Source of the DNA: Olivibacter domesticus
GTDB taxonomy: Bacteria > Bacteroidota > Bacteroidia > Sphingobacteriales > Sphingobacteriaceae
Length of the DNA: 64,000 bases
NCBI RefSeq assembly: GCF_900109575.1
Contig: NZ_FOAF01000001.1
Span: 558,001 to 622,000, forward strand
Direction: 5' to 3'
Shown here: positions 1-64,000 of the stretch, piece by piece
How the letters are laid out: the number at the start of each line of letters is the position of its first letter
Numbering within the stretch: the stretch's first letter is position 1
Position numbers and translations under genes: made by a program
Notes under the pieces: model-generated
The model's input: only the letters and a program-made list of their open reading frames with translations
The model's database searches: none
Told to the model about the DNA's origin: nothing

Positions 1-552
1 AATATGGTATGCAACCGTTGTATAATGGTTGTCAAACAAATTTTAGATGAATTAAATATAAGCTATACTTCTGTAGCTCTTGGAGAAATAAATAGGCAGA
101 ATGAGTTACCTAAAGCTGTTCATGAGCAATTAAGAGAAAAGTTAGGAGCGGTTGGGTTTGAGTTACTGGATGATCGTAGACATAAATTGGTTGAGAAAGT
201 GAAAAACATTCTGATTGAACGTCTCTACGGAACAGAAGGAATGTCAATAAAAATAAATTTTTCTACCTTCCTGCAGCAGGAATTAAATATCGACTATAAT
301 TATTTAAGCAACCTGTTTTCACAAACAGAAGGTGTGACGATAGAGCAGTTCGTTATCATGCAACGTATTGAACGGGCAAAGGAATTGCTTGTGTATGATG
401 AACTTACGTTGAGCGAAATCGCTTACAAATTAGATTATAGCAGTGTACAGCATTTGTCTACACAATTCAAGAAAATAACCGGGCTAACGCCTTCGCATTT
501 CAAATCTATTAAAGAAAAGAAACGGAAACCTATAGATAACCTTCAAGGTTAA
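1..552 (+). CDS. AraC-family transcriptional regulator, 5' end cut by window edge
   Basis: DNA-binding regulator with a C-terminal AraC-type double helix-turn-helix. The visible protein begins in frame with N-M-V-C-N-R-C, matching the start of a Bacteroidota subgroup whose first residues (about six more) form a small CxxC-containing segment; the real start codon therefore probably lies just left of base 1, and the ATG at base 4 is internal. The second half (roughly residues 80-170) carries the HTH pattern, including IERAKELLVYDELTLSEIAY and the second helix pair ending in LTPSHFKS. Ligand and targets are unknown; the CxxC might sense metal or redox state, which is inference. It stands alone, with about 100 bp to the next, opposite-strand gene. 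Confidence 0.9.
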   Translation, partial: NMVCNRCIMVVKQILDELNISYTSVALGEINRQNELPKAVHEQLREKLGAVGFELLDDRRHKLVEKVKNILIERLYGTEGMSIKINFSTFLQQELNIDYNYLSNLFSQTEGVTIEQFVIMQRIERAKELLVYDELTLSEIAYKLDYSSVQHLSTQFKKITGLTPSHFKSIKEKKRKPIDNLQG

Positions 553-649
553 TAAGGTCACTGCACTTGGGTGCAATATGTTGTATAATTTGTTAAAGTA
601 TTGATGTAAATGTTCAAGTATTTCAATACTTTAACAAATTATGTTGATA

Positions 650-913
650 TTACAATGCTGATGATAAGTCTTCATCAGGTAATACGACGACACCATTAAA
701 GGTCAATTCGTCTTCATGAAGCAATAGTTCGTCAATTATCAAAAAATTATCTTCATGTAAAGGAGCATTTGGCCCTTTGCTCTGAAGCTCTTCGACTGGA
801 TAATTTGTAATAGCAAAAACTGGCGCATGATTGCGCTCGCTTTTTGGTATTAGGGCTGTGTATCCATGCAATTTGAGCCTTCTAAGTAAATCGATGCTAA
901 GCAATTGTTCCAT
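650..913 (-). CDS. Small conserved-type hypothetical protein (87 aa)
   Basis: Not recognised as a named family. The product is acidic (many Glu and Asp, especially in the second half), soluble, with no signal peptide or membrane segment. The composition is normal for a real protein and the opposite strand offers nothing better, so it is probably genuine. It is transcribed away from the EcsC-like gene at 998, from the shared spacer 914-997. No function is proposed. Confidence 0.6.
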   Translation of the reverse strand: MEQLLSIDLLRRLKLHGYTALIPKSERNHAPVFAITNYPVEELQSKGPNAPLHEDNFLIIDELLLHEDELTFNGVVVLPDEDLSSAL

Positions 914-997
914 AACCTAGTTCTTTTACTATATAACCGGAAAACCATTAAAAAGTTTGTAATTTGTGTTGTTATTACTTGATAAAAGATATATCAA

Positions 998-1735
998 ATG
1001 AGCATGGATAGTTATGAAAATAAAGTCTTTAAGGAAATGGTTCAATGGAATGAAAAAATGCTGCGATCACCTTCTAAGGGCAATCGTTTCACTAAGGGAA
1101 TCCAGGACCGAATTAATAATATGATACCCGAAAAAGCGCATCAAATAATTACCTTAACTATCGAGAAGATGGTTAAAGCTGTCTTGTTCAGTTCAAAATA
1201 CATTACTACTCCTTTAAGAAAAGAAGGCTCTTTACAGATCAGAGAGGCTTACATTAAACGTACTATAAGACACTATAAAAATGCAGCCACCGTTGAAGGT
1301 GCGATTACAGGTGCGGGTGGTATATTAATGGGATTTGCAGATTTTCCGGCATTTTTGGCCATTAAAATCAAGATGCTGTTTGAAATTGCCGCATTATACG
1401 GCTTTAATGTTAAAGACTATAGAGAACGCCTTTTTATTCTTCATATTTTCCAAATTTCCTTTTGCAGTCAACAAAAACGGAATAAACAGGTTGAAAAAAT
1501 TGAAAATTGGAAGTCCTACAGCGATTCACTTCCTGCCGATGTGGATGATTTTGACTGGCGGAGCTTCCAACAGGAGTATCGAGACTATATAGACCTGGCA
1601 AAAATGGCGCAGTTAATACCCGTGATAGGTGCTGTTGTGGGAGCCATAGCCAATAACAAGTTAACTGAACAGTTAGGGCAAACCGCCTTAAACTGCTACC
1701 GAAATCGGTATTTTAAGCAAGATAAGCTGGATTAA
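998..1735 (+). CDS. EcsC family protein
   Basis: A 245-aa protein of the EcsC family, named after the third gene of the Bacillus ecs ABC-transporter locus; the biochemical role of the family is not established. Visible hallmarks are the glycine/alanine-rich segment AAATVEGAITGAGGILMGFA near residue 95-115, followed by a hydrophobic stretch, and a second GAVVGAIANN segment near the C-terminus (LIPVIGAVVGAIANNKLTEQL). There is no signal peptide. It is single-gene, divergent from the small gene at 650-913 and convergent with the small membrane protein at 1750. No ABC transporter genes lie nearby, so it is a stand-alone EcsC, as is common in Bacteroidota. Confidence 0.85.
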   Translation: MSMDSYENKVFKEMVQWNEKMLRSPSKGNRFTKGIQDRINNMIPEKAHQIITLTIEKMVKAVLFSSKYITTPLRKEGSLQIREAYIKRTIRHYKNAATVEGAITGAGGILMGFADFPAFLAIKIKMLFEIAALYGFNVKDYRERLFILHIFQISFCSQQKRNKQVEKIENWKSYSDSLPADVDDFDWRSFQQEYRDYIDLAKMAQLIPVIGAVVGAIANNKLTEQLGQTALNCYRNRYFKQDKLD

Positions 1736-1749
1736 AGGTATAGGACGAT

Positions 1750-1956
1750 TTATCTTTTATTACTTAACAAATAAGTAATCACACCAATGGCTACTATCCC
1801 TATTGCAGATTCAGTAGAGTGAAAGAACATAAGGTAAAGAAGAAAAGATACTCCAAGAAGGAAACAAATAAATAAAACTCCTTTTTTTACCCCCATACCA
1901 AAAGCCACAATAAGTGCCATGATATAAATAGGTGCGGCCATTAAATAGACTGTCAT
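1750..1956 (-). CDS. Small membrane protein (68 aa)
   Basis: Unrecognised small integral membrane protein. The 68 residues are almost all hydrophobic and form two or three predicted transmembrane segments (about residues 3-20, 27-45 and 50-64), with a KKG turn after the first helix and NKR at the C-terminus. It converges with the EcsC-like gene, 14 bp apart. The codon pattern and clean membrane topology favour a real gene, but no homologous family is evident to me. Confidence 0.55.
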   Translation of the reverse strand: MTVYLMAAPIYIMALIVAFGMGVKKGVLFICFLLGVSFLLYLMFFHSTESAIGIVAIGVITYLLSNKR

Positions 1957-2027
1957 GCTGCAATAATACAGACTTCTTGTTAAATCAATGTTAACTTTAT
2001 GTTAAAAAACCTACTAATAAGGTTTTG

Positions 2028-2765
2028 TCACTCCCAGGTACACTGATGCTTAACCACCGTAAGTCTACCCTCATCTGTAAGATCCAGGCGAAGAGGGGTC
2101 ACCGAAATATAATCATTCTCTACTGCCCAGCGGTCTGTCTCTTTTTCAGCAGGCTCTAGTGGGGTTACTGTAAACCAATAATGCTTTCTTCCCATAGGAT
2201 CGGTGCCTGGAATAATTTTTCCATCGTATAATCGCACGGATTGCCTGGTCCATTTGATGTCTTTCGGTTGACTAGGAAAATTCACATTATATAAACCGAA
2301 ATCCAATCTATTAATTAATTGATCTAGCACTTTTGACACGTACGGTGTAAGTAAATCGAAATCAGGTTCTGTTTTACCAACGGGTGTGCTAAGGGCGACA
2401 CCTTTAACACCAAAGAGGACAGCCTGTTTGGCTGCTGCTAAGGTTCCCGAATGCCACATGGAATTACCTAAGTTTAAACCCATATTAATGCCCGACAATA
2501 CAACGTCAATATGTTTATACAAATGTGTACCCAAAGCAACACAATCTGCTGGCGTACCATTTACTCGATATGCATTAATCCCAGGAAACTCAATAGGTGA
2601 TTTTTTATAGGCCAAAGGGCGGGAGTGTGTAACCGCATGGCCCATAGATGATTGTTCTACATCGGGCGCTACTACTGTTACCTCTCCAAATTGTGAAGCT
2701 ATCTTTGCGAGTGAGGCGATACCTGGACTGTATATTCCGTCGTCATTTGTTACCAAAATTCTCAT
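2028..2765 (-). CDS. surE: 5'/3'-nucleotidase SurE
   Basis: SurE releases phosphate from nucleoside 5'- and 3'-monophosphates (survival protein family, metal dependent, cytoplasmic). The start is set at the ATG at 2765, giving 245 aa and the family N-terminus MRILVTNDDGIYSPG with the metal-binding Asp-Asp pair; the longer frame to 2876 adds 37 residues unlike the family and would run into the divergent lipid kinase gene. Other family blocks are visible: SSMGHAVTHSRPL and SGINMGLNLGNSMWHSGTLA, the latter with the metal-ligand Asn. The first 85 bp upstream are shared with the divergently transcribed gene at 2851. Confidence 0.95.
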   Translation of the reverse strand: MRILVTNDDGIYSPGIASLAKIASQFGEVTVVAPDVEQSSMGHAVTHSRPLAYKKSPIEFPGINAYRVNGTPADCVALGTHLYKHIDVVLSGINMGLNLGNSMWHSGTLAAAKQAVLFGVKGVALSTPVGKTEPDFDLLTPYVSKVLDQLINRLDFGLYNVNFPSQPKDIKWTRQSVRLYDGKIIPGTDPMGRKHYWFTVTPLEPAEKETDRWAVENDYISVTPLRLDLTDEGRLTVVKHQCTWE

Positions 2766-2810
2766 ATCAATTTGCTTTATAAGTAAAACATCTTCTTGTA
2801 TTTTATGTTT

Positions 2811-2818
2811 TAGTTTTG
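2811..2818 (+). promoter_or_regulatory. Candidate -7 box for the lipid kinase gene
   Basis: TAGTTTTG matches the Bacteroidota -7 consensus TAnnTTTG and lies about 33 bp before the ATG at 2851. No convincing -33 TTTG is seen at the usual distance, so this rests on the -7 box and its position only. Confidence 0.4.
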
Positions 2819-2850
2819 CGTAATTGACTTGCTGAATGAATAAATTGCCA

Positions 2851-3744
2851 ATGAAAACAATTTTAATATTGCACAATCCAAAAGCGGGTGATGAAGATCA
2901 CCAGAAAAAAGAGTTAATTGATTCTATTAAATTAAAAGGATATCAATATCAATATGCGTCGGTTCAGAAAGATGATTGGAAGAAAATAGACGGTGATATA
3001 GATATCATTTTAGTGGTAGGAGGAGATGGCACTGTTAGAAAAGTTGTTAAATTTCTGTTGCAGAGAACGCTTCTCGATAAAAAAATGCTAATCAGTCTGT
3101 TACCTATGGGCACAGCAAATAATATTGCGCTCACGCTTGGATTATCGTATAATTTAGCAAACCTACTCAAACAATGGGATGTTAATAAAACAAGAAAAAT
3201 GGATGTGGGCGCGGTAAGGGGATCACATTTTAAAAATTTTTTTCTTGAAAGTTTGGGTTACGGTATATTGCCCAAATTGATGAGGACAATGGAAGAAATT
3301 GAAACCAGCCATTTGAAAAGGAGTGAAGATGAAATTACTTTTGCACTTCATACTTTACTGGGATTATCTTCCACATATAAAGCCAAACATGCCATTATAA
3401 AGGTGGATGGAAAGCAATATGAGGGAAATTTTTTGCTGATAGAAGTTATGAATATTTGTTCGTTAGGACCAAATTTAATATTGGCACCCAATGCCGATAT
3501 TGCCGACGGAATGTTTGATATTGTACTTCTCCGGGAGGAACAACGTCAAGATTTTATAAGCTATATAGGAAATGTGCTTACAAGCAAAACAAAAAAAGTT
3601 CCTTGGCAGTCGATACAGGGAAAACAAATTGAAATCCAATGGGATGGCTCTTGGGTGCATATCGATGATGAATTGGTCCGTTTGGATAAAAGTAATAGCA
3701 CCCAAATAGAAGCCCGTCCGAATATTTTAGAACTTTTGATATAG
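2851..3744 (+). CDS. Diacylglycerol kinase-like lipid kinase (YegS/BmrU type)
   Basis: Predicted ATP-dependent lipid kinase of the DAGK catalytic family. The N-terminal NAD-kinase-like fold shows ILHNPKAG (residues 5-12), the nucleotide loop VVGGDGTVRKV, and LLPMGTANNIALTLG; the C-terminal half is the beta-sandwich domain with the conserved run ADIADGMFDIVLL. The ATG at 2851 is preferred over the in-frame ATG at 2836 because the family starts directly with the first beta strand (MKTILILHNP). The lipid substrate cannot be read from sequence. It is a single gene divergent from surE. Confidence 0.9.
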   Translation: MKTILILHNPKAGDEDHQKKELIDSIKLKGYQYQYASVQKDDWKKIDGDIDIILVVGGDGTVRKVVKFLLQRTLLDKKMLISLLPMGTANNIALTLGLSYNLANLLKQWDVNKTRKMDVGAVRGSHFKNFFLESLGYGILPKLMRTMEEIETSHLKRSEDEITFALHTLLGLSSTYKAKHAIIKVDGKQYEGNFLLIEVMNICSLGPNLILAPNADIADGMFDIVLLREEQRQDFISYIGNVLTSKTKKVPWQSIQGKQIEIQWDGSWVHIDDELVRLDKSNSTQIEARPNILELLI

Positions 3745-3868
3745 ATATTGTTGGAAAGAAAATCACGAAATATTTAATGCCATTAGCCGGAGTTTTATCT
3801 ATTTCCAGATAATGCCAAGTATTATATAGGGTTTTCCGAGAAATTGGCTTGGCCCCGTTTATCTATAC

Positions 3869-4147
3869 TTAGATCAGCATCTCGCAAACGAATCTTTTCA
3901 CCTTAAATAATCTTATTACCTCACCAATGATGTCTTTATTGTATTCTATCCGGAACACACGGTCTGAATCCTCCAAGTCAAAATTGAATTTCCCATCAGG
4001 GAACTGCCTTTTTAATGAATTAATAATAGAATCGGCATCCACCTTACTGGAAACATCTGTTTTAAATACAGAAATCATATAGTAAGGGTTAGCAGAAGAT
4101 GGAAAATTAATTACAGGTTTGAATTTTTTAAAAGTAATTGCTTTCAT
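3869..4147 (-). CDS. Hypothetical protein (93 aa from the chosen start)
   Basis: Unrecognised small protein without signal peptide or membrane segment. It has an alternating strand/helix appearance (FKKFKPVINF, YYMISVFKTD, VDADSIINSLKRQFPDGKFNFDLEDSDRVFRIEY), suggestive of a small alpha/beta fold with two similar beta-alpha units. The reading frame also contains an earlier ATG at 4198; I prefer the ATG at 4147, where the ordered part begins, but cannot decide. It lies alone between the lipid kinase and an AraC gene. Confidence 0.5.
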   Translation of the reverse strand: MKAITFKKFKPVINFPSSANPYYMISVFKTDVSSKVDADSIINSLKRQFPDGKFNFDLEDSDRVFRIEYNKDIIGEVIRLFKVKRFVCEMLI

Positions 4148-4433
4148 TTGTGCACCAATTGTTTTAAATGAGGTTGTGCTGATCTTACTCCCTAGCATCT
4201 CTTTACATGCGCTTGTCCTGTTGAATTATTCGGTACCTTAGCTTTTGCGCTAGAGATTTAATAGGTTCAAAATTGAAGGAATTAATTATAATCGACCCCT
4301 TCTAAATGGATTTTTATCCCGCCTCGACGGATTTTATTTTAAAAATTTAATTGCAAATTAATTTTAAATTTGATCGATTATACCTTATTTTTATTGACAT
4401 TTAACATCCTCTGCTGGTATAAAAGAGTATGGT

Positions 4434-5351
4434 ATGGAAGAGATAGAAGCACAACAAATTTGTTTTGAGAAAGGCATTGAATATACAGATATTGAAGATA
4501 TCTCTGCTAGCATTCTTTATAATGCAGACGGTATAGAGATTTTTGCTGTTAATACGTCGCAGGAACGTGATCTGATTGTTAGGGACTGCCAGTCGGAACC
4601 CTACCTTAATATGTATTTTTCCATTCAGGGGCTTTCGAGCGCGAAACCTCTTGATACTGGACAGGAATATACGATTGAAACTAACCAGCACATCGTTGGA
4701 TATACACCTTCCTTTGAGGGTGATTATTCACTGAGAGGAAGAAAAATAGAAACCTTCGGAATATGTATGCAAGAAGCTTATTTCAATCGTCTTGTGGCTA
4801 CTGATTTACCTTGCTTACAACGTTTCTGGGAAGATGTACATGCAGGCAAGGAGGCTGATATATCTCGTACACCAATGCCTATAACAAGACAGCAGCGCGC
4901 AGTCATTAATGAAATATCAGACTGTGTGTATACTGGACAAATGCGTAAGCTATACATTGAATCAAAGGTTACTGAATTATTTTTTCTTCAAGCACAACAG
5001 GCTGATAACTTGCCAGTAGGGGGGTATCTACCAATAAAAGCTGCGGACGAAGAGCGTTTGCGTGCGGCGAAAAAATTTGTTCAACAGCATATTCTCGAAC
5101 CTTTAACACTTAAACAAATTTCAAGAGAAGTTGGATTAAATGATTTTAAATTAAAAAAGGGCTTTAAGCAACTTTTTGGCAGCACGGTATTTGATTATTT
5201 TATACAGTGTAGAATGGAATACGCACGTAAGGTTTTACTGGATACACGAATAACTATTGCTGAGATTGCTTATTCACTAGGATATAGTGACCCTTACAAC
5301 TTTAGTAAAGCGTTCAGAAAACACTTCGGCTACTTGCCAAGCCAGTTATAA
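4434..5351 (+). CDS. AraC-family transcriptional regulator
   Basis: A 305-aa DNA-binding regulator. The C-terminal about 100 residues are the AraC double HTH: first HTH around LTLKQISREVGLNDFKLKKGF, second around ITIAEIAYSLGYSDPYNFSK, ending with the canonical F-x-K-x-F/G-x-x-P pattern (FRKHFGYLPSQL). The N-terminal 190 residues are a predicted ligand-binding or dimerisation part with no recognised motif. It ends 6 bp inside the convergent FemA/B-like gene. Its targets are not evident from the neighbourhood; a single-gene upstream spacer of about 235 bp (4199-4433) is AT-rich and shows no clear box. Confidence 0.92.
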   Translation: MEEIEAQQICFEKGIEYTDIEDISASILYNADGIEIFAVNTSQERDLIVRDCQSEPYLNMYFSIQGLSSAKPLDTGQEYTIETNQHIVGYTPSFEGDYSLRGRKIETFGICMQEAYFNRLVATDLPCLQRFWEDVHAGKEADISRTPMPITRQQRAVINEISDCVYTGQMRKLYIESKVTELFFLQAQQADNLPVGGYLPIKAADEERLRAAKKFVQQHILEPLTLKQISREVGLNDFKLKKGFKQLFGSTVFDYFIQCRMEYARKVLLDTRITIAEIAYSLGYSDPYNFSKAFRKHFGYLPSQL

Positions 5352-6503
5352 ATGGTACCCCTGACTGCTCATTTCAGACACTTTGAACAATGTATATTGT
5401 TCGCTTTGCAGTGGATAGTCCCAGCATCCTAAACGATGATAGAGCTCACCTCCAAAACCTGATTTGAATTTAAAGAGGCCGTACATAGGATGTGAAGGAT
5501 CAGGATTTGGCGATACGCCAAAGAAATCATATTCGATACAACCTTTTTGTTTAGCTATTTGCATAGCTTTCCATTGCAGGGCATAAGTAGCCATATAATT
5601 TCTTTGGGTTGTAGCAGATGCACCGTACAAATACGTGCCTCTTTTGTTAGCAATCACTAAAAACATAGCGGCCAAGGGAACCCTGTCTACCTCTGCAATC
5701 AGTAAATGTACATCGGCAGGTGATGTACTGTCATTTGCCTGAGCACTCAAAACAGTTCTAAAATACTCGATATTGTTAAGATATAGCTTATTTCGAAAGG
5801 CAGTATCTTTATATAAGGCGTACCATATCGGAAGACTATCCATACCAGCATCTCTAACTTGAACCCCTTTTCTGACAGACAAGTTTATATTGTATCTGGT
5901 TTTGGGTTTCATTTGCTTTAAAAGGATGGAAGTCTCCTTTTTAAGACTTAAGAAAATAGTATTAGAAGGTAGAATGTCAGAGTTTGCTTTTTGTAAATTC
6001 CAATTTTGCGTATTGAAATTTAAACGAAATTCCTGATATTTTTTTTCAGGAGGTCCATGCCAATTACCTTGGCAATCAAAATGCTCCGGTTCTGTTGCCC
6101 AATGTGATTGCCAAGCCAGATCATATCTGATCATTATACATTTTGCAGGTAAATGAGGGCGAAGAGATTCTGATAATTCTTCTAAGAATTGCCCTTGATA
6201 TTCTTCCTCTGGTTCTATTTCCGGCCCGTATGGCACATAAGCGATGGTGTGCTCATTATCAATTCGCTGTAACAATATCAAAATATCTGCAGTGGTATAA
6301 GAAGCACTGGCATCGATCGACGAACTGTATAATGCTGTATTGTGAATTTTGAAATCGAAAGCTATTGTTTTAACCCCTTGTTGTTGTTTTACTTCCGACC
6401 AAAATGCTGTTTGCTGTATGATAGAGGTCTTAAAAACATGTTTAGTTTCTTTTTTGTCTACTTCCAGTGTCATATTTTTGTGTTTGGCTGCAAAGGAAGG
6501 CAT
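5346..6503 (-). CDS. FemA/FemB-like GNAT aminoacyltransferase
   Basis: Member of the FemAB/FemX superfamily: two GNAT folds, which in Firmicutes add amino acids from aminoacyl-tRNA to the peptidoglycan stem peptide. Seen here are MKPKTRYNINLSVRKGVQV (the family's K-x-R-x-N-I-x-x-x-x-R-K-G-V core), a second fold with AAMFLVIANKRGTYLYGAS, and the late motif IEYDFFGVSPNPDPSHPMYGLFKFKSGFGG. Length 385 aa is close to the family norm. Bacteroidota peptidoglycan usually lacks a FemX-type bridge, so the acceptor may be another envelope molecule; that is inference. An alternative start is the ATG at 6473. It lies 63 bp downstream of the CvfB-like gene and overlaps the convergent AraC gene by 6 bp. Confidence 0.85.
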   Translation of the reverse strand: MPSFAAKHKNMTLEVDKKETKHVFKTSIIQQTAFWSEVKQQQGVKTIAFDFKIHNTALYSSSIDASASYTTADILILLQRIDNEHTIAYVPYGPEIEPEEEYQGQFLEELSESLRPHLPAKCIMIRYDLAWQSHWATEPEHFDCQGNWHGPPEKKYQEFRLNFNTQNWNLQKANSDILPSNTIFLSLKKETSILLKQMKPKTRYNINLSVRKGVQVRDAGMDSLPIWYALYKDTAFRNKLYLNNIEYFRTVLSAQANDSTSPADVHLLIAEVDRVPLAAMFLVIANKRGTYLYGASATTQRNYMATYALQWKAMQIAKQKGCIEYDFFGVSPNPDPSHPMYGLFKFKSGFGGELYHRLGCWDYPLQSEQYTLFKVSEMSSQGYHL

Positions 6504-6566
6504 TATAAAATACTAAAGAAACGTTCTTATGCCATATTACTGTCAATATGCATAATTGGTATAAGC

Positions 6567-7415
6567 CTAATCCGCCATCTGATCAATAATAAGTTTAATC
6601 TCATTATCAGAAACACTGATAAGCCTTTCTTTATAAAGGGCACCTATGGTCTTTTTAAACGCCTTCTTACTTATTTTAAAAGCTTGATAAATTTCTTCAG
6701 GTGTGCTTTTATCGCCAAGAGACAAATGCCCTTTATTTTTTTTCAAAATGTTCAGAATAACATCTTTGGTACTTAGGATATGACCATAACCTTGTTGATG
6801 TAAACTTAGGTCTATTTTACCATCTGGATAAATCTTTTTTATCCAACCTTTTCGTTTATTACCGGCCCGTAAATCTTCGAATATTTCATTAAAGTATAGT
6901 AAACCTTTGTATTTATTATTAATAATAGCATTATAGCCCAGGTCTGTCTCTTCGTATATTAATAGCTCAACCGCTTCATTTTCATTCAGCAGAATCTCTT
7001 CCTTATCAGTGAATTTTTGCAGTTTCGCAGAACCAACCATATGCTTATTAACTTCGTCTAAATAGATATAAACCACATAGCTTTTTCCCTTCACCATAGG
7101 CCATCTTTGTTCGCTTTTTGGAACAAAGAGATCTTTCTCTATTCCTAAATCCATAAAAACACCACTTGGATTTTCTGCTACAACTTTTAAATAGGCAAAA
7201 TGATCAACAAAGGTATAAGGTTTCTTCATCGTAGCTGTAAGCAACCCTTCTTTATTTGTATAAACAAATACCGATAATTCTTCTGAATCTTTCGGGGAGG
7301 GTTGAACAACATTTGTATGTGGAAGCGAAATTTGTTGTTGTCCGTCCGAAAGTATATACTGAACATTATCAGCTTGTATTACTTTCAATGTGTTGAGTTT
7401 CCCTATTTCTATCAT
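6567..7415 (-). CDS. CvfB-like S1 RNA-binding protein
   Basis: Similar to CvfB/YitL: tandem S1 (OB-fold) domains and a C-terminal winged-helix domain, RNA binding and linked to regulation of virulence or metabolism in Firmicutes. The first S1-like domain covers about residues 1-60, the second about 70-135 (GVFMDLGIEKDLFVPKSEQ), a third about 145-215 (ETDLGYNAIINNKYKGLLYFNE). The final 65 residues form the winged helix (TPEEIYQAFKISKKAFKKTIGALYKERLI). The 282 aa length fits. Bacteroidota often keep this gene single copy. A good -7 box lies 37 bp before the start. Confidence 0.88.
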   Translation of the reverse strand: MIEIGKLNTLKVIQADNVQYILSDGQQQISLPHTNVVQPSPKDSEELSVFVYTNKEGLLTATMKKPYTFVDHFAYLKVVAENPSGVFMDLGIEKDLFVPKSEQRWPMVKGKSYVVYIYLDEVNKHMVGSAKLQKFTDKEEILLNENEAVELLIYEETDLGYNAIINNKYKGLLYFNEIFEDLRAGNKRKGWIKKIYPDGKIDLSLHQQGYGHILSTKDVILNILKKNKGHLSLGDKSTPEEIYQAFKISKKAFKKTIGALYKERLISVSDNEIKLIIDQMAD

Positions 7416-7451
7416 GGTAATGCTAAAGTGCTGTGGTGTATCTTAAGCGTA

Positions 7452-7459
7452 CAAAGATA
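7452..7459 (-). promoter_or_regulatory. Candidate -7 box for the CvfB-like gene
   Basis: Read on the minus strand this is TATCTTTG followed by T, a full match to TAnnTTTG, with its downstream edge 37 bp from the ATG at 7415. No clear -33 TTTG is visible. Confidence 0.45.
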
Positions 7460-7552
7460 CTAATCTTTACCGGTCTGCAGACTAAAAGAAGCGGATTATA
7501 TTATAAGCACCTAAGAATTCAAACGAAGGATTTGAACAATGTGTGCGGCTGA

Positions 7553-8380
7553 TTATTCCACTTTAAAGGCCGCAACATGATTTTTGAAAAATGTAGGAAG
7601 GTAAAGCACCTTTCGTTCATTATCAAACGCGAAGTCGGCGGTGTTTATCTGCTCATTTTCTGTATCAATTAAATTATTAACCTTACCGTTCTCTTGCACA
7701 TAATAAATAGCTCCAATCCAACAGCTGACCAAGAAACCATTTCCGAACTGTTGTAGTCCATCGGTAGATTTCTTCATACCGGAAGCTATTTTTGTAATGT
7801 GTTTTGCCTTATCTATATTAAAAAGGGACCCGCTGTCTAAAAAATATAAGAGATCGTCAGCTGCTAACAGCCCGTTTGGATTTACTAAACTATCGAGAAA
7901 AATGGAAGGTGTTTCATTACTTAATGAATAGATTTTTCCACCTTTTGAGTCGGAGATATAGATAAGGCCATTTTTATCAATAGTCACATCATTTAACATC
8001 CCAGCCGCTGGAAATTGAATTTTTTTTAATGTATTGCCCGTTTTTAAATCTATGATAGCAACTTCTTTCAGATCGGCCACGTATAATCGGCCATTGTGGA
8101 TACCCATTCCTTTTGGTGAGTTTAGGCCTTTTGCCCAACTTGCCGTAATTATTTTACCATTTAAATCTAATATGCCTATACTACCATTCCCGTCTACTGC
8201 CGAAGCATTGCCGGTTCCTATTAGGCTGACATACAATTGCTGCTTTTCATGGTCAATAAGTATGGATTCAGGTACAGGTAGTACCGTGTCTGTTTGCCAT
8301 ATTTTTTTCAATACAGGTTGAGCATAGTTAGTTAAAGTGCAACAGATCAATAGGAGTACAGCTATAGAAAATTTTATCAT
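7553..8380 (-). CDS. Secreted NHL/SMP-30-like beta-propeller protein
   Basis: A 275-aa exported protein. The first 20 residues are a classic signal peptide (hydrophobic core ending NYAQ, Bacteroidota cleavage after Ala). The rest shows repeated six- or seven-bladed propeller units: LDLNGKIITASWAKGLNSPKGMGIHNGRLYVAD, then IQFPAAGMLNDVTIDKNGLIYISDSKGGKIYSL, then LVNPNGLLAADDLLYFLDSGSLF. This is the layout of NHL and SMP-30/gluconolactonase-like proteins. Enzymatic activity cannot be claimed: metal ligands of true gluconolactonases are not identifiable with confidence. It lies 47 bp downstream of the SelW-like gene and may be cotranscribed with it. Confidence 0.75.
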   Translation of the reverse strand: MIKFSIAVLLLICCTLTNYAQPVLKKIWQTDTVLPVPESILIDHEKQQLYVSLIGTGNASAVDGNGSIGILDLNGKIITASWAKGLNSPKGMGIHNGRLYVADLKEVAIIDLKTGNTLKKIQFPAAGMLNDVTIDKNGLIYISDSKGGKIYSLSNETPSIFLDSLVNPNGLLAADDLLYFLDSGSLFNIDKAKHITKIASGMKKSTDGLQQFGNGFLVSCWIGAIYYVQENGKVNNLIDTENEQINTADFAFDNERKVLYLPTFFKNHVAAFKVE

Positions 8381-8427
8381 AATAAGTGATTTGGTTTGTA
8401 AGTTAACAATTTATATGTTTATAAATG

Positions 8428-8703
8428 CTATTTATCAGAATGGCCTAGGCTTTTATCAGGACTAACATGATCTCTTATCAGCTGTTTCAACTGTTTGATC
8501 TCGGGAAATCCACCCATTAGTTTTCTGTCGAAAATCTCCAAATCATTTATTGAAATTGTATATCGGCCGCTTGTTTCGCTCGGTTTTAACAATACACCAT
8601 TTACCTCTTCAGAAAAAGTGGTGAGTAGTTCTTGTGCCATATAAGCAGCTCTCAATAACCAGCCGCATTTTGGACAGTATTCTATAGTGATAGTAGGTTT
8701 CAT
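8428..8703 (-). CDS. SelW/SelT/SelH (Rdx) family protein with CxxC
   Basis: Small thioredoxin-like fold protein of the selenoprotein W family, in the Cys form (no in-frame UGA used). The redox motif is C10-P-K-C13 within ITIEYCPKCGWLLRAAYMAQEL, followed by the family helix and the C-terminal FDRKLMGGFPEIKQLKQLIRD block. The 91-aa length is typical. The bacterial function is unsettled; a thiol redox role is the usual assumption. It is followed by the propeller gene on the same strand. Confidence 0.88.
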   Translation of the reverse strand: MKPTITIEYCPKCGWLLRAAYMAQELLTTFSEEVNGVLLKPSETSGRYTISINDLEIFDRKLMGGFPEIKQLKQLIRDHVSPDKSLGHSDK

Positions 8704-9008
8704 CGTACTTAATAACTTAATCAGTAAAAAATAATAAGCGACTAAGATAATAAAAATAGAATTTCAGAGTTTACTATTGATATTGACTGAATACGCTGTT
8801 TTAAGATGTGTGTTTGATTTTATTTAGTTGATAATCAATAGTTTATTTGTTTGTTGTTTTAAATGAAAAATTAAACACTTATTTTCGCACAAACTTTAAG
8901 GGAGGTGTCTTGCTTAAAGTGGAATGTTCTTACTTGGGGGGATAATGCAGAACTAAACTTTTTGCATTGTAATTGTAAAGAACGATTGTGTATTCTTAAA
9001 ATAGAAAT
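8704..9008. other. 305-bp divergent spacer with a structured leader
   Basis: No gene found. For the plus-strand gene at 9009 there is a near-consensus promoter: TTG at 8854-8856, 23 bp spacer, TATTTTCG at 8880-8887 (one mismatch to TAnnTTTG). This predicts an unusually long leader of about 115 nt. In it, 8942-8949 can pair with 8963-8970 (six Watson-Crick pairs plus a U-G and an A-U), a weak hairpin just before the gene. I do not recognise a riboswitch. Confidence 0.35.
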
Positions 9009-9500
9009 ATGATAGGAAAAAACATTCGAACAATACGTTCAGTCGGATCAAAAGTTCTATTTCTGGTACTTTTATATTCAGGTTGTGTAAACGTAAGTTT
9101 CGCGCAAAATAGATATATAAATAATCACAAAACCATTGCTGACTCTCTTTCGAAAGCTTATGGAATACCGTCATCTGTTATTTTAGGTATTGCCATATTG
9201 GAGTCGGGTAATGGCACAAGTCGAAACTCTAAATTATTGCACAATCATTTTGGTATTGTAGGATCAAATAAGTTAAAGCAAAGCCACGGCATCAAAAGTA
9301 GGTATAAACAGTATAATACTTCGTTAGGATCTTTTATACATTTTTGTAAAGTAATTTCTAACAAATACTTTTATTCCAAGCTGAAAGGTTCAGATGATGC
9401 CACTAAATGGGTCGACGCGATAAGCAAGGCAGGATATTCTACTCATCCACAAACATGGAAAACGCGCATTTTAAAGACTATCTCTCGATATAATTTATGA
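9009..9500 (+). CDS. Secreted glucosaminidase-domain protein (GH73-like)
   Basis: Predicted peptidoglycan endo-beta-N-acetylglucosaminidase. A signal peptide occupies residues 1-33 (ending NVSFAQ). The catalytic domain then starts: IADSLSKAYGIPSSVILGIAILESGNGTS contains the family catalytic Glu (in ILESG), followed by LLHNHFGIVG and KQYNTSLGSFIHFCKVIS and a late GYSTHPQTWKTRI block. At 163 aa it is a minimal, single-domain enzyme. It is 14 bp upstream of an SGNH hydrolase and the MBOAT gene, so it is likely part of an operon that opens and O-acylates cell wall or a surface glycan. Confidence 0.88.
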   Translation: MIGKNIRTIRSVGSKVLFLVLLYSGCVNVSFAQNRYINNHKTIADSLSKAYGIPSSVILGIAILESGNGTSRNSKLLHNHFGIVGSNKLKQSHGIKSRYKQYNTSLGSFIHFCKVISNKYFYSKLKGSDDATKWVDAISKAGYSTHPQTWKTRILKTISRYNL

Positions 9501-9514
9501 TATATTAGGTATGT

Positions 9515-10963
9515 ATGAATGCCAATAAACGTGTATTCTTTTTCATTTTATTTAGCTTAATTTTATATTCATTAGTATCTTATCTCACTTTAGCGTACAA
9601 GAAAAGCTGGGATCCATTCACTAGAATTAATCTCTTATCAGACATTATTAGTTCTAAAAAAGTGCCTGGTGATCCTTTGCCTGATTACAAACAAGAACAG
9701 GTTGATCTTCCACCAGATATAGATCCTGCAGATACTTTATTAGCAAAAAATCAGGATACTATTGTTCCCGTCAAACCTAAGGCAGATTCAACCATCGTTA
9801 ATCACCAACCGGTAAACAATGTTCAACTTAGTAAGTTGCCCGAAAATATTTCAAGAAAAGATATTACCCTGCTTACGGAAGATTCGACACAGGTAGCTTT
9901 AACTCATTTTGCTGCCAAATTGGCTGAGTTGAAAAAAGGTAAGAAGATAAAGGTGAGGATTGCCTATCTTGGCGATAGTATGATTGAAGGTGATTTGCTG
10001 TCGCAAACGCTGCGTACGCTTTTACAACAAGCTTATGGCGGAAAAGGTGTTGGCTTTGTCCCGATCACGTCGCAGGTGGCTCAATTTAGACGTACCGCAG
10101 TAGCCACTTTTTCAAATGGCTGGAAAGACCTAAATTTTAAAAACACTAAAAAACAGCATCTTTTTTTATCCGGACATGTGTTTTTCTCGTCTGGTAACGA
10201 TTGGGTGAGGGTTAAAGATAACACGACAAAAGATACAGTCAGTACCCTGGAAAAATATATTTTTTATGGATCAAGTAATGACAGTTCTTTTGTTTCGGTA
10301 AATAAAAAGATATTTCCACTAGAAGGGAAGAGGTTATTTAACCGCGACCTATTGTTAAATGATAAACGAAAATCTATTACCATCTCTACAAGTGATATGA
10401 AATTGCCTTTATATGGTCTAAGTTTTGAATCTGAGCATGGTGTAATTGTTGATAATTTCTCTTTTCGAGGAATATCGGGTTTGGAGTTTGCAAGAATCAA
10501 TGCCGATTTCTTAAGGACAATAGATGAAGAGAACCCATATGATTTGATTATCTTTCAGTATGGGGTAAATGTTATGTATAAACCGGACGACATAAATTTC
10601 AACTGGTATAAGAGAGCCGCTACACCGGTAATCAATAAAATGAAAGCCTGCTTTCCAACGGCAGATTTTTTGATTGTTGGAACAGGTGATAGAGCTTTCA
10701 GATATCCGGAGGGTTATCGGTCGGCTATAGGTATTGAAGAACTCATCAAAGTTCAGGCATCCCTAGCACTACAAACCAATTGTGCATTTTACAGTTTATA
10801 CGCAGCTATGGGGGGGAAGAACTCGATGGTCGACTGGGCAACTCAATCGCCAAGCTTGGCCAATAAAGATTATGTCCACCCGAATGCTTTAGGAGCAAAG
10901 ATTCTCGGTAAGCATTTGTTTGAGGCGCTCCATAAAGATGCTAATAAGTTAGAGGATAACTAA
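9515..10963 (+). CDS. Membrane-anchored SGNH hydrolase, O-acetyl transfer partner of MBOAT
   Basis: A 482-aa protein with one N-terminal membrane anchor (residues 8-27), a Pro-rich periplasmic linker (about 40-130) and an SGNH/GDSL domain. The nucleophile is Ser155 in YLGDSMIEGD; the late D-x-x-H block is DYVHPNALG near the C-terminus. In known systems (AlgJ/AlgX with AlgI, PatB with PatA) such proteins move or remove O-acetyl groups on polysaccharide delivered by an MBOAT protein. The next gene, 10 bp away, is an MBOAT protein, which supports this. The acceptor (peptidoglycan or exopolysaccharide) is unknown; the preceding glucosaminidase favours peptidoglycan. Confidence 0.85.
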   Translation: MNANKRVFFFILFSLILYSLVSYLTLAYKKSWDPFTRINLLSDIISSKKVPGDPLPDYKQEQVDLPPDIDPADTLLAKNQDTIVPVKPKADSTIVNHQPVNNVQLSKLPENISRKDITLLTEDSTQVALTHFAAKLAELKKGKKIKVRIAYLGDSMIEGDLLSQTLRTLLQQAYGGKGVGFVPITSQVAQFRRTAVATFSNGWKDLNFKNTKKQHLFLSGHVFFSSGNDWVRVKDNTTKDTVSTLEKYIFYGSSNDSSFVSVNKKIFPLEGKRLFNRDLLLNDKRKSITISTSDMKLPLYGLSFESEHGVIVDNFSFRGISGLEFARINADFLRTIDEENPYDLIIFQYGVNVMYKPDDINFNWYKRAATPVINKMKACFPTADFLIVGTGDRAFRYPEGYRSAIGIEELIKVQASLALQTNCAFYSLYAAMGGKNSMVDWATQSPSLANKDYVHPNALGAKILGKHLFEALHKDANKLEDN

Positions 10964-10973
10964 AACATTAAAG

Positions 10974-12632
10974 ATGGAATTGAATTTACCTCCTATAGAA
11001 ATTGACTTCTCCGCATTATCCAAATCATTTTTGTATGATCCTAAAAATCCTCTTTTATTCAACAACGGATTTTTTGTTTTCTTCTTCGCACTCTTTATTA
11101 TACTATATTTTCTGTTTAGAAATCATTATGCAATCCGCAGATATATCTTTTGTACCTTTTCACTTTATTTTTTTTATAAGGCTAGCGGATATTTTGTAGG
11201 GCTAGTCGTTTTATCAGCTATCGTGAACTACTGGCTGTCACATGCTATTTATAAAAAGAGAAAAAAAGCTTACCGTAACTTTCTTTTGGTCTGTTGCATA
11301 CTCTTTAATTTAGGCTTATTGTTTTATTTTAAATACACAAATTTCTTTATTTCAATTAGCAACCAATTTCTTCATACACCATTCAATGCACTAAATATAC
11401 TCCTGCCTATAGGGATTTCTTTTTATACATTTGAGAACTTAAGTTATAATATAGATGTTTTCAGAAGGGATTTTAAGCCTGCAAAAAAATTCACCGAATA
11501 CCTTTTGTTCCTTTCTTTTTTTCCGAAATTGATGATGGGGCCAATTGTTAGAGCGCACGACTTTGTACCACAGATAAATAAGCCCTATTTTTTGACAAAT
11601 GTTGATTTTACTAAGGGCTTTTATTTAATTACTTCAGGACTAATAAAAAAATTAATCATTTCAGACTATATCACACTAAACTTTGTTGATTACGTATTTG
11701 ACGATCCGTCACGTTATACTGGAATTGAAAATCTATTTGCTGTTTACGGATACGCTATTGTGATTTATTGTGATTTTAGTGGCTATAGTGATATAGCAAT
11801 CGGTATAGCAAAATGGCTCGGATTCACTATTCCACCAAATTTTTTATCGCCATACCAGAGTAAAGACATTACGGAATTTTGGAGGCGATGGCATATCTCA
11901 CTTTCTTCCTGGTTGCGTGATTATCTTTATATACCATTGGGAGGAAATCGAAATAGTAGCTTCGCTTCCTGGGTGTTTTGCTTACTTTTTTTTGTAGCAC
12001 TTTTTTTTGGAAGTAAGCACTTGTTAAGTTTTAATGATAAATATGCGGGGATTTTATGTGGAACTGTATTTGTTGTCATGCTTCTCCCTGCGCTTATAAA
12101 ACGTGAAGTAAAAGGAGTAGCTGCAAATATGAATTTATTAACAACGATGTTATTGGGCGGGTTTTGGCACGGCGCAAGCTTTAATTTTTTAATATGGGGA
12201 GCTTTACATGGTTTAGCTCTAGCCTTTCATAAAGTCTGGATGCTCTTAACTGGGAGATGGGCAAATGAAATCAAAAACACGCACATTTATAAGGCATTGG
12301 CTGTATTGGTTACTTTCCACTTTGTATGTTTTGGTTGGATTTTCTTCAAGGCCTCAGATTATGATGCAGCCATTATGATGGTTGATAAAATTGTCAATCA
12401 TTTATCGTTAGATGTTTGGAACGGTTTTTTCGATAATTATAAGACAGTCTTGATGATGATGGTTCTTGCGATAAGTATTCATTTTATACCAGATAGTTTT
12501 GCTGATGAAACAATAGAAAGGCTAGGCAAGGTACCTTTAATAGCCTACATAATTGTTTTCTTTTGTTTTTTACTATTATATGGGGTATTTAAATCAGCAG
12601 AGCCTGTAATGCCTATTTATTTGCAGTTTTAA
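10974..12632 (+). CDS. MBOAT family O-acyltransferase (AlgI/DltB/PatA-like)
   Basis: Integral membrane protein of 552 aa with about 10-12 hydrophobic segments. It carries the MBOAT signatures: the region TEFWRRWHISLSSWLRDYLYIPLGGNR, then GGFWHGASFNFLIWGALHGLAL with the invariant His (LHG). These proteins pass an acyl group, usually acetyl from acetyl-CoA, across the inner membrane to a periplasmic SGNH partner, here the upstream gene. The gene ends 20 bp inside the convergent second SGNH gene. Confidence 0.93.
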   Translation: MELNLPPIEIDFSALSKSFLYDPKNPLLFNNGFFVFFFALFIILYFLFRNHYAIRRYIFCTFSLYFFYKASGYFVGLVVLSAIVNYWLSHAIYKKRKKAYRNFLLVCCILFNLGLLFYFKYTNFFISISNQFLHTPFNALNILLPIGISFYTFENLSYNIDVFRRDFKPAKKFTEYLLFLSFFPKLMMGPIVRAHDFVPQINKPYFLTNVDFTKGFYLITSGLIKKLIISDYITLNFVDYVFDDPSRYTGIENLFAVYGYAIVIYCDFSGYSDIAIGIAKWLGFTIPPNFLSPYQSKDITEFWRRWHISLSSWLRDYLYIPLGGNRNSSFASWVFCLLFFVALFFGSKHLLSFNDKYAGILCGTVFVVMLLPALIKREVKGVAANMNLLTTMLLGGFWHGASFNFLIWGALHGLALAFHKVWMLLTGRWANEIKNTHIYKALAVLVTFHFVCFGWIFFKASDYDAAIMMVDKIVNHLSLDVWNGFFDNYKTVLMMMVLAISIHFIPDSFADETIERLGKVPLIAYIIVFFCFLLLYGVFKSAEPVMPIYLQF

Positions 12633-13959
12633 GGTCATCAATCGATATGGAAAGGGGCTCGGAAGGTGAAGACTGTTGACTGTCTAAATATTGATTATAA
12701 CCATTTGCTATCGCGTCAAATAGGAGCGCTCCTTGCATACTATAAGCTTTCCGCTGATAGTGGATTTTATCTGCTTGCATTAAATTACTCTTTAGCCATT
12801 CTTTTGACGATCCAGAACCTCCAGTGATTTCAAATAAATCCCAAACAGGTATTCCCATTTTATTACAGTAGAATTTGAGTGCTAAATTTAGTCGCTCAAT
12901 CATTGGATTTGTTCTTCCATTCTTAAAGGATTCAGCAGTGGTAGTTATTAATATAGAAGCTTTTGAATTTATCGTTTTGATTTTTGTTAATGTCTCTGCA
13001 ACCTGATTAATATAAAGGTCTTCCGTCATATTATTATAATAAGCCTCATTTGTACCCAATGATAAAATATAAAGATCAGCATTTAAAGCAGGAAGCTGCT
13101 TCCAAAACATAGGTTCCTTGTTATATTGCTCATAACGTGCACCATTTACACCAATCGTATGAAGTAACACGCCACTTGCATTCTTTTTCTCTAAAGACGC
13201 ACCAAAGAAATAAGGACGACTACCTGATGAACGTATATTAAAACCGTTGACTGGTCCATCAAGCGTTATTTCTTTTGTAGTAAAATCTGTAATGGCTGAC
13301 TGATCTACGCTATAAGAATTTGGCCTAGTTCCTATAGTATTTACGCTCCATTGACCACTGCCTAAAAAAAGCTTTATATAATCAAACGATTGTTCATTCG
13401 AGTTAATATCAGGTCTAAGTGATAAGGAGATATTGCCAGCACCATTCAATCTGCTTAACGAAAAACCGGAAATTCCTCTTGCAGATCGAGCATGTAATTG
13501 GCTAATGTTGCTTGGTTGCCAGCGTGTTGTTGTAGAGCTTTTGATGTCAAGCGGAGCGTTTGTCCTCGCAATCTGATAGGGGAAAACTAATCCCCTGCCC
13601 GCGTCACCAAAAAAATCTTGAAGTCCAGAACGCACTTCTCGCGAAATCAAATCTGGTTGAATATGTGAATCGCCAATTTGTACAATGCTGACCCTTTTAA
13701 TTTCTCCAGTCTTTAATTCGTATAATTTTTGATAAAAGTGGGCTAGCCCTTTAACGCTACTGATAGCATTTATAGAAGGATTTATGAATGGATAAGAATC
13801 ATCGTAACGTAGTTCCAATATTCTTCTTACAGCACTTTTACGATGATTGGTATTTAGAACGGACGTTTTAGGGTGTGTGTTTTTTTCTTTTGGATTATTG
13901 CCAATATTAAAGGCTCCTGCAGAAATAGATAGAAGGTATAAAAGTAATATATAGTTCAT
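12613..13959 (-). CDS. Secreted SGNH/GDSL hydrolase, second copy
   Basis: A 448-aa exported protein (signal peptide about residues 1-18) with SGNH domain: nucleophile Ser98 in VQIGDSHIQPD, an LGTNEAY block matching the family N-x-x block, and DKIHY near the C-terminus as the Asp/His pair. The central 150 residues form an inserted beta-rich domain, as in Bacteroidota peptidoglycan or polysaccharide O-acetylesterases. It faces the MBOAT operon and overlaps it by 20 bp, so it is regulated separately; a plausible role is removing what the MBOAT/SGNH pair adds. A perfect -7 box lies about 100 bp upstream. Confidence 0.85.
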   Translation of the reverse strand: MNYILLLYLLSISAGAFNIGNNPKEKNTHPKTSVLNTNHRKSAVRRILELRYDDSYPFINPSINAISSVKGLAHFYQKLYELKTGEIKRVSIVQIGDSHIQPDLISREVRSGLQDFFGDAGRGLVFPYQIARTNAPLDIKSSTTTRWQPSNISQLHARSARGISGFSLSRLNGAGNISLSLRPDINSNEQSFDYIKLFLGSGQWSVNTIGTRPNSYSVDQSAITDFTTKEITLDGPVNGFNIRSSGSRPYFFGASLEKKNASGVLLHTIGVNGARYEQYNKEPMFWKQLPALNADLYILSLGTNEAYYNNMTEDLYINQVAETLTKIKTINSKASILITTTAESFKNGRTNPMIERLNLALKFYCNKMGIPVWDLFEITGGSGSSKEWLKSNLMQADKIHYQRKAYSMQGALLFDAIANGYNQYLDSQQSSPSEPLSISIDDLKTANK

Positions 13960-14294
13960 TTATGTTGCTTCATTCTTTTCAATATACCATAACGTTCAAT
14001 ACGGCCTTTTTGGTATACAAAATCAATAATCTTAAAGCGTAATAATAAAATTTCTCGCAAAGGTAATAAAAAAAAATAATATAATATGCTGATTATCAGA
14101 TTAAAATACAAAAATAGGTTTTTGATAGAGATAACGATTGTGTAGTAGTCTGGAGGAGCAGTGAGAAAACATGGTATATGATAGAAGGAAGAACTTCGAT
14201 TGTCCACGAAATATTCCGGCTGTACTTTCAGTTTTACTAAAGTAATAATGGGGGAGTATAAATAAATTTTTGTTCCGTTTATGGAAACACGCAC
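13956..14294 (-). CDS. Doubtful 112-aa reading frame upstream of the SGNH gene
   Basis: An open frame whose TGA overlaps the SGNH start as ATGA, which would be ideal for translational coupling. Against it: the composition (Ile, Tyr, Phe, Leu) is what AT-rich noncoding DNA gives, no family is recognised, and a good promoter box (14058-14065) lies inside it and would start the mRNA downstream of its ATG. One hydrophobic stretch could be a membrane helix. I consider it more likely noncoding. Confidence 0.2.
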   Translation of the reverse strand: MRVSINGTKIYLYSPIITLVKLKVQPEYFVDNRSSSFYHIPCFLTAPPDYYTIVISIKNLFLYFNLIISILYYFFLLPLREILLLRFKIIDFVYQKGRIERYGILKRMKQHK

Positions 14295-14349
14295 ATATTT
14301 TAATCTTATAGTTATAAACTGATGGTAAAACCTTTTAATTTTTAAGATT
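13960..14349. other. 390-bp divergent spacer between SGNH and TonB genes
   Basis: Apart from the doubtful frame above, the stretch contains the minus-strand -7 box at 14058-14065 and a poly-A-rich run (14066-14085). No hairpin or repeat of note was seen, and no box could be assigned to the TonB gene. Confidence 0.4.
14058..14065 (-). promoter_or_regulatory. Candidate -7 box for the second SGNH gene
   Basis: On the minus strand it reads TACCTTTG followed by C, a full match to TAnnTTTGY. It predicts a leader of about 90 nt for the gene starting at 13959. No good -33 element is seen. Confidence 0.4.
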
Positions 14350-15171
14350 ATGTTAAACCCTAAATTAAATATAGTATCGACGGTTTGGTTGGACCTTATC
14401 TTTGATGGCAGAAATAAATCTTATGGTGCATACGTGCTTCGTAAAAATGCTCATGGTGATTTAACAAAAGCATTATTTATGGGCGTTATATTTTTTATTG
14501 CAATGATTTTAATACCTATCATAGCACAAAAGTACCAAGAGGAAATTTTTTCTGAAACGACAGTGGATAACACTACTGTTCTTTTAAAGGATATTCCACT
14601 ACACAAAAAAGAGGAGCCAATGGTTTTACCAGTAAAAACATATGTAAAATCACATGAGGATAAAATAAAAATGGTTCCGCCAAAAGTGGTTTCCCACCTG
14701 CTTGCAACAGAGGAACCCCCAAGTGTAAAGGACTTAGTGAACGCATCTCCTGGTCCGGAGAATATTGTAGGTGATCCTTCCGTACCAATATCAATAGACC
14801 TACCGCTAGGAAAAACAGATCAGTTAGAGACGATAACTGAAGGAAAAGGCGCTGCCGATATCTTTGTAGCAGTAGAAGTGGCTCCTTCATTCCCTGGCGG
14901 TATGCGTGCTTTTCTTAACTATGTTGCTGATAATTATCAATTTCCGCCTGCTGCTAAAGAGCAAGGAGTAAATGGCAAAGTAATATTGAATTTTATTGTT
15001 GAGAAAGACGGAACATTATCAAATATTAAAGTAGTAAGAGACCTAGGTTTTGGAACGGGCTTGGAAGCAGTAAGGATTCTAGAAAAATCACCGATCTGGA
15101 AACCCGGTATACAAAATGGTAGGCCTGTAAGAGTAAGTTATAGTCTGCCAATAAATTTACAGATAAAATAA
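14350..15171 (+). CDS. Energy transducer TonB
   Basis: TonB couples inner-membrane proton force to outer-membrane TonB-dependent transporters. The first 40 residues are the Bacteroidota-type cytoplasmic tail seen before the membrane helix (WLDLIFDGRNKSYGAYVLRKN), followed by a membrane segment about residues 41-59, a periplasmic linker rich in Pro, Lys and Val, and the C-terminal TonB domain (about 190-273): FPGGMRAFLNYVADNYQFPPAAKEQGVNGKVILNF through PGIQNGRPVRVSYSLPI. No ExbB/ExbD genes are adjacent, so it probably works with a set encoded elsewhere. Confidence 0.93.
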   Translation: MLNPKLNIVSTVWLDLIFDGRNKSYGAYVLRKNAHGDLTKALFMGVIFFIAMILIPIIAQKYQEEIFSETTVDNTTVLLKDIPLHKKEEPMVLPVKTYVKSHEDKIKMVPPKVVSHLLATEEPPSVKDLVNASPGPENIVGDPSVPISIDLPLGKTDQLETITEGKGAADIFVAVEVAPSFPGGMRAFLNYVADNYQFPPAAKEQGVNGKVILNFIVEKDGTLSNIKVVRDLGFGTGLEAVRILEKSPIWKPGIQNGRPVRVSYSLPINLQIK

Positions 15172-15231
15172 TAAGTCATCCTTTACTTACCATGAATATT
15201 GTATTGTAAAAGCAATTTATCTAAGTTTGTT

Positions 15232-15239
15232 GTAAATTA
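15232..15239 (+). promoter_or_regulatory. Candidate -7 box for the DUF1684 gene
   Basis: TAAGTTTG followed by T matches TAnnTTTGY, 31 bp before the ATG at 15271. A TTG lies at 15214-15216, closer than the usual spacing, so only the -7 box is relied on. Confidence 0.4.
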
Positions 15240-15270
15240 GATTGTTATCCAAATTGACAACGTGCTAAAG

Positions 15271-15912
15271 ATGAATTGCTTTTCTTATAAATTATTTTTA
15301 TTTCTAACAGTTTGTTTTTTTACTGTTTTTACAGCACGGGCGCAAGATTTCCTTACAAAGATTGATAGCAGTAGAAATGCGTATAAAGAGGCCTTTTTAA
15401 TTGATGAGCATTCACCTTTAGATACGGCTGACGTCGATCAGCTCGAATTCTATACAGCAGATAGCGCTTTTAGAAGTATAGCAAAAGTTAAGTTTATTCA
15501 TGACGACCGGCCAATAATGATCCCTACTTACAGTGGGAAAGAAAAGAAATACCTTCGTTATGCTGAACTGAATTTTACAATTAAGGGAAAACCTATAAAG
15601 CTCACCTTGTTTAAAAGCATGTCGCTTGCAATGGATCCACAATATGCAGATTACCTCTTCTTACCTTTTACCGATCCAACAAATGACAATGATACTTATG
15701 GAGGCGGGAGGTATTTAGATTTACGAAAAAGTGATATAAAGGGTGACGAACTGGAAGTAGACTTTAATATGGCCTACAACCCTTATTGTGCTTACAGTGC
15801 TGGATACAATTGTCCGATACCGCCACCTGAAAACGCTATAAATGTACCGATCCAAGCAGGGGAGAAGAGGTTTGCAGGAACATACAAAAAAGAAAGACGT
15901 ACCTCACAATGA
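15271..15912 (+). CDS. DUF1684 family secreted protein
   Basis: A protein of the DUF1684 family, function unknown. The N-terminal signal peptide ends at about TARAQ. Family landmarks: RYAELNFTIKGKPIKLTLFKS, then LFLPFTDPTNDNDTYGGGRYLDL, and the cysteine-containing YNPYCAYSAGYNCPIPPPENAI block followed by VPIQAGEKRF. These late motifs are the most conserved part of the family. The ATG at 15271 is preferred to a GTG three codons earlier. It ends 2 bp from the convergent tsaC/sua5 gene. Confidence 0.88.
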   Translation: MNCFSYKLFLFLTVCFFTVFTARAQDFLTKIDSSRNAYKEAFLIDEHSPLDTADVDQLEFYTADSAFRSIAKVKFIHDDRPIMIPTYSGKEKKYLRYAELNFTIKGKPIKLTLFKSMSLAMDPQYADYLFLPFTDPTNDNDTYGGGRYLDLRKSDIKGDELEVDFNMAYNPYCAYSAGYNCPIPPPENAINVPIQAGEKRFAGTYKKERRTSQ

Positions 15913-15914
15913 TG

Positions 15915-16535
15915 TTAAAGATATTGACTTAAATCACCTTTTCCCTGTCTTAATATTTCAAATTCACCCATCGTACAATCTACAACAGTAGAAGCTTCAT
16001 TATCTCCATAACCACCATCAATTACGATATCAACTTGGTTTTCAAATTTTTCATATATCAGCTCTGGATCTGTCGCATATTCTAATATTTCATCGTCATC
16101 ATGTATAGAAGCAGAAACGATTGGATTGCCCAATTTCTTTACTATCTCTCTTGCAACGTTATTATTGGGAACGCGTATACCTACTGTTTTTTTATTTGAG
16201 CTCATGAGTTTAGGAACTTTGCCACTAGCGTTAAAAATAAAGGTAAAAGGGCCTGGAAGCGATTTTTTTAATAAACGGAAAGTAGCTGTATCAATCGGCT
16301 TTGTATATTGTGCAATATCTGTTAAATCATAACAGATAAAGGAAAGATTGGCCTTCTCAGGTTTAAGTCCCCGTATTTTACATACGGTCTCGATCGCTTT
16401 ATGATTCGTAATATCGCAGCCAATACCATAAACAGTATCTGTTGGATAAATAATTATCCCCCCTTTTTTGAGCACGTCTACCACTTGATCTAGCGCACGT
16501 TCATTGGGGTTTTCTGGATATATTTTCAATAGCAT
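15915..16535 (-). CDS. L-threonylcarbamoyladenylate synthase (Sua5/YciO/YrdC family)
   Basis: Makes threonylcarbamoyl-AMP from threonine, bicarbonate and ATP, the first step of t6A formation in ANN-decoding tRNAs. The 206-aa YrdC-fold protein shows GGIIIYPTDTVYGIGCD at residues 30-46, KIRGLKPEKANLSFICYDL and PGPFTFIF, then VGIRVPNNNVAREIVKKLGNPIVSASI, matching the short YciO/TsaC form without the extra Sua5 C-terminal domain. Whether it is the essential TsaC or the paralogue YciO cannot be decided here. It follows asnS on the same strand, separated by a hairpin. Confidence 0.9.
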   Translation of the reverse strand: MLLKIYPENPNERALDQVVDVLKKGGIIIYPTDTVYGIGCDITNHKAIETVCKIRGLKPEKANLSFICYDLTDIAQYTKPIDTATFRLLKKSLPGPFTFIFNASGKVPKLMSSNKKTVGIRVPNNNVAREIVKKLGNPIVSASIHDDDEILEYATDPELIYEKFENQVDIVIDGGYGDNEASTVVDCTMGEFEILRQGKGDLSQYL

Positions 16536-16631
16536 AGCAGGCGTTATAAGTGTAAATAATACGTTGTATGTTTAAAGATAATACAGTATATAACCTAACG
16601 TTGATGAAAAAGTTTTACATCTGAACCTAGT

Positions 16632-16672
16632 TATAGGTTATAAGTTGGTACTTGAGCAACCTATAACCTATA
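16632..16672 (-). terminator. Hairpin after asnS
   Basis: Bases 16632-16642 and 16662-16672 are perfect 11-bp inverted repeats; after one mismatch the stem continues four more pairs (16644-16647 with 16657-16660), loop 9 nt. It begins 6 bp past the asnS stop. No long T tract follows on the minus strand, so it could be a terminator or an mRNA 3'-end stabiliser. Confidence 0.45.
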
Positions 16673-16678
16673 TATTAG

Positions 16679-18124
16679 TTAAAATTCGGCATTTTTAGGT
16701 GTTCTTGGAAACGGAATTACGTCTCGAATGTTGGTCATACCCGTTACAAATAAAACTAATCTTTCAAATCCTAGTCCAAAGCCTGCATGCGGAACAGAAC
16801 CAAAACGCCTTGTATCCAAAAACCACTCCATCTCTTCAGTTGGTATATGCATTTCCGTCATTCTTTGAGTAAGCAAATCGTATCTTTCTTCCCGCTGTGC
16901 TCCACCTACAATTTCGCCAATTCCAGGAAATAGAATATCCATGGCAGCAACCGTTTTACGTCCTTGTTGATCAGGCTCATTCATGCGCATATAAAAGGCC
17001 TTAATAGCTGCTGGATAATCTGTTAAAATAACTGGTTTCTTGAAATGTTTTTCAACTAAATACCGCTCATGCTCCGATTGAAGATCAGCCCCCCAGTCTT
17101 CAATAATGTATTTGAACTGTTTCTTTTGATTTGGCTTCGAATGTTTAAGTATATCGATCGCCTCGGTGTATGTTAGTCGTTCAAAATCATTATCAAGACA
17201 GAAATTTAATTTATCAACAAGATCTAAAGCCGAACGATCATTTTGGGGTTTGCTTTTTTCCTCTTCTAACAGTCTGTTTTTTAAAAATTCGATCTCTTCC
17301 GTGCAATTATCAAGTGCATATCGTATAACATATTTTAAAAGCTCTTCCGCTAGGTCCATGTTATCCTTCAGTTCATAAAAAGCCATCTCAGGCTCTATCA
17401 TCCAGAACTCAGCAAGGTGTCTTGTAGTGTTTGAATTTTCAGCTCTAAAAGTAGGACCAAATGTATAGATATTCCCAAAGGCTAATGCTGCCAGCTCACC
17501 TTCCAACTGTCCTGAAACGGTGAGGTTAGTTGGTTTTCCAAAGAAATCCTCTTTGAAATTAATACTACCATCCTCATTTTGTGGAATTTTATCAAAGTCT
17601 AATGTGGTCACTTTAAACATTTCACCAGCGCCCTCTGCATCCGATCCAGTAATGATAGGTGTATGTATAAGAACAAATCCTTTCTCATTAAAAAAGCGGT
17701 GAATGGCAAATGATAAGGCATTACGTACTTTAAAAACAGCATTGAATGTATTGGTTCGAAAGCGTAAATGAGCAATCTCCCTCAGAAATTCTAAACTATG
17801 TTTTTTTGGTTGTAATGGAAATTTTTCCGGATCGCTATCACCTAAAATGGTAATTTGATGCGCTTTTACCTCTACACGTTGTCCTTTGCCAAGCGATGCT
17901 ATAAATGTACCGGAGATAGCCACTGCCGCCCCAGTAGTTAATCGCTTTAATATACTTTCGTCCGTACTTTCAAAATCAACAACTACTTGAATATTACTTA
18001 AACAAGAACCGTCATTAAGGGCTAAAAACTGATTATTTCTAAACGTTTTTATCCATCCTTTTACAATAACTTCTCTACCATATTCGGTGCTGTTTAAAAG
18101 TTCCTTTATTCTTGTATGTGTCAT
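16679..18124 (-). CDS. asnS: Asparaginyl-tRNA synthetase
   Basis: Class IIb aminoacyl-tRNA synthetase charging tRNA-Asn. The N-terminal OB-fold anticodon-binding domain (about residues 15-100; [20 protein letters not shown]) is followed by the class II core with motif 2 in [24 protein letters not shown] and motif 3 in [16 protein letters not shown], where the final Arg-containing ERLVL is characteristic. The AsnRS-type signature is the ending [17 protein letters not shown]. Length 481 is as expected. It is separated from sucC upstream by a hairpin. Confidence 0.97.
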
Positions 18125-18169
18125 ATTATAAAATTGAATTTTAATGATTGGGTGCAGCAGATTTTTAAC

Positions 18170-18203
18170 AAGAAACCTCCGAAATTTCTTCCGAAGGTTT
18201 CTT
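18170..18203 (-). terminator. Hairpin terminator of sucC
   Basis: AAGAAACCT at 18170-18178 pairs perfectly with 18195-18203, with two further pairs inside one mismatch. It lies about 30 bp beyond the sucC stop codon and before asnS. The stem base is A/T-rich and gives a short U run on the minus strand. Confidence 0.6.
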
Positions 18204-18233
18204 GAATGGTTATATACTTTAGTAATAAAAATA

Positions 18234-19424
18234 CTATGAAAGTACCTTTGAAACTAAATCTGCTGCTTCTTTTAATTGAATAGCAGAAAATACCTTTAAA
18301 CCAGATTCGTCAATAAGTTTCTTAGCCTCTTCAGCATTAGTTCCTTGTAAACGAACGATAATTGGTACCGGAATATTTCCAATTTCATTGTAAGCGTCTA
18401 TCACTCCTTGAGCTACACGATCACAACGAACAATACCTCCAAAAATGTTGATAAGAATTGCTTTAACGTTAGGATCTTTTAGGATAATATTAAAGCCTGC
18501 TTTTACAGTTTCAGCATTTGCCGTACCGCCAACATCTAAAAAGTTGGCAGGTTCACCACCAGCGATTTTAATGATATCCATGGTGGCCATTGCTAAGCCG
18601 GCACCGTTTACCATACATCCAACATTCCCGTCTAATTTAACATAATTTAAATTTGAACGACCAGCCTCTACTTCAGTAGGATCTTCTTCGGCCAAATCAC
18701 GCAATTCAGCATAATCTGGATGACGGTATAAAGCATTTTCGTCTAGATTTACTTTCGCATCAACAGCCAATATTTTGTCATCAGATGTTTTAAGAACCGG
18801 ATTAATTTCAAATTGAGAAGAATCAGTTGCGTCATAAGCTTTATATAAAGCAGCAACAAATTTAGTCATATCTTTAAAAGCAGCACCACTTAGCCCCAAA
18901 TTAAAAGCAATTTTACGTGCTTGGAAACCTTGTAAACCAATCGCTGGATCTACTTCTTCTTTTTGAATTAGATGAGGCGTTTTTTCTGCAACTTCTTCGA
19001 TATCCATACCACCTTCTGTCGAATACATAATGATGTTACGACCATGTGCTCTATCCAATAAAACACTCATGTAAAACTCTTTAGTCTCGCTAGCACCTGG
19101 ATAGTAAACGTCTTGTGCAATAAGCACTTTATTTACTTTCTTGCCAGCTGGGCCAGTTTGAGGAGTTACCAATTGCATGCCGATGATTGCTTTTGTTTTC
19201 TCTCTAACTTCATCGATGTTTTTGGCAAGTTTAACGCCGCCGCCTTTTCCGCGACCCCCTGCATGGATTTGCGCTTTTACAACAACCCAGTCAGAATTGA
19301 AATCTTGTTTTAACTTTTTCGCAGCTTCTACCGCCTGTTCAGGATTATCAGCAACGATACCTTCCTGAATGCGCACTCCGAAACTCTTCAATATAGCTTT
19401 ACCTTGATATTCGTGAATGTTCAT
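18234..19424 (-). CDS. sucC: Succinyl-CoA ligase (ADP-forming), beta subunit
   Basis: TCA-cycle enzyme subunit; with SucD it interconverts succinyl-CoA and succinate while making ATP. The ATP-grasp half shows [17 protein letters not shown] at the N-terminus and the nucleotide loop [20 protein letters not shown]; the C-terminal CoA-ligase half contains [21 protein letters not shown] and [20 protein letters not shown]. Length 396 is standard. No sucD is adjacent, which is usual in this group. Confidence 0.97.
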
Positions 19425-19527
19425 TATTTAAGAATTTTGCGGTAAAAATAGCATTTTATATTGTATATCACAATGATAATAGTGGCTAAAATGAAAGATT
19501 TTATGTATTTATTAATAAAATTTATTT

Positions 19528-20382
19528 TCAAGAATATGTGGCGTCTATATATCGTTTTTTAATCTGAATTTCCGCTTTTTCTCTTAAGAAATTTTTAAAA
19601 CCTTCGAGCGACTTAATAGCTTTTATTGACGTTACTCCTTCGTATGTGCTACGAATTTTGTTAAGTAATAACGTGTCAGTTAAAAAAAGATCATTTGCCG
19701 TTAAAACACCCTTTGTTAATCCTCTTTTTATAATCTTTGCTAACTGTATGTTAGCATAAACATATTCGGGGTGATTATAAATTTCCTGATTTACTTTTTT
19801 TGATAAATTATTGATCCAAATGGCCTGATTCTCCTTTTCAATAACAATCTTATTGTTTCTAATAGAAAGAAACCTAATGAAATTAATGGCTTCTTCTCTA
19901 CTTATTAAACCATATTGTAAAGCATCTCGAAGCGTATAATCTATACGGTCTGCGCATAAGTTCGGTGAGGGTTGCTCTAAGATTTCAAAATTTCCTTCCG
20001 TTATTTCTTGAATGTGATAACCGTACTGATGCAAGACATCTGGAATATCTGATTTTAGCAATAGTTCCATAAATACTTTTTCATGATAACTCTCTGTTAG
20101 ATCTTCCATAACGTAATCCCCAACATGTGAAAAAGCTGTATGAGATATATCATGAAGTAAACCTGCAATCTGTTCCATCTCACTTCCTCCAAGTTTTTTT
20201 ATTAAAAGCATTACACCGATTGAATGGTCTAAACGGGTGTGGGAAGCCTGTGGATTAATAAGAAAGATGCCACCACTTTGATGTATACCTTGTAGTCTCT
20301 GAACGGCTTTTGTTTTTAAAAGACTAGCTATAACCATTGGCATCTCGAAATTTCCGTACAGAATATTACTAATATTTACCAT
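19528..20382 (-). CDS. HD-domain phosphohydrolase
   Basis: Metal-dependent HD superfamily hydrolase related to the dGTPase-like/YdhJ group. The motif set is visible: TRLDHSIGVMLLI (first His), AGLLHDISHTAFSHVGDYV (the H-D pair) and LCADRIDYTLRDAL (last Asp), a typical H...HD...D arrangement. Activity on (d)NTPs is possible but unproven. The start is uncertain: the ATG at 20382 begins where the domain begins (MVNISNILYGNFEMP), but an in-frame ATG at 20433 is also possible. Upstream lies repeat cluster A. Confidence 0.85.
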   Translation of the reverse strand: MVNISNILYGNFEMPMVIASLLKTKAVQRLQGIHQSGGIFLINPQASHTRLDHSIGVMLLIKKLGGSEMEQIAGLLHDISHTAFSHVGDYVMEDLTESYHEKVFMELLLKSDIPDVLHQYGYHIQEITEGNFEILEQPSPNLCADRIDYTLRDALQYGLISREEAINFIRFLSIRNNKIVIEKENQAIWINNLSKKVNQEIYNHPEYVYANIQLAKIIKRGLTKGVLTANDLFLTDTLLLNKIRSTYEGVTSIKAIKSLEGFKNFLREKAEIQIKKRYIDATYS

Positions 20383-20498
20383 AGCACATAAATGAGCAAT
20401 ACGTTTACTAAAAAAATTACTTTCAACATGCAATTATACTAAAAATAATAGTAAATAACGAAATTACTATCAAGTTAAATAGTAGAGTAGGGAAATAG

Positions 20499-20562
20499 TT
20501 GAATAGTTAAGTGGTTGAATAGTCAAGTAGTTGAATAGTCAAGTAGTTGAATAGTTAAATAG
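20499..20562 (+). repeat. Octamer tandem array (8 x 8 bp), cluster A
   Basis: Exactly eight 8-bp units in register: TTGAATAG, TTAAGTGG, TTGAATAG, TCAAGTAG, TTGAATAG, TCAAGTAG, TTGAATAG, TTAAATAG. The alternate-unit pattern also reads as a 16-bp repeat. The array lies between the HD gene start and a heptamer array. Related octamers occur at 25866 and 33325. Confidence 0.9.
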
Positions 20563-20563
20563 A

Positions 20564-20616
20564 CTCACAACTCGTAACTGGCAACTCACAACTAATAACG
20601 AATAACGAATAACCAA
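20564..20616 (-). repeat. Heptamer array with shared 33-bp block, cluster A
   Basis: On the minus strand this is an unbroken heptamer array, units TTGGTTA, TTCGTTA, TTCGTTA, TTAGTTG, TGAGTTG, CCAGTTA, CGAGTTG, then TGAG (consensus NNNGTTR). Bases 20564-20596 are a 33-bp block that is base-for-base identical, in inverted orientation, to 25771-25803. It ends 3 bp from the nuoD stop codon. Confidence 0.9.
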
Positions 20617-20619
20617 CAC

Positions 20620-21816
20620 CTACCGATCTACTTCGCCCAATACAATATCAATAGAACCGAGTATAGCGATTAAATCTGCAATGAGTATGTTTTTCGACAA
20701 TTCAGGAAGCACAGAGAGATTGTTAAAGCTTGGAGCCCTAGCTTTGACGCGTTTTGGAATATCAGAACGGCCATCTGTAATAAAATAAAATCCCAGCTCA
20801 CCTTTTGGATTTTCAGCCCTTATATAATAGTCTTGCGCTTTTGGAGAAACTTTTTTAGGGACAAAGCCTCTCGGATCAAAGTCGGGTGTTCGCTTTAACT
20901 CTTTTTGTAACCTTTCTAAACATTGTTCAATGATTTTAACGGATTCTACAATTTCGTCTACTCTCACTTTATAACGATCCCAACAATCACCTTTTGCACC
21001 CATTTCTCCTTTTCCAATTGGAATATCAAATTCGATCTCAGGATATGCAGAATATTCATCAACACGTCGTAGATCCCATTTTAAGCCAGATGCACGTAAC
21101 ATCGGTCCTGAGCAACCGTAATTGATAGCCACTTCTAAAGGCAATACACCAACATTGGCCGTCCTTGAAATAAAAATTTGGTTGTTTGTTAATAATTCAT
21201 CCAATTCAACCAATTTAGGTTTAAAATAATCAATGAATTCTTTACATCGTTCTTCAAAGCCTACAGGTAAGTCGTAAAATAAACCCCCAACCCATATATA
21301 ATTGTAGAGCATTCGTGAGCCAGAGGCCCATTCTAGCATATTCATGATGTGTTCCCGATCTCTGAAACACCACATAAAAGGCGTAAATGCTCCAATATCA
21401 ATACCATATGTGCCAATCGCGATCAGATGGGAAGCAATTCTATTTAGCTCACAAACTAGTACACGAATGTATTCGATTCTTTTCGGAATTTGTTTATCTA
21501 TACCAAGCATACGTTCAACCCCCATAACAAAAGCATGGCTGTTATTCATTGATGCTAAATAATCCATTCTATCAGTAAATGGGATCGTCTTTCCATAATT
21601 CATGGATTCTGCATGCTTTTCGAAGCAACGATGCAGGTATCCCATGTGTGGAACAACTTCTTTTACGATCTCTCCGTCAGAAATAATTTCCAATCTTAAT
21701 ACACCATGGGTGGATGGATGTTGCGGCCCTATGTTTATAACCATTTCTTCTGGGCCTAAGTTTGCCATTTTTTCCTGGTAGGCTTTTAAGGCCGCATGTG
21801 TATCCGTTGTACTCAC
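20620..21816 (-). CDS. nuoD: NADH-quinone oxidoreductase subunit D (49 kDa)
   Basis: Peripheral-arm subunit of respiratory complex I that helps form the quinone-binding cavity. It shows [19 protein letters not shown] (the conserved His loop), [28 protein letters not shown] and [18 protein letters not shown]. The C-terminus [17 protein letters not shown]...DIVLGEVDR is canonical, so the gene is complete at 398 aa. It follows nuoC by 27 bp, but no nuoE or later nuo genes follow; the stop codon abuts repeat cluster A. Confidence 0.97.
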
Positions 21817-21843
21817 TTCGTTGTCTATAATATTTTATTGTCT

Positions 21844-22338
21844 CTACTTAATTGGTATCCCATGATAAAGCTCCGCGTCTTTATAGTCCTTTCGTAAAGG
21901 ATACCCTTGCCAATCGTCAGGTAAGAGAATGCGTCTAAGGTCGGGATGCTTATCAAAAAATATTCCCATTAAGTCATATGTTTCACGTTCATGCCATTCG
22001 GCAGTTCGCCAAACGCTGCTGACACTCTCTATTTTAGGAAGCTGAGATTCTTCCCTTATGTTCGCAAGTTTTACTTTTAGTGTTAATTGTGTTTTATACG
22101 GAATGGACGCTAGGTGATAAACCACACCAAACCCTTCTTCGCCGTAATCTACACCCGAAATGCACGATAAAAAGTCGAACCAAGTCTCTTTATTTTCTTT
22201 TAATTCGGTACAAACACGCACAATATAATCTTCGTGTATAATCAAAGCAGGTTGCAACCCTTGCAATTCTTCATCTACTATACATTCTTGTCCAAATTTA
22301 GACAAAAGGATGTCTTTAATAACTGTTAATTCCATCAT
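21844..22338 (-). CDS. nuoC: NADH-quinone oxidoreductase subunit C (30 kDa)
   Basis: Complex I peripheral-arm subunit, as a stand-alone protein rather than a NuoCD fusion. The 164-aa chain carries the family signature WRTAEWHERETYDLMGIFFDKHPDLRRILLPDDWQGYPLRKDY. It starts directly after the pdxH stop codon (no spacer base) and precedes nuoD by 27 bp, so translation is probably coupled to pdxH. nuoA and nuoB, usual left neighbours, are not in the window. Confidence 0.96.
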   Translation of the reverse strand: MMELTVIKDILLSKFGQECIVDEELQGLQPALIIHEDYIVRVCTELKENKETWFDFLSCISGVDYGEEGFGVVYHLASIPYKTQLTLKVKLANIREESQLPKIESVSSVWRTAEWHERETYDLMGIFFDKHPDLRRILLPDDWQGYPLRKDYKDAELYHGIPIK

Positions 22339-22986
22339 TTATGGCGCAAGCCTTTCTATATTCCAACCTTTGTCAATTTTAGTATAAAGTATTCTATCGT
22401 GTAAACGACTAGCACGACCTTGCCAAAATTCAATTAAAGTTGGTAAGAGCTTGTAACCTCCCCAATGTGGTGGTTTTGGTACTATTTGATCTTTATATTT
22501 TGCAACGATTGACTGTAAGTTTTGTTCCAAAACGTTTCTATCTGTAATGACTTGACTCTGAGGGGAAGCCCAAGCTCCAAACTGACTTTCTATTGGTCTA
22601 CTGTGAAAATATTTTTCGGATGTCTCGGGGTTTACTTTTTTTACTAAACCGTTGATTCTTACCTGTCTTTGTAAAGCCGGCCAAAAAAAGACTAGAGAAG
22701 CATTCGGATTAGCTGTAAGTTCTTGCCCCTTATTACTTTGATAGTTTGTGTAAAAAACAAATCCGTTATCTTCTAAATCTTTAAGAAGAACAATACGCGC
22801 ATTAGGGGTCCCATTAGTGCTTACGGTGGCTAAAGTCATCGCATTTACTTCTTCTAAGCCGGCCTGTACGGCTTGTTCAAACCAAATTGAAAATTGAATT
22901 AAAGGGTTTTTATCTACTTGTTTTTCATCTAGTTCTAGTAGACGATAGTCAGTTCTTATATCTTCAATATTAATATTCTTTTGCAT
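22339..22986 (-). CDS. pdxH: Pyridoxamine 5'-phosphate oxidase
   Basis: FMN-dependent enzyme that oxidises pyridoxamine or pyridoxine 5'-phosphate to pyridoxal 5'-phosphate (vitamin B6 salvage and final step). Family blocks: ARIVLLKDLEDNGFVFYTNYQSNKG (FMN binding), VFFWPALQRQVRINGLVKKV, FHSRPIESQFGAWASPQS, and the C-terminal EFWQGRASRLHDRI with W-x-G-x-x-x-R-L-H-D-R. Length 215 is normal. It is the first gene of a pdxH-nuoC-nuoD unit, an odd pairing. Confidence 0.96.
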   Translation of the reverse strand: MQKNINIEDIRTDYRLLELDEKQVDKNPLIQFSIWFEQAVQAGLEEVNAMTLATVSTNGTPNARIVLLKDLEDNGFVFYTNYQSNKGQELTANPNASLVFFWPALQRQVRINGLVKKVNPETSEKYFHSRPIESQFGAWASPQSQVITDRNVLEQNLQSIVAKYKDQIVPKPPHWGGYKLLPTLIEFWQGRASRLHDRILYTKIDKGWNIERLAP

Positions 22987-23023
22987 CCACTGTATTATTA
23001 TGCCATTTGTTATTCCCGTAGTA

Positions 23024-23031
23024 CAAACTTA
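23024..23031 (-). promoter_or_regulatory. Candidate -7 box for pdxH-nuoC-nuoD
   Basis: Minus strand TAAGTTTG followed by T, a full match to TAnnTTTG, 38 bp before the pdxH ATG. No clear -33. Confidence 0.45.
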
Positions 23032-23190
23032 AAAAAACATACTAATTATTAAGACTTAAATATGTAAATTGATGGTAAATTAAGTTTGAAATCTGTTGGG
23101 GGGCAAAATCTGCAAAACATATTGTTATATGCTTAAAATTTCGGCCTCATATTTGTAGTAAAAGATTATACTTAATGATATAAATAGCAT

Positions 23191-23754
23191 ATGCTTAGCA
23201 ACATAACCCCACAACAAGGTAGCTTACTGCTCTCCGAACCATTCATGTTAGATCCTAATTTCCAACGTTCAGTTATTTTGTTGTGTGAACATGGTGAAGA
23301 AGAATCGTTGGGACTAGTTTTGAACCAACCGAGCTCACTTCTTCTAAAAGACGTTATGCTTGATATGCCAGATGCAGAATATCAGTTATTTGTTGGCGGG
23401 CCAGTGGGACAAGATAGCGTGCAATTTATTCATAAATGTTATGATCGTTTAAATAGTGGAATTGAAATAAGAGAAGGGCTTTATTGGGGTGGGAATTTTG
23501 AAGCATTAAAGCTGTTGATTAATGATCGATCCATCCGGATGGACGAAATCAAATTTTTTATAGGATATTCGGGATGGGGAGACGGACAATTAGCAAAAGA
23601 ATTAAAAGAAAATACCTGGATGATAGGAAACAGCTATAATCCGGATATTGTATTCGTAAATGATGAGGAAAATTTATGGAAGCAAGCTGTCATTAGTTTG
23701 GGGCCAAGATACGCACATGTAGCAGGATTTCCACAGAATCCGATGTGGAATTAA
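23191..23754 (+). CDS. YqgE/AlgH family protein
   Basis: Member of the YqgE/AlgH (UPF0301) family, 187 aa, fold known from structures but function unknown. Characteristic blocks: GSLLLSEPFMLDPNFQRSVILLCEH at the N-terminus, SLGLVLNQPS, FVGGPVGQDSVQFIH, and FIGYSGWGDGQLAKELKENTWM. It is a single gene; the TAA stop is directly followed by repeat cluster B and then by the convergent sigma-54-type regulator. Confidence 0.93.
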   Translation: MLSNITPQQGSLLLSEPFMLDPNFQRSVILLCEHGEEESLGLVLNQPSSLLLKDVMLDMPDAEYQLFVGGPVGQDSVQFIHKCYDRLNSGIEIREGLYWGGNFEALKLLINDRSIRMDEIKFFIGYSGWGDGQLAKELKENTWMIGNSYNPDIVFVNDEENLWKQAVISLGPRYAHVAGFPQNPMWN

Positions 23755-23836
23755 GTAGCAAGATATAAGACGCAAGTAGCAAGATAGATGTAGAACTTAA
23801 TAAATATCTTGATACTTGATACTCGGTACTTGATAC
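23754..23836. repeat. Repeat cluster B (21-bp direct repeat and TTGATAC heptamers)
   Basis: AGTAGCAAGAT occurs at 23754-23764 and 23775-23785, a period of 21 bp (three heptamers). Four heptamers follow at 23809-23836: TTGATAC, TTGATAC, TCGGTAC, TTGATAC. The first copy begins on the last base of the YqgE stop codon. AGTAGCAAGA also occurs at clusters D, E and G, and closely related AGCAAGAT at C and F. Confidence 0.85.
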
Positions 23837-23849
23837 CAGCTTTCTTATC

Positions 23850-25259
23850 TCAATTCTCTCTCTTCAAACCGTATTTTTCGATTTTACTATAAAGATGACT
23901 TCGCTGAATTTCAATGTCATCGGCAGTCTTAGAAACATTCCAAGCGTTATTTTCGAGTTTATATTTTATATATTCCCTTTCCGCATAGTCTTTATATTCC
24001 TGAAAAGACGAAAATTGATCAAAATGATTAAAACCTGCAATAACAGTTGGTGGATCAACTTTCCCTCCTGTTTCTGTTGTAGAAGGTTCTATAATAGGTC
24101 CTCCAGGATTAGCATACGCATAGACGTCTTTATCTGTTATCGATTTATCACTCAATATAATAAGTCTTTCTACCATATTGCGTAGCTCGCGGATATTACC
24201 TGTCCATGGAAGAGATTTCAATGCGTCTATAGCACCATTTGATATTTTTTTGATAGGCATACCGTAGTCGCTACAAATTTCTTCACAAAATTGTTCAGCA
24301 ATGGTGGGAATGTCACTTCTTCTTTCCGATAGAGGAGGTACATGAATTAGAATTACACTTAAACGGTGATACAAATCCATTCTAAAATTACCTGCTTCTA
24401 TTTCTTTCGAGAGGTCCTTATTTGTTGCAGCAATAACACGTACATTTACCTCTATTTCTTTATCCCCGCCAACTCTGGTAATTTTATTTTCTTGTAAAGC
24501 ACGTAGAACTTTAGCCTGGGCTGATAAGCTCATGTCCCCAATCTCATCTAAAAAAAGTGTTCCCTTATCTGCTTGCTCAAATTTACCAATGCGTTGTTTT
24601 ACCGCCGACGTGAAAGATCCTTTTTCATGTCCAAATAGTTCACTTTCAATTAGCTCAGAAGGTATAGCAGCACAGTTAACTTCAATCAGAGGAGAATTAG
24701 CTCGATTAGACTTTTCATGTAGCCACCTAGCTACCAGCTCTTTACCACTTCCATTTGCACCAGTAATGAGCACCCTTGCTTCTGTAGGAGCAACGCGTTC
24801 AATGGTTTCTTTTATTTTCGAGATGGCTTCTGATTCGCCTAATATTTCTCTTGTTTTACTAACCCTACGTTTAAGAACCTTTGTTTCTGTAACTAAATTT
24901 CCACGCTCAAGTGCATTGCGCACCGTGATAAGCAATCTATTTAAATCGGGCGGTTTAGAGATAAAATCATAGGCTCCTTTTTTACTAGCTTCTACGGCAG
25001 TTTCAACTGTACCATGACCGGATATCATAATAAATGGTAGGTCAGGTTTTATTAACTGAGCTTCTGATAGCACTTCCATACCATCCATTCTGCCCATTTT
25101 TATATCGCATAACACCAAGTCGACATTGTCCTTTTTGAGAACCTCAAGCCCATCAATTCCATTATCAACATCTACTACGTGATAATCTTCATATTCTAAT
25201 ATCTCCCGCAACGTACTTCTTATCGCACGTTCATCATCAATAATTAATATTTTAGTCAT
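23850..25259 (-). CDS. NtrC-type response regulator (receiver, AAA+, Fis HTH)
   Basis: Three-domain regulator: receiver (residues 1-120, phospho-Asp in LVLCDIKMGRMDG), AAA+ domain (about 140-370) and C-terminal Fis-type HTH (NNAWNVSKTADDIEIQRSHLYSKIEKYGL). The Walker A is variant (GANGSGKE), Walker B is GTLFLDEIGDMS. The loop that normally contacts sigma-54, GAFTGA, reads GSFTSA here, with changes at two positions. In classical regulators such changes impair sigma-54 activation, so target promoters may be unusual; related Bacteroidota proteins share the variant. No kinase gene is adjacent. 469 aa. Confidence 0.93.
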   Translation of the reverse strand: MTKILIIDDERAIRSTLREILEYEDYHVVDVDNGIDGLEVLKKDNVDLVLCDIKMGRMDGMEVLSEAQLIKPDLPFIMISGHGTVETAVEASKKGAYDFISKPPDLNRLLITVRNALERGNLVTETKVLKRRVSKTREILGESEAISKIKETIERVAPTEARVLITGANGSGKELVARWLHEKSNRANSPLIEVNCAAIPSELIESELFGHEKGSFTSAVKQRIGKFEQADKGTLFLDEIGDMSLSAQAKVLRALQENKITRVGGDKEIEVNVRVIAATNKDLSKEIEAGNFRMDLYHRLSVILIHVPPLSERRSDIPTIAEQFCEEICSDYGMPIKKISNGAIDALKSLPWTGNIRELRNMVERLIILSDKSITDKDVYAYANPGGPIIEPSTTETGGKVDPPTVIAGFNHFDQFSSFQEYKDYAEREYIKYKLENNAWNVSKTADDIEIQRSHLYSKIEKYGLKREN

Positions 25260-25303
25260 AGTTGTATATTGCGTAATATTCGCAATTATATGTTGATTAA
25301 ATA

Positions 25304-25682
25304 AAAAGTAAGCCTATAAGCCGGGTTCTGTTTCCGCCAGCAGGCGGATATCTATCATTTATCTAGCCCTACAATCACTCATAGGATCAAACGACCTACC
25401 CATTCTGAATCCGCTAAAAGCGAAGGGAGCGAGCAACCCCATTTCAGAACCTATTTGGCCTTTCAATTCCCGGGGTTTACCGCAATGTATGTCGCCATAC
25501 AAGGCCGTGAGCTCTTACCTCACGTTTTCACCCTTACTCCGATAATCGGGGCGGTTTATTTTCTGTGGCACTTTCCGTTCCCGACGAATCGGGACCTTCC
25601 CGTTAGGAAGCGAGATGCTCTGTATTGCCCGGACTTTCCTCCTCATCTATAAGATGCGGCGATAGATCAGCTTACTTTTCCT
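25304..25682 (-). ncRNA. rnpB: RNase P RNA (class A)
   Basis: Catalytic RNA that removes the 5' leader of pre-tRNAs. On the minus strand it contains the hallmark GAGGAAAGTCCGGGC (about 25650-25630) near the 5' end and ACAGAACCCGGCTTA (about 25330-25316) near the 3' end, which together form the P4 core. The ends are set by helix P1: 25670-25679 (GCTTACTTTT on plus) pairs perfectly with 25304-25313. Length is about 380 nt. A full -7 box sits just upstream at 25684-25691. Confidence 0.95.
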
Positions 25683-25683
25683 G

Positions 25684-25691
25684 CAAACCTA
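25684..25691 (-). promoter_or_regulatory. -7 box of rnpB
   Basis: Minus-strand TAGGTTTG followed by C, full match to TAnnTTTGY. It is placed so that transcription would begin at the 5' strand of helix P1 (about 25679), which independently supports both calls. Confidence 0.55.
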
Positions 25692-25723
25692 CTATAAAAA
25701 TATTAAAATTGGAAATAGGTATG

Positions 25724-25803
25724 TTGGTTATTAGTTGTTGGTTATTTGTTATTGGTAGCAAGATAACCTTATTAGTTGTGAGTTGCCAGTTACGAGTTGT
25801 GAG
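25724..25803 (+). repeat. Repeat cluster C, heptamer part with 33-bp block
   Basis: Heptamers TTGGTTA, TTAGTTG, TTGGTTA, TTTGTTA, TTGGTAG at 25724-25758, then CAAGATAACC, then the 33-bp block at 25771-25803 built of AGTTGTG, AGTTGCC, AGTTACG, AGTTGTG, AG. The block is identical to the minus strand of 20564-20596. It lies between the rnpB promoter and the cytochrome c gene. Confidence 0.9.
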
Positions 25804-25865
25804 CATGAGCGATAAGTGATCATACTCCAAAACTGATTTAACGGTTCTCCTATTAGACTAGTGAA

Positions 25866-25921
25866 CTATTTAACCACTTAACTACTCAACTATTTCCCTA
25901 TTTAACCACTTAACTATTCAA
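25866..25921 (-). repeat. Octamer array at the end of the cytochrome c gene, cluster C
   Basis: Seven 8-bp units on plus: CTATTTAA, CCACTTAA, CTACTCAA, CTATTTCC, CTATTTAA, CCACTTAA, CTATTCAA. Read on the minus strand they are TTGAATAG-type units, and the first one supplies a Glu codon and the TAG stop of the cytochrome c gene (stop at 25916-25914). Confidence 0.88.
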
Positions 25922-26348
25922 CGATTTCACAATTCTTCAAACTAGTACTTACCTCTTCTGTACTGATAAGTCCCAATTCATTTCCAAATGAATTTCCTAT
26001 ATAAGTTAGGATATAAGCAATTTCCTGATCTGTTAAATTGCTATTTGCAGGCATTTTCGTGTCAAATTTCCGATTGTCTACGGTTAATTGTTGTCCTATT
26101 CCGTATTTGACAAAACAAGCCAATTGATTTCTATGGCCACGAAGAAAAGACGTATCCGTTAGGGGAGGGTAAAGGTCACTCAGTCCTTCACCATTTTGAC
26201 TATGGCAATTTTCGCAATTGCTCGTATATAATGACTTTCCATTTGCAAAGAACTGAGCTTTCTTTATTTCCTCTTCTCCCTGGCATGCATTGGCAAGAAC
26301 TAAAATTACTGCACAGACAAACAAAATGGAAATGAGCGGATTTCTCAT
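25914..26348 (-). CDS. Lipoprotein c-type cytochrome
   Basis: Monohaem class I cytochrome c anchored as a lipoprotein: signal peptide with lipobox ending LANAC22, haem motif C45-E-N-C48-H49, and distal ligand Met99 in DTKMPANSNLTDQEIA. The fold matches small electron carriers that feed or are fed by oxidases. It begins 1 bp after the SCO gene stop, so they are translated together; SCO proteins deliver copper to oxidase CuA sites. The last two codons and stop are made of octamer repeat sequence, so the natural C-terminus may have been trimmed or extended. Confidence 0.9.
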   Translation of the reverse strand: MRNPLISILFVCAVILVLANACQGEEEIKKAQFFANGKSLYTSNCENCHSQNGEGLSDLYPPLTDTSFLRGHRNQLACFVKYGIGQQLTVDNRKFDTKMPANSNLTDQEIAYILTYIGNSFGNELGLISTEEVSTSLKNCEIVE

Positions 26349-26349
26349 A

Positions 26350-26982
26350 TTAATGATATTCTTTTAATAATATGTCCATGTCATCCATCAATTGTGAAAC
26401 TTGTTCATCATTCGTTCCATCGTAGGCACCGCGAATTCTTTTATCTTTATCAATAAGAATGAGCCACCCTTGGTGCTCAAAACCACCGGGAGCACTGCTG
26501 TTTTCTTTTGCGTAAACCATATATTTATCGGCAATACCGTAAATCGATTCCTGTGAGCCATGCACGAACTGCCATTGATCACCATTTACACCAAGTTTTG
26601 TGGCATATTTTTTTAATACCCAGGGGGTGTCATACTTCGTATCTATACTATGTGAGAGTATTTTTACCTCCTTATTACCTTTGTACTTATTGAGTACTTT
26701 TAATAGGTTTTTACTCATAATAGGACATATGCTCGGGCATGAGGTGAAGAAAAAATCGGCCACGTATATGCTGTTGTCGAAATCCTTATTGTTAATGATA
26801 ACACTGTCTTGATTAATGAAAGAGAAGGGTGGTATCGTTTGATAAATCGTATCAGTTACCATTTTACCATCTATTTCCTTTGTAGTCGGTTCTCTTTCTC
26901 CTAATATAGGGAGCTTTTTATTGCTTTGACCGCACGCTATTAAAAATAGCATTACAATAAGCAATGCTGGGTATCCTTTCAT
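26350..26982 (-). CDS. SCO1/SenC family lipoprotein
   Basis: Thioredoxin-fold copper chaperone family used in CuA or other cuproenzyme assembly. N-terminal lipobox FLIAC17. The copper site is intact: C82-P-S-I-C86 in FFFTSCPSICPIM and His170 in GGFEHQGWLILID. Length 210 is normal. The gene sits between a Met/His-rich helical lipoprotein and a lipoprotein cytochrome c, so all three products probably sit on the periplasmic face of a membrane together. Confidence 0.94.
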   Translation of the reverse strand: MKGYPALLIVMLFLIACGQSNKKLPILGEREPTTKEIDGKMVTDTIYQTIPPFSFINQDSVIINNKDFDNSIYVADFFFTSCPSICPIMSKNLLKVLNKYKGNKEVKILSHSIDTKYDTPWVLKKYATKLGVNGDQWQFVHGSQESIYGIADKYMVYAKENSSAPGGFEHQGWLILIDKDKRIRGAYDGTNDEQVSQLMDDMDILLKEYH

Positions 26983-27013
26983 TGATATGGTCGTTTTGTT
27001 TTTATGTGGCGCC

Positions 27014-27454
27014 TTATTTGCTATATTTTCCTAGGATCTGTTTGCTTTGTTGCTCGGCCGCCGCAAATTTGTCCTTTAATACCTTTACTTTTTCAAGCTC
27101 ACTTTGAAGATATATTTTAACCTCATCAGCATTCTTGTTTTCTGGTGCCGGCTCAAAATCATGCATCCAATCTGTCATAGATTCGTTCGCATGCCCCAAC
27201 GTAATCTGCAACTGGTTTAATGCCTCTTTCTCTTTTAAGGTATCAAGGCCTGGCGTTATCTTTTGTAAACTATCCATCCTTATGAGCAGGTTTTTAACTT
27301 TTATATTATCGCGTACAAAAGTACCCATCATCGGCATTATGGAATCGTGCACTGCTATAATTTCTGTTTGAAGTTGCTTGTTGTTATTTGTGTCATTATT
27401 GCAGGCAATGAAGAATACACCTAATAAAAGAGTGTTTATAAATATTTTAATCAT
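27014..27454 (-). CDS. Helical lipoprotein with conserved His/Met pattern
   Basis: A 146-aa lipoprotein (lipobox FFIAC18) that is predicted almost wholly helical, with coiled-coil-like stretches. It shows a notable metal-ligand-like pattern: H36-D-S-I-M40-P-M-M43 in the first helix and H88-x4-M93-x-x-W-M97-H98 in a later helix. I recall the Bacteroidota family sometimes carries the uninformative name 'viral A-type inclusion protein'. Its place 31 bp before SCO suggests a role in copper or haem delivery; this is inference from context and residues. Confidence 0.75.
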   Translation of the reverse strand: MIKIFINTLLLGVFFIACNNDTNNNKQLQTEIIAVHDSIMPMMGTFVRDNIKVKNLLIRMDSLQKITPGLDTLKEKEALNQLQITLGHANESMTDWMHDFEPAPENKNADEVKIYLQSELEKVKVLKDKFAAAEQQSKQILGKYSK

Positions 27455-27471
27455 GTTATTATTATTTTATT

Positions 27472-28101
27472 TTAAATAATGGCAGGTAGATAGAATTCGG
27501 CTTCCCTCGTTGTATCAACTTTTATAATTCCCGCTAAAATCATATTTACCAATAGGCGCTGTGTTTTTCTTCTGGATAACTGAAGGTGTTTGCAAATGTC
27601 TATGAGCAATACTTTCTCATTATCATTTAAGTAACTCAATAGCTGTTTTTCTTTTTCTGTATAAGCAATTAAAACGCCTTCTGGTTCAGCATGCCTCTTT
27701 AGGACATCTACAACTACCTTTCCGGCGAGAATACTCTTATCTTTTACTCGAATGTAAACCCACCATTTACCGTCTTCCCCAAGCGCATAATGTGGTTTTG
27801 TATCACTTTCGGGAATTTCGGCAATAAGCACTAATTTATCGTCGACAAACGTTTCCTCAAATTTAATATCTACCACAGGTTTGCAATATCTATTGGCTGC
27901 TTTTTCGAGAATATATCGTTCTTCATCTTCATTCTTTACTCCTGTAATATGGCCATCATCGGCAACGCCAATGAGTAATCTGCCCCCTTTGTTGTTTGCA
28001 AAAGCTACTAATGTTTTGGCTATTTTACTTTCATTGCTGATTTTATTCTTAAAGTCAATCTGTTCGCCTTCTCCTCTTATTATAGTTGCTCTTACATTCA
28101 T
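27472..28101 (-). CDS. AlbA_2 (Schlafen-like) domain protein with C-terminal HTH
   Basis: The first 130 residues are the AlbA_2 / divergent AAA_4 domain, putative nucleic-acid or nucleotide binding: EGEQIDFKNKIS, then AKTLVAFANNKGGRLLIGVADDGHITGV. A strand-rich middle follows (GKWWVYIRVKDKSILA), then a C-terminal winged-helix-like segment (KVLLIDICKHLQLSRRKTQRLLVNMILAGIIKV). A DNA-binding regulatory role is plausible. It lies between DUF4442 and the lipoprotein, all on the minus strand with short gaps, so it may be cotranscribed with SCO and cytochrome c. Confidence 0.85.
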   Translation of the reverse strand: MNVRATIIRGEGEQIDFKNKISNESKIAKTLVAFANNKGGRLLIGVADDGHITGVKNEDEERYILEKAANRYCKPVVDIKFEETFVDDKLVLIAEIPESDTKPHYALGEDGKWWVYIRVKDKSILAGKVVVDVLKRHAEPEGVLIAYTEKEKQLLSYLNDNEKVLLIDICKHLQLSRRKTQRLLVNMILAGIIKVDTTREAEFYLPAII

Positions 28102-28149
28102 CTAAAATAATTTATTTAAAGCCCAATTGTAATGATGGTTGAAAAGATA

Positions 28150-28638
28150 TCAGTAAGCTATCGTAGGTTGCTCATCTCGATATTTCAGATTTCTAACGTA
28201 AACCTCATTTATCACCTGCGCGCATAAAACACCTTTACTATCTTTTATCTCCATCGGAAATTTTTTGATAAATTTTCCTAAGTTATCTAAGTCGTTTTTT
28301 GCCTGGTCAATTTCTTTCTCCGTGATTTTTATCTGAAAATATAGGGAAGTACGTCCAGGCTTAATATAATCAATAGAAGCACTTTTTAGCCAGACCCGCG
28401 TTTTGTATCCTTTTCTCTTAAATATCTGATCAAATAATAAAGCAAAAAAAGGATCTGAAGCGGCATAAATAGTTCCACCAAAAATAGAAGCATTGTAATT
28501 TCTATTAAGTATACTGCGGACAATTTTTACATCTACCCCCTTAAAACCTTTATGAAATTTCTTTACCCAAATTCGTTGGAATAGGAGTGGAGGATATAAA
28601 CGCATTACCCATTTTAATGTACGCTCTGAAACCTTCAT
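28150..28638 (-). CDS. DUF4442 (hot-dog fold, thioesterase-like) protein
   Basis: A 162-aa DUF4442 family protein with predicted hot-dog fold, related to acyl-CoA thioesterases of the PaaI type. Recognisable blocks: RNYNASIFGGTIYAASDPFFALLFDQIF and WLKSASIDYIKPGRTSLYFQIKIT. The catalytic residue and substrate are not established for the family. First gene of the minus-strand string 28638 to 25914. Confidence 0.87.
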   Translation of the reverse strand: MKVSERTLKWVMRLYPPLLFQRIWVKKFHKGFKGVDVKIVRSILNRNYNASIFGGTIYAASDPFFALLFDQIFKRKGYKTRVWLKSASIDYIKPGRTSLYFQIKITEKEIDQAKNDLDNLGKFIKKFPMEIKDSKGVLCAQVINEVYVRNLKYRDEQPTIAY

Positions 28639-28804
28639 GAATATAGATTAAATGCGTGTTGGCATATACCGTTAACCGCCAAGATTGGCTAAAGTAATAA
28701 GATTTTTCTATTGGACATAATTTAAGTTTAAACTATGTGAATGTTTAACAAATACTTGACTAAAATTTCTATTTTAGCCCAGCAATTACTAGAATGCTAG
28801 CCGA

Positions 28805-30037
28805 ATGAAAGATGAACAGTTAACGCAACAAACGTCAAAAGTATGGATGCTCGTTTTGGTTGCCTCTTTAGGTTATTTCGTAGATATTTATGACCTGGTT
28901 ATTTTTTCTATCGTACGAGTTCCAAGTTTTAAAGAAATAGGAGTATCGACGGATTCTATGCGGACTGACGGAGAATATGTATTAAACATGCAAATGATTG
29001 GTCTTCTGCTGGGAGGTGTGATCTGGGGGATTATTGGCGACAAATATGGCAGGGTGAAGGTTCTTTTTGGTTCTATATTAATGTACTCATTAGCCAACAT
29101 TGCCAATGGCTTTGTACAGGGAGTACATACTTATGCATGGATTAGGTTTATTGCAGGAATAGGACTCGCGGGGGAGTTGGGAGCAGGAGTAACCTTGGTG
29201 AGCGAAAGCATGCCCCGGAATAAGCGCGGTTACGGAACCATGTTAATCGCTGGAATAGGTGTTCTCGGTGCAATTGCAGCATTTTATGTGGCGGAGCATT
29301 TTAATTGGCGAAATGCCTACATGGTAGGAGGCGGTATGGGTTTGTTACTTTTAGGCATGCGTGTGGGAACTTTTGAATCTGGACTGTTTAAGCAGGCGGA
29401 ACAGAAAAAAGTGGTAAAAGGTCAATTTTTGATGCTATTTCAAACAAAAGAACGGTTTTTAAGATATTTATATTGTTTACTCATTGGTTTGCCGATATGG
29501 TTTGTTGTTGGGGTATTAATTACGCAAGCACCTGAATTTGGCCAGGCATTAGGTGCTACCGAACCCTTAAGCGCAGGAAAAGGGATTATGTATGCTTATA
29601 TAGGAATTTCCTTAGGTGATGTTTTTGCAGGACTCTATGCCCAAATCACCAAATCAAGGAAAAAAGCTGTTTTCTTTTTTCAGTTAATGATTATAATAAG
29701 TTCAATTTGGTATCTTATGAGTGCTGGTATTACTCCTGAGAAGTTTGTTTGGCTAGCTTTTTTTATGGGCTTTGCGGTAGGATATTGGGCAACATTTGTG
29801 ACCATTGCTTCCGAGCAATTCGGAACCAATTTAAGGGCAACGGTGGCTACTACTGCACCAAATTTTGTTAGAGGCGCTTTGGTGCCAAGTACCTTTTTAT
29901 TTGAATTTTTTGTGCACCAATTTAATATCATCACAGCTGCGACAATTATGGTTGTTTTATTGAGTGCTGTTGCTATATTCGCATTAACACAGCTAAAGGA
30001 AAGCTTCGATAAAGATCTGAATTATATAGAGGAATAA
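28805..30037 (+). CDS. MFS transporter
   Basis: Major facilitator with about 12 transmembrane segments over 410 aa. Motif A between TM2 and TM3 reads GDKYGRVKVLFGS; an early acidic pair in TM1 (FVDIYDLVIFS) resembles the aromatic acid / metabolite:H+ symporter groups. The substrate cannot be assigned, and no catabolic genes flank it. A near-perfect bidirectional terminator begins at its stop codon. Confidence 0.9.
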   Translation: MKDEQLTQQTSKVWMLVLVASLGYFVDIYDLVIFSIVRVPSFKEIGVSTDSMRTDGEYVLNMQMIGLLLGGVIWGIIGDKYGRVKVLFGSILMYSLANIANGFVQGVHTYAWIRFIAGIGLAGELGAGVTLVSESMPRNKRGYGTMLIAGIGVLGAIAAFYVAEHFNWRNAYMVGGGMGLLLLGMRVGTFESGLFKQAEQKKVVKGQFLMLFQTKERFLRYLYCLLIGLPIWFVVGVLITQAPEFGQALGATEPLSAGKGIMYAYIGISLGDVFAGLYAQITKSRKKAVFFFQLMIIISSIWYLMSAGITPEKFVWLAFFMGFAVGYWATFVTIASEQFGTNLRATVATTAPNFVRGALVPSTFLFEFFVHQFNIITAATIMVVLLSAVAIFALTQLKESFDKDLNYIEE

Positions 30038-30075
30038 ACAAAAGCAGCACTGTATTCATTCGCTGCTTTTGTTTA
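30035..30075. terminator. Bidirectional terminator between MFS and pump genes
   Basis: 14-bp perfect inverted repeat, 30035-30048 with 30062-30075, loop 13 nt, GC core GCAGC flanked by A and T runs that act as the U tract in both directions. The left arm includes the MFS stop codon; the convergent CusA-like gene ends at 30084. Confidence 0.85.
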
Positions 30076-30083
30076 ATTTTTAA

Positions 30084-33000
30084 CTAATCTCCTTTCGATT
30101 TTTTTCGATTAACCCACCAAAACAACGGTGGAATTAATAAAGGAGCAAATAATAATGTACTTGTTAAACCTCCAATAATAACAGTTGCTAAGGGTCTTTG
30201 TACATCTGAACCAATCCCACTTGAGGTGGCTGCAGGAAAAAGACCTATTATAGCAACAACTAATATGGTTAAGACTGCCCTCAGCTGCTTCTTGGAAGTA
30301 TCACCAATTAATTGTTTTTGCTGTTCTATAGGAAGCGCGTAGGTAGATAAATTATTGAATTTCCGATTGAGGGAAGAGACAATGAGTACACCAGCCATTA
30401 CTGAAATTCCAAAAATGCTCACAAAACCTACACCGGCAGATACGTTAAAGTAATACCCCCTCAATAGTAAAGCAATAATTCCACCTCCTAAAGCGAACAG
30501 AATGCAACTCATTGTTAAGAAAGTATCTTTGAAATTGCGGTACAAGAGGTAGAGAAAAGCAAATACTAAAGTAATGGTTAAAGGAATAGTAAATAGAAGT
30601 TGTTTTCCTGCTCTTTCCAAATTTTCATATTGTCCTCCATAAATGATATCATAACCTTTAGGGATATGTATTTGATGATATATTTTCCGCTGTAATTCCT
30701 TTACAAAACTTACCTGATCCCTGCCTTCAATATTCGTGCGAACGGTTATCATTCGTTTACTTCCGTAATGATAAATATTCGTTTGACCTTCCATAAAACC
30801 AATGTCTGCTAATTGATTCATCGGAATCAAATTTCCTGAAGCAGACGTTACTAATAAACTTTTTAAAGCGTCGATGTTGTCTCTATATTGCGGAAGATAT
30901 CTCACCACGATATCATATCGTTTTGTTCCATCGTATATTTCGGAGATGGTTTTACCCCCAATGGCAGCTTCAATCATATTCTGAATATCCGAGATGTTTA
31001 TCCCAAAGCGTGCGGCATTCTCTCGATTTATCTTGACTGCTATCTGTTCTTGGGGTCCTTCTTGTTCAATATTCACAGATTCACTTCCTTTCATGTTCCG
31101 AACGATATTCGCAATGCTATCTGCCTTCTGTCGCATCATGTTTAAATCCTCGCCAACAATAGAAACAGCTAAATCCGCAGCTGAGCCTGTTACGATTTCC
31201 ATCACTTGATCGATAATTGGCTGACCACTGGAGAAACTAACGCTTGGTAGTGCTTGGGATAGATCAGTTTTAATATTATTTACTAAGATAGTTTTAGCAA
31301 TGGTATCACTCCACAGCTTATAGTCTTTTAAGCCCACTAAAATTTCATTTCTATTGGCAGGAAACGGGTCAGTACCATCATCATTACGACCCGTTTGGGT
31401 AATAACAAAAGCAATCTGCGGATATTTAGCGATTGTTTTTCTAATAAGTGGAGCGTATTTGGCATTCTCTTGAATATTAATACCAGATGGGAAGTTGCCA
31501 CGGAGAAATATAGAGCCTTCGTCGAGAGAGGGGAGGAATTCTGATCCTAATTTTGCTCCAGCTAAGATAAAAATTGCTACCACCGAAAAACCAACAATAA
31601 CGGTAAGTTTATATTTTCCCATAAATTGCTGTAATGTTTTACCGTAAGCATTCTCCATAAAATCCAATATCCGGTTACGGCGCTCCTTTAAAGGTTTATC
31701 AGGGTTGTTGAGCGCTTTGTGGTAAACAAAGGAAATTAAAACGGGAATGATTGTTAACGCGGCAATCATAGATCCTATAACTGCAAAGGCCAGCGTTAAT
31801 GCCATGGGTGAAAATAGCTTACCCTCTACACGTGTCATTAATAAAATAGGCATATAAGCCAATATAATGATGGTTACGGAAAAGAAGATCTCGCGACCTA
31901 CTTCCTGAGCGGATAACAAAGTGATTTTAATAATCCCTTCACTTTTCTCTTCCTTAGTTGCACTTCGATATCTTCGAATAAGATGTTCTACCATGACACA
32001 TGCGCCATCTACTATAATTCCAAAGTCGATGGCTCCTAACGACAACAAGTTCGCCGGAATACCGGTTAATCGCATCAATATAAATGCAAAGAGCAAGGAA
32101 AAAGGAATGGTCAATGCCACTACCAACGCGCTACGAACACTCCCGAGAAAAAAGATTAAGAGGATGATGACAATGCTTACACCTTCAAAGAGCGTATGCG
32201 CAACTGTTTCCAAAGAATGGTTTATAAGGAAGCTCCTGTCGTAAAGCGGGCGGATTTTTACACCCTCGGGCAAATCATGATCCTGAACATCCTGTATGCG
32301 CTGTTTTAATTGCGCTAAGGCATCACTTGGGTTTTCATACCTACGCAATAAAACCACTCCCTCCACACCATTATTAACATCTATACTGTCGGCCGTAACA
32401 GTATAACCCAACACACCATTTGGTGGTGGTGGACCCACCTCAACGTTCGCCACATCCCTAACAAATATAGGCATGCCATTTACCGACTTCAGTACTATGT
32501 TAAGTATATCATTTTCCGATTTTATAGCTCCAAGTCCGCGAACAGCAAAACCCTGCCCACCACGATTTATGATATTTCCCCCAGTATTTTGATTATTATT
32601 ATCAACAGCTGTTTCGATATCAGCAATACTCAGGCTGTATTTGCGTAACTTCTCAGGCGAAGCAAAAATATGATATTGCTTCATTGGTCCACCGAATGTT
32701 GTCACATCTGCAATTCCAGGGGTCTGTAAAAGTGCTGGTTTAATCACCCAATCTTGTAGATCACGTAGTTGAGTGGGGGTGAAGCTTGGTGGTGCTTCCA
32801 CTACATAGCGCATAATTTCACCGACAGCCGTTGATAGTGGCGCTAATTCGGGAGAAACCCCATCGGGAAGTTCTACGGATGATAAACGCTCTAATACCTG
32901 CTGACGGGCAAAATAATCGTCTGTACCGTCTTTAAAGGTTAACTGTACAACACTTAAACCAAAAATAGTACGGCTTCTACGATCCAATACATTTGGCGTA

Positions 33001-33224
33001 TTTTGTAAAGCTCTTTCTATTGGAACAGTAACCTGTTGTTCTACTTCTTCGGCGGCGCGACCAGGGAAAGGCGCAACTACAATTACATTTGTATCTGCAA
33101 TATCAGGATAGGCTTCAATTTTCAGTTGCGTAAAGCAATAGTATCCTACCGCCATTAAAAGAATACCGATGGCAACAACTGTCCAACGATTTTTTAATGA
33201 GAATATTAATAAATTCCTTATCAT
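30084..33224 (-). CDS. CusA/CzcA-type heavy-metal RND efflux pump
   Basis: Inner-membrane proton-driven pump of the HME-RND family (1046 aa, 12 TM with two large periplasmic loops). It carries AYPDIADTNVIVVAPFPGRAAEEVEQQVTVPIE at the N-terminus and the proton-relay motif in TM4, GAIDFGIIVDGACVMVEH, with the Asp, Asp, Glu of metal pumps. Substrate (Cu/Ag or Co/Zn/Cd) cannot be decided from the sequence alone. It is the last gene of the regulator-kinase-TolC-adaptor-DUF190-pump set, but separated from DUF190 by repeat cluster D, so it may need its own promoter or readthrough. Confidence 0.95.
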   Translation of the reverse strand: MIRNLLIFSLKNRWTVVAIGILLMAVGYYCFTQLKIEAYPDIADTNVIVVAPFPGRAAEEVEQQVTVPIERALQNTPNVLDRRSRTIFGLSVVQLTFKDGTDDYFARQQVLERLSSVELPDGVSPELAPLSTAVGEIMRYVVEAPPSFTPTQLRDLQDWVIKPALLQTPGIADVTTFGGPMKQYHIFASPEKLRKYSLSIADIETAVDNNNQNTGGNIINRGGQGFAVRGLGAIKSENDILNIVLKSVNGMPIFVRDVANVEVGPPPPNGVLGYTVTADSIDVNNGVEGVVLLRRYENPSDALAQLKQRIQDVQDHDLPEGVKIRPLYDRSFLINHSLETVAHTLFEGVSIVIILLIFFLGSVRSALVVALTIPFSLLFAFILMRLTGIPANLLSLGAIDFGIIVDGACVMVEHLIRRYRSATKEEKSEGIIKITLLSAQEVGREIFFSVTIIILAYMPILLMTRVEGKLFSPMALTLAFAVIGSMIAALTIIPVLISFVYHKALNNPDKPLKERRNRILDFMENAYGKTLQQFMGKYKLTVIVGFSVVAIFILAGAKLGSEFLPSLDEGSIFLRGNFPSGINIQENAKYAPLIRKTIAKYPQIAFVITQTGRNDDGTDPFPANRNEILVGLKDYKLWSDTIAKTILVNNIKTDLSQALPSVSFSSGQPIIDQVMEIVTGSAADLAVSIVGEDLNMMRQKADSIANIVRNMKGSESVNIEQEGPQEQIAVKINRENAARFGINISDIQNMIEAAIGGKTISEIYDGTKRYDIVVRYLPQYRDNIDALKSLLVTSASGNLIPMNQLADIGFMEGQTNIYHYGSKRMITVRTNIEGRDQVSFVKELQRKIYHQIHIPKGYDIIYGGQYENLERAGKQLLFTIPLTITLVFAFLYLLYRNFKDTFLTMSCILFALGGGIIALLLRGYYFNVSAGVGFVSIFGISVMAGVLIVSSLNRKFNNLSTYALPIEQQKQLIGDTSKKQLRAVLTILVVAIIGLFPAATSSGIGSDVQRPLATVIIGGLTSTLLFAPLLIPPLFWWVNRKKSKGD

Positions 33225-33253
33225 TGTTTTTCCTATTTATTTTGCTGATTATC

Positions 33254-33372
33254 AGTAGCAAGATTATGTTAGTTGTGAGTTATCAGTTACGAGTTGTGAG
33301 TATCAAGACATATTCAACTACTCTCTACTTGACTACTCAACTATTTCCCTACTCAACTACTTAACTAATCCA
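33254..33372. repeat. Repeat cluster D between DUF190 and pump genes
   Basis: Contains AGTAGCAAGAT, the 33-bp block at 33268-33300 (three differences from cluster C), TATCAAGACA, and octamers at 33325-33364: CTACTTGA, CTACTCAA, CTATTTCC, CTACTCAA, CTACTTAA. On the minus strand the octamer series starts at the DUF190 TAG stop (33367-33365). Confidence 0.88.
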
Positions 33373-33670
33373 CCCATTCTCTTACCTCATGTACCACGAT
33401 GTAACCTGCTTTGGTAACGGTTCTGAAGGCTTTTAATACTTCGTTTACTTTGTCATTTTCATCGATAAAGGTGATAAGAAGTGGTACCTCATCGAAACTA
33501 AATAAATCGTTAGGCCTATTGAGATGATGTCCGTTTATATATCCAAGGCTTCCGTTAAAAGCGGTGGCCCCTTTAATGCGATGTTTTATTAGAAACTGCA
33601 TAATGAATTCATAAAGCGGCTGGCTGTGCATGAATTCGTTCTTGTCGATAAATATCTGTACCTGTAACAT
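33365..33670 (-). CDS. DUF190 (PII-like) protein
   Basis: A 101-aa protein of the DUF190 family, predicted ferredoxin-like, PII/CutA-like fold: VQIFIDKNEF at the N-terminus, ALYEF-type helix (PLYEFIMQFLIKHRIKGATAFNGSLGY), then VPLLITFIDENDKVNEVLKAF and a terminal VVHEVREWVD strand. In Bacteroidota it is commonly found inside metal RND operons, between adaptor and pump as here. It may sense a small ligand or metal; not proven. The stop codon is formed at the edge of an octamer array. Confidence 0.87.
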   Translation of the reverse strand: MLQVQIFIDKNEFMHSQPLYEFIMQFLIKHRIKGATAFNGSLGYINGHHLNRPNDLFSFDEVPLLITFIDENDKVNEVLKAFRTVTKAGYIVVHEVREWVD

Positions 33671-33737
33671 GTTTGTGTGATTTTTACTTCGGCTTGAGCT
33701 CTCGGTGATTCAGGCCATTTTTTTTTGAACCATTAAC

Positions 33738-34766
33738 TTAGTAGCCAAATGACAATCCTTTTAATTGAATTGCTCCTGTAGTGACAACCTGATCTTTTGG
33801 TTTTAATCCATCTAGAATAACCAGGCGTTCACCTATCTGTTGTCCGGTATGGATTTGTTTCCGTTCAAATTGGCCATCGCCTTTTTTAATAAAAACATAG
33901 TCTTTCCCATCAACCGTAATGAGTGATTCTTTTCCTATAGTAATATTGTCGCCGGTATTTTTTAGGTCGAAAGAAGCCTGTGCAAACATACCCGCTTTTA
34001 ACAGCTCACTGTTTCCCAAAATACTGACGCGGAGCTTGATCATTCTGGTAATATTGTCGACTACATCCGCGACGTCTTCTACTACACCTGTGAAGGTTTT
34101 ATTCGGGTATGCAGAGAAAGTAATGTTACATTTAGCCCCCTCATGAATATTACTGATTTGATTTTCAGGAATATCGCATATTACATAGGCCTTACCAACG
34201 GGTGCTCTGCGAAGTGCTTCCGGGTTAAATCCTCCTTGCTTTAAATCAGCCTCATGTTGTATAAGTGCAGCTTTTTCATTTGCAAGGTTACTTTTTTCTG
34301 AAGCAAGAGCTGTTTGTGCTTCCAATACGTCTCTACCAGTGGCTGCACCATGATTAAGTAAATCGGATGCTCTTTCCAATTCGATTTCTTTTTGTTTGAT
34401 ATTTATCTGTTGAATTTGATGGATATTCGTTTGATGTTGAGCCAGCGCAGTATAACTACTCGCCAAATCAGGATTATCAAATAATACCACGTTTTGCGAA
34501 GCTCCGGCAACGGAAGCAACAACAGTAGCGGCAATTTTTCCGGGAGCGGTATAGGAAGCTGATAACGCACCGTCGCTTACCTTATCCGTTTTAAAGAAAC
34601 TCTTCATGGCATTATCTTTAAAAATAATCTGCTGTCCGCCATTGTTTATTATTGGCGCCTCGACTTTAGTGGAGGTATCGGCCTGATGAGAGGTACAACT
34701 TACCCCTAGTAGGGATGTGCACAATAAAAAAATATATGATTTCATTAGAAATTGATTGTTAAACAT
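33738..34766 (-). CDS. RND periplasmic adaptor (CusB/CzcB-like) lipoprotein
   Basis: Membrane fusion protein that links pump and TolC. Signal peptide with lipobox LLGVSC. The central part holds the helical hairpin (about residues 100-170: NIHQIQQINIKQKEIELERASDLLNHGAATGRDVLEAQTALASEKS), flanked by lipoyl and beta-barrel parts (RMIKLRVSILGNSELLKAGMFAQASF). No metal-binding N-terminal extension is present. It follows the TolC gene by 32 bp. The frame offers a second ATG a few codons on (MKSYIFLLC, 34745) that fits a signal peptide better. Confidence 0.92.
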   Translation of the reverse strand: MFNNQFLMKSYIFLLCTSLLGVSCTSHQADTSTKVEAPIINNGGQQIIFKDNAMKSFFKTDKVSDGALSASYTAPGKIAATVVASVAGASQNVVLFDNPDLASSYTALAQHQTNIHQIQQINIKQKEIELERASDLLNHGAATGRDVLEAQTALASEKSNLANEKAALIQHEADLKQGGFNPEALRRAPVGKAYVICDIPENQISNIHEGAKCNITFSAYPNKTFTGVVEDVADVVDNITRMIKLRVSILGNSELLKAGMFAQASFDLKNTGDNITIGKESLITVDGKDYVFIKKGDGQFERKQIHTGQQIGERLVILDGLKPKDQVVTTGAIQLKGLSFGY

Positions 34767-34798
34767 TAAATGGACAATTCATTTTAATTAATAGCGAC

Positions 34799-36052
34799 CT
34801 ACTGAACCAGTTGTGTAATCAACCCGGTAGCATAGAGCAATTGGATATAGCTTTGTCGATAAGATTGGAGTGCGTCATAGTATTGCTGCTGCGTTTCAAG
34901 CCAGCTCCTTTGCGCTTCCAGGAAATCAATAAGGGTGGTGCCACCCCTTAGATATGCATACTTAACGTTGTTTAAAATATGTTCAGACTGCAGCAGTAAA
35001 CCGTCCGTAAACTTATGTGTATTCTGTTGCTGTGTTAGATAACTTGCATAAGCGGTTGTAACTTCCGACTGTGCCTTGTTTTTAATGGCCTGGTATTGTT
35101 GTTCGGATTGGTTTTTAAGAACATATGCTTTTTTTATCTCCCCTTGATTACGTGAAAAAAGAGGGAGATCAAAAGTTAGCGCAAACCCAACGTAATTTAT
35201 GGTGTTCTGTGGGTTCCACATAAAACCAAATTCAGGTACCGGAACGGCCAAGCTTTTTTGTAAACTAATATTTTTATCGGAAACAGTAATGAGTGATTGT
35301 GCCAGTTTGATATCACTTCTATAAGATAAAGCTTTCTGCAGCAAAGTGTCACCATTATTCGCTATCCCTAATACAAATTGATCATTCATGTCTATATCTT
35401 CCAATGATTTAGCCCCAACGAGGTAAGAAAGTTCTGTTAATCTATTTTTTAGATCTTGTTCCGCAGATCTTACTTTTAACTCATATTCTTTTGCCAATAA
35501 CTGGGTACGCATGAAATCCGTTTGTGTAATCACCTGTTTTTCCATGCGAATCGAATTGATGTCGCTGAGCGAATCGACATTACTTTTAGCTATTCGAAGT
35601 ATATCCAATTGTTTATGAGCAGTATATACTTCCATCCATTTTAATGCAACATCCGCAAATACTTGTCGCTGATTTTCTTGGTAACCTTTTTGAGCAAGAT
35701 CAATATGCTGATTTGCGAGTTGAATTTTTTTCTGACGTTGACCAGCTAACTGAAAAGGCTTGGTGAGGGTAAACATAACCTGCCTGTTTAAAGGATCCGA
35801 CCACGTTGTATTCGCGGCAAAATTTTTATTCTGCGCCAACTGAATGGTTTCATTATGGAAAATAGGGTTTGGCCGTAAAGCTGCCGTTGTACTGTCGGCT
35901 TGTGCCACATTTATTTGATAAGCTACTGTTTTTAAATCAGGATTTGATTTACTAGCTTGCTTAAGCGCCTCCATAAGCTTTAATTTTTGCGCATAGACGG
36001 ATGGCAGGAGAAACAAGCTGAACAATAGGCTCATGAAAACAATTTTTTTCAT
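34799..36052 (-). CDS. TolC-family outer membrane efflux protein
   Basis: Outer-membrane channel of the metal efflux complex (417 aa). Signal peptide residues 1-21 (ending SVYAQ). Two OEP repeats are visible, with NPDLKTVAYQINVAQADSTTAALRPNPIF in the first and YRSDIKLAQSLITVSDKNISLQKSLAVPVPEFGFMWNP in the second, and GGTTLIDFLEAQRSWLETQQQYYDALQSYRQSYIQL in the last helix. First gene of the TolC-adaptor-DUF190 unit; its upstream region has an 18-bp inverted repeat suited to the adjacent response regulator. Confidence 0.93.
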   Translation of the reverse strand: MKKIVFMSLLFSLFLLPSVYAQKLKLMEALKQASKSNPDLKTVAYQINVAQADSTTAALRPNPIFHNETIQLAQNKNFAANTTWSDPLNRQVMFTLTKPFQLAGQRQKKIQLANQHIDLAQKGYQENQRQVFADVALKWMEVYTAHKQLDILRIAKSNVDSLSDINSIRMEKQVITQTDFMRTQLLAKEYELKVRSAEQDLKNRLTELSYLVGAKSLEDIDMNDQFVLGIANNGDTLLQKALSYRSDIKLAQSLITVSDKNISLQKSLAVPVPEFGFMWNPQNTINYVGFALTFDLPLFSRNQGEIKKAYVLKNQSEQQYQAIKNKAQSEVTTAYASYLTQQQNTHKFTDGLLLQSEHILNNVKYAYLRGGTTLIDFLEAQRSWLETQQQYYDALQSYRQSYIQLLYATGLITQLVQ

Positions 36053-36093
36053 CTGTTTATATTTTGTTTTTTAGCTGTTAGATGGAGCCTTTG

Positions 36094-36142
36094 ATGATTA
36101 AGATAATCATTGCCCTGTGCGTTTAATGATTATCTTAATCAT
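36094..36142. promoter_or_regulatory. Inverted-repeat operator candidate upstream of the TolC gene
   Basis: Perfect 18-bp inverted repeat: 36094-36111 (ATGATTAAGATAATCATT) and 36125-36142, spacer 13 bp, centre-to-centre 31 bp, close to three helical turns. Each arm is itself nearly palindromic (ATGATT..AATCAT). Located 42-90 bp before the TolC start and having no T tract, it looks like a binding site for the OmpR-type regulator encoded at 37767 rather than a terminator. No -7 box is seen, consistent with an activated promoter. Confidence 0.6.
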
Positions 36143-36258
36143 GTTGGGTTCATAAATTCATTTTTTAATTCATGACAAAATTGAAAAATGATAAGCTGAA
36201 CAGCCGTTAGAAAGCCTTTATATTTTTATTAGAAAATCGTTAGAGCGAAGTGAGTGAT

Positions 36259-36366
36259 GAACTATGAATGAAGAACTATGAGTAATGAACTATGAACGAG
36301 TAAATGGTTTGATGCTCACAACTCATAACTGGCAACTCACAACTAATGTAATCTTGCTACTTAACT
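36259..36366. repeat. Repeat cluster E between kinase and TolC genes
   Basis: GAACTATGA occurs at 36259, 36273 and 36287, a 14-bp period (two heptamers). Then the 33-bp block, inverted, at 36315-36347 (one difference from cluster A), then minus-strand AGTAGCAAGATTA and AAGTAGTTAAGTAG. The last overlaps the kinase gene: its final Ser-Ser codons and TAA lie in the repeat. Confidence 0.88.
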
Positions 36367-37734
36367 ACTTACGTGCGGGAGCATTATTTTAAAGTTTGTA
36401 CCCACATTTATTGAAGAAGAGACTCTTATCTGACCATGGTGTAGTCCGATAATTTTTTTGCAAAGGGCCATACCAACCCCATATCCTGGGGAATGGATTT
36501 TATTTCTTCCGCGATAAAAAGGAGTGAAGATTTTATTGATATCTTCCTCGCTTATACCGACCCCTTTATCAGTAAAACTAAGTATTGTATATTGGTTTTG
36601 ATAAGATATATATACATCGCAAGCATGGTCGTCGGAAAATTTGCATGCATTATCCATAATATTTGCAAATGCCACCTGTAGGAGATAAGCATTTCCATTC
36701 ATCATAATAACCTCTTCAATAGCCGGAATTTCGTCAAAATTAATTTTGATATAATAGAGGGGATTTTGCTTTTGGAGCTGTTGTCTTGCATCTAAGAGAA
36801 CTTCGTCTATCCTGATCGTTCTGAAAGATATCTGCGCTGGGTCATAGCTTGCTTTTGCTAAATCTAATAAGCTATTAGTAAGCTTAGCGAGCGATTGCGC
36901 ATCCGTTAGCGTTAGTTTTATAATATCTTGATATTGCTGGATACTCCGTTGCTTATTTGTAGATAATTCCAGTTCAGTAATAATTGAAGAAAGAGGAGTA
37001 CGCAATTCATGCGCTATATTAGAAACAAATTCTTTCTGTGCCGTAAAAGATTTTTCTAATCTATTAAGCATTTCATTAAAGGTAATAGCCAGTTCTGCTA
37101 GTTCATCTTTTCCATTACCAATACTTATTCTCGAATCAAGATTGTTGGCCGTTATTTCGTCTACATTTTTTACCATGTTCGATACAGGTTTAAGCGCCTG
37201 TTCGGCAGAGAACCTACCAGCAACTATGATTAATAAGATGGAAAGGCAGAAAGCAATAGCAAGGTATTCAAGAATAGTACCCAATTTTTCTTCGCCATAT
37301 CGATCTATTGCCGCTGCAGTAATTATGTATGATTTATTATCGTGTTCGAGTGTAAATGCGGTGACATTGTATTTGCCGAAATGATATCGAACCTCTTTGT
37401 GCAGGGCTATAGAATCGAGAAGTCCTTTTGTTTCTTTAACAATATCTTTATTTTCCGCATCGTGATATACCAGGTGATAATTATGATCGTATATGGCCAC
37501 TTCCTCATTAACTATTCTCGGCGTGTTATTGGCGTAAATTGTTTGAAGCACTTCAGGTTTGATGTTTAAATCAAATAAGAAGTAAACTTTGGTAATAGCG
37601 CGTTGTTTAATTTGGTCATAGAATTCCTCTTTTTGATCATTAGAAAAGGAAATATAAAAAAAGAGCGCGAATACTAATAGGATACCAGCAAAAAGCAATG
37701 AATACAATAATGTAAGTTTGGTTCTTATCTTCAT
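36361..37734 (-). CDS. Sensor histidine kinase (HAMP, HisKA, HATPase)
   Basis: Inner-membrane sensor: TM1 about residues 8-29, periplasmic sensor domain about 30-160, TM2 about 155-175, HAMP (GRFSAEQALKPVSNMVKNVDEI), dimerisation box with phospho-His in FVSNIAHELRTPLSSIITELE, and ATP-binding N and G boxes (NIMDNACKFSD, FTDKGVGISEEDINKIFTPFYRG, GYGVGMALCKKII). It lies 32 bp after its response regulator and upstream of the efflux genes, so it probably senses periplasmic metal. The last codons come from repeat cluster E. Confidence 0.94.
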   Translation of the reverse strand: MKIRTKLTLLYSLLFAGILLVFALFFYISFSNDQKEEFYDQIKQRAITKVYFLFDLNIKPEVLQTIYANNTPRIVNEEVAIYDHNYHLVYHDAENKDIVKETKGLLDSIALHKEVRYHFGKYNVTAFTLEHDNKSYIITAAAIDRYGEEKLGTILEYLAIAFCLSILLIIVAGRFSAEQALKPVSNMVKNVDEITANNLDSRISIGNGKDELAELAITFNEMLNRLEKSFTAQKEFVSNIAHELRTPLSSIITELELSTNKQRSIQQYQDIIKLTLTDAQSLAKLTNSLLDLAKASYDPAQISFRTIRIDEVLLDARQQLQKQNPLYYIKINFDEIPAIEEVIMMNGNAYLLQVAFANIMDNACKFSDDHACDVYISYQNQYTILSFTDKGVGISEEDINKIFTPFYRGRNKIHSPGYGVGMALCKKIIGLHHGQIRVSSSINVGTNFKIMLPHVSS

Positions 37735-37766
37735 TAGAAATATGCTTTTAACTTAACAAGAAAGAA

Positions 37767-38450
37767 TTATGGGATAGTTTTAAAAATAAAGCCCATACCA
37801 GGCTTCGTGTGTATATACTTTATATCATAATCCTTATCTATTTTTTTTCGTAGATAATTTATATATACATCAATAAAATTAGTGCCTGTATCAAAAGTGG
37901 TATCCCAGACCTTATCGGCTATCTCTACTCGTGGAAGCACCCTGTCTTTATTTCTGATCATATATTCCAGCAGCTTAAATTCTTTTGGGGTTAAACTAAT
38001 TTCATTTTCGCCCCGTTTAACCGTTTTTGAGTGGAGATTCATTTCTAAATCGCCTACGCGTAGAACAGCAGAAACAATACCCGATGTATTATCTTTTCTT
38101 TTTAGCAGTACCTTAATGCGTGCTTCCAACTCCCTAAAATCAAAGGGTTTGACTAAGTAATCGTCTGCGCCGGCATCAAAACCCTCTACTTTATCATCGG
38201 TGGTTCCCAACGCCGTTAACATAATGATAGGCAGGTCCGGATTTACCTCCTTGATTTCTCTACATAAATCGATACCATTGAGTTTAGGAAGAATAATATC
38301 AGTAATAATAAGATCATATGCGTTTTGAAACGCTAGTTTCTTCCCCAGCAGACCGTCGTATGCGACAGTTACTTTATAACCAGTTTCTTCAAGGCCTCTT
38401 TGAATGAGCTGCGCAATACGCGCTTCATCTTCAATTATTAGGATTTTCAT
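37767..38450 (-). CDS. OmpR-family response regulator
   Basis: Receiver plus winged-helix DNA-binding regulator. The ATG at 38450 gives the standard MKILIIEDEARIAQLIQRGL start with phospho-acceptor Asp51 (LIITDIILPKLNG) and Lys in DDYLVKPFDF; the ATG at 38468 adds six unlikely residues and overlaps the -7 box. The C-terminal domain contains SLTPKEFKLLEYMIRNKDRVLPR and IDVYINYLRKKIDKD. It probably activates the metal efflux genes; the inverted repeat at 36094-36142 is the best candidate site. Confidence 0.95.
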   Translation of the reverse strand: MKILIIEDEARIAQLIQRGLEETGYKVTVAYDGLLGKKLAFQNAYDLIITDIILPKLNGIDLCREIKEVNPDLPIIMLTALGTTDDKVEGFDAGADDYLVKPFDFRELEARIKVLLKRKDNTSGIVSAVLRVGDLEMNLHSKTVKRGENEISLTPKEFKLLEYMIRNKDRVLPRVEIADKVWDTTFDTGTNFIDVYINYLRKKIDKDYDIKYIHTKPGMGFIFKTIP

Positions 38451-38465
38451 ATGCGTAAGAATAGA

Positions 38466-38473
38466 CAAATGTA
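38466..38473 (-). promoter_or_regulatory. Candidate -7 box close to the response-regulator start
   Basis: Minus-strand TACATTTG followed by T, full match to TAnnTTTG, only 15 bp before the ATG at 38450, so the mRNA would be almost leaderless. No -33 element is visible, so the stronger promoter at 38596-38626 may serve the operon instead. Confidence 0.3.
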
Positions 38474-38526
38474 AGTGTTAATAAAAGAAAAATTTAATGT
38501 AGAAATGTTTTCAATTAGCCCTAAAC

Positions 38527-38560
38527 AAAAAAAGGCCTCAACCGGGGAGATTGAGGACCT
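38527..38560 (-). terminator. Rho-independent terminator of the candidate small RNA
   Basis: Minus-strand stem AGGTCCTCAA (38560-38551) pairs with TTGAGGCCT (38541-38533) with one bulged base, loop of nine, followed by an uninterrupted T tract (38533-38527). Confidence 0.75.
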
Positions 38561-38589
38561 TTACTAACCAATTATAAACCTAAATTATG
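38527..38589 (-). ncRNA. Candidate small RNA or transcription attenuator (~63 nt)
   Basis: Inferred from a promoter and terminator in register on the minus strand: start about 38589, end at a hairpin with seven T residues. The region has no open frame of note. It ends about 77 bp before the response-regulator start, so it could be a free small RNA or a leader whose terminator is sometimes read through into the regulator-kinase genes. Plus-strand text here resembles a typical Bacteroidota 5' leader (AAACCTAAATTATG) but leads to a 5-codon frame only. Confidence 0.45.
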
Positions 38590-38595
38590 ATAGAA

Positions 38596-38626
38596 CAAAG
38601 ATAAGTTGATTTACCTGGATTTCCAA
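38596..38626 (-). promoter_or_regulatory. Promoter of the candidate small RNA
   Basis: The best-formed Bacteroidota promoter in the window: -33 TTG at 38626-38624, a 20-bp spacer, and -7 TATCTTTG at 38603-38596, followed by T. Both elements and the spacing fit the consensus. Confidence 0.6.
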
Positions 38627-38648
38627 TATATGCAAGAGACCCAGGTAA
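38611..38648 (+). terminator. Hairpin with T-rich tail
   Basis: TTACCTGG (38611-38618) pairs perfectly with 38641-38648, loop 22 nt, followed on the plus strand by a T-rich stretch with a run of six T. It overlaps the -33 element of the minus-strand promoter. It may be a terminator or a regulatory structure. Confidence 0.35.
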
Positions 38649-38791
38649 GTGTTTATTGTTTTTTACGCTTAAATACAGCTTGTTATGTCTTTTTACTGAT
38701 AATATTTTGACCGAATTTAATAAGTTCTATGACCCTGTAGCTGATCAGATTCAATTGTCACGGTATAGAAGTAACCAAGTTACCTATTTTA

Positions 38792-38846
38792 ATAGGGACT
38801 TTATAGGGAGATAACAGGGACATAACAGGGAGATTATAGGGATATA
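38792..38846 (+). repeat. Five tandem 11-bp iteron-like repeats
   Basis: Units ATAGGGACTTT, ATAGGGAGATA, ACAGGGACATA, ACAGGGAGATT, ATAGGGATATA, each exactly 11 bp with core AGGGA, so the cores sit on one face of the helix. They are located 120-174 bp before the DUF6266 start and partly overlap the palindrome that follows. Confidence 0.92.
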
Positions 38847-38869
38847 TCCTTGTAATCTCCCTGTTATGT
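38820..38869. repeat. 50-bp near-perfect palindrome
   Basis: Symmetric around 38844.5: 38820-38836 is the exact reverse complement of 38853-38869 (17 bp) and the inner 16 bases also pair, with only two non-Watson-Crick positions (both G-T). As RNA it would be a 25-bp stem with essentially no loop beyond the minimum. The right arm contains inverted copies of the 11-bp unit in the same 11-bp phase. Confidence 0.92.
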
Positions 38870-38965
38870 TCGATTGATTATTTATTAAATATTCTGTTAG
38901 ATATAAAAACTTTACTGACTTTTTGTTAAATTCGTTTCATTATAAACCTATTATTCAAACAAGAA

Positions 38966-39601
38966 ATGGCAATCAATAGAAACGGAGCAAATGGCACCTT
39001 TAAAGGCAAAGTAGGAAGTGTTATTGGGTATGAATGGCGTGGAATACCTGTGATAAGAGGACTTCCCAAAAAAAGAACAAAAAAACCTTCAGATAAAGAA
39101 CTAAGTAACCGTGAGCGCATGCGTATTACGCAAGTTTTTCTTCAGAAGATTAAAAATTTTATTCGTTTGGGTTTTGCCGAGGATGCCAGAATAAAAAACA
39201 TCTCTGCCTTTAATGCGGCCATCAGCTATAATAAAAAGTATGCTATAGCAGGTGAATATCCTGAACTTACTTTAAATTACAGCGCAGTGTTAGTAGCTAA
39301 GGGGAATCTCCTTCCTCCACAGCATCCATTTGTAAAACTTATTGATGATAAACTAATTTTTAGTTGGAAACGTCATATAAACTGCAAGAGACAACGTGTG
39401 ATGTTGCTGGTTTTTGACGAACATAATACATATGGGCATATGATCTTGGGCGGTGCTTCTCATGACGAGGAGCAAGAAGTAATTTCAATTGAAGGCGAGG
39501 ACCTTTCATCAGGAACTGTTTTACATAGCTATATAGCCTTCATATCCGATATGCACGATGCGATATCTGATAGCGTATATTGTGGATCGCTTAAAGTGTA
39601 A
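38966..39601 (+). CDS. DUF6266 family protein
   Basis: A 211-aa Bacteroidota-specific family of unknown function. The N-terminus MAINRNGANGTFKGKVGSVIGYEWRGIPVIRGLPKK carries the family's Gly-rich GKVGSVIGYEWRG pattern; the first 110 residues are basic, the second half (about 125-205) looks like a small beta-sandwich (LIFSWKRHINCKRQRVMLLVFDEHN...GTVLHSYIAFISD). No signal peptide is seen. It ends 18 bp before hemF. The remarkable repeat-palindrome upstream is its only visible regulatory context. Confidence 0.85.
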   Translation: MAINRNGANGTFKGKVGSVIGYEWRGIPVIRGLPKKRTKKPSDKELSNRERMRITQVFLQKIKNFIRLGFAEDARIKNISAFNAAISYNKKYAIAGEYPELTLNYSAVLVAKGNLLPPQHPFVKLIDDKLIFSWKRHINCKRQRVMLLVFDEHNTYGHMILGGASHDEEQEVISIEGEDLSSGTVLHSYIAFISDMHDAISDSVYCGSLKV

Positions 39602-39614
39602 ATTATTATCTTTG
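39580..39614 (+). promoter_or_regulatory. Candidate hemF promoter giving a leaderless mRNA
   Basis: TTG at 39580-39582, 24-bp spacer, TATCTTTG at 39607-39614 followed by C. The predicted start of transcription falls at about the hemF ATG (39620). The -33 lies inside the end of the DUF6266 coding region. Confidence 0.45.
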
Positions 39615-39619
39615 CTCCC

Positions 39620-40522
39620 ATGATTAATAGAGATGATATTGCTGTGGCCTACCAGCAAATTCAAGATGAAATATGTAAGGGATTGGAAATAGCTGATGGA
39701 GGTGCAATCTTTAAAGAAGAAGTCTGGGAAAGGGAAGGTGGAGGCGGTGGACGCACGAGGATTATTGAAAATGGAGATGTAATTGAAAGAGGGGGTGTTA
39801 ATTTTTCAGCGGTACATGGTAAGCTTCCGGAAAAAATCAAAACAGCTTTTAATGTTAATGAAGATGATTTTTTTGCTACGGGTGTATCTATTGTGATTCA
39901 TCCAAGTAATCCATGGGTTCCTATTATACATATGAATATACGTTATTTTGAGCTTAATGAGGAGGTGAGGTGGTTTGGGGGAGGCATAGATTTAACACCT
40001 CATTACGTTATTCCGGAAGACGCCTCCTTTTTTCATCAGTATTTAAACAATACGTGTACCCTTTACAAGGATAGCTTCTATCAACAGTTTAAAAAATGGG
40101 CAGATGATTATTTCTTTATAAAACATAGAAATGAAACCAGAGGAATAGGCGGTATTTTTTATGATCGTTTAAAACCCGATAATACCAATATTAGTTATGA
40201 ACAGCTGTTTGCCTTTTCAAAAGATGTTGGAAGAAGTTTCCTCCCTATCTATACTGAATTAATTACAAGAAATAGAAAAAAGATCTATACCGAGGCTCAT
40301 AAACAATGGCAGTTTATGAGACGAAGCCGTTATGTGGAGTTTAATTTAGCGTACGATTCGGGTACTAAATTTGGACTTGAAACGAATGGAAGAATCGAAT
40401 CTATTCTAATGAGTTTACCACCGCAAGCCAATTGGGTGTATGATTTCCATGCAAAACCCGGTTCAGAAGAAGAAAAAACTTTAAGGCTTTTGAGAAAGGG
40501 AGTCGACTGGCTTGATTTCTAA
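39620..40522 (+). CDS. hemF: Oxygen-dependent coproporphyrinogen III oxidase
   Basis: Converts coproporphyrinogen III to protoporphyrinogen IX with O2, a late haem step. Full-length at 300 aa with FKEEVWEREGGGGGRTRIIENGDVIERGGVNFSAV, HMNIRYFELNEEVRWFGGGIDLTPHYV (signature), GIGGIFYDRL, and RRSRYVEFNLAYDSGTKFGLETNGRIESILMSLPP. It implies aerobic haem synthesis, in line with the complex I, SCO and cytochrome genes of the window. Confidence 0.97.
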   Translation: MINRDDIAVAYQQIQDEICKGLEIADGGAIFKEEVWEREGGGGGRTRIIENGDVIERGGVNFSAVHGKLPEKIKTAFNVNEDDFFATGVSIVIHPSNPWVPIIHMNIRYFELNEEVRWFGGGIDLTPHYVIPEDASFFHQYLNNTCTLYKDSFYQQFKKWADDYFFIKHRNETRGIGGIFYDRLKPDNTNISYEQLFAFSKDVGRSFLPIYTELITRNRKKIYTEAHKQWQFMRRSRYVEFNLAYDSGTKFGLETNGRIESILMSLPPQANWVYDFHAKPGSEEEKTLRLLRKGVDWLDF

Positions 40523-40713
40523 TTGAATTAAATTGTGGAACGGCTAATTAACAGGAGAGAGAACCTCTTTTAAAATTGCCAAAAAAATAGGCTATAAAGG
40601 GGCGCTTATGGGGTTAAATGCTAATACCCAACACCTATTATTCTATTCCCAAAGATTTTTATTAATTTCGCATGCACTTAAGCGAAATAGTTTATATAAC
40701 GAACTAAAAAAGT

Positions 40714-43317
40714 ATGGCTGACGAAACAGAAAATGAAGATAATTTGGTTCCGGCGAACGACCGGATTATACCTATAAGTATAGAAGAGGAAATGAAGGCT
40801 GCCTACATCGATTATTCGATGTCGGTAATCGTTTCAAGAGCCCTGCCAGATGTGCGTGATGGATTAAAACCGGTGCACCGTAGAGTTTTATATGGGATGC
40901 TTGATTTGGGAGTAACGAGTAGTAAACCTTATAAGAAGTCGGCACGTATTGTAGGGGATGTTCTCGGAAAGTATCACCCCCATGGTGATTCTTCTGTTTA
41001 CGATACCATGGTCAGAATGGCGCAGGACTGGAGTTTGAGGTATCCTTTAGTTGATGGTCAGGGTAACTTTGGCTCAATTGACGGTGATAGCCCAGCGGCC
41101 ATGCGTTATACAGAAGCGAGGCTGAAAAAGATCGCTGAAGAAATGCTGGCAGACATCAATAAGGATACTATTGATTACCAGCTGAATTTTGATGACTCAT
41201 TGCAGGAACCTACTGTTCTTCCAACAAAAATCCCTAATTTATTAGTAAATGGTGCATCTGGTATTGCCGTGGGTATGGCAACTAATATGGCACCTCATAA
41301 TTTAAGTGAGGTGATTGATGGTACCATTGCTTACATTGATAATCGAGATATCGAAATCAGCGAGCTGATGCAGCATGTTAAGGCACCCGATTTTCCAACA
41401 GGCGGCGTAATCTATGGGCACGCAGGTGTGCAAGATGCTTTTGAAACGGGTAGGGGACGTGTAGTAATGCGCGCTAAAGCTGAAATTGAAGTTTCAAAAG
41501 GAGATAGGGAAACAATTATCGTAACGGAAATACCTTACCAAGTTAATAAGGCTGATATGATTAAGCGTACGGCTGACCTTGTTAACGATAAAAAAATAGA
41601 AGGAATTTCTGCTATAAGAGATGAGTCCGACCGCGAAGGGATGCGTATTGTTTATGAAATAAAGCGCGACGCCAATGCTTCTATTGTACTTAATAATCTG
41701 TTTAAATACACCTCTTTACAAACTTCATTTAGTGTAAATAATATTGCCCTTGTTCATGGCAGGCCAATGTTATTAAACCTGAAAGACATGATTCACCATT
41801 TCGTGGAACATCGTCATGAAGTAATTATCCGTCGTACGAAGTTTGAATTGGCGGAGGCAGAGAAAAGAGCGCATATTCTTGAAGGGTTGCTGATAGCGCT
41901 CGATCATCTTGATGAAGTTATTCAGCTTATCCGTGCTTCAGAAACACCAGAAGACGCCCGCATAGGCTTGATGGAGAAATTTGGGTTGTCAGATATACAA
42001 GCCCGTGCTATCTTAGATATGACGCTAAGAAGGCTTACCGGACTAGAGCGTGATAAAATTAAGGAAGAGTATGCTGAATTAATGAAAACTATTGAGTACT
42101 TGAAATCTATTCTGGCAGATGAAGGTTTAAGGATGAAGATCATTAAAGATGAGCTGTTGGAGGTTAAGGAAAAATATGGTGATGAACGGCGTTCCATCAT
42201 CGTGCATTCAGCAGAAGATATGCGCATGGAGGACTTTATTGATGATGAAGAAATTGTTATCACTATTTCGCATGAAGGCTACGTTAAGCGCACACCTTTG
42301 ACCGAATATAGGATACAAGCGAGAGGAGGAAAGGGCTCCTTAGGTTCTACCACAAAAGAAGAAGACTTTACTGAGCATATTATAACTGCTTCAGCTCATA
42401 ATTATATGCTTTTCTTTACAGAAGCAGGGCGCTGTTTCTGGCTTAGAGCTTTTGAAATTCCAGAAGGTACCCGGACTTCAAGAGGAAGGGCTATCCAGAA
42501 CATTATTAATATTCCGAAGGAAGAGAAAATCAAGGCTTACATTAAAGTGAAAAATTTAAAAGATCAGGAATATCTGGAGAATAATTTCATCATAATGTGT
42601 ACAAAGCGCGGCACCATTAAGAAAACCTCGTTGGAAGCTTATTCAAGGCCAAGAGCAAACGGAATCAATGCTATTAACATTAATGAAGGTGATCAGCTCT
42701 TGGAAGCTTCTTTAACAAATGGTAGTAGCGAGATTGTTATGGCACTAAAATCAGGTAGAGCCATTCGTTTTAATGAATCTACTGTTAGACCAATGGGTAG
42801 AACTGCCACAGGAGTGCGCGGCGTTACCTTAGCTGGAGCCGATGATGAAGTTGTTGGCATGATTAGTGTTGATAATAATGATGTAACCATTCTCGTAGTT
42901 TCCGAGAAAGGATACGGGAAACGTACAGATATTGACGATTACCGTGTAACCAATAGAGGGGGAAAAGGAGTTAAAACCTTAAACGTTACTGAAAAAACAG
43001 GACAATTGGTTGCCATCAAAGGTGTAACTGATAATGATGACTTGATGATTATTAATCGATCTGGAATCGTTATTCGTATTGCCGTAAGCAAATTACGTAC
43101 AATGGGAAGGGCTACTCAGGGCGTTCGTTTAATTAATTTAAAAGAAACCGATCAGATTGCTTCTATTACAAAGGTAGAACATGAGGATGAAGTAATAGAA
43201 AATCTGGATGATGTGGTTGTAGGTGATGATGCAATTGCGGATGATACGAGTACGTCAGCTGCATCGGATGACAATCAGCCCGAAGACCAGCAAAAAGAAG
43301 ATGAAGAGAACGATTGA
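40714..43317 (+). CDS. gyrA: DNA gyrase subunit A
   Basis: DNA-cleaving subunit of gyrase (867 aa). Catalytic Tyr132 is in [10 protein letters not shown]. The quinolone region [20 protein letters not shown] keeps Ser93 and Asp97, the residues equivalent to E. coli Ser83 and Asp87, so no resistance change is seen there. The GyrA box is present as QARGGKG in [14 protein letters not shown], which supports gyrase rather than topoisomerase IV. The C-terminal about 55 residues form a long acidic Asp/Glu tail. The 191-bp region before it (40523-40713) has only a one-mismatch -7 box (TAATTTCG, about 40662-40669). Confidence 0.97.
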
Positions 43318-43342
43318 TCTATTAGTTATAATTAATTAATCA

Positions 43343-44467
43343 ATGAATAATAGTCATTTTATAAAACAAATCAGCAGCTGTTTGGCCCTCTTCTTTATGT
43401 TGGGGGTAACAGCTAGTTATGCTCAATCTAATCTGAAGGAAGGTAACAATAATTTTGCCAGGTACACTAAATCCGGAGATATTAAGGATCTATTGGAGGC
43501 GCGGAAATTTGCCGATTTAGCTTATAAAGAAAAAAGGGATTCTGCCGCTTATAACAACACGTTGCTTAGAGGTTTGGTTTACAGTAGCTTAGCTGTTGCT
43601 GATTCCAGTAGATCACAAACTTATGTAAAGGATCCTATTGATGAAGCAGAGTTTATGTTGAGTAGGCTTAATGATGATCAATTGAACTATGAAAATGAGG
43701 CGCAGATAACCTATTTAAAGAAGCGGTTGGCTAATGCTTATTTAATAAGAGCAAATAGAGCTTTAATTAACAACAGTTATGAGGATGCCTATAAGCTCTT
43801 TACAAAGGTTGACTCTTATAGTGATGGTGATAGCGTGAAACATAATTTGGCTTTCATAAGCGAGCAATTAGGTAGGAAAGATGAAGCCATAAAATTTTAT
43901 AGTGATTTTGTTAAAGATAAGTCGACAGCTAAACCTAACTACATTTTAACACTGGCTAAGCTGCATCTAAATAATGACGACAATAACGCTGCGCAAAATG
44001 TGTTATTAAAAGGCCGGGAGTTTTTTCCGACAAACAAAGATATCCTATTTGCGTTATTAAATCTTTACGCGGGAAATGGTGCATATGATGCCATAGTGCC
44101 ATTAGCTGATGAGGCGTTAGCGCTTGAACCCGGAAGTGTTAACCTCAATTATTTGCTTGGTTTCGCTTACGAGGTAACGGGCGACAGAGAGAAAGCTGAA
44201 GTTTTTTTTAAGAAGACTTTAGAATTGGACCCGGATGATTATAACAGTAATTATGAGCTTGGTTTATTATACCTACGTGATTTTGTGAAAGATACTTCGA
44301 ATCTGGAGAAACAGTATACCGCACAAGAGTATTTACTAAAAGCCAATGAAATCAATCCAAATGCTGTTAATGCCCTAAAATCTTTAGCAGTTTTGTTTGA
44401 TAAATCTGGCAATAGTGTACAATTGGAAAGAGTAAATAATCAGTTGAATCAAATTAACATTAATTAG
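43343..44467 (+). CDS. Secreted TPR-repeat protein
   Basis: A 374-aa exported protein: signal peptide about residues 1-27 (ASYAQ), then helical tetratricopeptide-like repeats. Clear TPRs occur around residues 145-180 (NSYEDAYKLFTKVDSY), 185-215 (GRKDEAIKFYSDFVKD), and 265-325 (LNYLLGFAYEVTGDREKAEVFFKKTLELDPDDYNSNYELGLLYL). Likely a scaffold in the periplasm or at the outer membrane. It lies 25 bp after gyrA and 70 bp before a second TPR gene. Confidence 0.88.
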   Translation: MNNSHFIKQISSCLALFFMLGVTASYAQSNLKEGNNNFARYTKSGDIKDLLEARKFADLAYKEKRDSAAYNNTLLRGLVYSSLAVADSSRSQTYVKDPIDEAEFMLSRLNDDQLNYENEAQITYLKKRLANAYLIRANRALINNSYEDAYKLFTKVDSYSDGDSVKHNLAFISEQLGRKDEAIKFYSDFVKDKSTAKPNYILTLAKLHLNNDDNNAAQNVLLKGREFFPTNKDILFALLNLYAGNGAYDAIVPLADEALALEPGSVNLNYLLGFAYEVTGDREKAEVFFKKTLELDPDDYNSNYELGLLYLRDFVKDTSNLEKQYTAQEYLLKANEINPNAVNALKSLAVLFDKSGNSVQLERVNNQLNQININ

Positions 44468-44537
44468 AAGACGATGAAACCTTTATAAGCAATAAAAAGC
44501 TTATAAAAGTTTTATCACCATTAAACAAATTATTAAA

Positions 44538-45725
44538 ATGAAAATCAAATCAATTTTATTAGCTGCACTGTTATTAGGCTCAACCGGCGCTTTTGCTCAA
44601 AAAGGAGAGCTTAATAAGGCGAAAAGTAAATATAGTTCTTTTGCTACTTTAACAGGAGGAGCTGTCGAAAAACTACCTGAACTTGCAATGAAAGAGTTGG
44701 GTGAAGCAAAAGAAGCTATTGATAAGGCAGCAGCTCATGAAAAAACAAAGGATCTTCCAGAAACATGGACTTATCTGGCTTTGATTAATTCTGAATATGC
44801 TATTATTAACCAAAAGGCAGGAAAGGCTCCTGAGGGAGAAACTTCTTACAAAGCTGCTGGCGAGGCTTTTTTAAAGGCTAAAAGCTTAAATGAAGGCTCA
44901 GAAGATGCTGAAATTAAGGGGAATATGGAGCGTGCCGGAAGCTTACTAGCCAATTATGAGATTGGTAACGGTGTGAAAGCATTTGAAACCAATAGTTTTG
45001 AAGCGGCTTATACTGCATTTAATAATGGATTAAAGTACATGCCTGGCGATTCAATTTTGACACTTTACGCTGGTATCGCTGCGCAAAACAGTCAAAAATA
45101 TGATGAAGCGATCGATAAATTTAAGCAGTTGATTCCAAAAAGTGCTGATGCTTATCTAAATTTATCAGATGCCTATTTACGCAAAGGAGATACTACATCA
45201 GCTGTTCAATATATTGATGAGGCAGCATCTAAGTTCCCTGACAGCGCTAAAATAGTCAATCAAAAAATTGTGTTGAATATAACTACCGGAAAAAGTGAGA
45301 AAGTAATCAGTGATATTGAAGCACAGATGGCAGCGGATCCTAAAAATGGTGATCTTCCTTTTTACTTGGGATATGCATATGAATCAATTAAGCAACCTGA
45401 AAAAGCTCTTGCCGCTTATAAAAAAGGAACCGAAGCGAAACCAGACGATGCAAGAAATTATGGAGCAGCTGCAGCGATTATTTTGAATCAGGCAAGAGAT
45501 GTTTATAATGCAGCGAGTGGAATTCCTACTAATAAAGAAGCTGAATATAAAGCTAAATTGCAAGAGGCTTATACAATAGCTGATACTGCTTTACCCTATT
45601 TGCAAAAAGCAACAGAGTTGGATGCAAAATCAAAAGGTTATTGGGAAAATATGCGTTTTTATTATCAGTTAAAAGGTGATGATGCGAAAGCAAAAGAAAT
45701 TACTGAAAAGATGAATGCACTATAA
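44538..45725 (+). CDS. Secreted TPR-repeat protein, second of a pair
   Basis: A 395-aa exported protein with signal peptide 1-20 (GAFAQ) and TPRs including ILTLYAGIAAQNSQKYDEAIDKFKQLIPKSADAYLNLSDAYLRKGDTTSAVQYIDEA and LPFYLGYAYESIKQPEKALAAYKKGTEAKPDDARNYGAAAAI. Similar design to the gene before it, suggesting divergent duplication, though overall sequence similarity is modest. A strong terminator follows at 45749, closing the gyrA-TPR-TPR unit. Confidence 0.9.
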   Translation: MKIKSILLAALLLGSTGAFAQKGELNKAKSKYSSFATLTGGAVEKLPELAMKELGEAKEAIDKAAAHEKTKDLPETWTYLALINSEYAIINQKAGKAPEGETSYKAAGEAFLKAKSLNEGSEDAEIKGNMERAGSLLANYEIGNGVKAFETNSFEAAYTAFNNGLKYMPGDSILTLYAGIAAQNSQKYDEAIDKFKQLIPKSADAYLNLSDAYLRKGDTTSAVQYIDEAASKFPDSAKIVNQKIVLNITTGKSEKVISDIEAQMAADPKNGDLPFYLGYAYESIKQPEKALAAYKKGTEAKPDDARNYGAAAAIILNQARDVYNAASGIPTNKEAEYKAKLQEAYTIADTALPYLQKATELDAKSKGYWENMRFYYQLKGDDAKAKEITEKMNAL

Positions 45726-45748
45726 TTTTTTATCACCAACAGATATAG

Positions 45749-45782
45749 GGGCTGCAATTCTAACGGATTGCAGCCTTTTTTT
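45749..45782 (+). terminator. Rho-independent terminator after the TPR pair
   Basis: GGCTGCAAT (45750-45758) pairs perfectly with ATTGCAGCC (45767-45775), loop eight, followed by seven T (45776-45782). Confidence 0.92.
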
Positions 45783-45823
45783 AGATATATTCATGACCAT
45801 AATCGGCGGCGACCTATATATTA

Positions 45824-46789
45824 TTAAATGATACCCTCTTTTAGAAGATCATGTAAATGAATTATTCCAAAGTAAGCACCTTCTTTTACAGCTAGTAATT
45901 GCGTGATATTATTATTTCGCATCATATCTAAAGCGTGAACGGCTAGTTCTTTATAATCGATAACTTTTGGTTTTTTACCCATGATATCCGATGCCCTTAA
46001 CTGTTCGATACGTTGATGCTGTTCCAGCATTCTTCTAATATCCCCATCGGTGATAATGCCTGCAATTTTTGAATTGTCTACTACTGCTACAGCCCCCAGT
46101 CTATTCTTAGTTATTTCAACCAATACCTCTTTAATTCCTGTGGTTGAGCTTACCTGCGGTTTTGTATTGTGACTAGCTAGATCCTCCACTTTTAAATATA
46201 ACCTTTTGCCAAGTGCACCACCGGGATGATATTTTGCAAAATCATCGTTAGTAAAAGACCGACACTCCAATAAACAGATCGCTAAGGCATCTCCCATAGC
46301 CAATTGAGCCGTAGTACTGGTAGTAGGAGCAAGGTTTAAAGGGCATGCCTCTCTTGTCACCGTAGTGTCCAGTATAAAATCTGCTTGTTCTGCTAAGAAT
46401 GATTTTGTATTTCCAACCATTGCGACTATCTTTGCGCTGGAATTTTTTAGCAGTGGTACAAGCACCTTAATTTCAGGAGTATCTCCACTTTTAGAAATTG
46501 CTATGACAATATCGTCTTGTTGTATCATTCCTAAGTCGCCATGGATAGCGTCGGCCGCATGCATAAAGATGGCCGGTGTGCCGGTTGAATTCATGGTAGC
46601 GACAATTTTCTGTGCTATTATGGCACTTTTACCAATTCCGGTTATAATTACTCGTCCTTTTATGTCGAGAATGGCAAAAACAGCATTAATGAATTCGTCG
46701 TTGATATTTTTAGTCAAATTTGTGATGGCCTCTGCTTCAAGCTTTAATGCATTAATGGCAATATTTTCAATGTCGGATTTGGTTTTCAC
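45824..46789 (-). CDS. kdsD: D-arabinose 5-phosphate isomerase (KpsF/GutQ family)
   Basis: Interconverts ribulose 5-phosphate and arabinose 5-phosphate, the first step to Kdo of lipopolysaccharide. The SIS domain (about residues 30-170) shows ITGIGKSAIIAQKIVATMNSTGTPAIFMHAADAIHGDLGM and IAISKSGDTPEI; two CBS domains follow (about 200-320), with GIITDGDIRRMLEQ. The gene lies divergent from recQ, with kdsA (the next Kdo step but one) 2.4 kb away, a reasonable functional grouping. Confidence 0.96.
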   Translation of the reverse strand: MKTKSDIENIAINALKLEAEAITNLTKNINDEFINAVFAILDIKGRVIITGIGKSAIIAQKIVATMNSTGTPAIFMHAADAIHGDLGMIQQDDIVIAISKSGDTPEIKVLVPLLKNSSAKIVAMVGNTKSFLAEQADFILDTTVTREACPLNLAPTTSTTAQLAMGDALAICLLECRSFTNDDFAKYHPGGALGKRLYLKVEDLASHNTKPQVSSTTGIKEVLVEITKNRLGAVAVVDNSKIAGIITDGDIRRMLEQHQRIEQLRASDIMGKKPKVIDYKELAVHALDMMRNNNITQLLAVKEGAYFGIIHLHDLLKEGII

Positions 46790-46823
46790 GAATATTTTTT
46801 ATTAATTTTAGTAAGAATTAAGG

Positions 46824-46831
46824 CAAATTTA
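46824..46831 (-). promoter_or_regulatory. Candidate -7 box for kdsD
   Basis: Minus-strand TAAATTTG followed by C matches TAnnTTTGY, 35 bp before the kdsD ATG. No obvious -33. Confidence 0.42.
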
Positions 46832-46886
46832 TGTTATTTTGAGCAGTAAAAAGACATAAGCCTTTCTTTAATTTTTTGGAAGGACA

Positions 46887-49076
46887 ATGGAGATAGAAAA
46901 AACATTATTTGACAATTTGCAGAATTTTTTTGGCTTTGATACGTTCAAAGGAGACCAAGAAGCCATTATAACTAATATTCTGCAAAAGAAAGACACATTT
47001 GTGATCATGCCGACCGGTGGGGGGAAATCGATATGCTACCAATTGCCGGCATTAATGAGCGAAGGGACTGCTGTTGTAATATCACCACTGATTGCATTAA
47101 TGAAAAACCAGGTTGATCAGTTGAGAGCTTTTGGGGGGACAGATAGCATAGCACATTTTTTAAATTCATCACTTAATAAAAGCGATATTACCAGGGTAAA
47201 GCAAGATGTACTGGATGGTAAAACAAAATTACTTTATGTAGCACCCGAATCTTTAGCAAAAGCCGATAACATTGAGTTTTTAAAACTCATCACGGTTTCT
47301 TTCGTAGCAGTAGATGAGGCACATTGTATTTCTGAATGGGGGCATGATTTCAGACCTGAATATAGGAAAATTAGACAAGTAATAAATGGTATTGGAAATG
47401 ATATACCTATTATAGCTTTAACAGCCACAGCAACTCCAAAGGTACAATCGGACATTCGTAAAAATCTGCAAATGAACGATGCAACCTTATTTAAGTCGTC
47501 CTTTAATAGGCCCAATCTATACTATGAAGTAAGGCCGAAAAATAACGTTGTAAAAGAGATTGTTCGTTTTATTAAAAACAATGCTACTAAATCCGGTATC
47601 ATTTATTGTTTGAGTCGTAAGAAAGTAGAAGAGATAGCAGAAGTTTTGAATATTAATGGCATTAAAGCTTTACCCTATCATGCAGGTTTGGATGCAAAAA
47701 CACGTGCAGATACGCAGGATAGGTTTTTGATGGAAGATGTTGAAGTAATTGTAGCTACGATTGCTTTTGGTATGGGCATAGATAAGCCAGATGTCAGATA
47801 TGTTATTCACCATGATATTCCCAAAAGCATGGAAGGATATTATCAGGAAACTGGTAGAGCTGGACGCGATGGCGGAGAAGGTGTTTGTGTAGCCTTCTAT
47901 TCTGAAAAAGATATAGAAAAGCTTACCAAGTTCATGAAAGATAAGCCTGTTTCGGAAAGAGAAATAGGAACACAGATATTAAAGGAAGTTATTGATTATT
48001 CTGAATCCTCAGTTTGTAGACGAAAACAGATTCTTCACTACTTTGGTGAAAATTTCAATGAAACTGGTTGTAATAATATGTGCGACAACTGCAATAGTCA
48101 TCGCGCACAATTTGACGCGGAAGATTCGTTACATAAAGTATTGAGTTTCATTAAAGAACAGGGAGAAAAATTTGACGATTTTCACATCATAAATGTGATG
48201 ATTGGTCAGAATAATCAACCTGTATCCTCTTACAAGCACGATATACATCCTTTTTTTGGATCAGGAAAGGAAGAAGGACTTACTTATTGGAAATCATTGC
48301 TCCGCCAGTCGGTATTAAATAATTTTCTTTCAAAAGATATAGATAATTATGGGTTATTAAAGCTTACAAGAGGAGGATTGGACTTTATCAATAATCCTTA
48401 TTCCATTAAATTTTACATGAATAACCCAATGGAAAAAGGAGAGGAGGAAGGGGAAGAAACGCCATCGCACGGTGGGGGAGCCCTTGATACACAATTGCTT
48501 CAAATGCTAAAAGATCTGCGTAAGAAGATTGCAAAAGCAAAAGGCTTGCCTCCATTTGTAATATTTCAGGATCCTTCCCTTGAAGAGATGTGTACACATT
48601 ATCCGATAACAATTGATGAGTTAAAGCAGATTCATGGAGTGGGAGGGGGAAAGGCAGTTAAATTTGGTGGTCAATTTGTTAGTTTAATCAAAACTTATGT
48701 TGAAGAAAACGATATTGATAGACCCGTTGACCTCGTAATTAAGGGTACAGCGAACAAGTCTGCTTTGAAAGTTTCCATCATTCAGAACATTGATAGAAAA
48801 ATCGGATTGGATGATATCGCTTCAGCGAAAGGCATTTCTTATGAAGACATCTTAAGAGAAGTGGAATCTATTGTAAATTCGGGCACTAAATTAAACCTCA
48901 ATTATTTTATTGATGAAATGATAGATGGCGATCGTCAGGATGAAGTATTTGATTATTTCCGTACTGCAGAAATTGATTCCATCGATAGCGCATTAAAGGA
49001 CCTAGGTACAGAAGATTACACATTTGAAGAAATTCAGCTTATGCGAATTAAATTCATGTCAGAACTGGGGAATTAA
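46887..49076 (+). CDS. recQ: ATP-dependent DNA helicase RecQ
   Basis: 3'-5' DNA helicase for recombination and repair (729 aa). Motif I is MPTGGGKSICYQLPAL, motif II DEAHC (AVDEAHCISEWGHDFRPEY), motif VI YYQETGRAGRDG. The RQC zinc site is present (four Cys: SSVCRRKQILHYFGE ... GCNNMCDNCNSH), and an HRDC-like domain follows (LLQMLKDLRKKIAKAKGLPPFVIFQDPSLEEMC). The last about 120 residues are an extra helical C-terminal extension typical for this phylum. Confidence 0.96.
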   Translation: MEIEKTLFDNLQNFFGFDTFKGDQEAIITNILQKKDTFVIMPTGGGKSICYQLPALMSEGTAVVISPLIALMKNQVDQLRAFGGTDSIAHFLNSSLNKSDITRVKQDVLDGKTKLLYVAPESLAKADNIEFLKLITVSFVAVDEAHCISEWGHDFRPEYRKIRQVINGIGNDIPIIALTATATPKVQSDIRKNLQMNDATLFKSSFNRPNLYYEVRPKNNVVKEIVRFIKNNATKSGIIYCLSRKKVEEIAEVLNINGIKALPYHAGLDAKTRADTQDRFLMEDVEVIVATIAFGMGIDKPDVRYVIHHDIPKSMEGYYQETGRAGRDGGEGVCVAFYSEKDIEKLTKFMKDKPVSEREIGTQILKEVIDYSESSVCRRKQILHYFGENFNETGCNNMCDNCNSHRAQFDAEDSLHKVLSFIKEQGEKFDDFHIINVMIGQNNQPVSSYKHDIHPFFGSGKEEGLTYWKSLLRQSVLNNFLSKDIDNYGLLKLTRGGLDFINNPYSIKFYMNNPMEKGEEEGEETPSHGGGALDTQLLQMLKDLRKKIAKAKGLPPFVIFQDPSLEEMCTHYPITIDELKQIHGVGGGKAVKFGGQFVSLIKTYVEENDIDRPVDLVIKGTANKSALKVSIIQNIDRKIGLDDIASAKGISYEDILREVESIVNSGTKLNLNYFIDEMIDGDRQDEVFDYFRTAEIDSIDSALKDLGTEDYTFEEIQLMRIKFMSELGN

Positions 49077-49174
49077 AAGAGCATAGATAATAAAACGTCA
49101 AGCAGCAAGATAAAGCCGTTCTAATGTTAATAGGTAGGTTTTTTTCTTGATACTTATGTCTTGATACTTATATC
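49077..49174. repeat. Repeat cluster F between recQ and kdsA
   Basis: AGCAAGAT after the recQ stop and four heptamers at 49147-49174: TTGATAC, TTATGTC, TTGATAC, TTATATC. Same TTGATAC unit as cluster B; no 33-bp block here. Confidence 0.75.
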
Positions 49175-49199
49175 TTTACATCCAAATACTAAAAATATA

Positions 49200-50015
49200 A
49201 TGATTATAAATTCTTTAGCTGGAATAAAACATGGCAATTCTAGCAATTTTTTTCTAATGGCTGGGCCATGTGCTATTGAAGGTGAAGAGATCGCTTTACG
49301 CATTGCCGACCGTATTGTTCATATAACAGATAAATTAAATATTCCTTATATTTTCAAGGGTTCTTATCGTAAGGCGAATCGTTCCCGTGTTGATTCTTTT
49401 ACCGGAATTGGAGATGAAAAGGCACTTAAGATACTGCAAGAGGTAAAGAATACCTTTGGCGTTCCAACGGTTACCGATATTCACGAAAGTCATGAAGCCG
49501 AAATGGCGGCTCATTATGTAGATGTGTTGCAAATACCTGCTTTCTTGTGCCGACAAACAGAATTATTGGTAGCTGCAGGAAAAACAGGAAAAGTTGTAAA
49601 CATAAAAAAAGGCCAATTCTTGTCGGCCGAATCTATGCAATTTGCCGTGGATAAGGTAATAGAAACTGGTAATGATAAGGTCATTCTGACAGATAGGGGG
49701 AATACTTTTGGATACCAAGATTTAATAGTCGATTTCCGAGGAATTCCAGTAATGAAATCTTTTGATGTTCCGGTGGTGATGGATTGTACACATTCCTTAC
49801 AGCAACCAAATCAAAGTACAGGGGTGACCGGCGGGAAGCCTGCCCTAATAGAGACAATCGCAAAAGCTGCGATAGCCGTCGGTGCAGACGGTCTTTTTAT
49901 TGAAACACATCCAGACCCCGCCAATGCTAAATCCGATGGTGCGAACATGTTACATCTGGATTTGCTGGAAGAGCTGCTTGTTAAGCTAACTCGGATAAGA
50001 GAGGCCCTTTTATAA
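49200..50015 (+). CDS. kdsA: 2-dehydro-3-deoxyphosphooctonate aldolase (Kdo-8-P synthase)
   Basis: Condenses arabinose 5-phosphate and phosphoenolpyruvate to Kdo 8-phosphate. Start set at ATG 49200, giving 271 aa and the family N-terminus; the upstream TTG at 49161 lies in heptamer repeats. Key blocks: LMAGPCAIEGEE, FKGSYRKANRSRVDSFTGIG, LCRQTELLVAAGKTGKVVNIKKGQFLS, and VVMDCTHSLQQPN. It acts downstream of KdsD, encoded nearby on the other side of recQ. Confidence 0.96.
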   Translation: MIINSLAGIKHGNSSNFFLMAGPCAIEGEEIALRIADRIVHITDKLNIPYIFKGSYRKANRSRVDSFTGIGDEKALKILQEVKNTFGVPTVTDIHESHEAEMAAHYVDVLQIPAFLCRQTELLVAAGKTGKVVNIKKGQFLSAESMQFAVDKVIETGNDKVILTDRGNTFGYQDLIVDFRGIPVMKSFDVPVVMDCTHSLQQPNQSTGVTGGKPALIETIAKAAIAVGADGLFIETHPDPANAKSDGANMLHLDLLEELLVKLTRIREALL

Positions 50016-50048
50016 AATACCCAGGAGGAATAGAAAATATTAAAAATA

Positions 50049-50996
50049 TTATTGCTGTTGCTGTTGGTTACCCATTGGATTATTATCTAAATATTCAGGA
50101 ATCAAAAACGGATCACGTCTTTTAACTGCGTTTGTTTGTTCAAAAGACTTTCCGTCTTCGTAACGGATGGAAACATGGACAGAAAGTGACTGATGGCAAT
50201 TGCCTCGAAAGGTTCCTTTGACGGGAGAGCAATCTTTAAAGCTCCTGCCTATCGCTAATTTAACGTGATAATTCGTTACCCAGGTATTATTTGTAGGATC
50301 AATCCCCGCCCAACCAAATTGTGGGATATAGGCTTCAATCCACGCGTGTGTGGCACCCTCACCACGCATATCGGTTTTATTCGGACAGATGTATCCGCTT
50401 ACATAACGACAAGGGATATTTAGTGTTCTAAGTATTTGTAACATTAAATGAGCGAAATCTTGACATACTCCTGCTTTATGCTGAAGAATTTCATCAATAG
50501 TTGTTTCAATGTCCGTGATACCTTGCACATATTTAAAATGTTTAAATATATAACTGCTACATTTTTCAACAGCTTGTGCTACACTTAAGTTGTCTTGCGT
50601 AATACTAGTTGCTATTTCATTAATCAGTTGCTGATTTCTTATTTTTTCTGACTTCATTAATTCAATAAGGTACAAGTTTTTAGAAGCCTCTATGCTTAAC
50701 TGCGTGAAATCACTATGAAAATTCACTTGGATTAAATGTGGGGAGGTGGTTCTAACGGTGAGATGATTTTCTACCACCAACTCCTGGTGGGGATGTAATA
50801 TCGAGAAAGTGGCTACTTTATTTTTCCAATAATCTGTGTAAATATGCAGGATAGGTGAGTAGCTGATATTTAGATCCTGATTTAGCAATTCTTGTTCTTT
50901 ACAGATATAAGGGAAAATACGAATCTCGTTTATACTTTCAATCACTGGTTTTTCATAAGTGTATTTAGTGATATGAGTTATTGTGTAGATAGCCAT
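50049..50996 (-). CDS. Transglutaminase-like cysteine protease-fold protein
   Basis: Third gene of the ATP-grasp / alpha-E / transglutaminase operon. The N-terminal 90 residues form the bacterial transglutaminase-like N domain (MAIYTITHITKYTYEKPVIES); the catalytic triad lies in AGVCQDFAHLMLQILR (Cys), GATHAWIEAYIP (His) and AGIDPTNNTW (Asp). It probably cleaves or forms amide bonds in a peptide made or used by the operon. It ends with a Gln-rich tail. It follows alpha-E by 16 bp. Confidence 0.92.
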   Translation of the reverse strand: MAIYTITHITKYTYEKPVIESINEIRIFPYICKEQELLNQDLNISYSPILHIYTDYWKNKVATFSILHPHQELVVENHLTVRTTSPHLIQVNFHSDFTQLSIEASKNLYLIELMKSEKIRNQQLINEIATSITQDNLSVAQAVEKCSSYIFKHFKYVQGITDIETTIDEILQHKAGVCQDFAHLMLQILRTLNIPCRYVSGYICPNKTDMRGEGATHAWIEAYIPQFGWAGIDPTNNTWVTNYHVKLAIGRSFKDCSPVKGTFRGNCHQSLSVHVSIRYEDGKSFEQTNAVKRRDPFLIPEYLDNNPMGNQQQQQ

Positions 50997-51012
50997 GGCA
51001 GAAAGATTTTAT

Positions 51013-51948
51013 TTAATAGGAGAAAAAAAGTAACCTCAATTTTGTATTAAAACTATGTAAATCTTGTTTAAGCTCCTGGAAAAATTGTTTAATATCCGTT
51101 TCCATAAGGGATGACGGTTCAGTGAAGCGTATCTTGCTATGGATTCTTCCAAAAGTTCTTAAGAGGTCTGGAACCTCCGGACTGCTGTTTTCTTTAATAA
51201 GTATAGCCAACGAACGTTCTATCTGGTTCAATCCATATATCACGGAGTGCGGAAAATCGGCATTAAATATTACCTGTTGAAGTATTTGCAAGTTATGCTT
51301 TGAACTTCTATAACCTTTGAGGTATGCTTCATAACCGGCCAATGATAAAAGTAGAAAACGCCAATTGGTAATATCTTGTTCCTTTGATAAGTCGTAATCA
51401 AATAATTCACATTGCTTATCAGTGAGGACAAGCGCTTCAATGCTACGCTCAACAAACTTTCCTAATTTCATTACATTCCAACCCGTTCCTCTCTGCATTG
51501 TCACATCCGCAACGCCAGCGTACATCATGCTGTGTTTTAAGAATAAATCAATGATTTCTAATGCATCTGAGCTGGCTAATTTAAGCTTTACAAAAGGTCT
51601 ATTGGTTAAGTGATAGATAGAATTTACTTCCTCCCAAACCTCTCTAGTAATATGATCCTGGATACCTCGTGCGTTTTCACGTGCACGATGAATAATGTTT
51701 TTAGTTGAATTCTCATTGCTATTATCCAGCAATAAGTAGTGTAGCGCTGCATAACTATCATTCTCAAAGAGCTCGGCCTTTTCATCCTGCAAATCACTAA
51801 AAGCCTGTAGGATAGGTTTCCAATTACCGCTGTTAATGTTTTTATCAAGTGAGTATATATAATGCGTTCTGGCTACACGAAGCATTTCTTCTACACGTTC
51901 CATATACCTACTTAACCAGAATAAGGAATCTGCTATTCTACTTAACAT
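51013..51948 (-). CDS. Alpha-E domain protein
   Basis: Helical 'alpha-E' (DUF403) protein of 311 aa, function unknown but nearly always next to a circularly permuted ATP-grasp. Typical start MLSRIADSLFWLSRYMERVEEMLRVARTHYI and late block HPHSVIYGLNQIE-type sequence (PHSVIYGLNQIERSLAIL). It may be a binding partner or carrier in the ligation step. Start is 2 bp after the ATP-grasp stop. Confidence 0.94.
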   Translation of the reverse strand: MLSRIADSLFWLSRYMERVEEMLRVARTHYIYSLDKNINSGNWKPILQAFSDLQDEKAELFENDSYAALHYLLLDNSNENSTKNIIHRARENARGIQDHITREVWEEVNSIYHLTNRPFVKLKLASSDALEIIDLFLKHSMMYAGVADVTMQRGTGWNVMKLGKFVERSIEALVLTDKQCELFDYDLSKEQDITNWRFLLLSLAGYEAYLKGYRSSKHNLQILQQVIFNADFPHSVIYGLNQIERSLAILIKENSSPEVPDLLRTFGRIHSKIRFTEPSSLMETDIKQFFQELKQDLHSFNTKLRLLFFSY

Positions 51949-51950
51949 AT

Positions 51951-53411
51951 TTAATTACTTGTTGGGTTATCAATGATCCACGTATCTTTACTGCCTCCGC
52001 CTTGAGAAGAATTAACTACTAATGAACCTTCTGTTAAGGCTACTCTAGTTAAACCACCAGGCACGAGCTTAATACCTTGAGGACCGTATAGTGCGTAAGG
52101 ACGGAGGTCCACATGCCGAGGTTGTATTTTGCCGTTAATAAAACAGGGAACGGTACTTAATTGAATAATGGGTTGCGCAACGTAATTCCGTGGATTTTTC
52201 TCTATTTCAGCCTTTGCTTTCAGCCAATCACGTTCATTTATTGAGTTTCCCATAATCATTCCATATCCACCCGATTGGTTCGTGTTTTTTATAACCAGGT
52301 TGTTGATGTTTGATATAGCGTATTTAAGTGCCTCAGGATCGCTAAGTTGGTATGTAGGTATATTGTTTAGAATAGGTTCCTCATTTAAGTAGTACTTAAT
52401 CATTTCGGGCACGTAGGCGTATACCGCTTTATCATCTGCTACGCCATTTCCCACGGCATTAACAATGGCAACATTTCCCTTACGATAAGTACTTAATAAG
52501 CCAGGAACACCTAACAAACTATCTTGCTTGAAGACCAAGGGATCTAAATACTCGTCATCCACACGGCGATAAATAACATTAACTTGTTTCAATCCCTTTG
52601 TGGTTTTCGTATAAACTTTATGGTTATCAACAACCAGATCTCTTCCTTCAACCAAATCTACGCCCATTTGTTTGGCCAAGAAAGTATGCTCGTAATAAGC
52701 AGAATTAAATATGCCTGGCGTTAAGATAACGATATATGGATCAGCTATCTGAGAGGCTGCAAGCTCAAGTAAAATTTCATGTAAGAGCATAGGGTAGTGG
52801 GTTACGCTTCGCACATTAGAAGTAGAAAGTATATCGGGAAATATCCGTTTGGTTACTTCTCTATTTTCGAGCATATAGCTTACACCTGATGGTGTTCGCA
52901 AATTATCTTCTAACACATAAAATTTGCCATCGCTTCCTCTGATTAAATCTATACCCGATATGTGTACATAAATATCATGTGGTACTCGAATGCCATATGC
53001 CTCACGTGTATAATGAGGACAGCTAGCAATTAGCTCTAATGGCACAATACCATCATGGAGTATCTGTTGTTCATGGTAAATATCTTTTAGAAATAAGTTT
53101 AAAGCTTTTAAGCGTTGTATAATGCCTTTTTCAATTTCGTTCCATTCATCTCCGGTAATTATTCGCGGAATGATGTCGAAGGGAAAAATACGTTCAATAC
53201 CCTCGTTATTATTATAAACGGTAAATGTAATTCCCTGATTGAGGAATAGCTCACCAGCTAAACGATGCCTATTACTCATGCTATCAACATCCAGATTCTT
53301 TAACATCGAAAAGACATGACTGTATTGTTGTCTGATATTTTTTGAATCATACATCTCATCCCATGTATTTTCATGATATATGTATTCATTTAGAAAGTGT
53401 TCTTTCGACAT
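51951..53411 (-). CDS. Circularly permuted type 2 ATP-grasp protein
   Basis: ATP-dependent carboxylate-amine ligase family in which the ATP-grasp segments are permuted (486 aa). Metal/ATP residues are visible in DLIRGSDGKFYVLEDNLRTPSGVSYMLENR and in NVIYRRVDDEYLDPLVFK, with the nucleotide loop in LVIKNTNQSGGYGMIMG. Comparative genomics in the literature predicts amide-bond synthesis, possibly of a peptide modification; the product is unknown. First gene of a tight three-gene operon (gaps 2 and 16 bp). No Anbu protease gene lies adjacent. Confidence 0.95.
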   Translation of the reverse strand: MSKEHFLNEYIYHENTWDEMYDSKNIRQQYSHVFSMLKNLDVDSMSNRHRLAGELFLNQGITFTVYNNNEGIERIFPFDIIPRIITGDEWNEIEKGIIQRLKALNLFLKDIYHEQQILHDGIVPLELIASCPHYTREAYGIRVPHDIYVHISGIDLIRGSDGKFYVLEDNLRTPSGVSYMLENREVTKRIFPDILSTSNVRSVTHYPMLLHEILLELAASQIADPYIVILTPGIFNSAYYEHTFLAKQMGVDLVEGRDLVVDNHKVYTKTTKGLKQVNVIYRRVDDEYLDPLVFKQDSLLGVPGLLSTYRKGNVAIVNAVGNGVADDKAVYAYVPEMIKYYLNEEPILNNIPTYQLSDPEALKYAISNINNLVIKNTNQSGGYGMIMGNSINERDWLKAKAEIEKNPRNYVAQPIIQLSTVPCFINGKIQPRHVDLRPYALYGPQGIKLVPGGLTRVALTEGSLVVNSSQGGGSKDTWIIDNPTSN

Positions 53412-53697
53412 ATCAGTTGTATTTAATGATTATTTGATAATTTTAAGTAATTTTCGTTGTATTTGCAACAATAAAACATATAATATTTTAAATATTGTTC
53501 AATATATGTGTATAAATGTTAAAATACTTTAAATATATAACTTTTTTGACAGATATAATGAATTTTTATGTCTATATATCATGTGTTTTTTTAATTTTTT
53601 TAAGTTTAATGTTGGTGTTGTTGAAAAAAATAATATATTTTGTAGGAAATGTTGGAAAATAACTGGCGGATATTTCATTTAAGCCATTAGTCCGCTC

Positions 53698-53720
53698 AAA
53701 AAAGCCAAAAGAATGGCTTT
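53698..53720 (-). terminator. Terminator-like hairpin without an obvious gene
   Basis: AAAGCCA (53701-53707) pairs with TGGCTTT (53714-53720), loop six, and six consecutive A on plus (53698-53703) give a U tract on the minus strand. Nothing coding on the minus strand lies directly to the right. Confidence 0.5.
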
Positions 53721-53943
53721 ATATAAAATTGCTGCAAAAGTAATACGATTGATAGTCTTCTTATAAGGCTACTATATTATTCTTATAATTTATATTATGT
53801 TAAATAGAAATTTTTGAATAGTAATACACTCCTCTTAACGGTTCTATTACTAATAAGCGCATTGAATTGGGATTGCTTTATTTGGCGTTGTAATGACCCA
53901 TAGCTGAAAGAACAAATAATAAAAGCGTATTCTTTTAATTGCT

Positions 53944-53951
53944 TATTTTTG
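53944..53951 (+). promoter_or_regulatory. Candidate -7 box for the 82-aa ORF
   Basis: TATTTTTG matches TAnnTTTG, 23 bp before the ATG at 53975. In such AT-rich DNA a chance match is more likely; no -33 seen. Confidence 0.3.
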
Positions 53952-53974
53952 GGCCTTTCAAAAAATAAATTTAT

Positions 53975-54223
53975 ATGAGAGCAATTGCAGAACTACCACA
54001 TAAAGATTGTAAGATCAGCATATTTTCAATGAACCAGAAATTCATTATAAAATTTGAACAAGGTGTCTTAGAGCAAACTTATAAAATAGCTGAACTAGAC
54101 ATTACCGATGGTGTTAATGGTGTGTTCCAGTTGCTGGATGATGCATTTATGAAAACGATAGTAGATCGCTTTGCTGCTATGCGAGCTGATTTCAAGGAAA
54201 CCTATGATCGGCACGAGTTCTAA
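53975..54223 (+). CDS. Small conserved-type hypothetical protein (82 aa)
   Basis: No named family recognised. The first half looks strand-rich (CKISIFSMNQKFIIKFEQGVLEQTYKIAELD), the second helical (GVFQLLDDAFMKTIVDRFAAMRADFKETYDRHEF), so a compact alpha/beta domain is likely; no signal peptide. The composition contrasts sharply with the AT-rich surroundings, which strongly supports a real, selected gene. It is flanked by 563 and 385 bp of noncoding DNA, isolated for this otherwise compact window. Confidence 0.7.
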   Translation: MRAIAELPHKDCKISIFSMNQKFIIKFEQGVLEQTYKIAELDITDGVNGVFQLLDDAFMKTIVDRFAAMRADFKETYDRHEF

Positions 54224-54608
54224 ACGCTTATCGGGTTTTATCTCCTCCTCTTCTCCCCTCCTTTTAAGTTTTATATAAACTAATAAATTAGTTTATATTG
54301 TGTGGTGTCTATACTTTTATGATAAATAAATGTGTGTAATGCGTTGTAATATAGCTGTTTATTATTTTATTGAGGATCTTTCGGAATATTATTTGGTCTT
54401 TTCAATATATCTACTTGGTGTGTTTGCTTTAAATTGAAACGTAATATTTATATAAAATATATAATATATTTATTTTCAATTACTTAAAGTATGTGCAAAA
54501 ATAAAATTTGGTGTACTAAATGGGTGAAATAAAATTTGGATCTTGATATAAAATAGACGCCAAAAAGTACATATAGGCCTTTATGTTAATAATTGTATGA
54601 AGGGGAAA
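54224..54608. other. 385-bp AT-rich convergent spacer with palindrome and direct repeat
   Basis: No gene. Holds a 26-bp perfect palindrome at 54273-54298 and a 13-bp direct repeat (AAATAAAATTTGG at 54499-54511 and 54527-54539). Unusually long for a convergent gene pair. Confidence 0.6.
54273..54298. repeat. 26-bp palindrome after the 82-aa ORF
   Basis: ATATAAACTAAT (54273-54284) and its exact reverse complement at 54287-54298, centre AA. It is 50 bp beyond the stop codon. AT-only apart from one C/G pair, so weak as a terminator; may be a protein site. Confidence 0.7.
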
Positions 54609-55295
54609 TTATTGGTTCAACAGTTGCCTCACTACTTTGGGGACACCGAGACTGGCTTTCTCGGGGATGTTTAAGATGGTTTTATTTTGCTGGTTAAGTA
54701 CTTCGGCGGCCGGATCTATCAGGATTCTTTTTGCCTGATAAGATACATAATTTATAAGGGTAGCGGCAGGATAAACTTGTAAGGAGGTGCCTATAATAAG
54801 AAAAATGTCTGCTGTTTTACAAACTTCAATAGCCTTCGTCATCATGGGAACAGCCTCTCCAAACCATACAACATGCGGTCTTAATTGCGACCTTTTTTCG
54901 CAAAGTTGGCCCATTTTTATTTCGTCGCCCACGATGTTATAGATGAGATTTGAATCTAATGAAGATTGAGATTTGGTAATCAGGCCATGAAGATGAATAA
55001 TATTCTTTGAACCTGCCCGTTCATGGAGATCGTCAATATTCTGTGTAATCACCACAACATCAAATTTCTCCTCAAGTTGAGCGATCGCCTTATGTGCCGC
55101 GTTCGGTTGCGCATTACGGACAGCCTTTCTTCTGATATTGTAGAAATGCTGAACAAGTTCAGGGTCCTTATGCCAAGCCTCGGGGGTTGCTACATCCTCT
55201 ACTCGGTAGCCTTCCCACAAACCATCTTCACCTCTAAAAGTCTTAAGGCCGCTTTCAGCGGAGATTCCTGCGCCGGTGAAGACTACTATATTCAT
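54609..55295 (-). CDS. Sir2-family NAD-dependent deacylase (class III type)
   Basis: Sirtuin removing acyl groups from lysines using NAD. Motifs: VVFTGAGISAESGLKTFRG, TQNIDDLHERAGS, catalytic His103 in IHLHG, and LRPHVVWFGE. Tyr52 and Arg55 (HFYNIRR) are the SIRT5/CobB-type pair that favours succinyl or malonyl lysine. The usual zinc site of four Cys is missing; only Cys132 remains, as in related Bacteroidota proteins. 228 aa. Its start lies next to repeat cluster G. Confidence 0.92.
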   Translation of the reverse strand: MNIVVFTGAGISAESGLKTFRGEDGLWEGYRVEDVATPEAWHKDPELVQHFYNIRRKAVRNAQPNAAHKAIAQLEEKFDVVVITQNIDDLHERAGSKNIIHLHGLITKSQSSLDSNLIYNIVGDEIKMGQLCEKRSQLRPHVVWFGEAVPMMTKAIEVCKTADIFLIIGTSLQVYPAATLINYVSYQAKRILIDPAAEVLNQQNKTILNIPEKASLGVPKVVRQLLNQ

Positions 55296-55300
55296 TATTA

Positions 55301-55391
55301 TTTAGTTGTGAGTTGTCAGTTATGAGTTGCGAGTGTTAAGAAGATAGTTGTTAGTATGAGTAGCAAGACGTAAGTATCAAAATATGAACTA
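55301..55391 (+). repeat. Repeat cluster G between sirtuin and DUF6580 genes
   Basis: The 33-bp block at 55301-55333 (four differences from cluster C), followed by AGTTGTTAGTATG, AGTAGCAAGACGTAAGTAT and ACTACTT, the last overlapping the DUF6580 TAG stop at 55391-55389. Confidence 0.85.
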
Positions 55392-55976
55392 CTTTGCCCA
55401 ATTAACTTTAGTTGATAGACTTGGGAAAGAACGTTTTGCCCATTCAAAGCCACCGTACAAGAGGGCTCCATAAGCCAAGTTGCCTAATAGAAGATTTTTT
55501 TCGAAAGGAATGGCTTTGATATAACAATCAGCTAGGCCAGCCAATGTTTGTGGGTATAGCATTCCGCCTAGCCAAACACCAAAATTCGTTATCAGCCAGT
55601 GAATAACAACACTTCCGATAGCAGCCAGGAGAACGTTTATTGCTGACACACGTTTTATGAAGCTACCTATCAATACCATTAAAGCAAATGCTGCATAAAC
55701 CCACACAATGCCTTCATAAAACAAGGTTGTTTTTCCATAATAGCCATAATTAACAATGATGTCCGATAAAAACAATGTCAGTAATGGAGTAAGGTAAGCT
55801 GCCCACCTGTTCTTAAAATGCGTGCCAGCAAATAGCGCGATGGCACCCACAGGAGTAAAGTTTGCCCAATCGCCGAATTTACCTACATTCAGAACGCGCA
55901 GTATGCCAGCACTTATAATGATTAATACAAGAATCAAGCTTCTAGTATTGATTTTATTTACAGCATTTTCAGTCAT
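55389..55976 (-). CDS. DUF6580 family integral membrane protein
   Basis: A 195-aa membrane protein with about five transmembrane segments; features GDWANFTPVGAIALFAGTHFKNRWAAYLTPLLTLFLSDIIVNYGYYG and the late GNLAYGALLYGGFEWAKR. The pattern (F-T-P-x-G-A-x-A-L-F-A-G) resembles small substrate-binding S components of energy-coupling transporters, but no energising ATPase is adjacent, so function is open. It is followed by repeat cluster G and the sirtuin. Confidence 0.87.
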   Translation of the reverse strand: MTENAVNKINTRSLILVLIIISAGILRVLNVGKFGDWANFTPVGAIALFAGTHFKNRWAAYLTPLLTLFLSDIIVNYGYYGKTTLFYEGIVWVYAAFALMVLIGSFIKRVSAINVLLAAIGSVVIHWLITNFGVWLGGMLYPQTLAGLADCYIKAIPFEKNLLLGNLAYGALLYGGFEWAKRSFPSLSTKVNWAK

Positions 55977-56093
55977 AACTAAGATAATTTATATGCAAAG
56001 TAAAGAAAAATTTTACAGCCTTGGCGCTAAAAAAATAAATGCTTAACCTAAAAGTATATTACCTTGCGTAAACTACCCACGTGTGGAATAAAG

Positions 56094-57548
56094 TTACAGA
56101 TACACATATTCTAATTTTATCAAAGTAGCATAATTGTCTTTTTCAGTTTTGCGTAAATTCTTAGGAATTTTTATTTCAATCATTTTACCGATTTTTTTCC
56201 AGTTGATTTTGTCCGTTGACCCTATTATGCTTATTTTTTCAAGTTTCCCGCTCTCCTTTAATGGAATATTTATCACAGCGGGTAATTCCTTTGTGTTCGC
56301 TTCATTTAGTATAAAGGCATACACAGTGTTTTCCTCTCTATTTTGTGTGAAATATATGTTTTCTGTAGAGTAAGGCGGCACAGCGTGACTGCCATATATG
56401 CCTTCCCCATTTTGTGAAATCCACTTTCCAATTTCCTTTAGTCGTTCATAAGCAGCGGGATCCCAATCGCCAGTTGGTCCAGGAGCTATATTCAATAAAT
56501 AATTTCCACCTCTCGATACAATTTTGATTAGATTATGCACAATCTCACGTGCAGGCTTATACTGATCATTCGGTACATAGCTAAAAGAGTTGCCCATGGT
56601 CATACAAGACTCCCATGGGATATCTAAGGGTTTCTCAGGAATGGTTTGCTCAGGCGTAACATAGTTTTCGTATTCACCTGGAACAGTTCTGTCTACCACG
56701 ATTATTCCCGGTTGCTTATTTCTAGCCATAGAAGCGATTCTAGGCATATCTATATCCTGTTCCGTCTTTATCCCCCTTTGCCATTCAACTGTTGTATCCA
56801 CTGTTGCGAGTGGGCGAACCCAACCGCCATCAAGCCATAAGATATCAATTTTACCATAGTCCGTCATTAACTCTTCAATCTGATTAAAAGTAAAATCTTT
56901 AAATTTCTGCCATCTATCAGGATATTTCTTCGGATCGTAGTTCACGTTACGATCTTTCGGTGGAAAGTAAGGCCACCAATAAAAAGGTGTATGCCAGTCG
57001 GGTTTTGAAAAATAGGCTCCTATTTTGAAGTTATCTTTTCGGAAAGCAGTAAATATCTCTTTTGCTACGTTGGCCCTGGGGTTCTTTGAAAAAGGTGATT
57101 TAACATCGGTTATCTTATAATCACTTTGTTTGGTGTCGAACATAGCAAAGCCGTCATGGTGCTTAGTTGTAAATACAACATATTTCATCCCAGCCATTTT
57201 TGCTGCTTCAGCCCATTTTTCCGGATTGAATTGTGTTGGGTTAAACTGGGTTTGCAGGTTTTCATAAGCTTTTACATAATCGTAGTAATTTGCTGCATGA
57301 GGCCCTTTTCGCTGTGTCCAACCTTCGTCTTCCGGACAAAGGCTCCAGCTTTCAACAATGCCCCATTGACTGTAGGTTCCCCAATGCATAAATAATCCAA
57401 ATTTGAGCTCACCCCATTCAGCCAAGTTTTTTTGTACTAAGGGGTCTGAGGGTTTAATGTAATTAGCAGATGTATTATGTTCCTGTCCAACAACCGTGTA
57501 TGTGTTAATTAAAAGGCAGCAGCCTATACTCAATATTAATTTCTTCAT
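56094..57548 (-). CDS. Alpha-L-fucosidase, GH29 (484 aa)
   Basis: Exported retaining glycosidase releasing alpha-L-fucose. Signal peptide 1-21 (VVGQE). Hallmarks: KFGLFMHWGTYSQWGIVESWS, MKYVVFTTKHHDGFAMFDTKQSDY, and the nucleophile Asp in DILWLDGGWVRP; GNYLLNIAPGPTGDWDPAAYERLKEIGKWISQNGEGIYG ends the TIM barrel, then a short beta domain. It starts 6 bp after the companion GH29 gene stop, so the two are one operon for fucosylated glycans. Confidence 0.95.
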   Translation of the reverse strand: MKKLILSIGCCLLINTYTVVGQEHNTSANYIKPSDPLVQKNLAEWGELKFGLFMHWGTYSQWGIVESWSLCPEDEGWTQRKGPHAANYYDYVKAYENLQTQFNPTQFNPEKWAEAAKMAGMKYVVFTTKHHDGFAMFDTKQSDYKITDVKSPFSKNPRANVAKEIFTAFRKDNFKIGAYFSKPDWHTPFYWWPYFPPKDRNVNYDPKKYPDRWQKFKDFTFNQIEELMTDYGKIDILWLDGGWVRPLATVDTTVEWQRGIKTEQDIDMPRIASMARNKQPGIIVVDRTVPGEYENYVTPEQTIPEKPLDIPWESCMTMGNSFSYVPNDQYKPAREIVHNLIKIVSRGGNYLLNIAPGPTGDWDPAAYERLKEIGKWISQNGEGIYGSHAVPPYSTENIYFTQNREENTVYAFILNEANTKELPAVINIPLKESGKLEKISIIGSTDKINWKKIGKMIEIKIPKNLRKTEKDNYATLIKLEYVYL

Positions 57549-57554
57549 AGATCT

Positions 57555-59381
57555 TTATAAATTACTTTCAATCGCCCCAACCTCTTCCCTATATAAATCG
57601 ACCGGACCATCCAATAATAATGCAATCACCGTAACATCCTTATCTAGACGATCAGACGGCAGCGGTAAATATACGATGCCGGGGACAGCACTCCAATATA
57701 ATTTGTTATAGATTTCAGGCGTAATTAAGGTCCCCTCGCCCACTATTCTGGCCCTTTGGATATTATTTTTAAGACCTTTAATGGCGATAGGTCCTGTTGG
57801 TTTGCCTTTTACAAACAGATAAAGGGTCTGTTTGTCGGCAGAAAGTGCAGATGAACCCGAAAAATGACCATCAGGAATGCCCTTTCCCGTTTGATACAGG
57901 GCTTCTGCATGCTTTTTTATCCAAGACTCTACTGTTTTATTATTAGGTAAAGTATAATCTAATCCGTCAATAGTTAAATTTGTGTTAATGAATGGATTAT
58001 ATCCATCATTTATCGATTTAATAATTCGTTCAACTGGATGGTCATTACCTAAATCGGAAAGGGACAAGCTTTCTAATTGGCGAGGCGATGCTACGCTGTT
58101 TATACTTAACTCATCTGTTAAGGTTATACACACTACCGTTACATCTTGATCTTCCAATTGTTTTGGGATTTCAACCGTTAGTGCCTCCCCATCCTTTTTA
58201 TAAGTCAATTTATCAGGGTGTCCAACAATATATATATTATTAATGCTGTTCTTTAATCCATTTATTGTTAAGCTATTATTATCCTTTTGCTCAAGAAATA
58301 AATAAACTTTCTTTTTGTCTTTAGATAGTGCTGTTTTGCCAAAAAAATGACCTGGAGGTAGCCCCTCACGTGTACTATAGATGGCTTCTTGATGTTTTCG
58401 CGTCCATCTTCCCAAGCCCTTTAATATAGCAATCTGTTCCTGAGGAATGCTACCGTCGGCCTTTGGTCCGATGTCCAATAGCAAGTTTCCACCCATACTG
58501 ATACAATCAACCAAAGTTCTGATGATCATGTTAGCAGATTTGTAATTAAGGTCATAGGGCTGGTATCCCCACGAATCATTTGTCGTATAACAGAGCTCCC
58601 AATAAGGGTTCGCAGGTTTGGTTACGGGTACACCCTGTTCAGGCGTGTCATAATCACCATGACCAGTTAAACGGGCATTTACAATAATATCTGGATTATA
58701 CTTTCTCAAATTAGTTAAGATCTTATCCGCCTGCCATTCTTCTGCAGTATGCTCCCAATCACCATCGAACCACAAGAGATCTGGATTGAACGCTTGTGAC
58801 AATTCGTTTAACTGTTGTTGAAAGTAATGCTGATAGGCTTTCCATCTTTCAGGGTGCTCTTTTAGGGTATATCGCTTGCGGGTGCGGGTAAAGACATCAT
58901 AATTTGGGTAACTCCAATCAGGTAAGGAAAAATAAATACCTGTCTTTATATCTTTTGCCTTTAAAGCTGTCACAAAAGGACTGATAACATCCTTTTTTGC
59001 AGCACTGTTACGGCTGGTTGTTAGTGCATCTTGCGCTTTGCTGTCCCACAAGGCTACTCCGTCATGATGCTTCGACGTAATGACAGCATACTTAGCACCA
59101 CTTTCAGTAATTAAATCTACCCATTCATTTGCTTGATAGTTATTTGCGGTAAACCCATCAAGCTGTTTCATGTATAGATCATGATTGATATAATTGTTAA
59201 AAAAGGACCAAGATTCTGAAATTCCATTGACAGAATAGATGCCCCAGTGTACAAAAATACCTAATTTTGCATCTTTAAACCACTCCATTTTTTTTGCTTC
59301 CTGCTGTTTTGAAAGCTGAGCAGCCGCATGAAGATTTAAAAGTAAAGCAAACAGAACAAAACATTTAAGTTGTTTTACCAT
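57555..59381 (-). CDS. Alpha-L-fucosidase, GH29, with duplicated C-terminal domain (608 aa)
   Basis: Exported GH29 enzyme (signal peptide 1-22). Barrel motifs: KLGIFVHWGIYSVNGISESWS, AKYAVITSKHHDGVALWDSK, nucleophile Asp in PDLLWFDGDWEHTAEEW, and GGNLLLDIGPKADGSIPQEQ. After the barrel two similar units follow: YSTREGLPPGHFFGKTALSKDKKKVYLFLE... and YQTGKGIPDGHFSGSSALSADKQTLYLFVK..., each with a GLKN-x-I beta strand block. The second unit has no barrel in front of it, a tandem duplication of the C-terminal module. First gene of the fucosidase operon. Confidence 0.95.
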   Translation of the reverse strand: MVKQLKCFVLFALLLNLHAAAQLSKQQEAKKMEWFKDAKLGIFVHWGIYSVNGISESWSFFNNYINHDLYMKQLDGFTANNYQANEWVDLITESGAKYAVITSKHHDGVALWDSKAQDALTTSRNSAAKKDVISPFVTALKAKDIKTGIYFSLPDWSYPNYDVFTRTRKRYTLKEHPERWKAYQHYFQQQLNELSQAFNPDLLWFDGDWEHTAEEWQADKILTNLRKYNPDIIVNARLTGHGDYDTPEQGVPVTKPANPYWELCYTTNDSWGYQPYDLNYKSANMIIRTLVDCISMGGNLLLDIGPKADGSIPQEQIAILKGLGRWTRKHQEAIYSTREGLPPGHFFGKTALSKDKKKVYLFLEQKDNNSLTINGLKNSINNIYIVGHPDKLTYKKDGEALTVEIPKQLEDQDVTVVCITLTDELSINSVASPRQLESLSLSDLGNDHPVERIIKSINDGYNPFINTNLTIDGLDYTLPNNKTVESWIKKHAEALYQTGKGIPDGHFSGSSALSADKQTLYLFVKGKPTGPIAIKGLKNNIQRARIVGEGTLITPEIYNKLYWSAVPGIVYLPLPSDRLDKDVTVIALLLDGPVDLYREEVGAIESNL

Positions 59382-59529
59382 AAGTGTAGGTTAGATTTTA
59401 AAATATTCGATAAAGATAACCTAATATTTCATGAACAAGAACAATTTGGCAAAAAATTGAGTCTTTCAGCCTTTAATAGTATAGTAGTAAGTTTTAAATG
59501 TATGATTCACCATTTTTGCCAGGTCGTAA

Positions 59530-59566
59530 TTTGTGCTTTTATTTTAGTGTACTTGCGTTACATTTG
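59530..59566 (+). promoter_or_regulatory. Candidate promoter of the AI-2E-type gene
   Basis: TTTG at 59530-59533, 25-bp spacer, TACATTTG followed by T at 59559-59566, 18 bp before the ATG at 59585. The spacer is slightly long for the consensus. Confidence 0.5.
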
Positions 59567-59584
59567 TAAACTAAAACGATACTT

Positions 59585-60694
59585 ATGAAAAACTTTACGC
59601 TACCATTTTATGTTAAACTGGCTTGTGTCTTACTCAGTATACTGCTTTTAGGATACCTAGCAATTTTAGGGCATACCATTCTAGCACCCTTAATTTTCGG
59701 ATTTCTTTGCTCGGTACTATTATTGCCGCTTGCAAATTTCTTAGAACGCAAGCTGAGAATGCCACGATCCCTAGCTTCTTTATTAGCATCTGTCGCTCTA
59801 TTGTTGATTATTGCAGCTGTGTTTACACTTCTTGGAACGCAATTATCAAACTTAGCGAAGGATTTACCAGCATTCAAAAAGCAATTATTAACATCAGCTG
59901 CTGACCTTCAGTTATGGATTTCGAATACTTTTCACGTAAATAACAAAGCCCAGATAGACTATATAAACCAGGCAGCATCAAAGTCGTTAAGCACCGGCAC
60001 CACTATTCTGAGTAAAACGCTGATGTCGCTTTCATCCCTATTCCTTTTGCTTCTATTTTCATTTTTGTATACCTTCTTTATGTTGTTTCATAGACGACTC
60101 ATAATTAGATTTTTAGTTAGTTTATTTAAAGAAAAACATAGTGTTGTCGTTTACGATATTGTACACCAGATTCAATACATAATAAAGCGGTATATCGTAG
60201 GCTTGTTTTTACAGATGACAATCGTAACGATTCTAGCCTGTACAGCTTTTTATTTTATCGGAGTAAAGTATAGTTTTCTTTTAGGACTCATAACGGGAAT
60301 ATTTAATATCATCCCCTATATTGGTATTTTTACAGCCTTGTTACTAACTGTGATTATTACTTTTGCGACCTCTTCTGCCACCCATGTTTTCATTGTTATT
60401 ATCGCTTTGATAGTCATTCATGCAATCGACAGTAATTATATAATGCCAAAGATTGTTGGATCGAAGGTGCAGATAAATACACTTATTGCTTTGATTGGAT
60501 TGGTTTTAGGTGAAATGATATGGGGAATTACGGGTATGTTTCTATCCATCCCTATGATCGCTATTATGAAAGTTGTTTTTGATAGGATTCCGGAACTGAA
60601 ACCTTGGGGCATGTTACTTGGAGAGGAAGAAGGCGATAAAGCTATCACAAAAGAGGAAAAAAAGCTAGAAGAAAGCATAGACGGCCTTGAATAA
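59585..60694 (+). CDS. AI-2E family (PerM/TqsA-like) membrane protein
   Basis: A 369-aa integral membrane protein of the AI-2E family, which includes quorum-signal exporters and Na+/H+ antiporter-like proteins; substrate is not predictable. Around eight hydrophobic segments; landmarks are the N-terminal ILAPLIFGFLCSVLLLPLANFLERKL, the central HQIQYIIKRYIVGLFLQMTIV, LGLITGIFNIIPYIGIFTALL, and VIHAIDSNYIMPKIVGSKVQINTLIALIGLVLGEMIWGITGMFLSIPMIAIMK. A Glu/Lys-rich tail closes the protein. Confidence 0.92.
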   Translation: MKNFTLPFYVKLACVLLSILLLGYLAILGHTILAPLIFGFLCSVLLLPLANFLERKLRMPRSLASLLASVALLLIIAAVFTLLGTQLSNLAKDLPAFKKQLLTSAADLQLWISNTFHVNNKAQIDYINQAASKSLSTGTTILSKTLMSLSSLFLLLLFSFLYTFFMLFHRRLIIRFLVSLFKEKHSVVVYDIVHQIQYIIKRYIVGLFLQMTIVTILACTAFYFIGVKYSFLLGLITGIFNIIPYIGIFTALLLTVIITFATSSATHVFIVIIALIVIHAIDSNYIMPKIVGSKVQINTLIALIGLVLGEMIWGITGMFLSIPMIAIMKVVFDRIPELKPWGMLLGEEEGDKAITKEEKKLEESIDGLE

Positions 60695-60698
60695 ACAA

Positions 60699-60733
60699 GA
60701 CGTCACCTCATTCCTAATCGTTAACGTGATGTC
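60699..60733 (+). terminator. Weak hairpin after the AI-2E-type gene
   Basis: GACGTCAC (60699-60706) pairs with GTGATGTC (60726-60733) with one G-U pair, loop 19, followed by ATTTTC. Plausible but weak. Confidence 0.35.
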
Positions 60734-60816
60734 ATTTTCAATATTAAGAGGTTACTTGAAAAACTTATTTTATAAGTTGTCGTTTTTATACGTAACAATA
60801 AATTGATGAATGTATT

Positions 60817-61770
60817 ATGGCAAATAAAAGAAAGTTAGGTTTATCGGATTTAGAAGTATCTCCCATTACCTTTGGTGGGAATGTGTTTGGTTGGACATTA
60901 AATGAACAGGAATCATTTAACATCTTAGATGCGTTGATTGATAATGGATTCAATTTTATAGATACCGCAGATGTATATTCGAAATGGGTTCCTGGTAATA
61001 AAGGAGGTGAGTCGGAAACAATTATAGGGAATTGGCTGGCAAAAAGAGGAAAGCGTGACGATGTAATAATCGCCACAAAACTTGGCGCTGAAATGAGTGA
61101 AAATAAGAAGGGCCTGAAAGCTGCTTATGTTAAATCTGCCATTGAAACGTCTCTTCAGCGGTTGAAAACAGATTATGTAGATCTTTATCAAACGCATTAT
61201 GATGACGAAGATACACCAGTTGGTGAAACTATTCAGGCATTAAATGATCTTATCAAGGAAGGGAAAGTACGCTATATTGGCGCTTCTAACTATAAGGCTG
61301 AACGTGTATACGAATCGAATGAGTTTGCAAGAAAGAACAATCTGCAACCCTATATAAGCTTGCAACCCCTCTATAATCTTTTCGATCGTGAGCATTTCGA
61401 AAAAGAATATCTTCCATTAGTGCAAGATGAGAATTTAGCGGTACTAAATTATTACGCTTTAGCAAGCGGCTTTTTAAGTGGGAAATATAGAAGCGAATCC
61501 GACTTGAATAAAAGCCCACGCGGCGAGGGAATAAAGAAATATTTGAATGACCGTGGTTACCGTATCTTGACAGTAATGGACGAAATAGCCGCTAATAAAA
61601 ATATTGCCCCTGCGCAAATTGCTATTGCCTGGCTTTTGCATAAACCATTCATTACGGCACCTATTGCCAGCGCGACCAATCAAAAACAATTAGATGATTT
61701 ATTAAAAGCTACTGAAATAAAACTTTCTGATGAAGAGGTACGTTTATTGGATCGTGCGAGTGAATGGTAG
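60817..61770 (+). CDS. Aldo/keto reductase
   Basis: NAD(P)H-dependent oxidoreductase with TIM-barrel AKR fold, 317 aa. Catalytic tetrad visible: Asp and Tyr in NFIDTADVYSKW, Lys in VIIATKLGA, His in LYQTHYDDED. Cofactor region: GNVFGWTLN at the start and ITAPIASATNQKQLDDLLKATEIKLS near the end. The substrate is unknown. A shared bidirectional terminator follows. Confidence 0.94.
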   Translation: MANKRKLGLSDLEVSPITFGGNVFGWTLNEQESFNILDALIDNGFNFIDTADVYSKWVPGNKGGESETIIGNWLAKRGKRDDVIIATKLGAEMSENKKGLKAAYVKSAIETSLQRLKTDYVDLYQTHYDDEDTPVGETIQALNDLIKEGKVRYIGASNYKAERVYESNEFARKNNLQPYISLQPLYNLFDREHFEKEYLPLVQDENLAVLNYYALASGFLSGKYRSESDLNKSPRGEGIKKYLNDRGYRILTVMDEIAANKNIAPAQIAIAWLLHKPFITAPIASATNQKQLDDLLKATEIKLSDEEVRLLDRASEW

Positions 61771-61796
61771 CTATTAATAATAGTCGAGAAGCTAAA

Positions 61797-61825
61797 GAAG
61801 AGCGATGTTTTTAATATCGCTCTTC
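61797..61825. terminator. Bidirectional terminator between AKR and mqnA
   Basis: GAAGAGCGAT (61797-61806) and ATCGCTCTTC (61816-61825) form a 10-bp perfect stem, loop nine, with T-rich sequence to the right and A-rich sequence to the left. Confidence 0.85.
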
Positions 61826-61840
61826 CTTTTACGTCATTAT

Positions 61841-62560
61841 TTATAACTCCTTGATATATGCATGAAAGCGTGCGATGGCTTCCTTCTTTTCTGCAGTTAA
61901 CATAAAATCTATCGAATGATTTAAATAATGGGCAATATCGAAATCGTCACGTTTCGGTAATTCATTGATAACTTTATCACGATTATCTAAACCAAATTTC
62001 ATTGCCTGATTAAATTCAGTGATGAATGTTTGCGGTAAATGTTTATTAGCGGCCCATACTGCAAAAGCGAAGGGTAAGCCCGTAAAATTCATCCACTCCT
62101 CTCCCATATCATATGCAAATGGATAATGACCTTTCTTACCAAAGGTTCTATCTCCAATTTCAACAAAGGCATCTGCTTCGTTACTATCTACTAATTCAAC
62201 TGATTGTTTCCAGTAATTTTTCAGTAACACCCTTGCTAGATTATTAGATGTGCGTGATTGTAAGTCCAATCGAAGGGTCTTGATTTCTTGAACAGGTTTG
62301 TTGCTGAAAATAAAGACCGAGTTTACTGCTCCCGTAGCGCCGATGCAATAATCACTTATGATTTGATAGTCCGGAATATGAAGCAGGGCAGCTACTGGAA
62401 CCAATCCTACGTCTACAGTATTGTCGATTAGCTTTTGCGCGCATGTACTCGGGATATCCAGACTGAGATCAATATTATCTAAAAGTGATGTGTTTTTTAT
62501 ACCGTAAATAAAGGGTGTAGTATTGGTGTAAGAAACTGCGGAAACTTTAATTTTATTCAT
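61841..62560 (-). CDS. mqnA: Chorismate dehydratase (futalosine menaquinone pathway)
   Basis: MqnA dehydrates chorismate to 3-enolpyruvylbenzoate, first step of the futalosine route to menaquinone. Start set at ATG 62560 giving KVSAVSYTNTTPFIYGI, the family N-terminus. Further blocks: DVGLVPVAALLHI, CIGATGAVNSVFIFS, LDLQSRTSNNLARVLLKNYW, EIGDRTFG and WMNFTGLPFAFAVW. 240 aa as chosen. It is the last gene of an mqnE - phosphatase - mqnA operon (26-bp gap). Confidence 0.94.
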   Translation of the reverse strand: MNKIKVSAVSYTNTTPFIYGIKNTSLLDNIDLSLDIPSTCAQKLIDNTVDVGLVPVAALLHIPDYQIISDYCIGATGAVNSVFIFSNKPVQEIKTLRLDLQSRTSNNLARVLLKNYWKQSVELVDSNEADAFVEIGDRTFGKKGHYPFAYDMGEEWMNFTGLPFAFAVWAANKHLPQTFITEFNQAMKFGLDNRDKVINELPKRDDFDIAHYLNHSIDFMLTAEKKEAIARFHAYIKEL

Positions 62561-62586
62561 GTATTTTACTATTGCCAATTTAAACC

Positions 62587-63216
62587 TTATCCTACACGTT
62601 CTAATTCAACAAGGTGATTGATATTATAATGATCTTCGATATGGAACAAGCCCTTTTCATACGAAACAATGTATAAGGCAGTATTCATATGTGGAAAATC
62701 ATCCATCTCTGATAATGGTTTATTGGTAAGTAAACATAATAAAATGCGCATAGCCCTTCCATGCATACATATTAATATTTTTCGATCCTCTTCTTTTGAA
62801 ACGATGTGATCGATAGCCTCTTTTTGACGTTCTTGAACTTGAATAGGGCTTTCTCCACCATCAACACTTATGTTCAAATCGCCTTCACTCCATTTTTTGG
62901 TGATAGCATTAAAACCTGTTAATAGTTTATCACTTTGCTCTTGGCCTTCATAAATGCCCCAACTTATCTCATCCAGCCCTGCTAATTGTTCCCAAGGCAA
63001 TCCATCATTCACGAAATTCGCTACCGTTTGATGTGTCCTTAATAAGGTAGAAGTATAAACTCTATCAAAATCAACCCCTTTATATGCCTCATAAAAAGCA
63101 TGCGCCTGTTTTTGTCCCAATTCGTTCAATGGCGAGTTAACGCCTTTTCCTTGTACAATTCCTTTTTTATTTAAATCCGTTTCGCCGTGTCTAATGATAT
63201 AAAGTAGTTTTTTCAA
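62587..63216 (-). CDS. Histidine phosphatase superfamily protein
   Basis: Phosphoglycerate-mutase-like phosphatase (209 aa). The phospho-His motif is YIIRHGETDLNKKGIVQGKGVNSPLNELG and the second catalytic His is in KILICMHGRAMRILL; Glu in GIYEGQEQSDKL is the proton donor region. Substrate unknown. It sits between mqnE and mqnA with gaps of 24 and 26 bp, so a link to menaquinone metabolism is possible but unproven. Confidence 0.92.
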   Translation of the reverse strand: MKKLLYIIRHGETDLNKKGIVQGKGVNSPLNELGQKQAHAFYEAYKGVDFDRVYTSTLLRTHQTVANFVNDGLPWEQLAGLDEISWGIYEGQEQSDKLLTGFNAITKKWSEGDLNISVDGGESPIQVQERQKEAIDHIVSKEEDRKILICMHGRAMRILLCLLTNKPLSEMDDFPHMNTALYIVSYEKGLFHIEDHYNINHLVELERVG

Positions 63217-63240
63217 AGTATGTTATTTTATGTAAGGGTT

Positions 63241-64000
63241 TTAATTTAGCACCGGTAAGCTGTAGTAATTTGCTTTTTTGCCGTCTTTTTCTTCAAAAGC
63301 AACTTCGTTATAGTCGGTTACCACATTATAAAGCGTGTCGCGCTCTATTGGGTGTCTTCCTACTTGTTTGATAAGTTCTACTAACTGCTGGGTACTCATT
63401 GCGGGGGTTTGCTCTTCCGCACCTGCCATTGAATAGATCTTAGTAGTATCGTCCAAGGTACCGTCTATATCGTCGACTCCAAAACTCAAAGAAAGCTGAG
63501 CGGTATCTCTACTGATCATAGCCCAGTAAGCTTTAATATGCTGAAAGTTATCAAGATATATTCTGGCAATAGCATAGTTTCGTAAGTCTTCTATGACAGT
63601 TGATTCAGGAACATGCGACATCTGGTTGTCCTTATTTCTGAATTTAAGGGGGATAAATGTTTGAAAACCACCTGTTTTATCCTGCAAGGCACGAAGTCTT
63701 TCCATGTGGTCTACCCGGTGGTGATATTCCTCTATGTGCCCATAAAGCATCGTTGCATTGGAATGCATACCCAACTTATGCCATTCTTCGTGTATGGCCA
63801 GCCATTGTTCTGCATTACACTTATCATTGGCTATCTGTTCTCGTATCTCCGGTGCAAAGATCTCTGCCCCTCCGCCAGGCATTGATTCCAACCCAGCCTC
63901 CTTCATCATGCGCATACCGGTAGCGTAGTCAACCTTCGCTTTTTTAAATATGTAATGATATTCAACAGGGGTTAAGGCTTTAACATGCAAATTCGGTCGA
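63241..64000 (-). CDS. mqnE: Aminodeoxyfutalosine synthase, 5' end outside window
   Basis: C-terminal two-thirds of the radical-SAM enzyme MqnE, which joins 3-enolpyruvylbenzoate with the adenosyl moiety of SAM. The frame is open to the right edge and reads R-P-N-L-H-V-K-A-L-T, so no start is inside; the radical SAM CxxxCxxC motif lies beyond the window. Visible signatures: GLESMPGGGAEIFAPEIREQI, HSNATMLYGHIEEYHHRVDHMERLRALQD, LDNFQHIKAYWAMI and FGVDDIDGTLDDT. The GGGAEIF form and the DKCNAEQWLAIH segment favour MqnE over MqnC. First visible gene of the mqnE - phosphatase - mqnA operon. Confidence 0.92.
   Translation of the reverse strand, partial: RPNLHVKALTPVEYHYIFKKAKVDYATGMRMMKEAGLESMPGGGAEIFAPEIREQIANDKCNAEQWLAIHEEWHKLGMHSNATMLYGHIEEYHHRVDHMERLRALQDKTGGFQTFIPLKFRNKDNQMSHVPESTVIEDLRNYAIARIYLDNFQHIKAYWAMISRDTAQLSLSFGVDDIDGTLDDTTKIYSMAGAEEQTPAMSTQQLVELIKQVGRHPIERDTLYNVVTDYNEVAFEEKDGKKANYYSLPVLN

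Follow-up and report, generated by a model that had tools for sequence, protein, structure and literature searches.

The window is a stretch of 64,000 nucleotides of the Olivibacter domesticus genome (6.78 Mb), on a chromosomal contig of 2.47 Mb. The locus studied here contains a DUF6266 gene with a product of 211 aa (38966-39601, plus strand), with genes for an OmpR-type response regulator and a coproporphyrinogen oxidase as its neighbours. The family assignment of the preliminary description was confirmed, as the product matched PF19781 with an E value of 5e-26 and 91.8 bits (gathering cut-off 23.4) over model positions 3-198 of 198, and DUF6266 was the sole Pfam match of the protein. The structure predicted for it (mean pLDDT 90) comprises a basic N-terminal arm modelled as a low-confidence tail, a beta-hairpin, a helical part and a C-terminal FnIII domain. 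The best PDB matches of the model were FnIII domains, the sole confident similarity, and no classical DNA-binding domain was recognized in the predicted fold. Residues 1-60 of DUF6266 proteins bear a mean net charge of +8.4, which is positive in 185/185 proteins examined. DUF6266 was not found in viral contigs. The genome G295, a single contig of 7.6 Mb, has 35 matches to DUF6266, many of them within longer reading frames of 270-415 aa, which suggests a lineage-specific expansion and fusion.

Upstream of the gene, sequence and repeat analysis delimited a direct array of five 11-bp units (38790-38844, plus strand; TAATAGGGACT, TTATAGGGAGA, TAACAGGGACA, TAACAGGGAGA and TTATAGGGATA). The AGGGA cores of these units begin at 38794, 38805, 38816, 38827 and 38838, exactly 11 bp apart, and the last one ends at 38842. 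The units had been described as exact copies; this is true of the core and of the spacing, but the whole units are identical at only 8-10 of 11 positions in pairwise comparison. The five-core pattern was absent from every shuffle of the window; in the window itself, 4 pairs of AGGGA cores at 11-bp distance were observed versus 0.10 expected. The preliminary description also placed the cores on one helix face; since 11 bp is near but not identical to the B-DNA repeat, their position in fact shifts gradually around the helix from unit to unit.

The array merges into a palindrome of 25+25 bp without spacer (38820-38869), 92% complementary, which was found by inverted-repeat analysis and RNA folding and whose inverted units are indeed in phase, as first reported. 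Its left arm consists of the last two direct units and its right arm of inverted units, which were read from the sequence on the minus strand (38847-38873); their cores, which keep to the 11-bp phase of the direct array, are TCCTT at 38847, TCCCT at 38858, 11 bp further, and TTCGA at 38869, a degenerate copy. The 96 bp between the end of the palindrome and the gene start (38870-38965, plus strand) presumably contain the promoter of the DUF6266 gene. The -7 box consensus in Bacteroidota is TAnnTTTG (PMC6847099), and imperfect matches to it at 38865 (TATGTTCG) and 38927 (TAAATTCG) provide a candidate promoter.

When folded as RNA, the palindrome reaches -42.5 kcal/mol (z -8.2). Such a stable fold favors an element working as RNA, in which the transcribed palindrome would form a hairpin acting as attenuator, terminator or small RNA, and the joint alteration of inverted arms and direct units in sister loci is also in line with it. 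However, the direct units that lie beyond the pairing arm, three in the window and up to eleven elsewhere, stay in 11-bp phase, and most other arrays have dyads weaker than that of the window (scores of 5-9 for many, versus 18.2). Moreover, the element matched no Rfam family at gathering score, and no terminator was predicted at it. We thus regard a role as RNA as improbable. A few weak microRNA-type Rfam matches were discarded as chance hits driven by the hairpin. The window also holds, at 38525-38600 on the minus strand, a separate element of 76 bp that comprises a T-run and a hairpin of the terminator type (38556-38536). This sequence has about 17 more copies in the genome (77-100% identity), occupies the same position in three congeners and has no match in Rfam; it may belong to a small-RNA family or be a shared terminator or leader.

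The window element is one instance of a general rule in Sphingobacteriaceae, namely that 11-bp arrays precede most DUF6266 head genes. Loci were gathered without regard to repeats (61 from named genomes, plus a genus set), head genes were recognized by their N-terminal motif, and tandem periods were scored within 400 bp upstream. The best period was 11 in 42/60 head genes of the first set and in 55/71 when the genus set was included. A period-11 score of at least 10 was reached in 40/71 head-gene upstream regions versus 1/1,420 Markov shuffles, while the same analysis gave 2/59 for downstream flanks and 13/169 for the upstream regions of other ORFs. DUF6266 copies standing second in an operon are mostly devoid of arrays, with period 11 being the best in 4/19. 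The rule was predicted in advance for a held-out set, in which period 11 was the best in 38/64 head genes and the score was at least 10 in 37/64. Over all sets, 115/189 head loci carry an array at the threshold used, some of these loci coming from genomes chosen for AGGGA arrays, and about 40% of head genes are without one; in a minority of loci the period is 10 in place of 11. In 1.2 Mb of the window's genome, only three period-11 arrays scored at least 16, and two of these immediately precede DUF6266 genes. Tandem repeats of 7 bp (heptads) are also common in the same 1.2 Mb (L144-L203): 10 segments had scores of 18 or more, versus three for period 11.

These data strongly uphold the link between array and DUF6266 proposed in the preliminary description. 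Its condition for rejection, with arrays missing from other DUF6266 genes and the region not conserved in close relatives, was contradicted by the results. They do not extend the link to the AGGGA word: 11-bp arrays are general upstream of DUF6266 genes, but the core is particular to each DUF6266 subfamily, and a search restricted to AGGGA therefore misses most of them. Conservation in close relatives points in the same direction, as the congener G063 keeps both the DUF6266 gene and a three-unit AGGGAC array at the window locus. In another congener, G015, the array is absent and a decayed DUF6266 remnant without ATG is found; here the array was lost together with the decaying gene. G052 and G037 show no array at this locus, and no DUF6266 gene by tblastn or Pfam.

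Two layouts were distinguished. In the window-like one (class II), the array lies roughly 80-170 bp ahead of the start codon, and n direct units are followed by the dyad and by inverted units in phase. The -7 box was present downstream of 7/64 window-like arrays versus 2.7 expected (shuffle maximum 8), and with so weak an enrichment, the idea of an invariant promoter box following the dyad was not retained. The other layout combines a distal array, 200-350 bp upstream, with a second, proximal array whose words are for example CGGTCAA or CGGACAA, near a conserved TATGTTTG and TACCGGTA leader. Further along its operon there is often another DUF6266 gene, together with genes for DUF5675, CHAP endolysin-like proteins or small lipoproteins, and the whole resembles a chromosomal cassette for lysis or release. 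Cassettes of this kind were seen at L063, L066, L075, L079, L095, L098, L067, L080 and L084, and several loci of this layout have an HTH_17-like gene and a LytTR-type regulator upstream.

The repeated word differs among paralogs. Within the window's genome, the cores found before DUF6266 genes are AGGGA, TTCGGAC, TTCAGTTA, AAAGGACAGCT and ATCCGCTTCAC. TTCGGAC is common to orthologs in three Olivibacter species, TTCAGTG is kept in five species, and the cross-species core groups were TTCAGTG, TTCGGTG, ATCGTA and TATAGGGA. Between orthologs the word shifts over the whole array (TTAGGG to TTAGGT, ACGGTAA to ACGATAA), and in two sister species the change from TTAGGGTTTAG to TTAGGTTTTAG affects all units. 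Such a pattern bears on a purely structural explanation, by which phased motifs would bend DNA with no specific reader and the repeats would stem from 11-bp duplications. The constancy of the period, 10 or 11, while the letters differ among loci is what one could expect from it. Nevertheless, bending alone requires neither the joint change of the word in sister species nor the inverted recurrence at the dyad, and these features, together with the use of one word per array, make this explanation very doubtful.

The cores also track the DUF6266 subfamily across genera. Core similarity grows with protein identity, with a Mantel r of 0.38 in the training set (permutation maximum 0.09) and a value of 0.245 in the held-out set (null maximum 0.14); part of this correlation would be expected simply from promoter and gene being inherited together. 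In the training data, core similarity was seemingly tied to residues 73-96 of DUF6266 (61 and 48 non-redundant proteins). This hint was put down as a prediction before new loci were collected, but the held-out set did not bear it out (0.01 and -0.02), and the proposal of a specificity-reading segment at these residues was withdrawn; thus, no reading segment is established in DUF6266. His82 accompanied a CGGA core in 5/7 training cases and 1/1 held-out case, Phe82 was also found with CGGA, and the link between His82 and CGGA is unproven.

Arrays also occur away from DUF6266. Scans requiring three exact units, which leads to an undercount, detected AGGGA arrays in 16/301 genomes of the family and TTCGGA arrays in 15/301, many of them solitary: about half of the TTCGGA arrays found by pattern and most AGGGA arrays have no DUF6266 neighbour. 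The idea that the element travels with DUF6266 as a unit is therefore sound for the association, but not for these numerous solitary copies. Among 121 genomes tested for DUF6266, the array genomes were positive in 11/11 cases versus 60/121 overall (P 0.0003; genome samples share phylogeny and P values are approximate), and the remaining AGGGA genomes had DUF6266 in 10/10. Solitary and DUF6266-linked arrays of the same core shared a genome 3 times versus 0.27 expected for TTCGGA (P 0.0014) and 2 times versus 0.22 expected for AGGGA (P 0.016), in comparisons which are incomplete and cover part of the DUF6266 loci per genome.

For example, the window's genome contains a solitary TTCGGAC array (L380, G000:C19:15153), about 270 bp before the gene for a probable secreted protein, which is nearly the same as the DUF6266-linked array L366 (C6) and shares even its AAAAGCGAATAA tail. 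The solitary AGGGA arrays L002 and L004 of this genome match the window array, and G159 has eight solitary arrays with the unusual unit AAAGGGAAGTG, which is the word of the array of one of its own DUF6266 genes. These eight arrays are located on the 4.3-Mb chromosome G159:C1 at 616345 (minus), 956824, 1606820, 1704526 and 2470649 (plus), and 3074341, 3538342 and 3932153 (minus); their orientation falls in two blocks, as if replichore-polarised, and an inverted tail was not obvious in any of the five inspected. Such co-occurrence of the same core within a genome fits a trans-acting reader with paralog-specific taste. A search for DUF6266 relics beside solitary arrays gave nothing convincing, and gene loss thus does not explain these arrays.

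Since same-core copies occur at several places of a genome, a dispersed mobile or miniature repeat landing before genes by chance was also considered. However, the array copies in the window's genome resemble one another only over array and palindrome, some 50-80 bp, with no shared ends beyond. Cores are locus-specific, and solitary arrays are found at matching places in several species (L035/L036/L049, L038/L047 and L028/L052). Of all the explanations weighed here, we give this one the smallest chance.

The main rival is that the array is an operator for transcription factors of another family, unlinked to it, whose regulon would just have DUF6266 genes as its commonest target. This would agree with solitary arrays preceding other genes, several of which encode secreted proteins, and with a predicted DUF6266 fold in which no DNA-binding domain is recognisable. 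Also, G207 and G231 carry solitary AGGGAC/TTCGGAT arrays, and that core was at none of their DUF6266 loci read. On the other hand, with at least 5 different cores before the DUF6266 paralogs of one genome, equally many dedicated factors would be needed. No conserved regulator gene was seen by eye beside class II loci, and the association of cores with DUF6266 subfamily across genera speaks against an unlinked factor as well. This explanation seems unlikely to us, with perhaps one chance in a few.

We consider that the element is quite probably a cis-regulatory array bound by protein; the multi-site protein binding suggested in the preliminary description is still the best reading of the sequence. 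That it is more precisely a multi-site operator, with an oligomerising and paralog-specific reader, most simply DUF6266 itself, has in our opinion about an even chance. An oligomerising, sequence-specific protein would bind side by side, one copy per 11-bp unit, first over the direct units and then, mirrored over the dyad, over the inverted units beside the promoter, and the bound array would control transcription of the DUF6266 gene. The DUF6266 product would in this way autoregulate its own promoter and, in some genomes, also a few promoters with the same word. The repeated word would be a code specific to each DUF6266 subfamily, for which the simplest reader is the DUF6266 product of the same locus; DUF6266 alone is a constant partner of the arrays. 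We infer protein binding, autoregulation and the role of DUF6266 as reader from these patterns, and as the correlation at residues 73-96 failed in the held-out set, the identity of the reader is put forward tentatively, with a likelihood somewhat short of even.

Literature searches on DUF6266, on 11-bp repeats in Bacteroidetes and on palindromic tandem repeats in Sphingobacteriaceae returned nothing relevant. The array upstream of DUF6266 is without description in the literature searched, and DUF6266 is without known function. If DUF6266 is the reader, a widespread family of unknown function would become DNA-binding regulators, and dozens of natural protein/site pairs would be available for solving the recognition code. 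We hypothesize, with still more reserve, that DUF6266 could be a new DNA-binding class made of a basic arm, a helical part and an FnIII domain, whose paralogs with distinct 11-bp codes would act as insulated, self-recognising switches in parallel. If the reader is another protein, the arrays would be a handle for finding it, and DUF6266, which stands beside endolysin-like genes in some operons, would be the main target of an unknown network.

Several known systems share part of these features. In Rep/oriV iterons, direct repeats in phase are accompanied by a partial inverted copy close to the promoter of the initiator gene, and Rep regulates its own synthesis. The window array likewise has phased direct repeats with inverted copies near a gene, but it is without a nearby initiator gene or a plasmid match, and there are many arrays per chromosome. 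A replication or plasmid-type element, as evoked in the preliminary description, is thus not supported, as no initiator or partition gene adjoins the array and the element matched 0 of the 72,556 plasmids searched. In helically phased multi-site operators of bacteria, several protein-binding sites beside a promoter face roughly the same side of the helix. A known regulator, however, has one motif per regulon, whereas each paralogous DUF6266 locus has its own. The type II partition system ParMRC resembles our arrays in that its ParR/parC repeats, direct and of 10-11 bp, lie upstream of the operon that they serve, as the five 11-bp units of the window do. Unlike them, the window array is chromosomal, has no adjacent ParM or other filament gene and adjoins no ribbon-helix-helix protein, the linked protein being DUF6266 with its FnIII domain. 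For ParR of R1, two 11-bp repeats are the minimum, the repeats of pB171 measure 10 bp, and inverted repeats are present too in some parC sites; there are many diverged ParR/parC families side by side, in which a given ParR recognizes its own repeats and no others (PMC9426499). ParR/parC is the nearest counterpart of the DUF6266 arrays in its logic, rather than a family to which they could be assigned.
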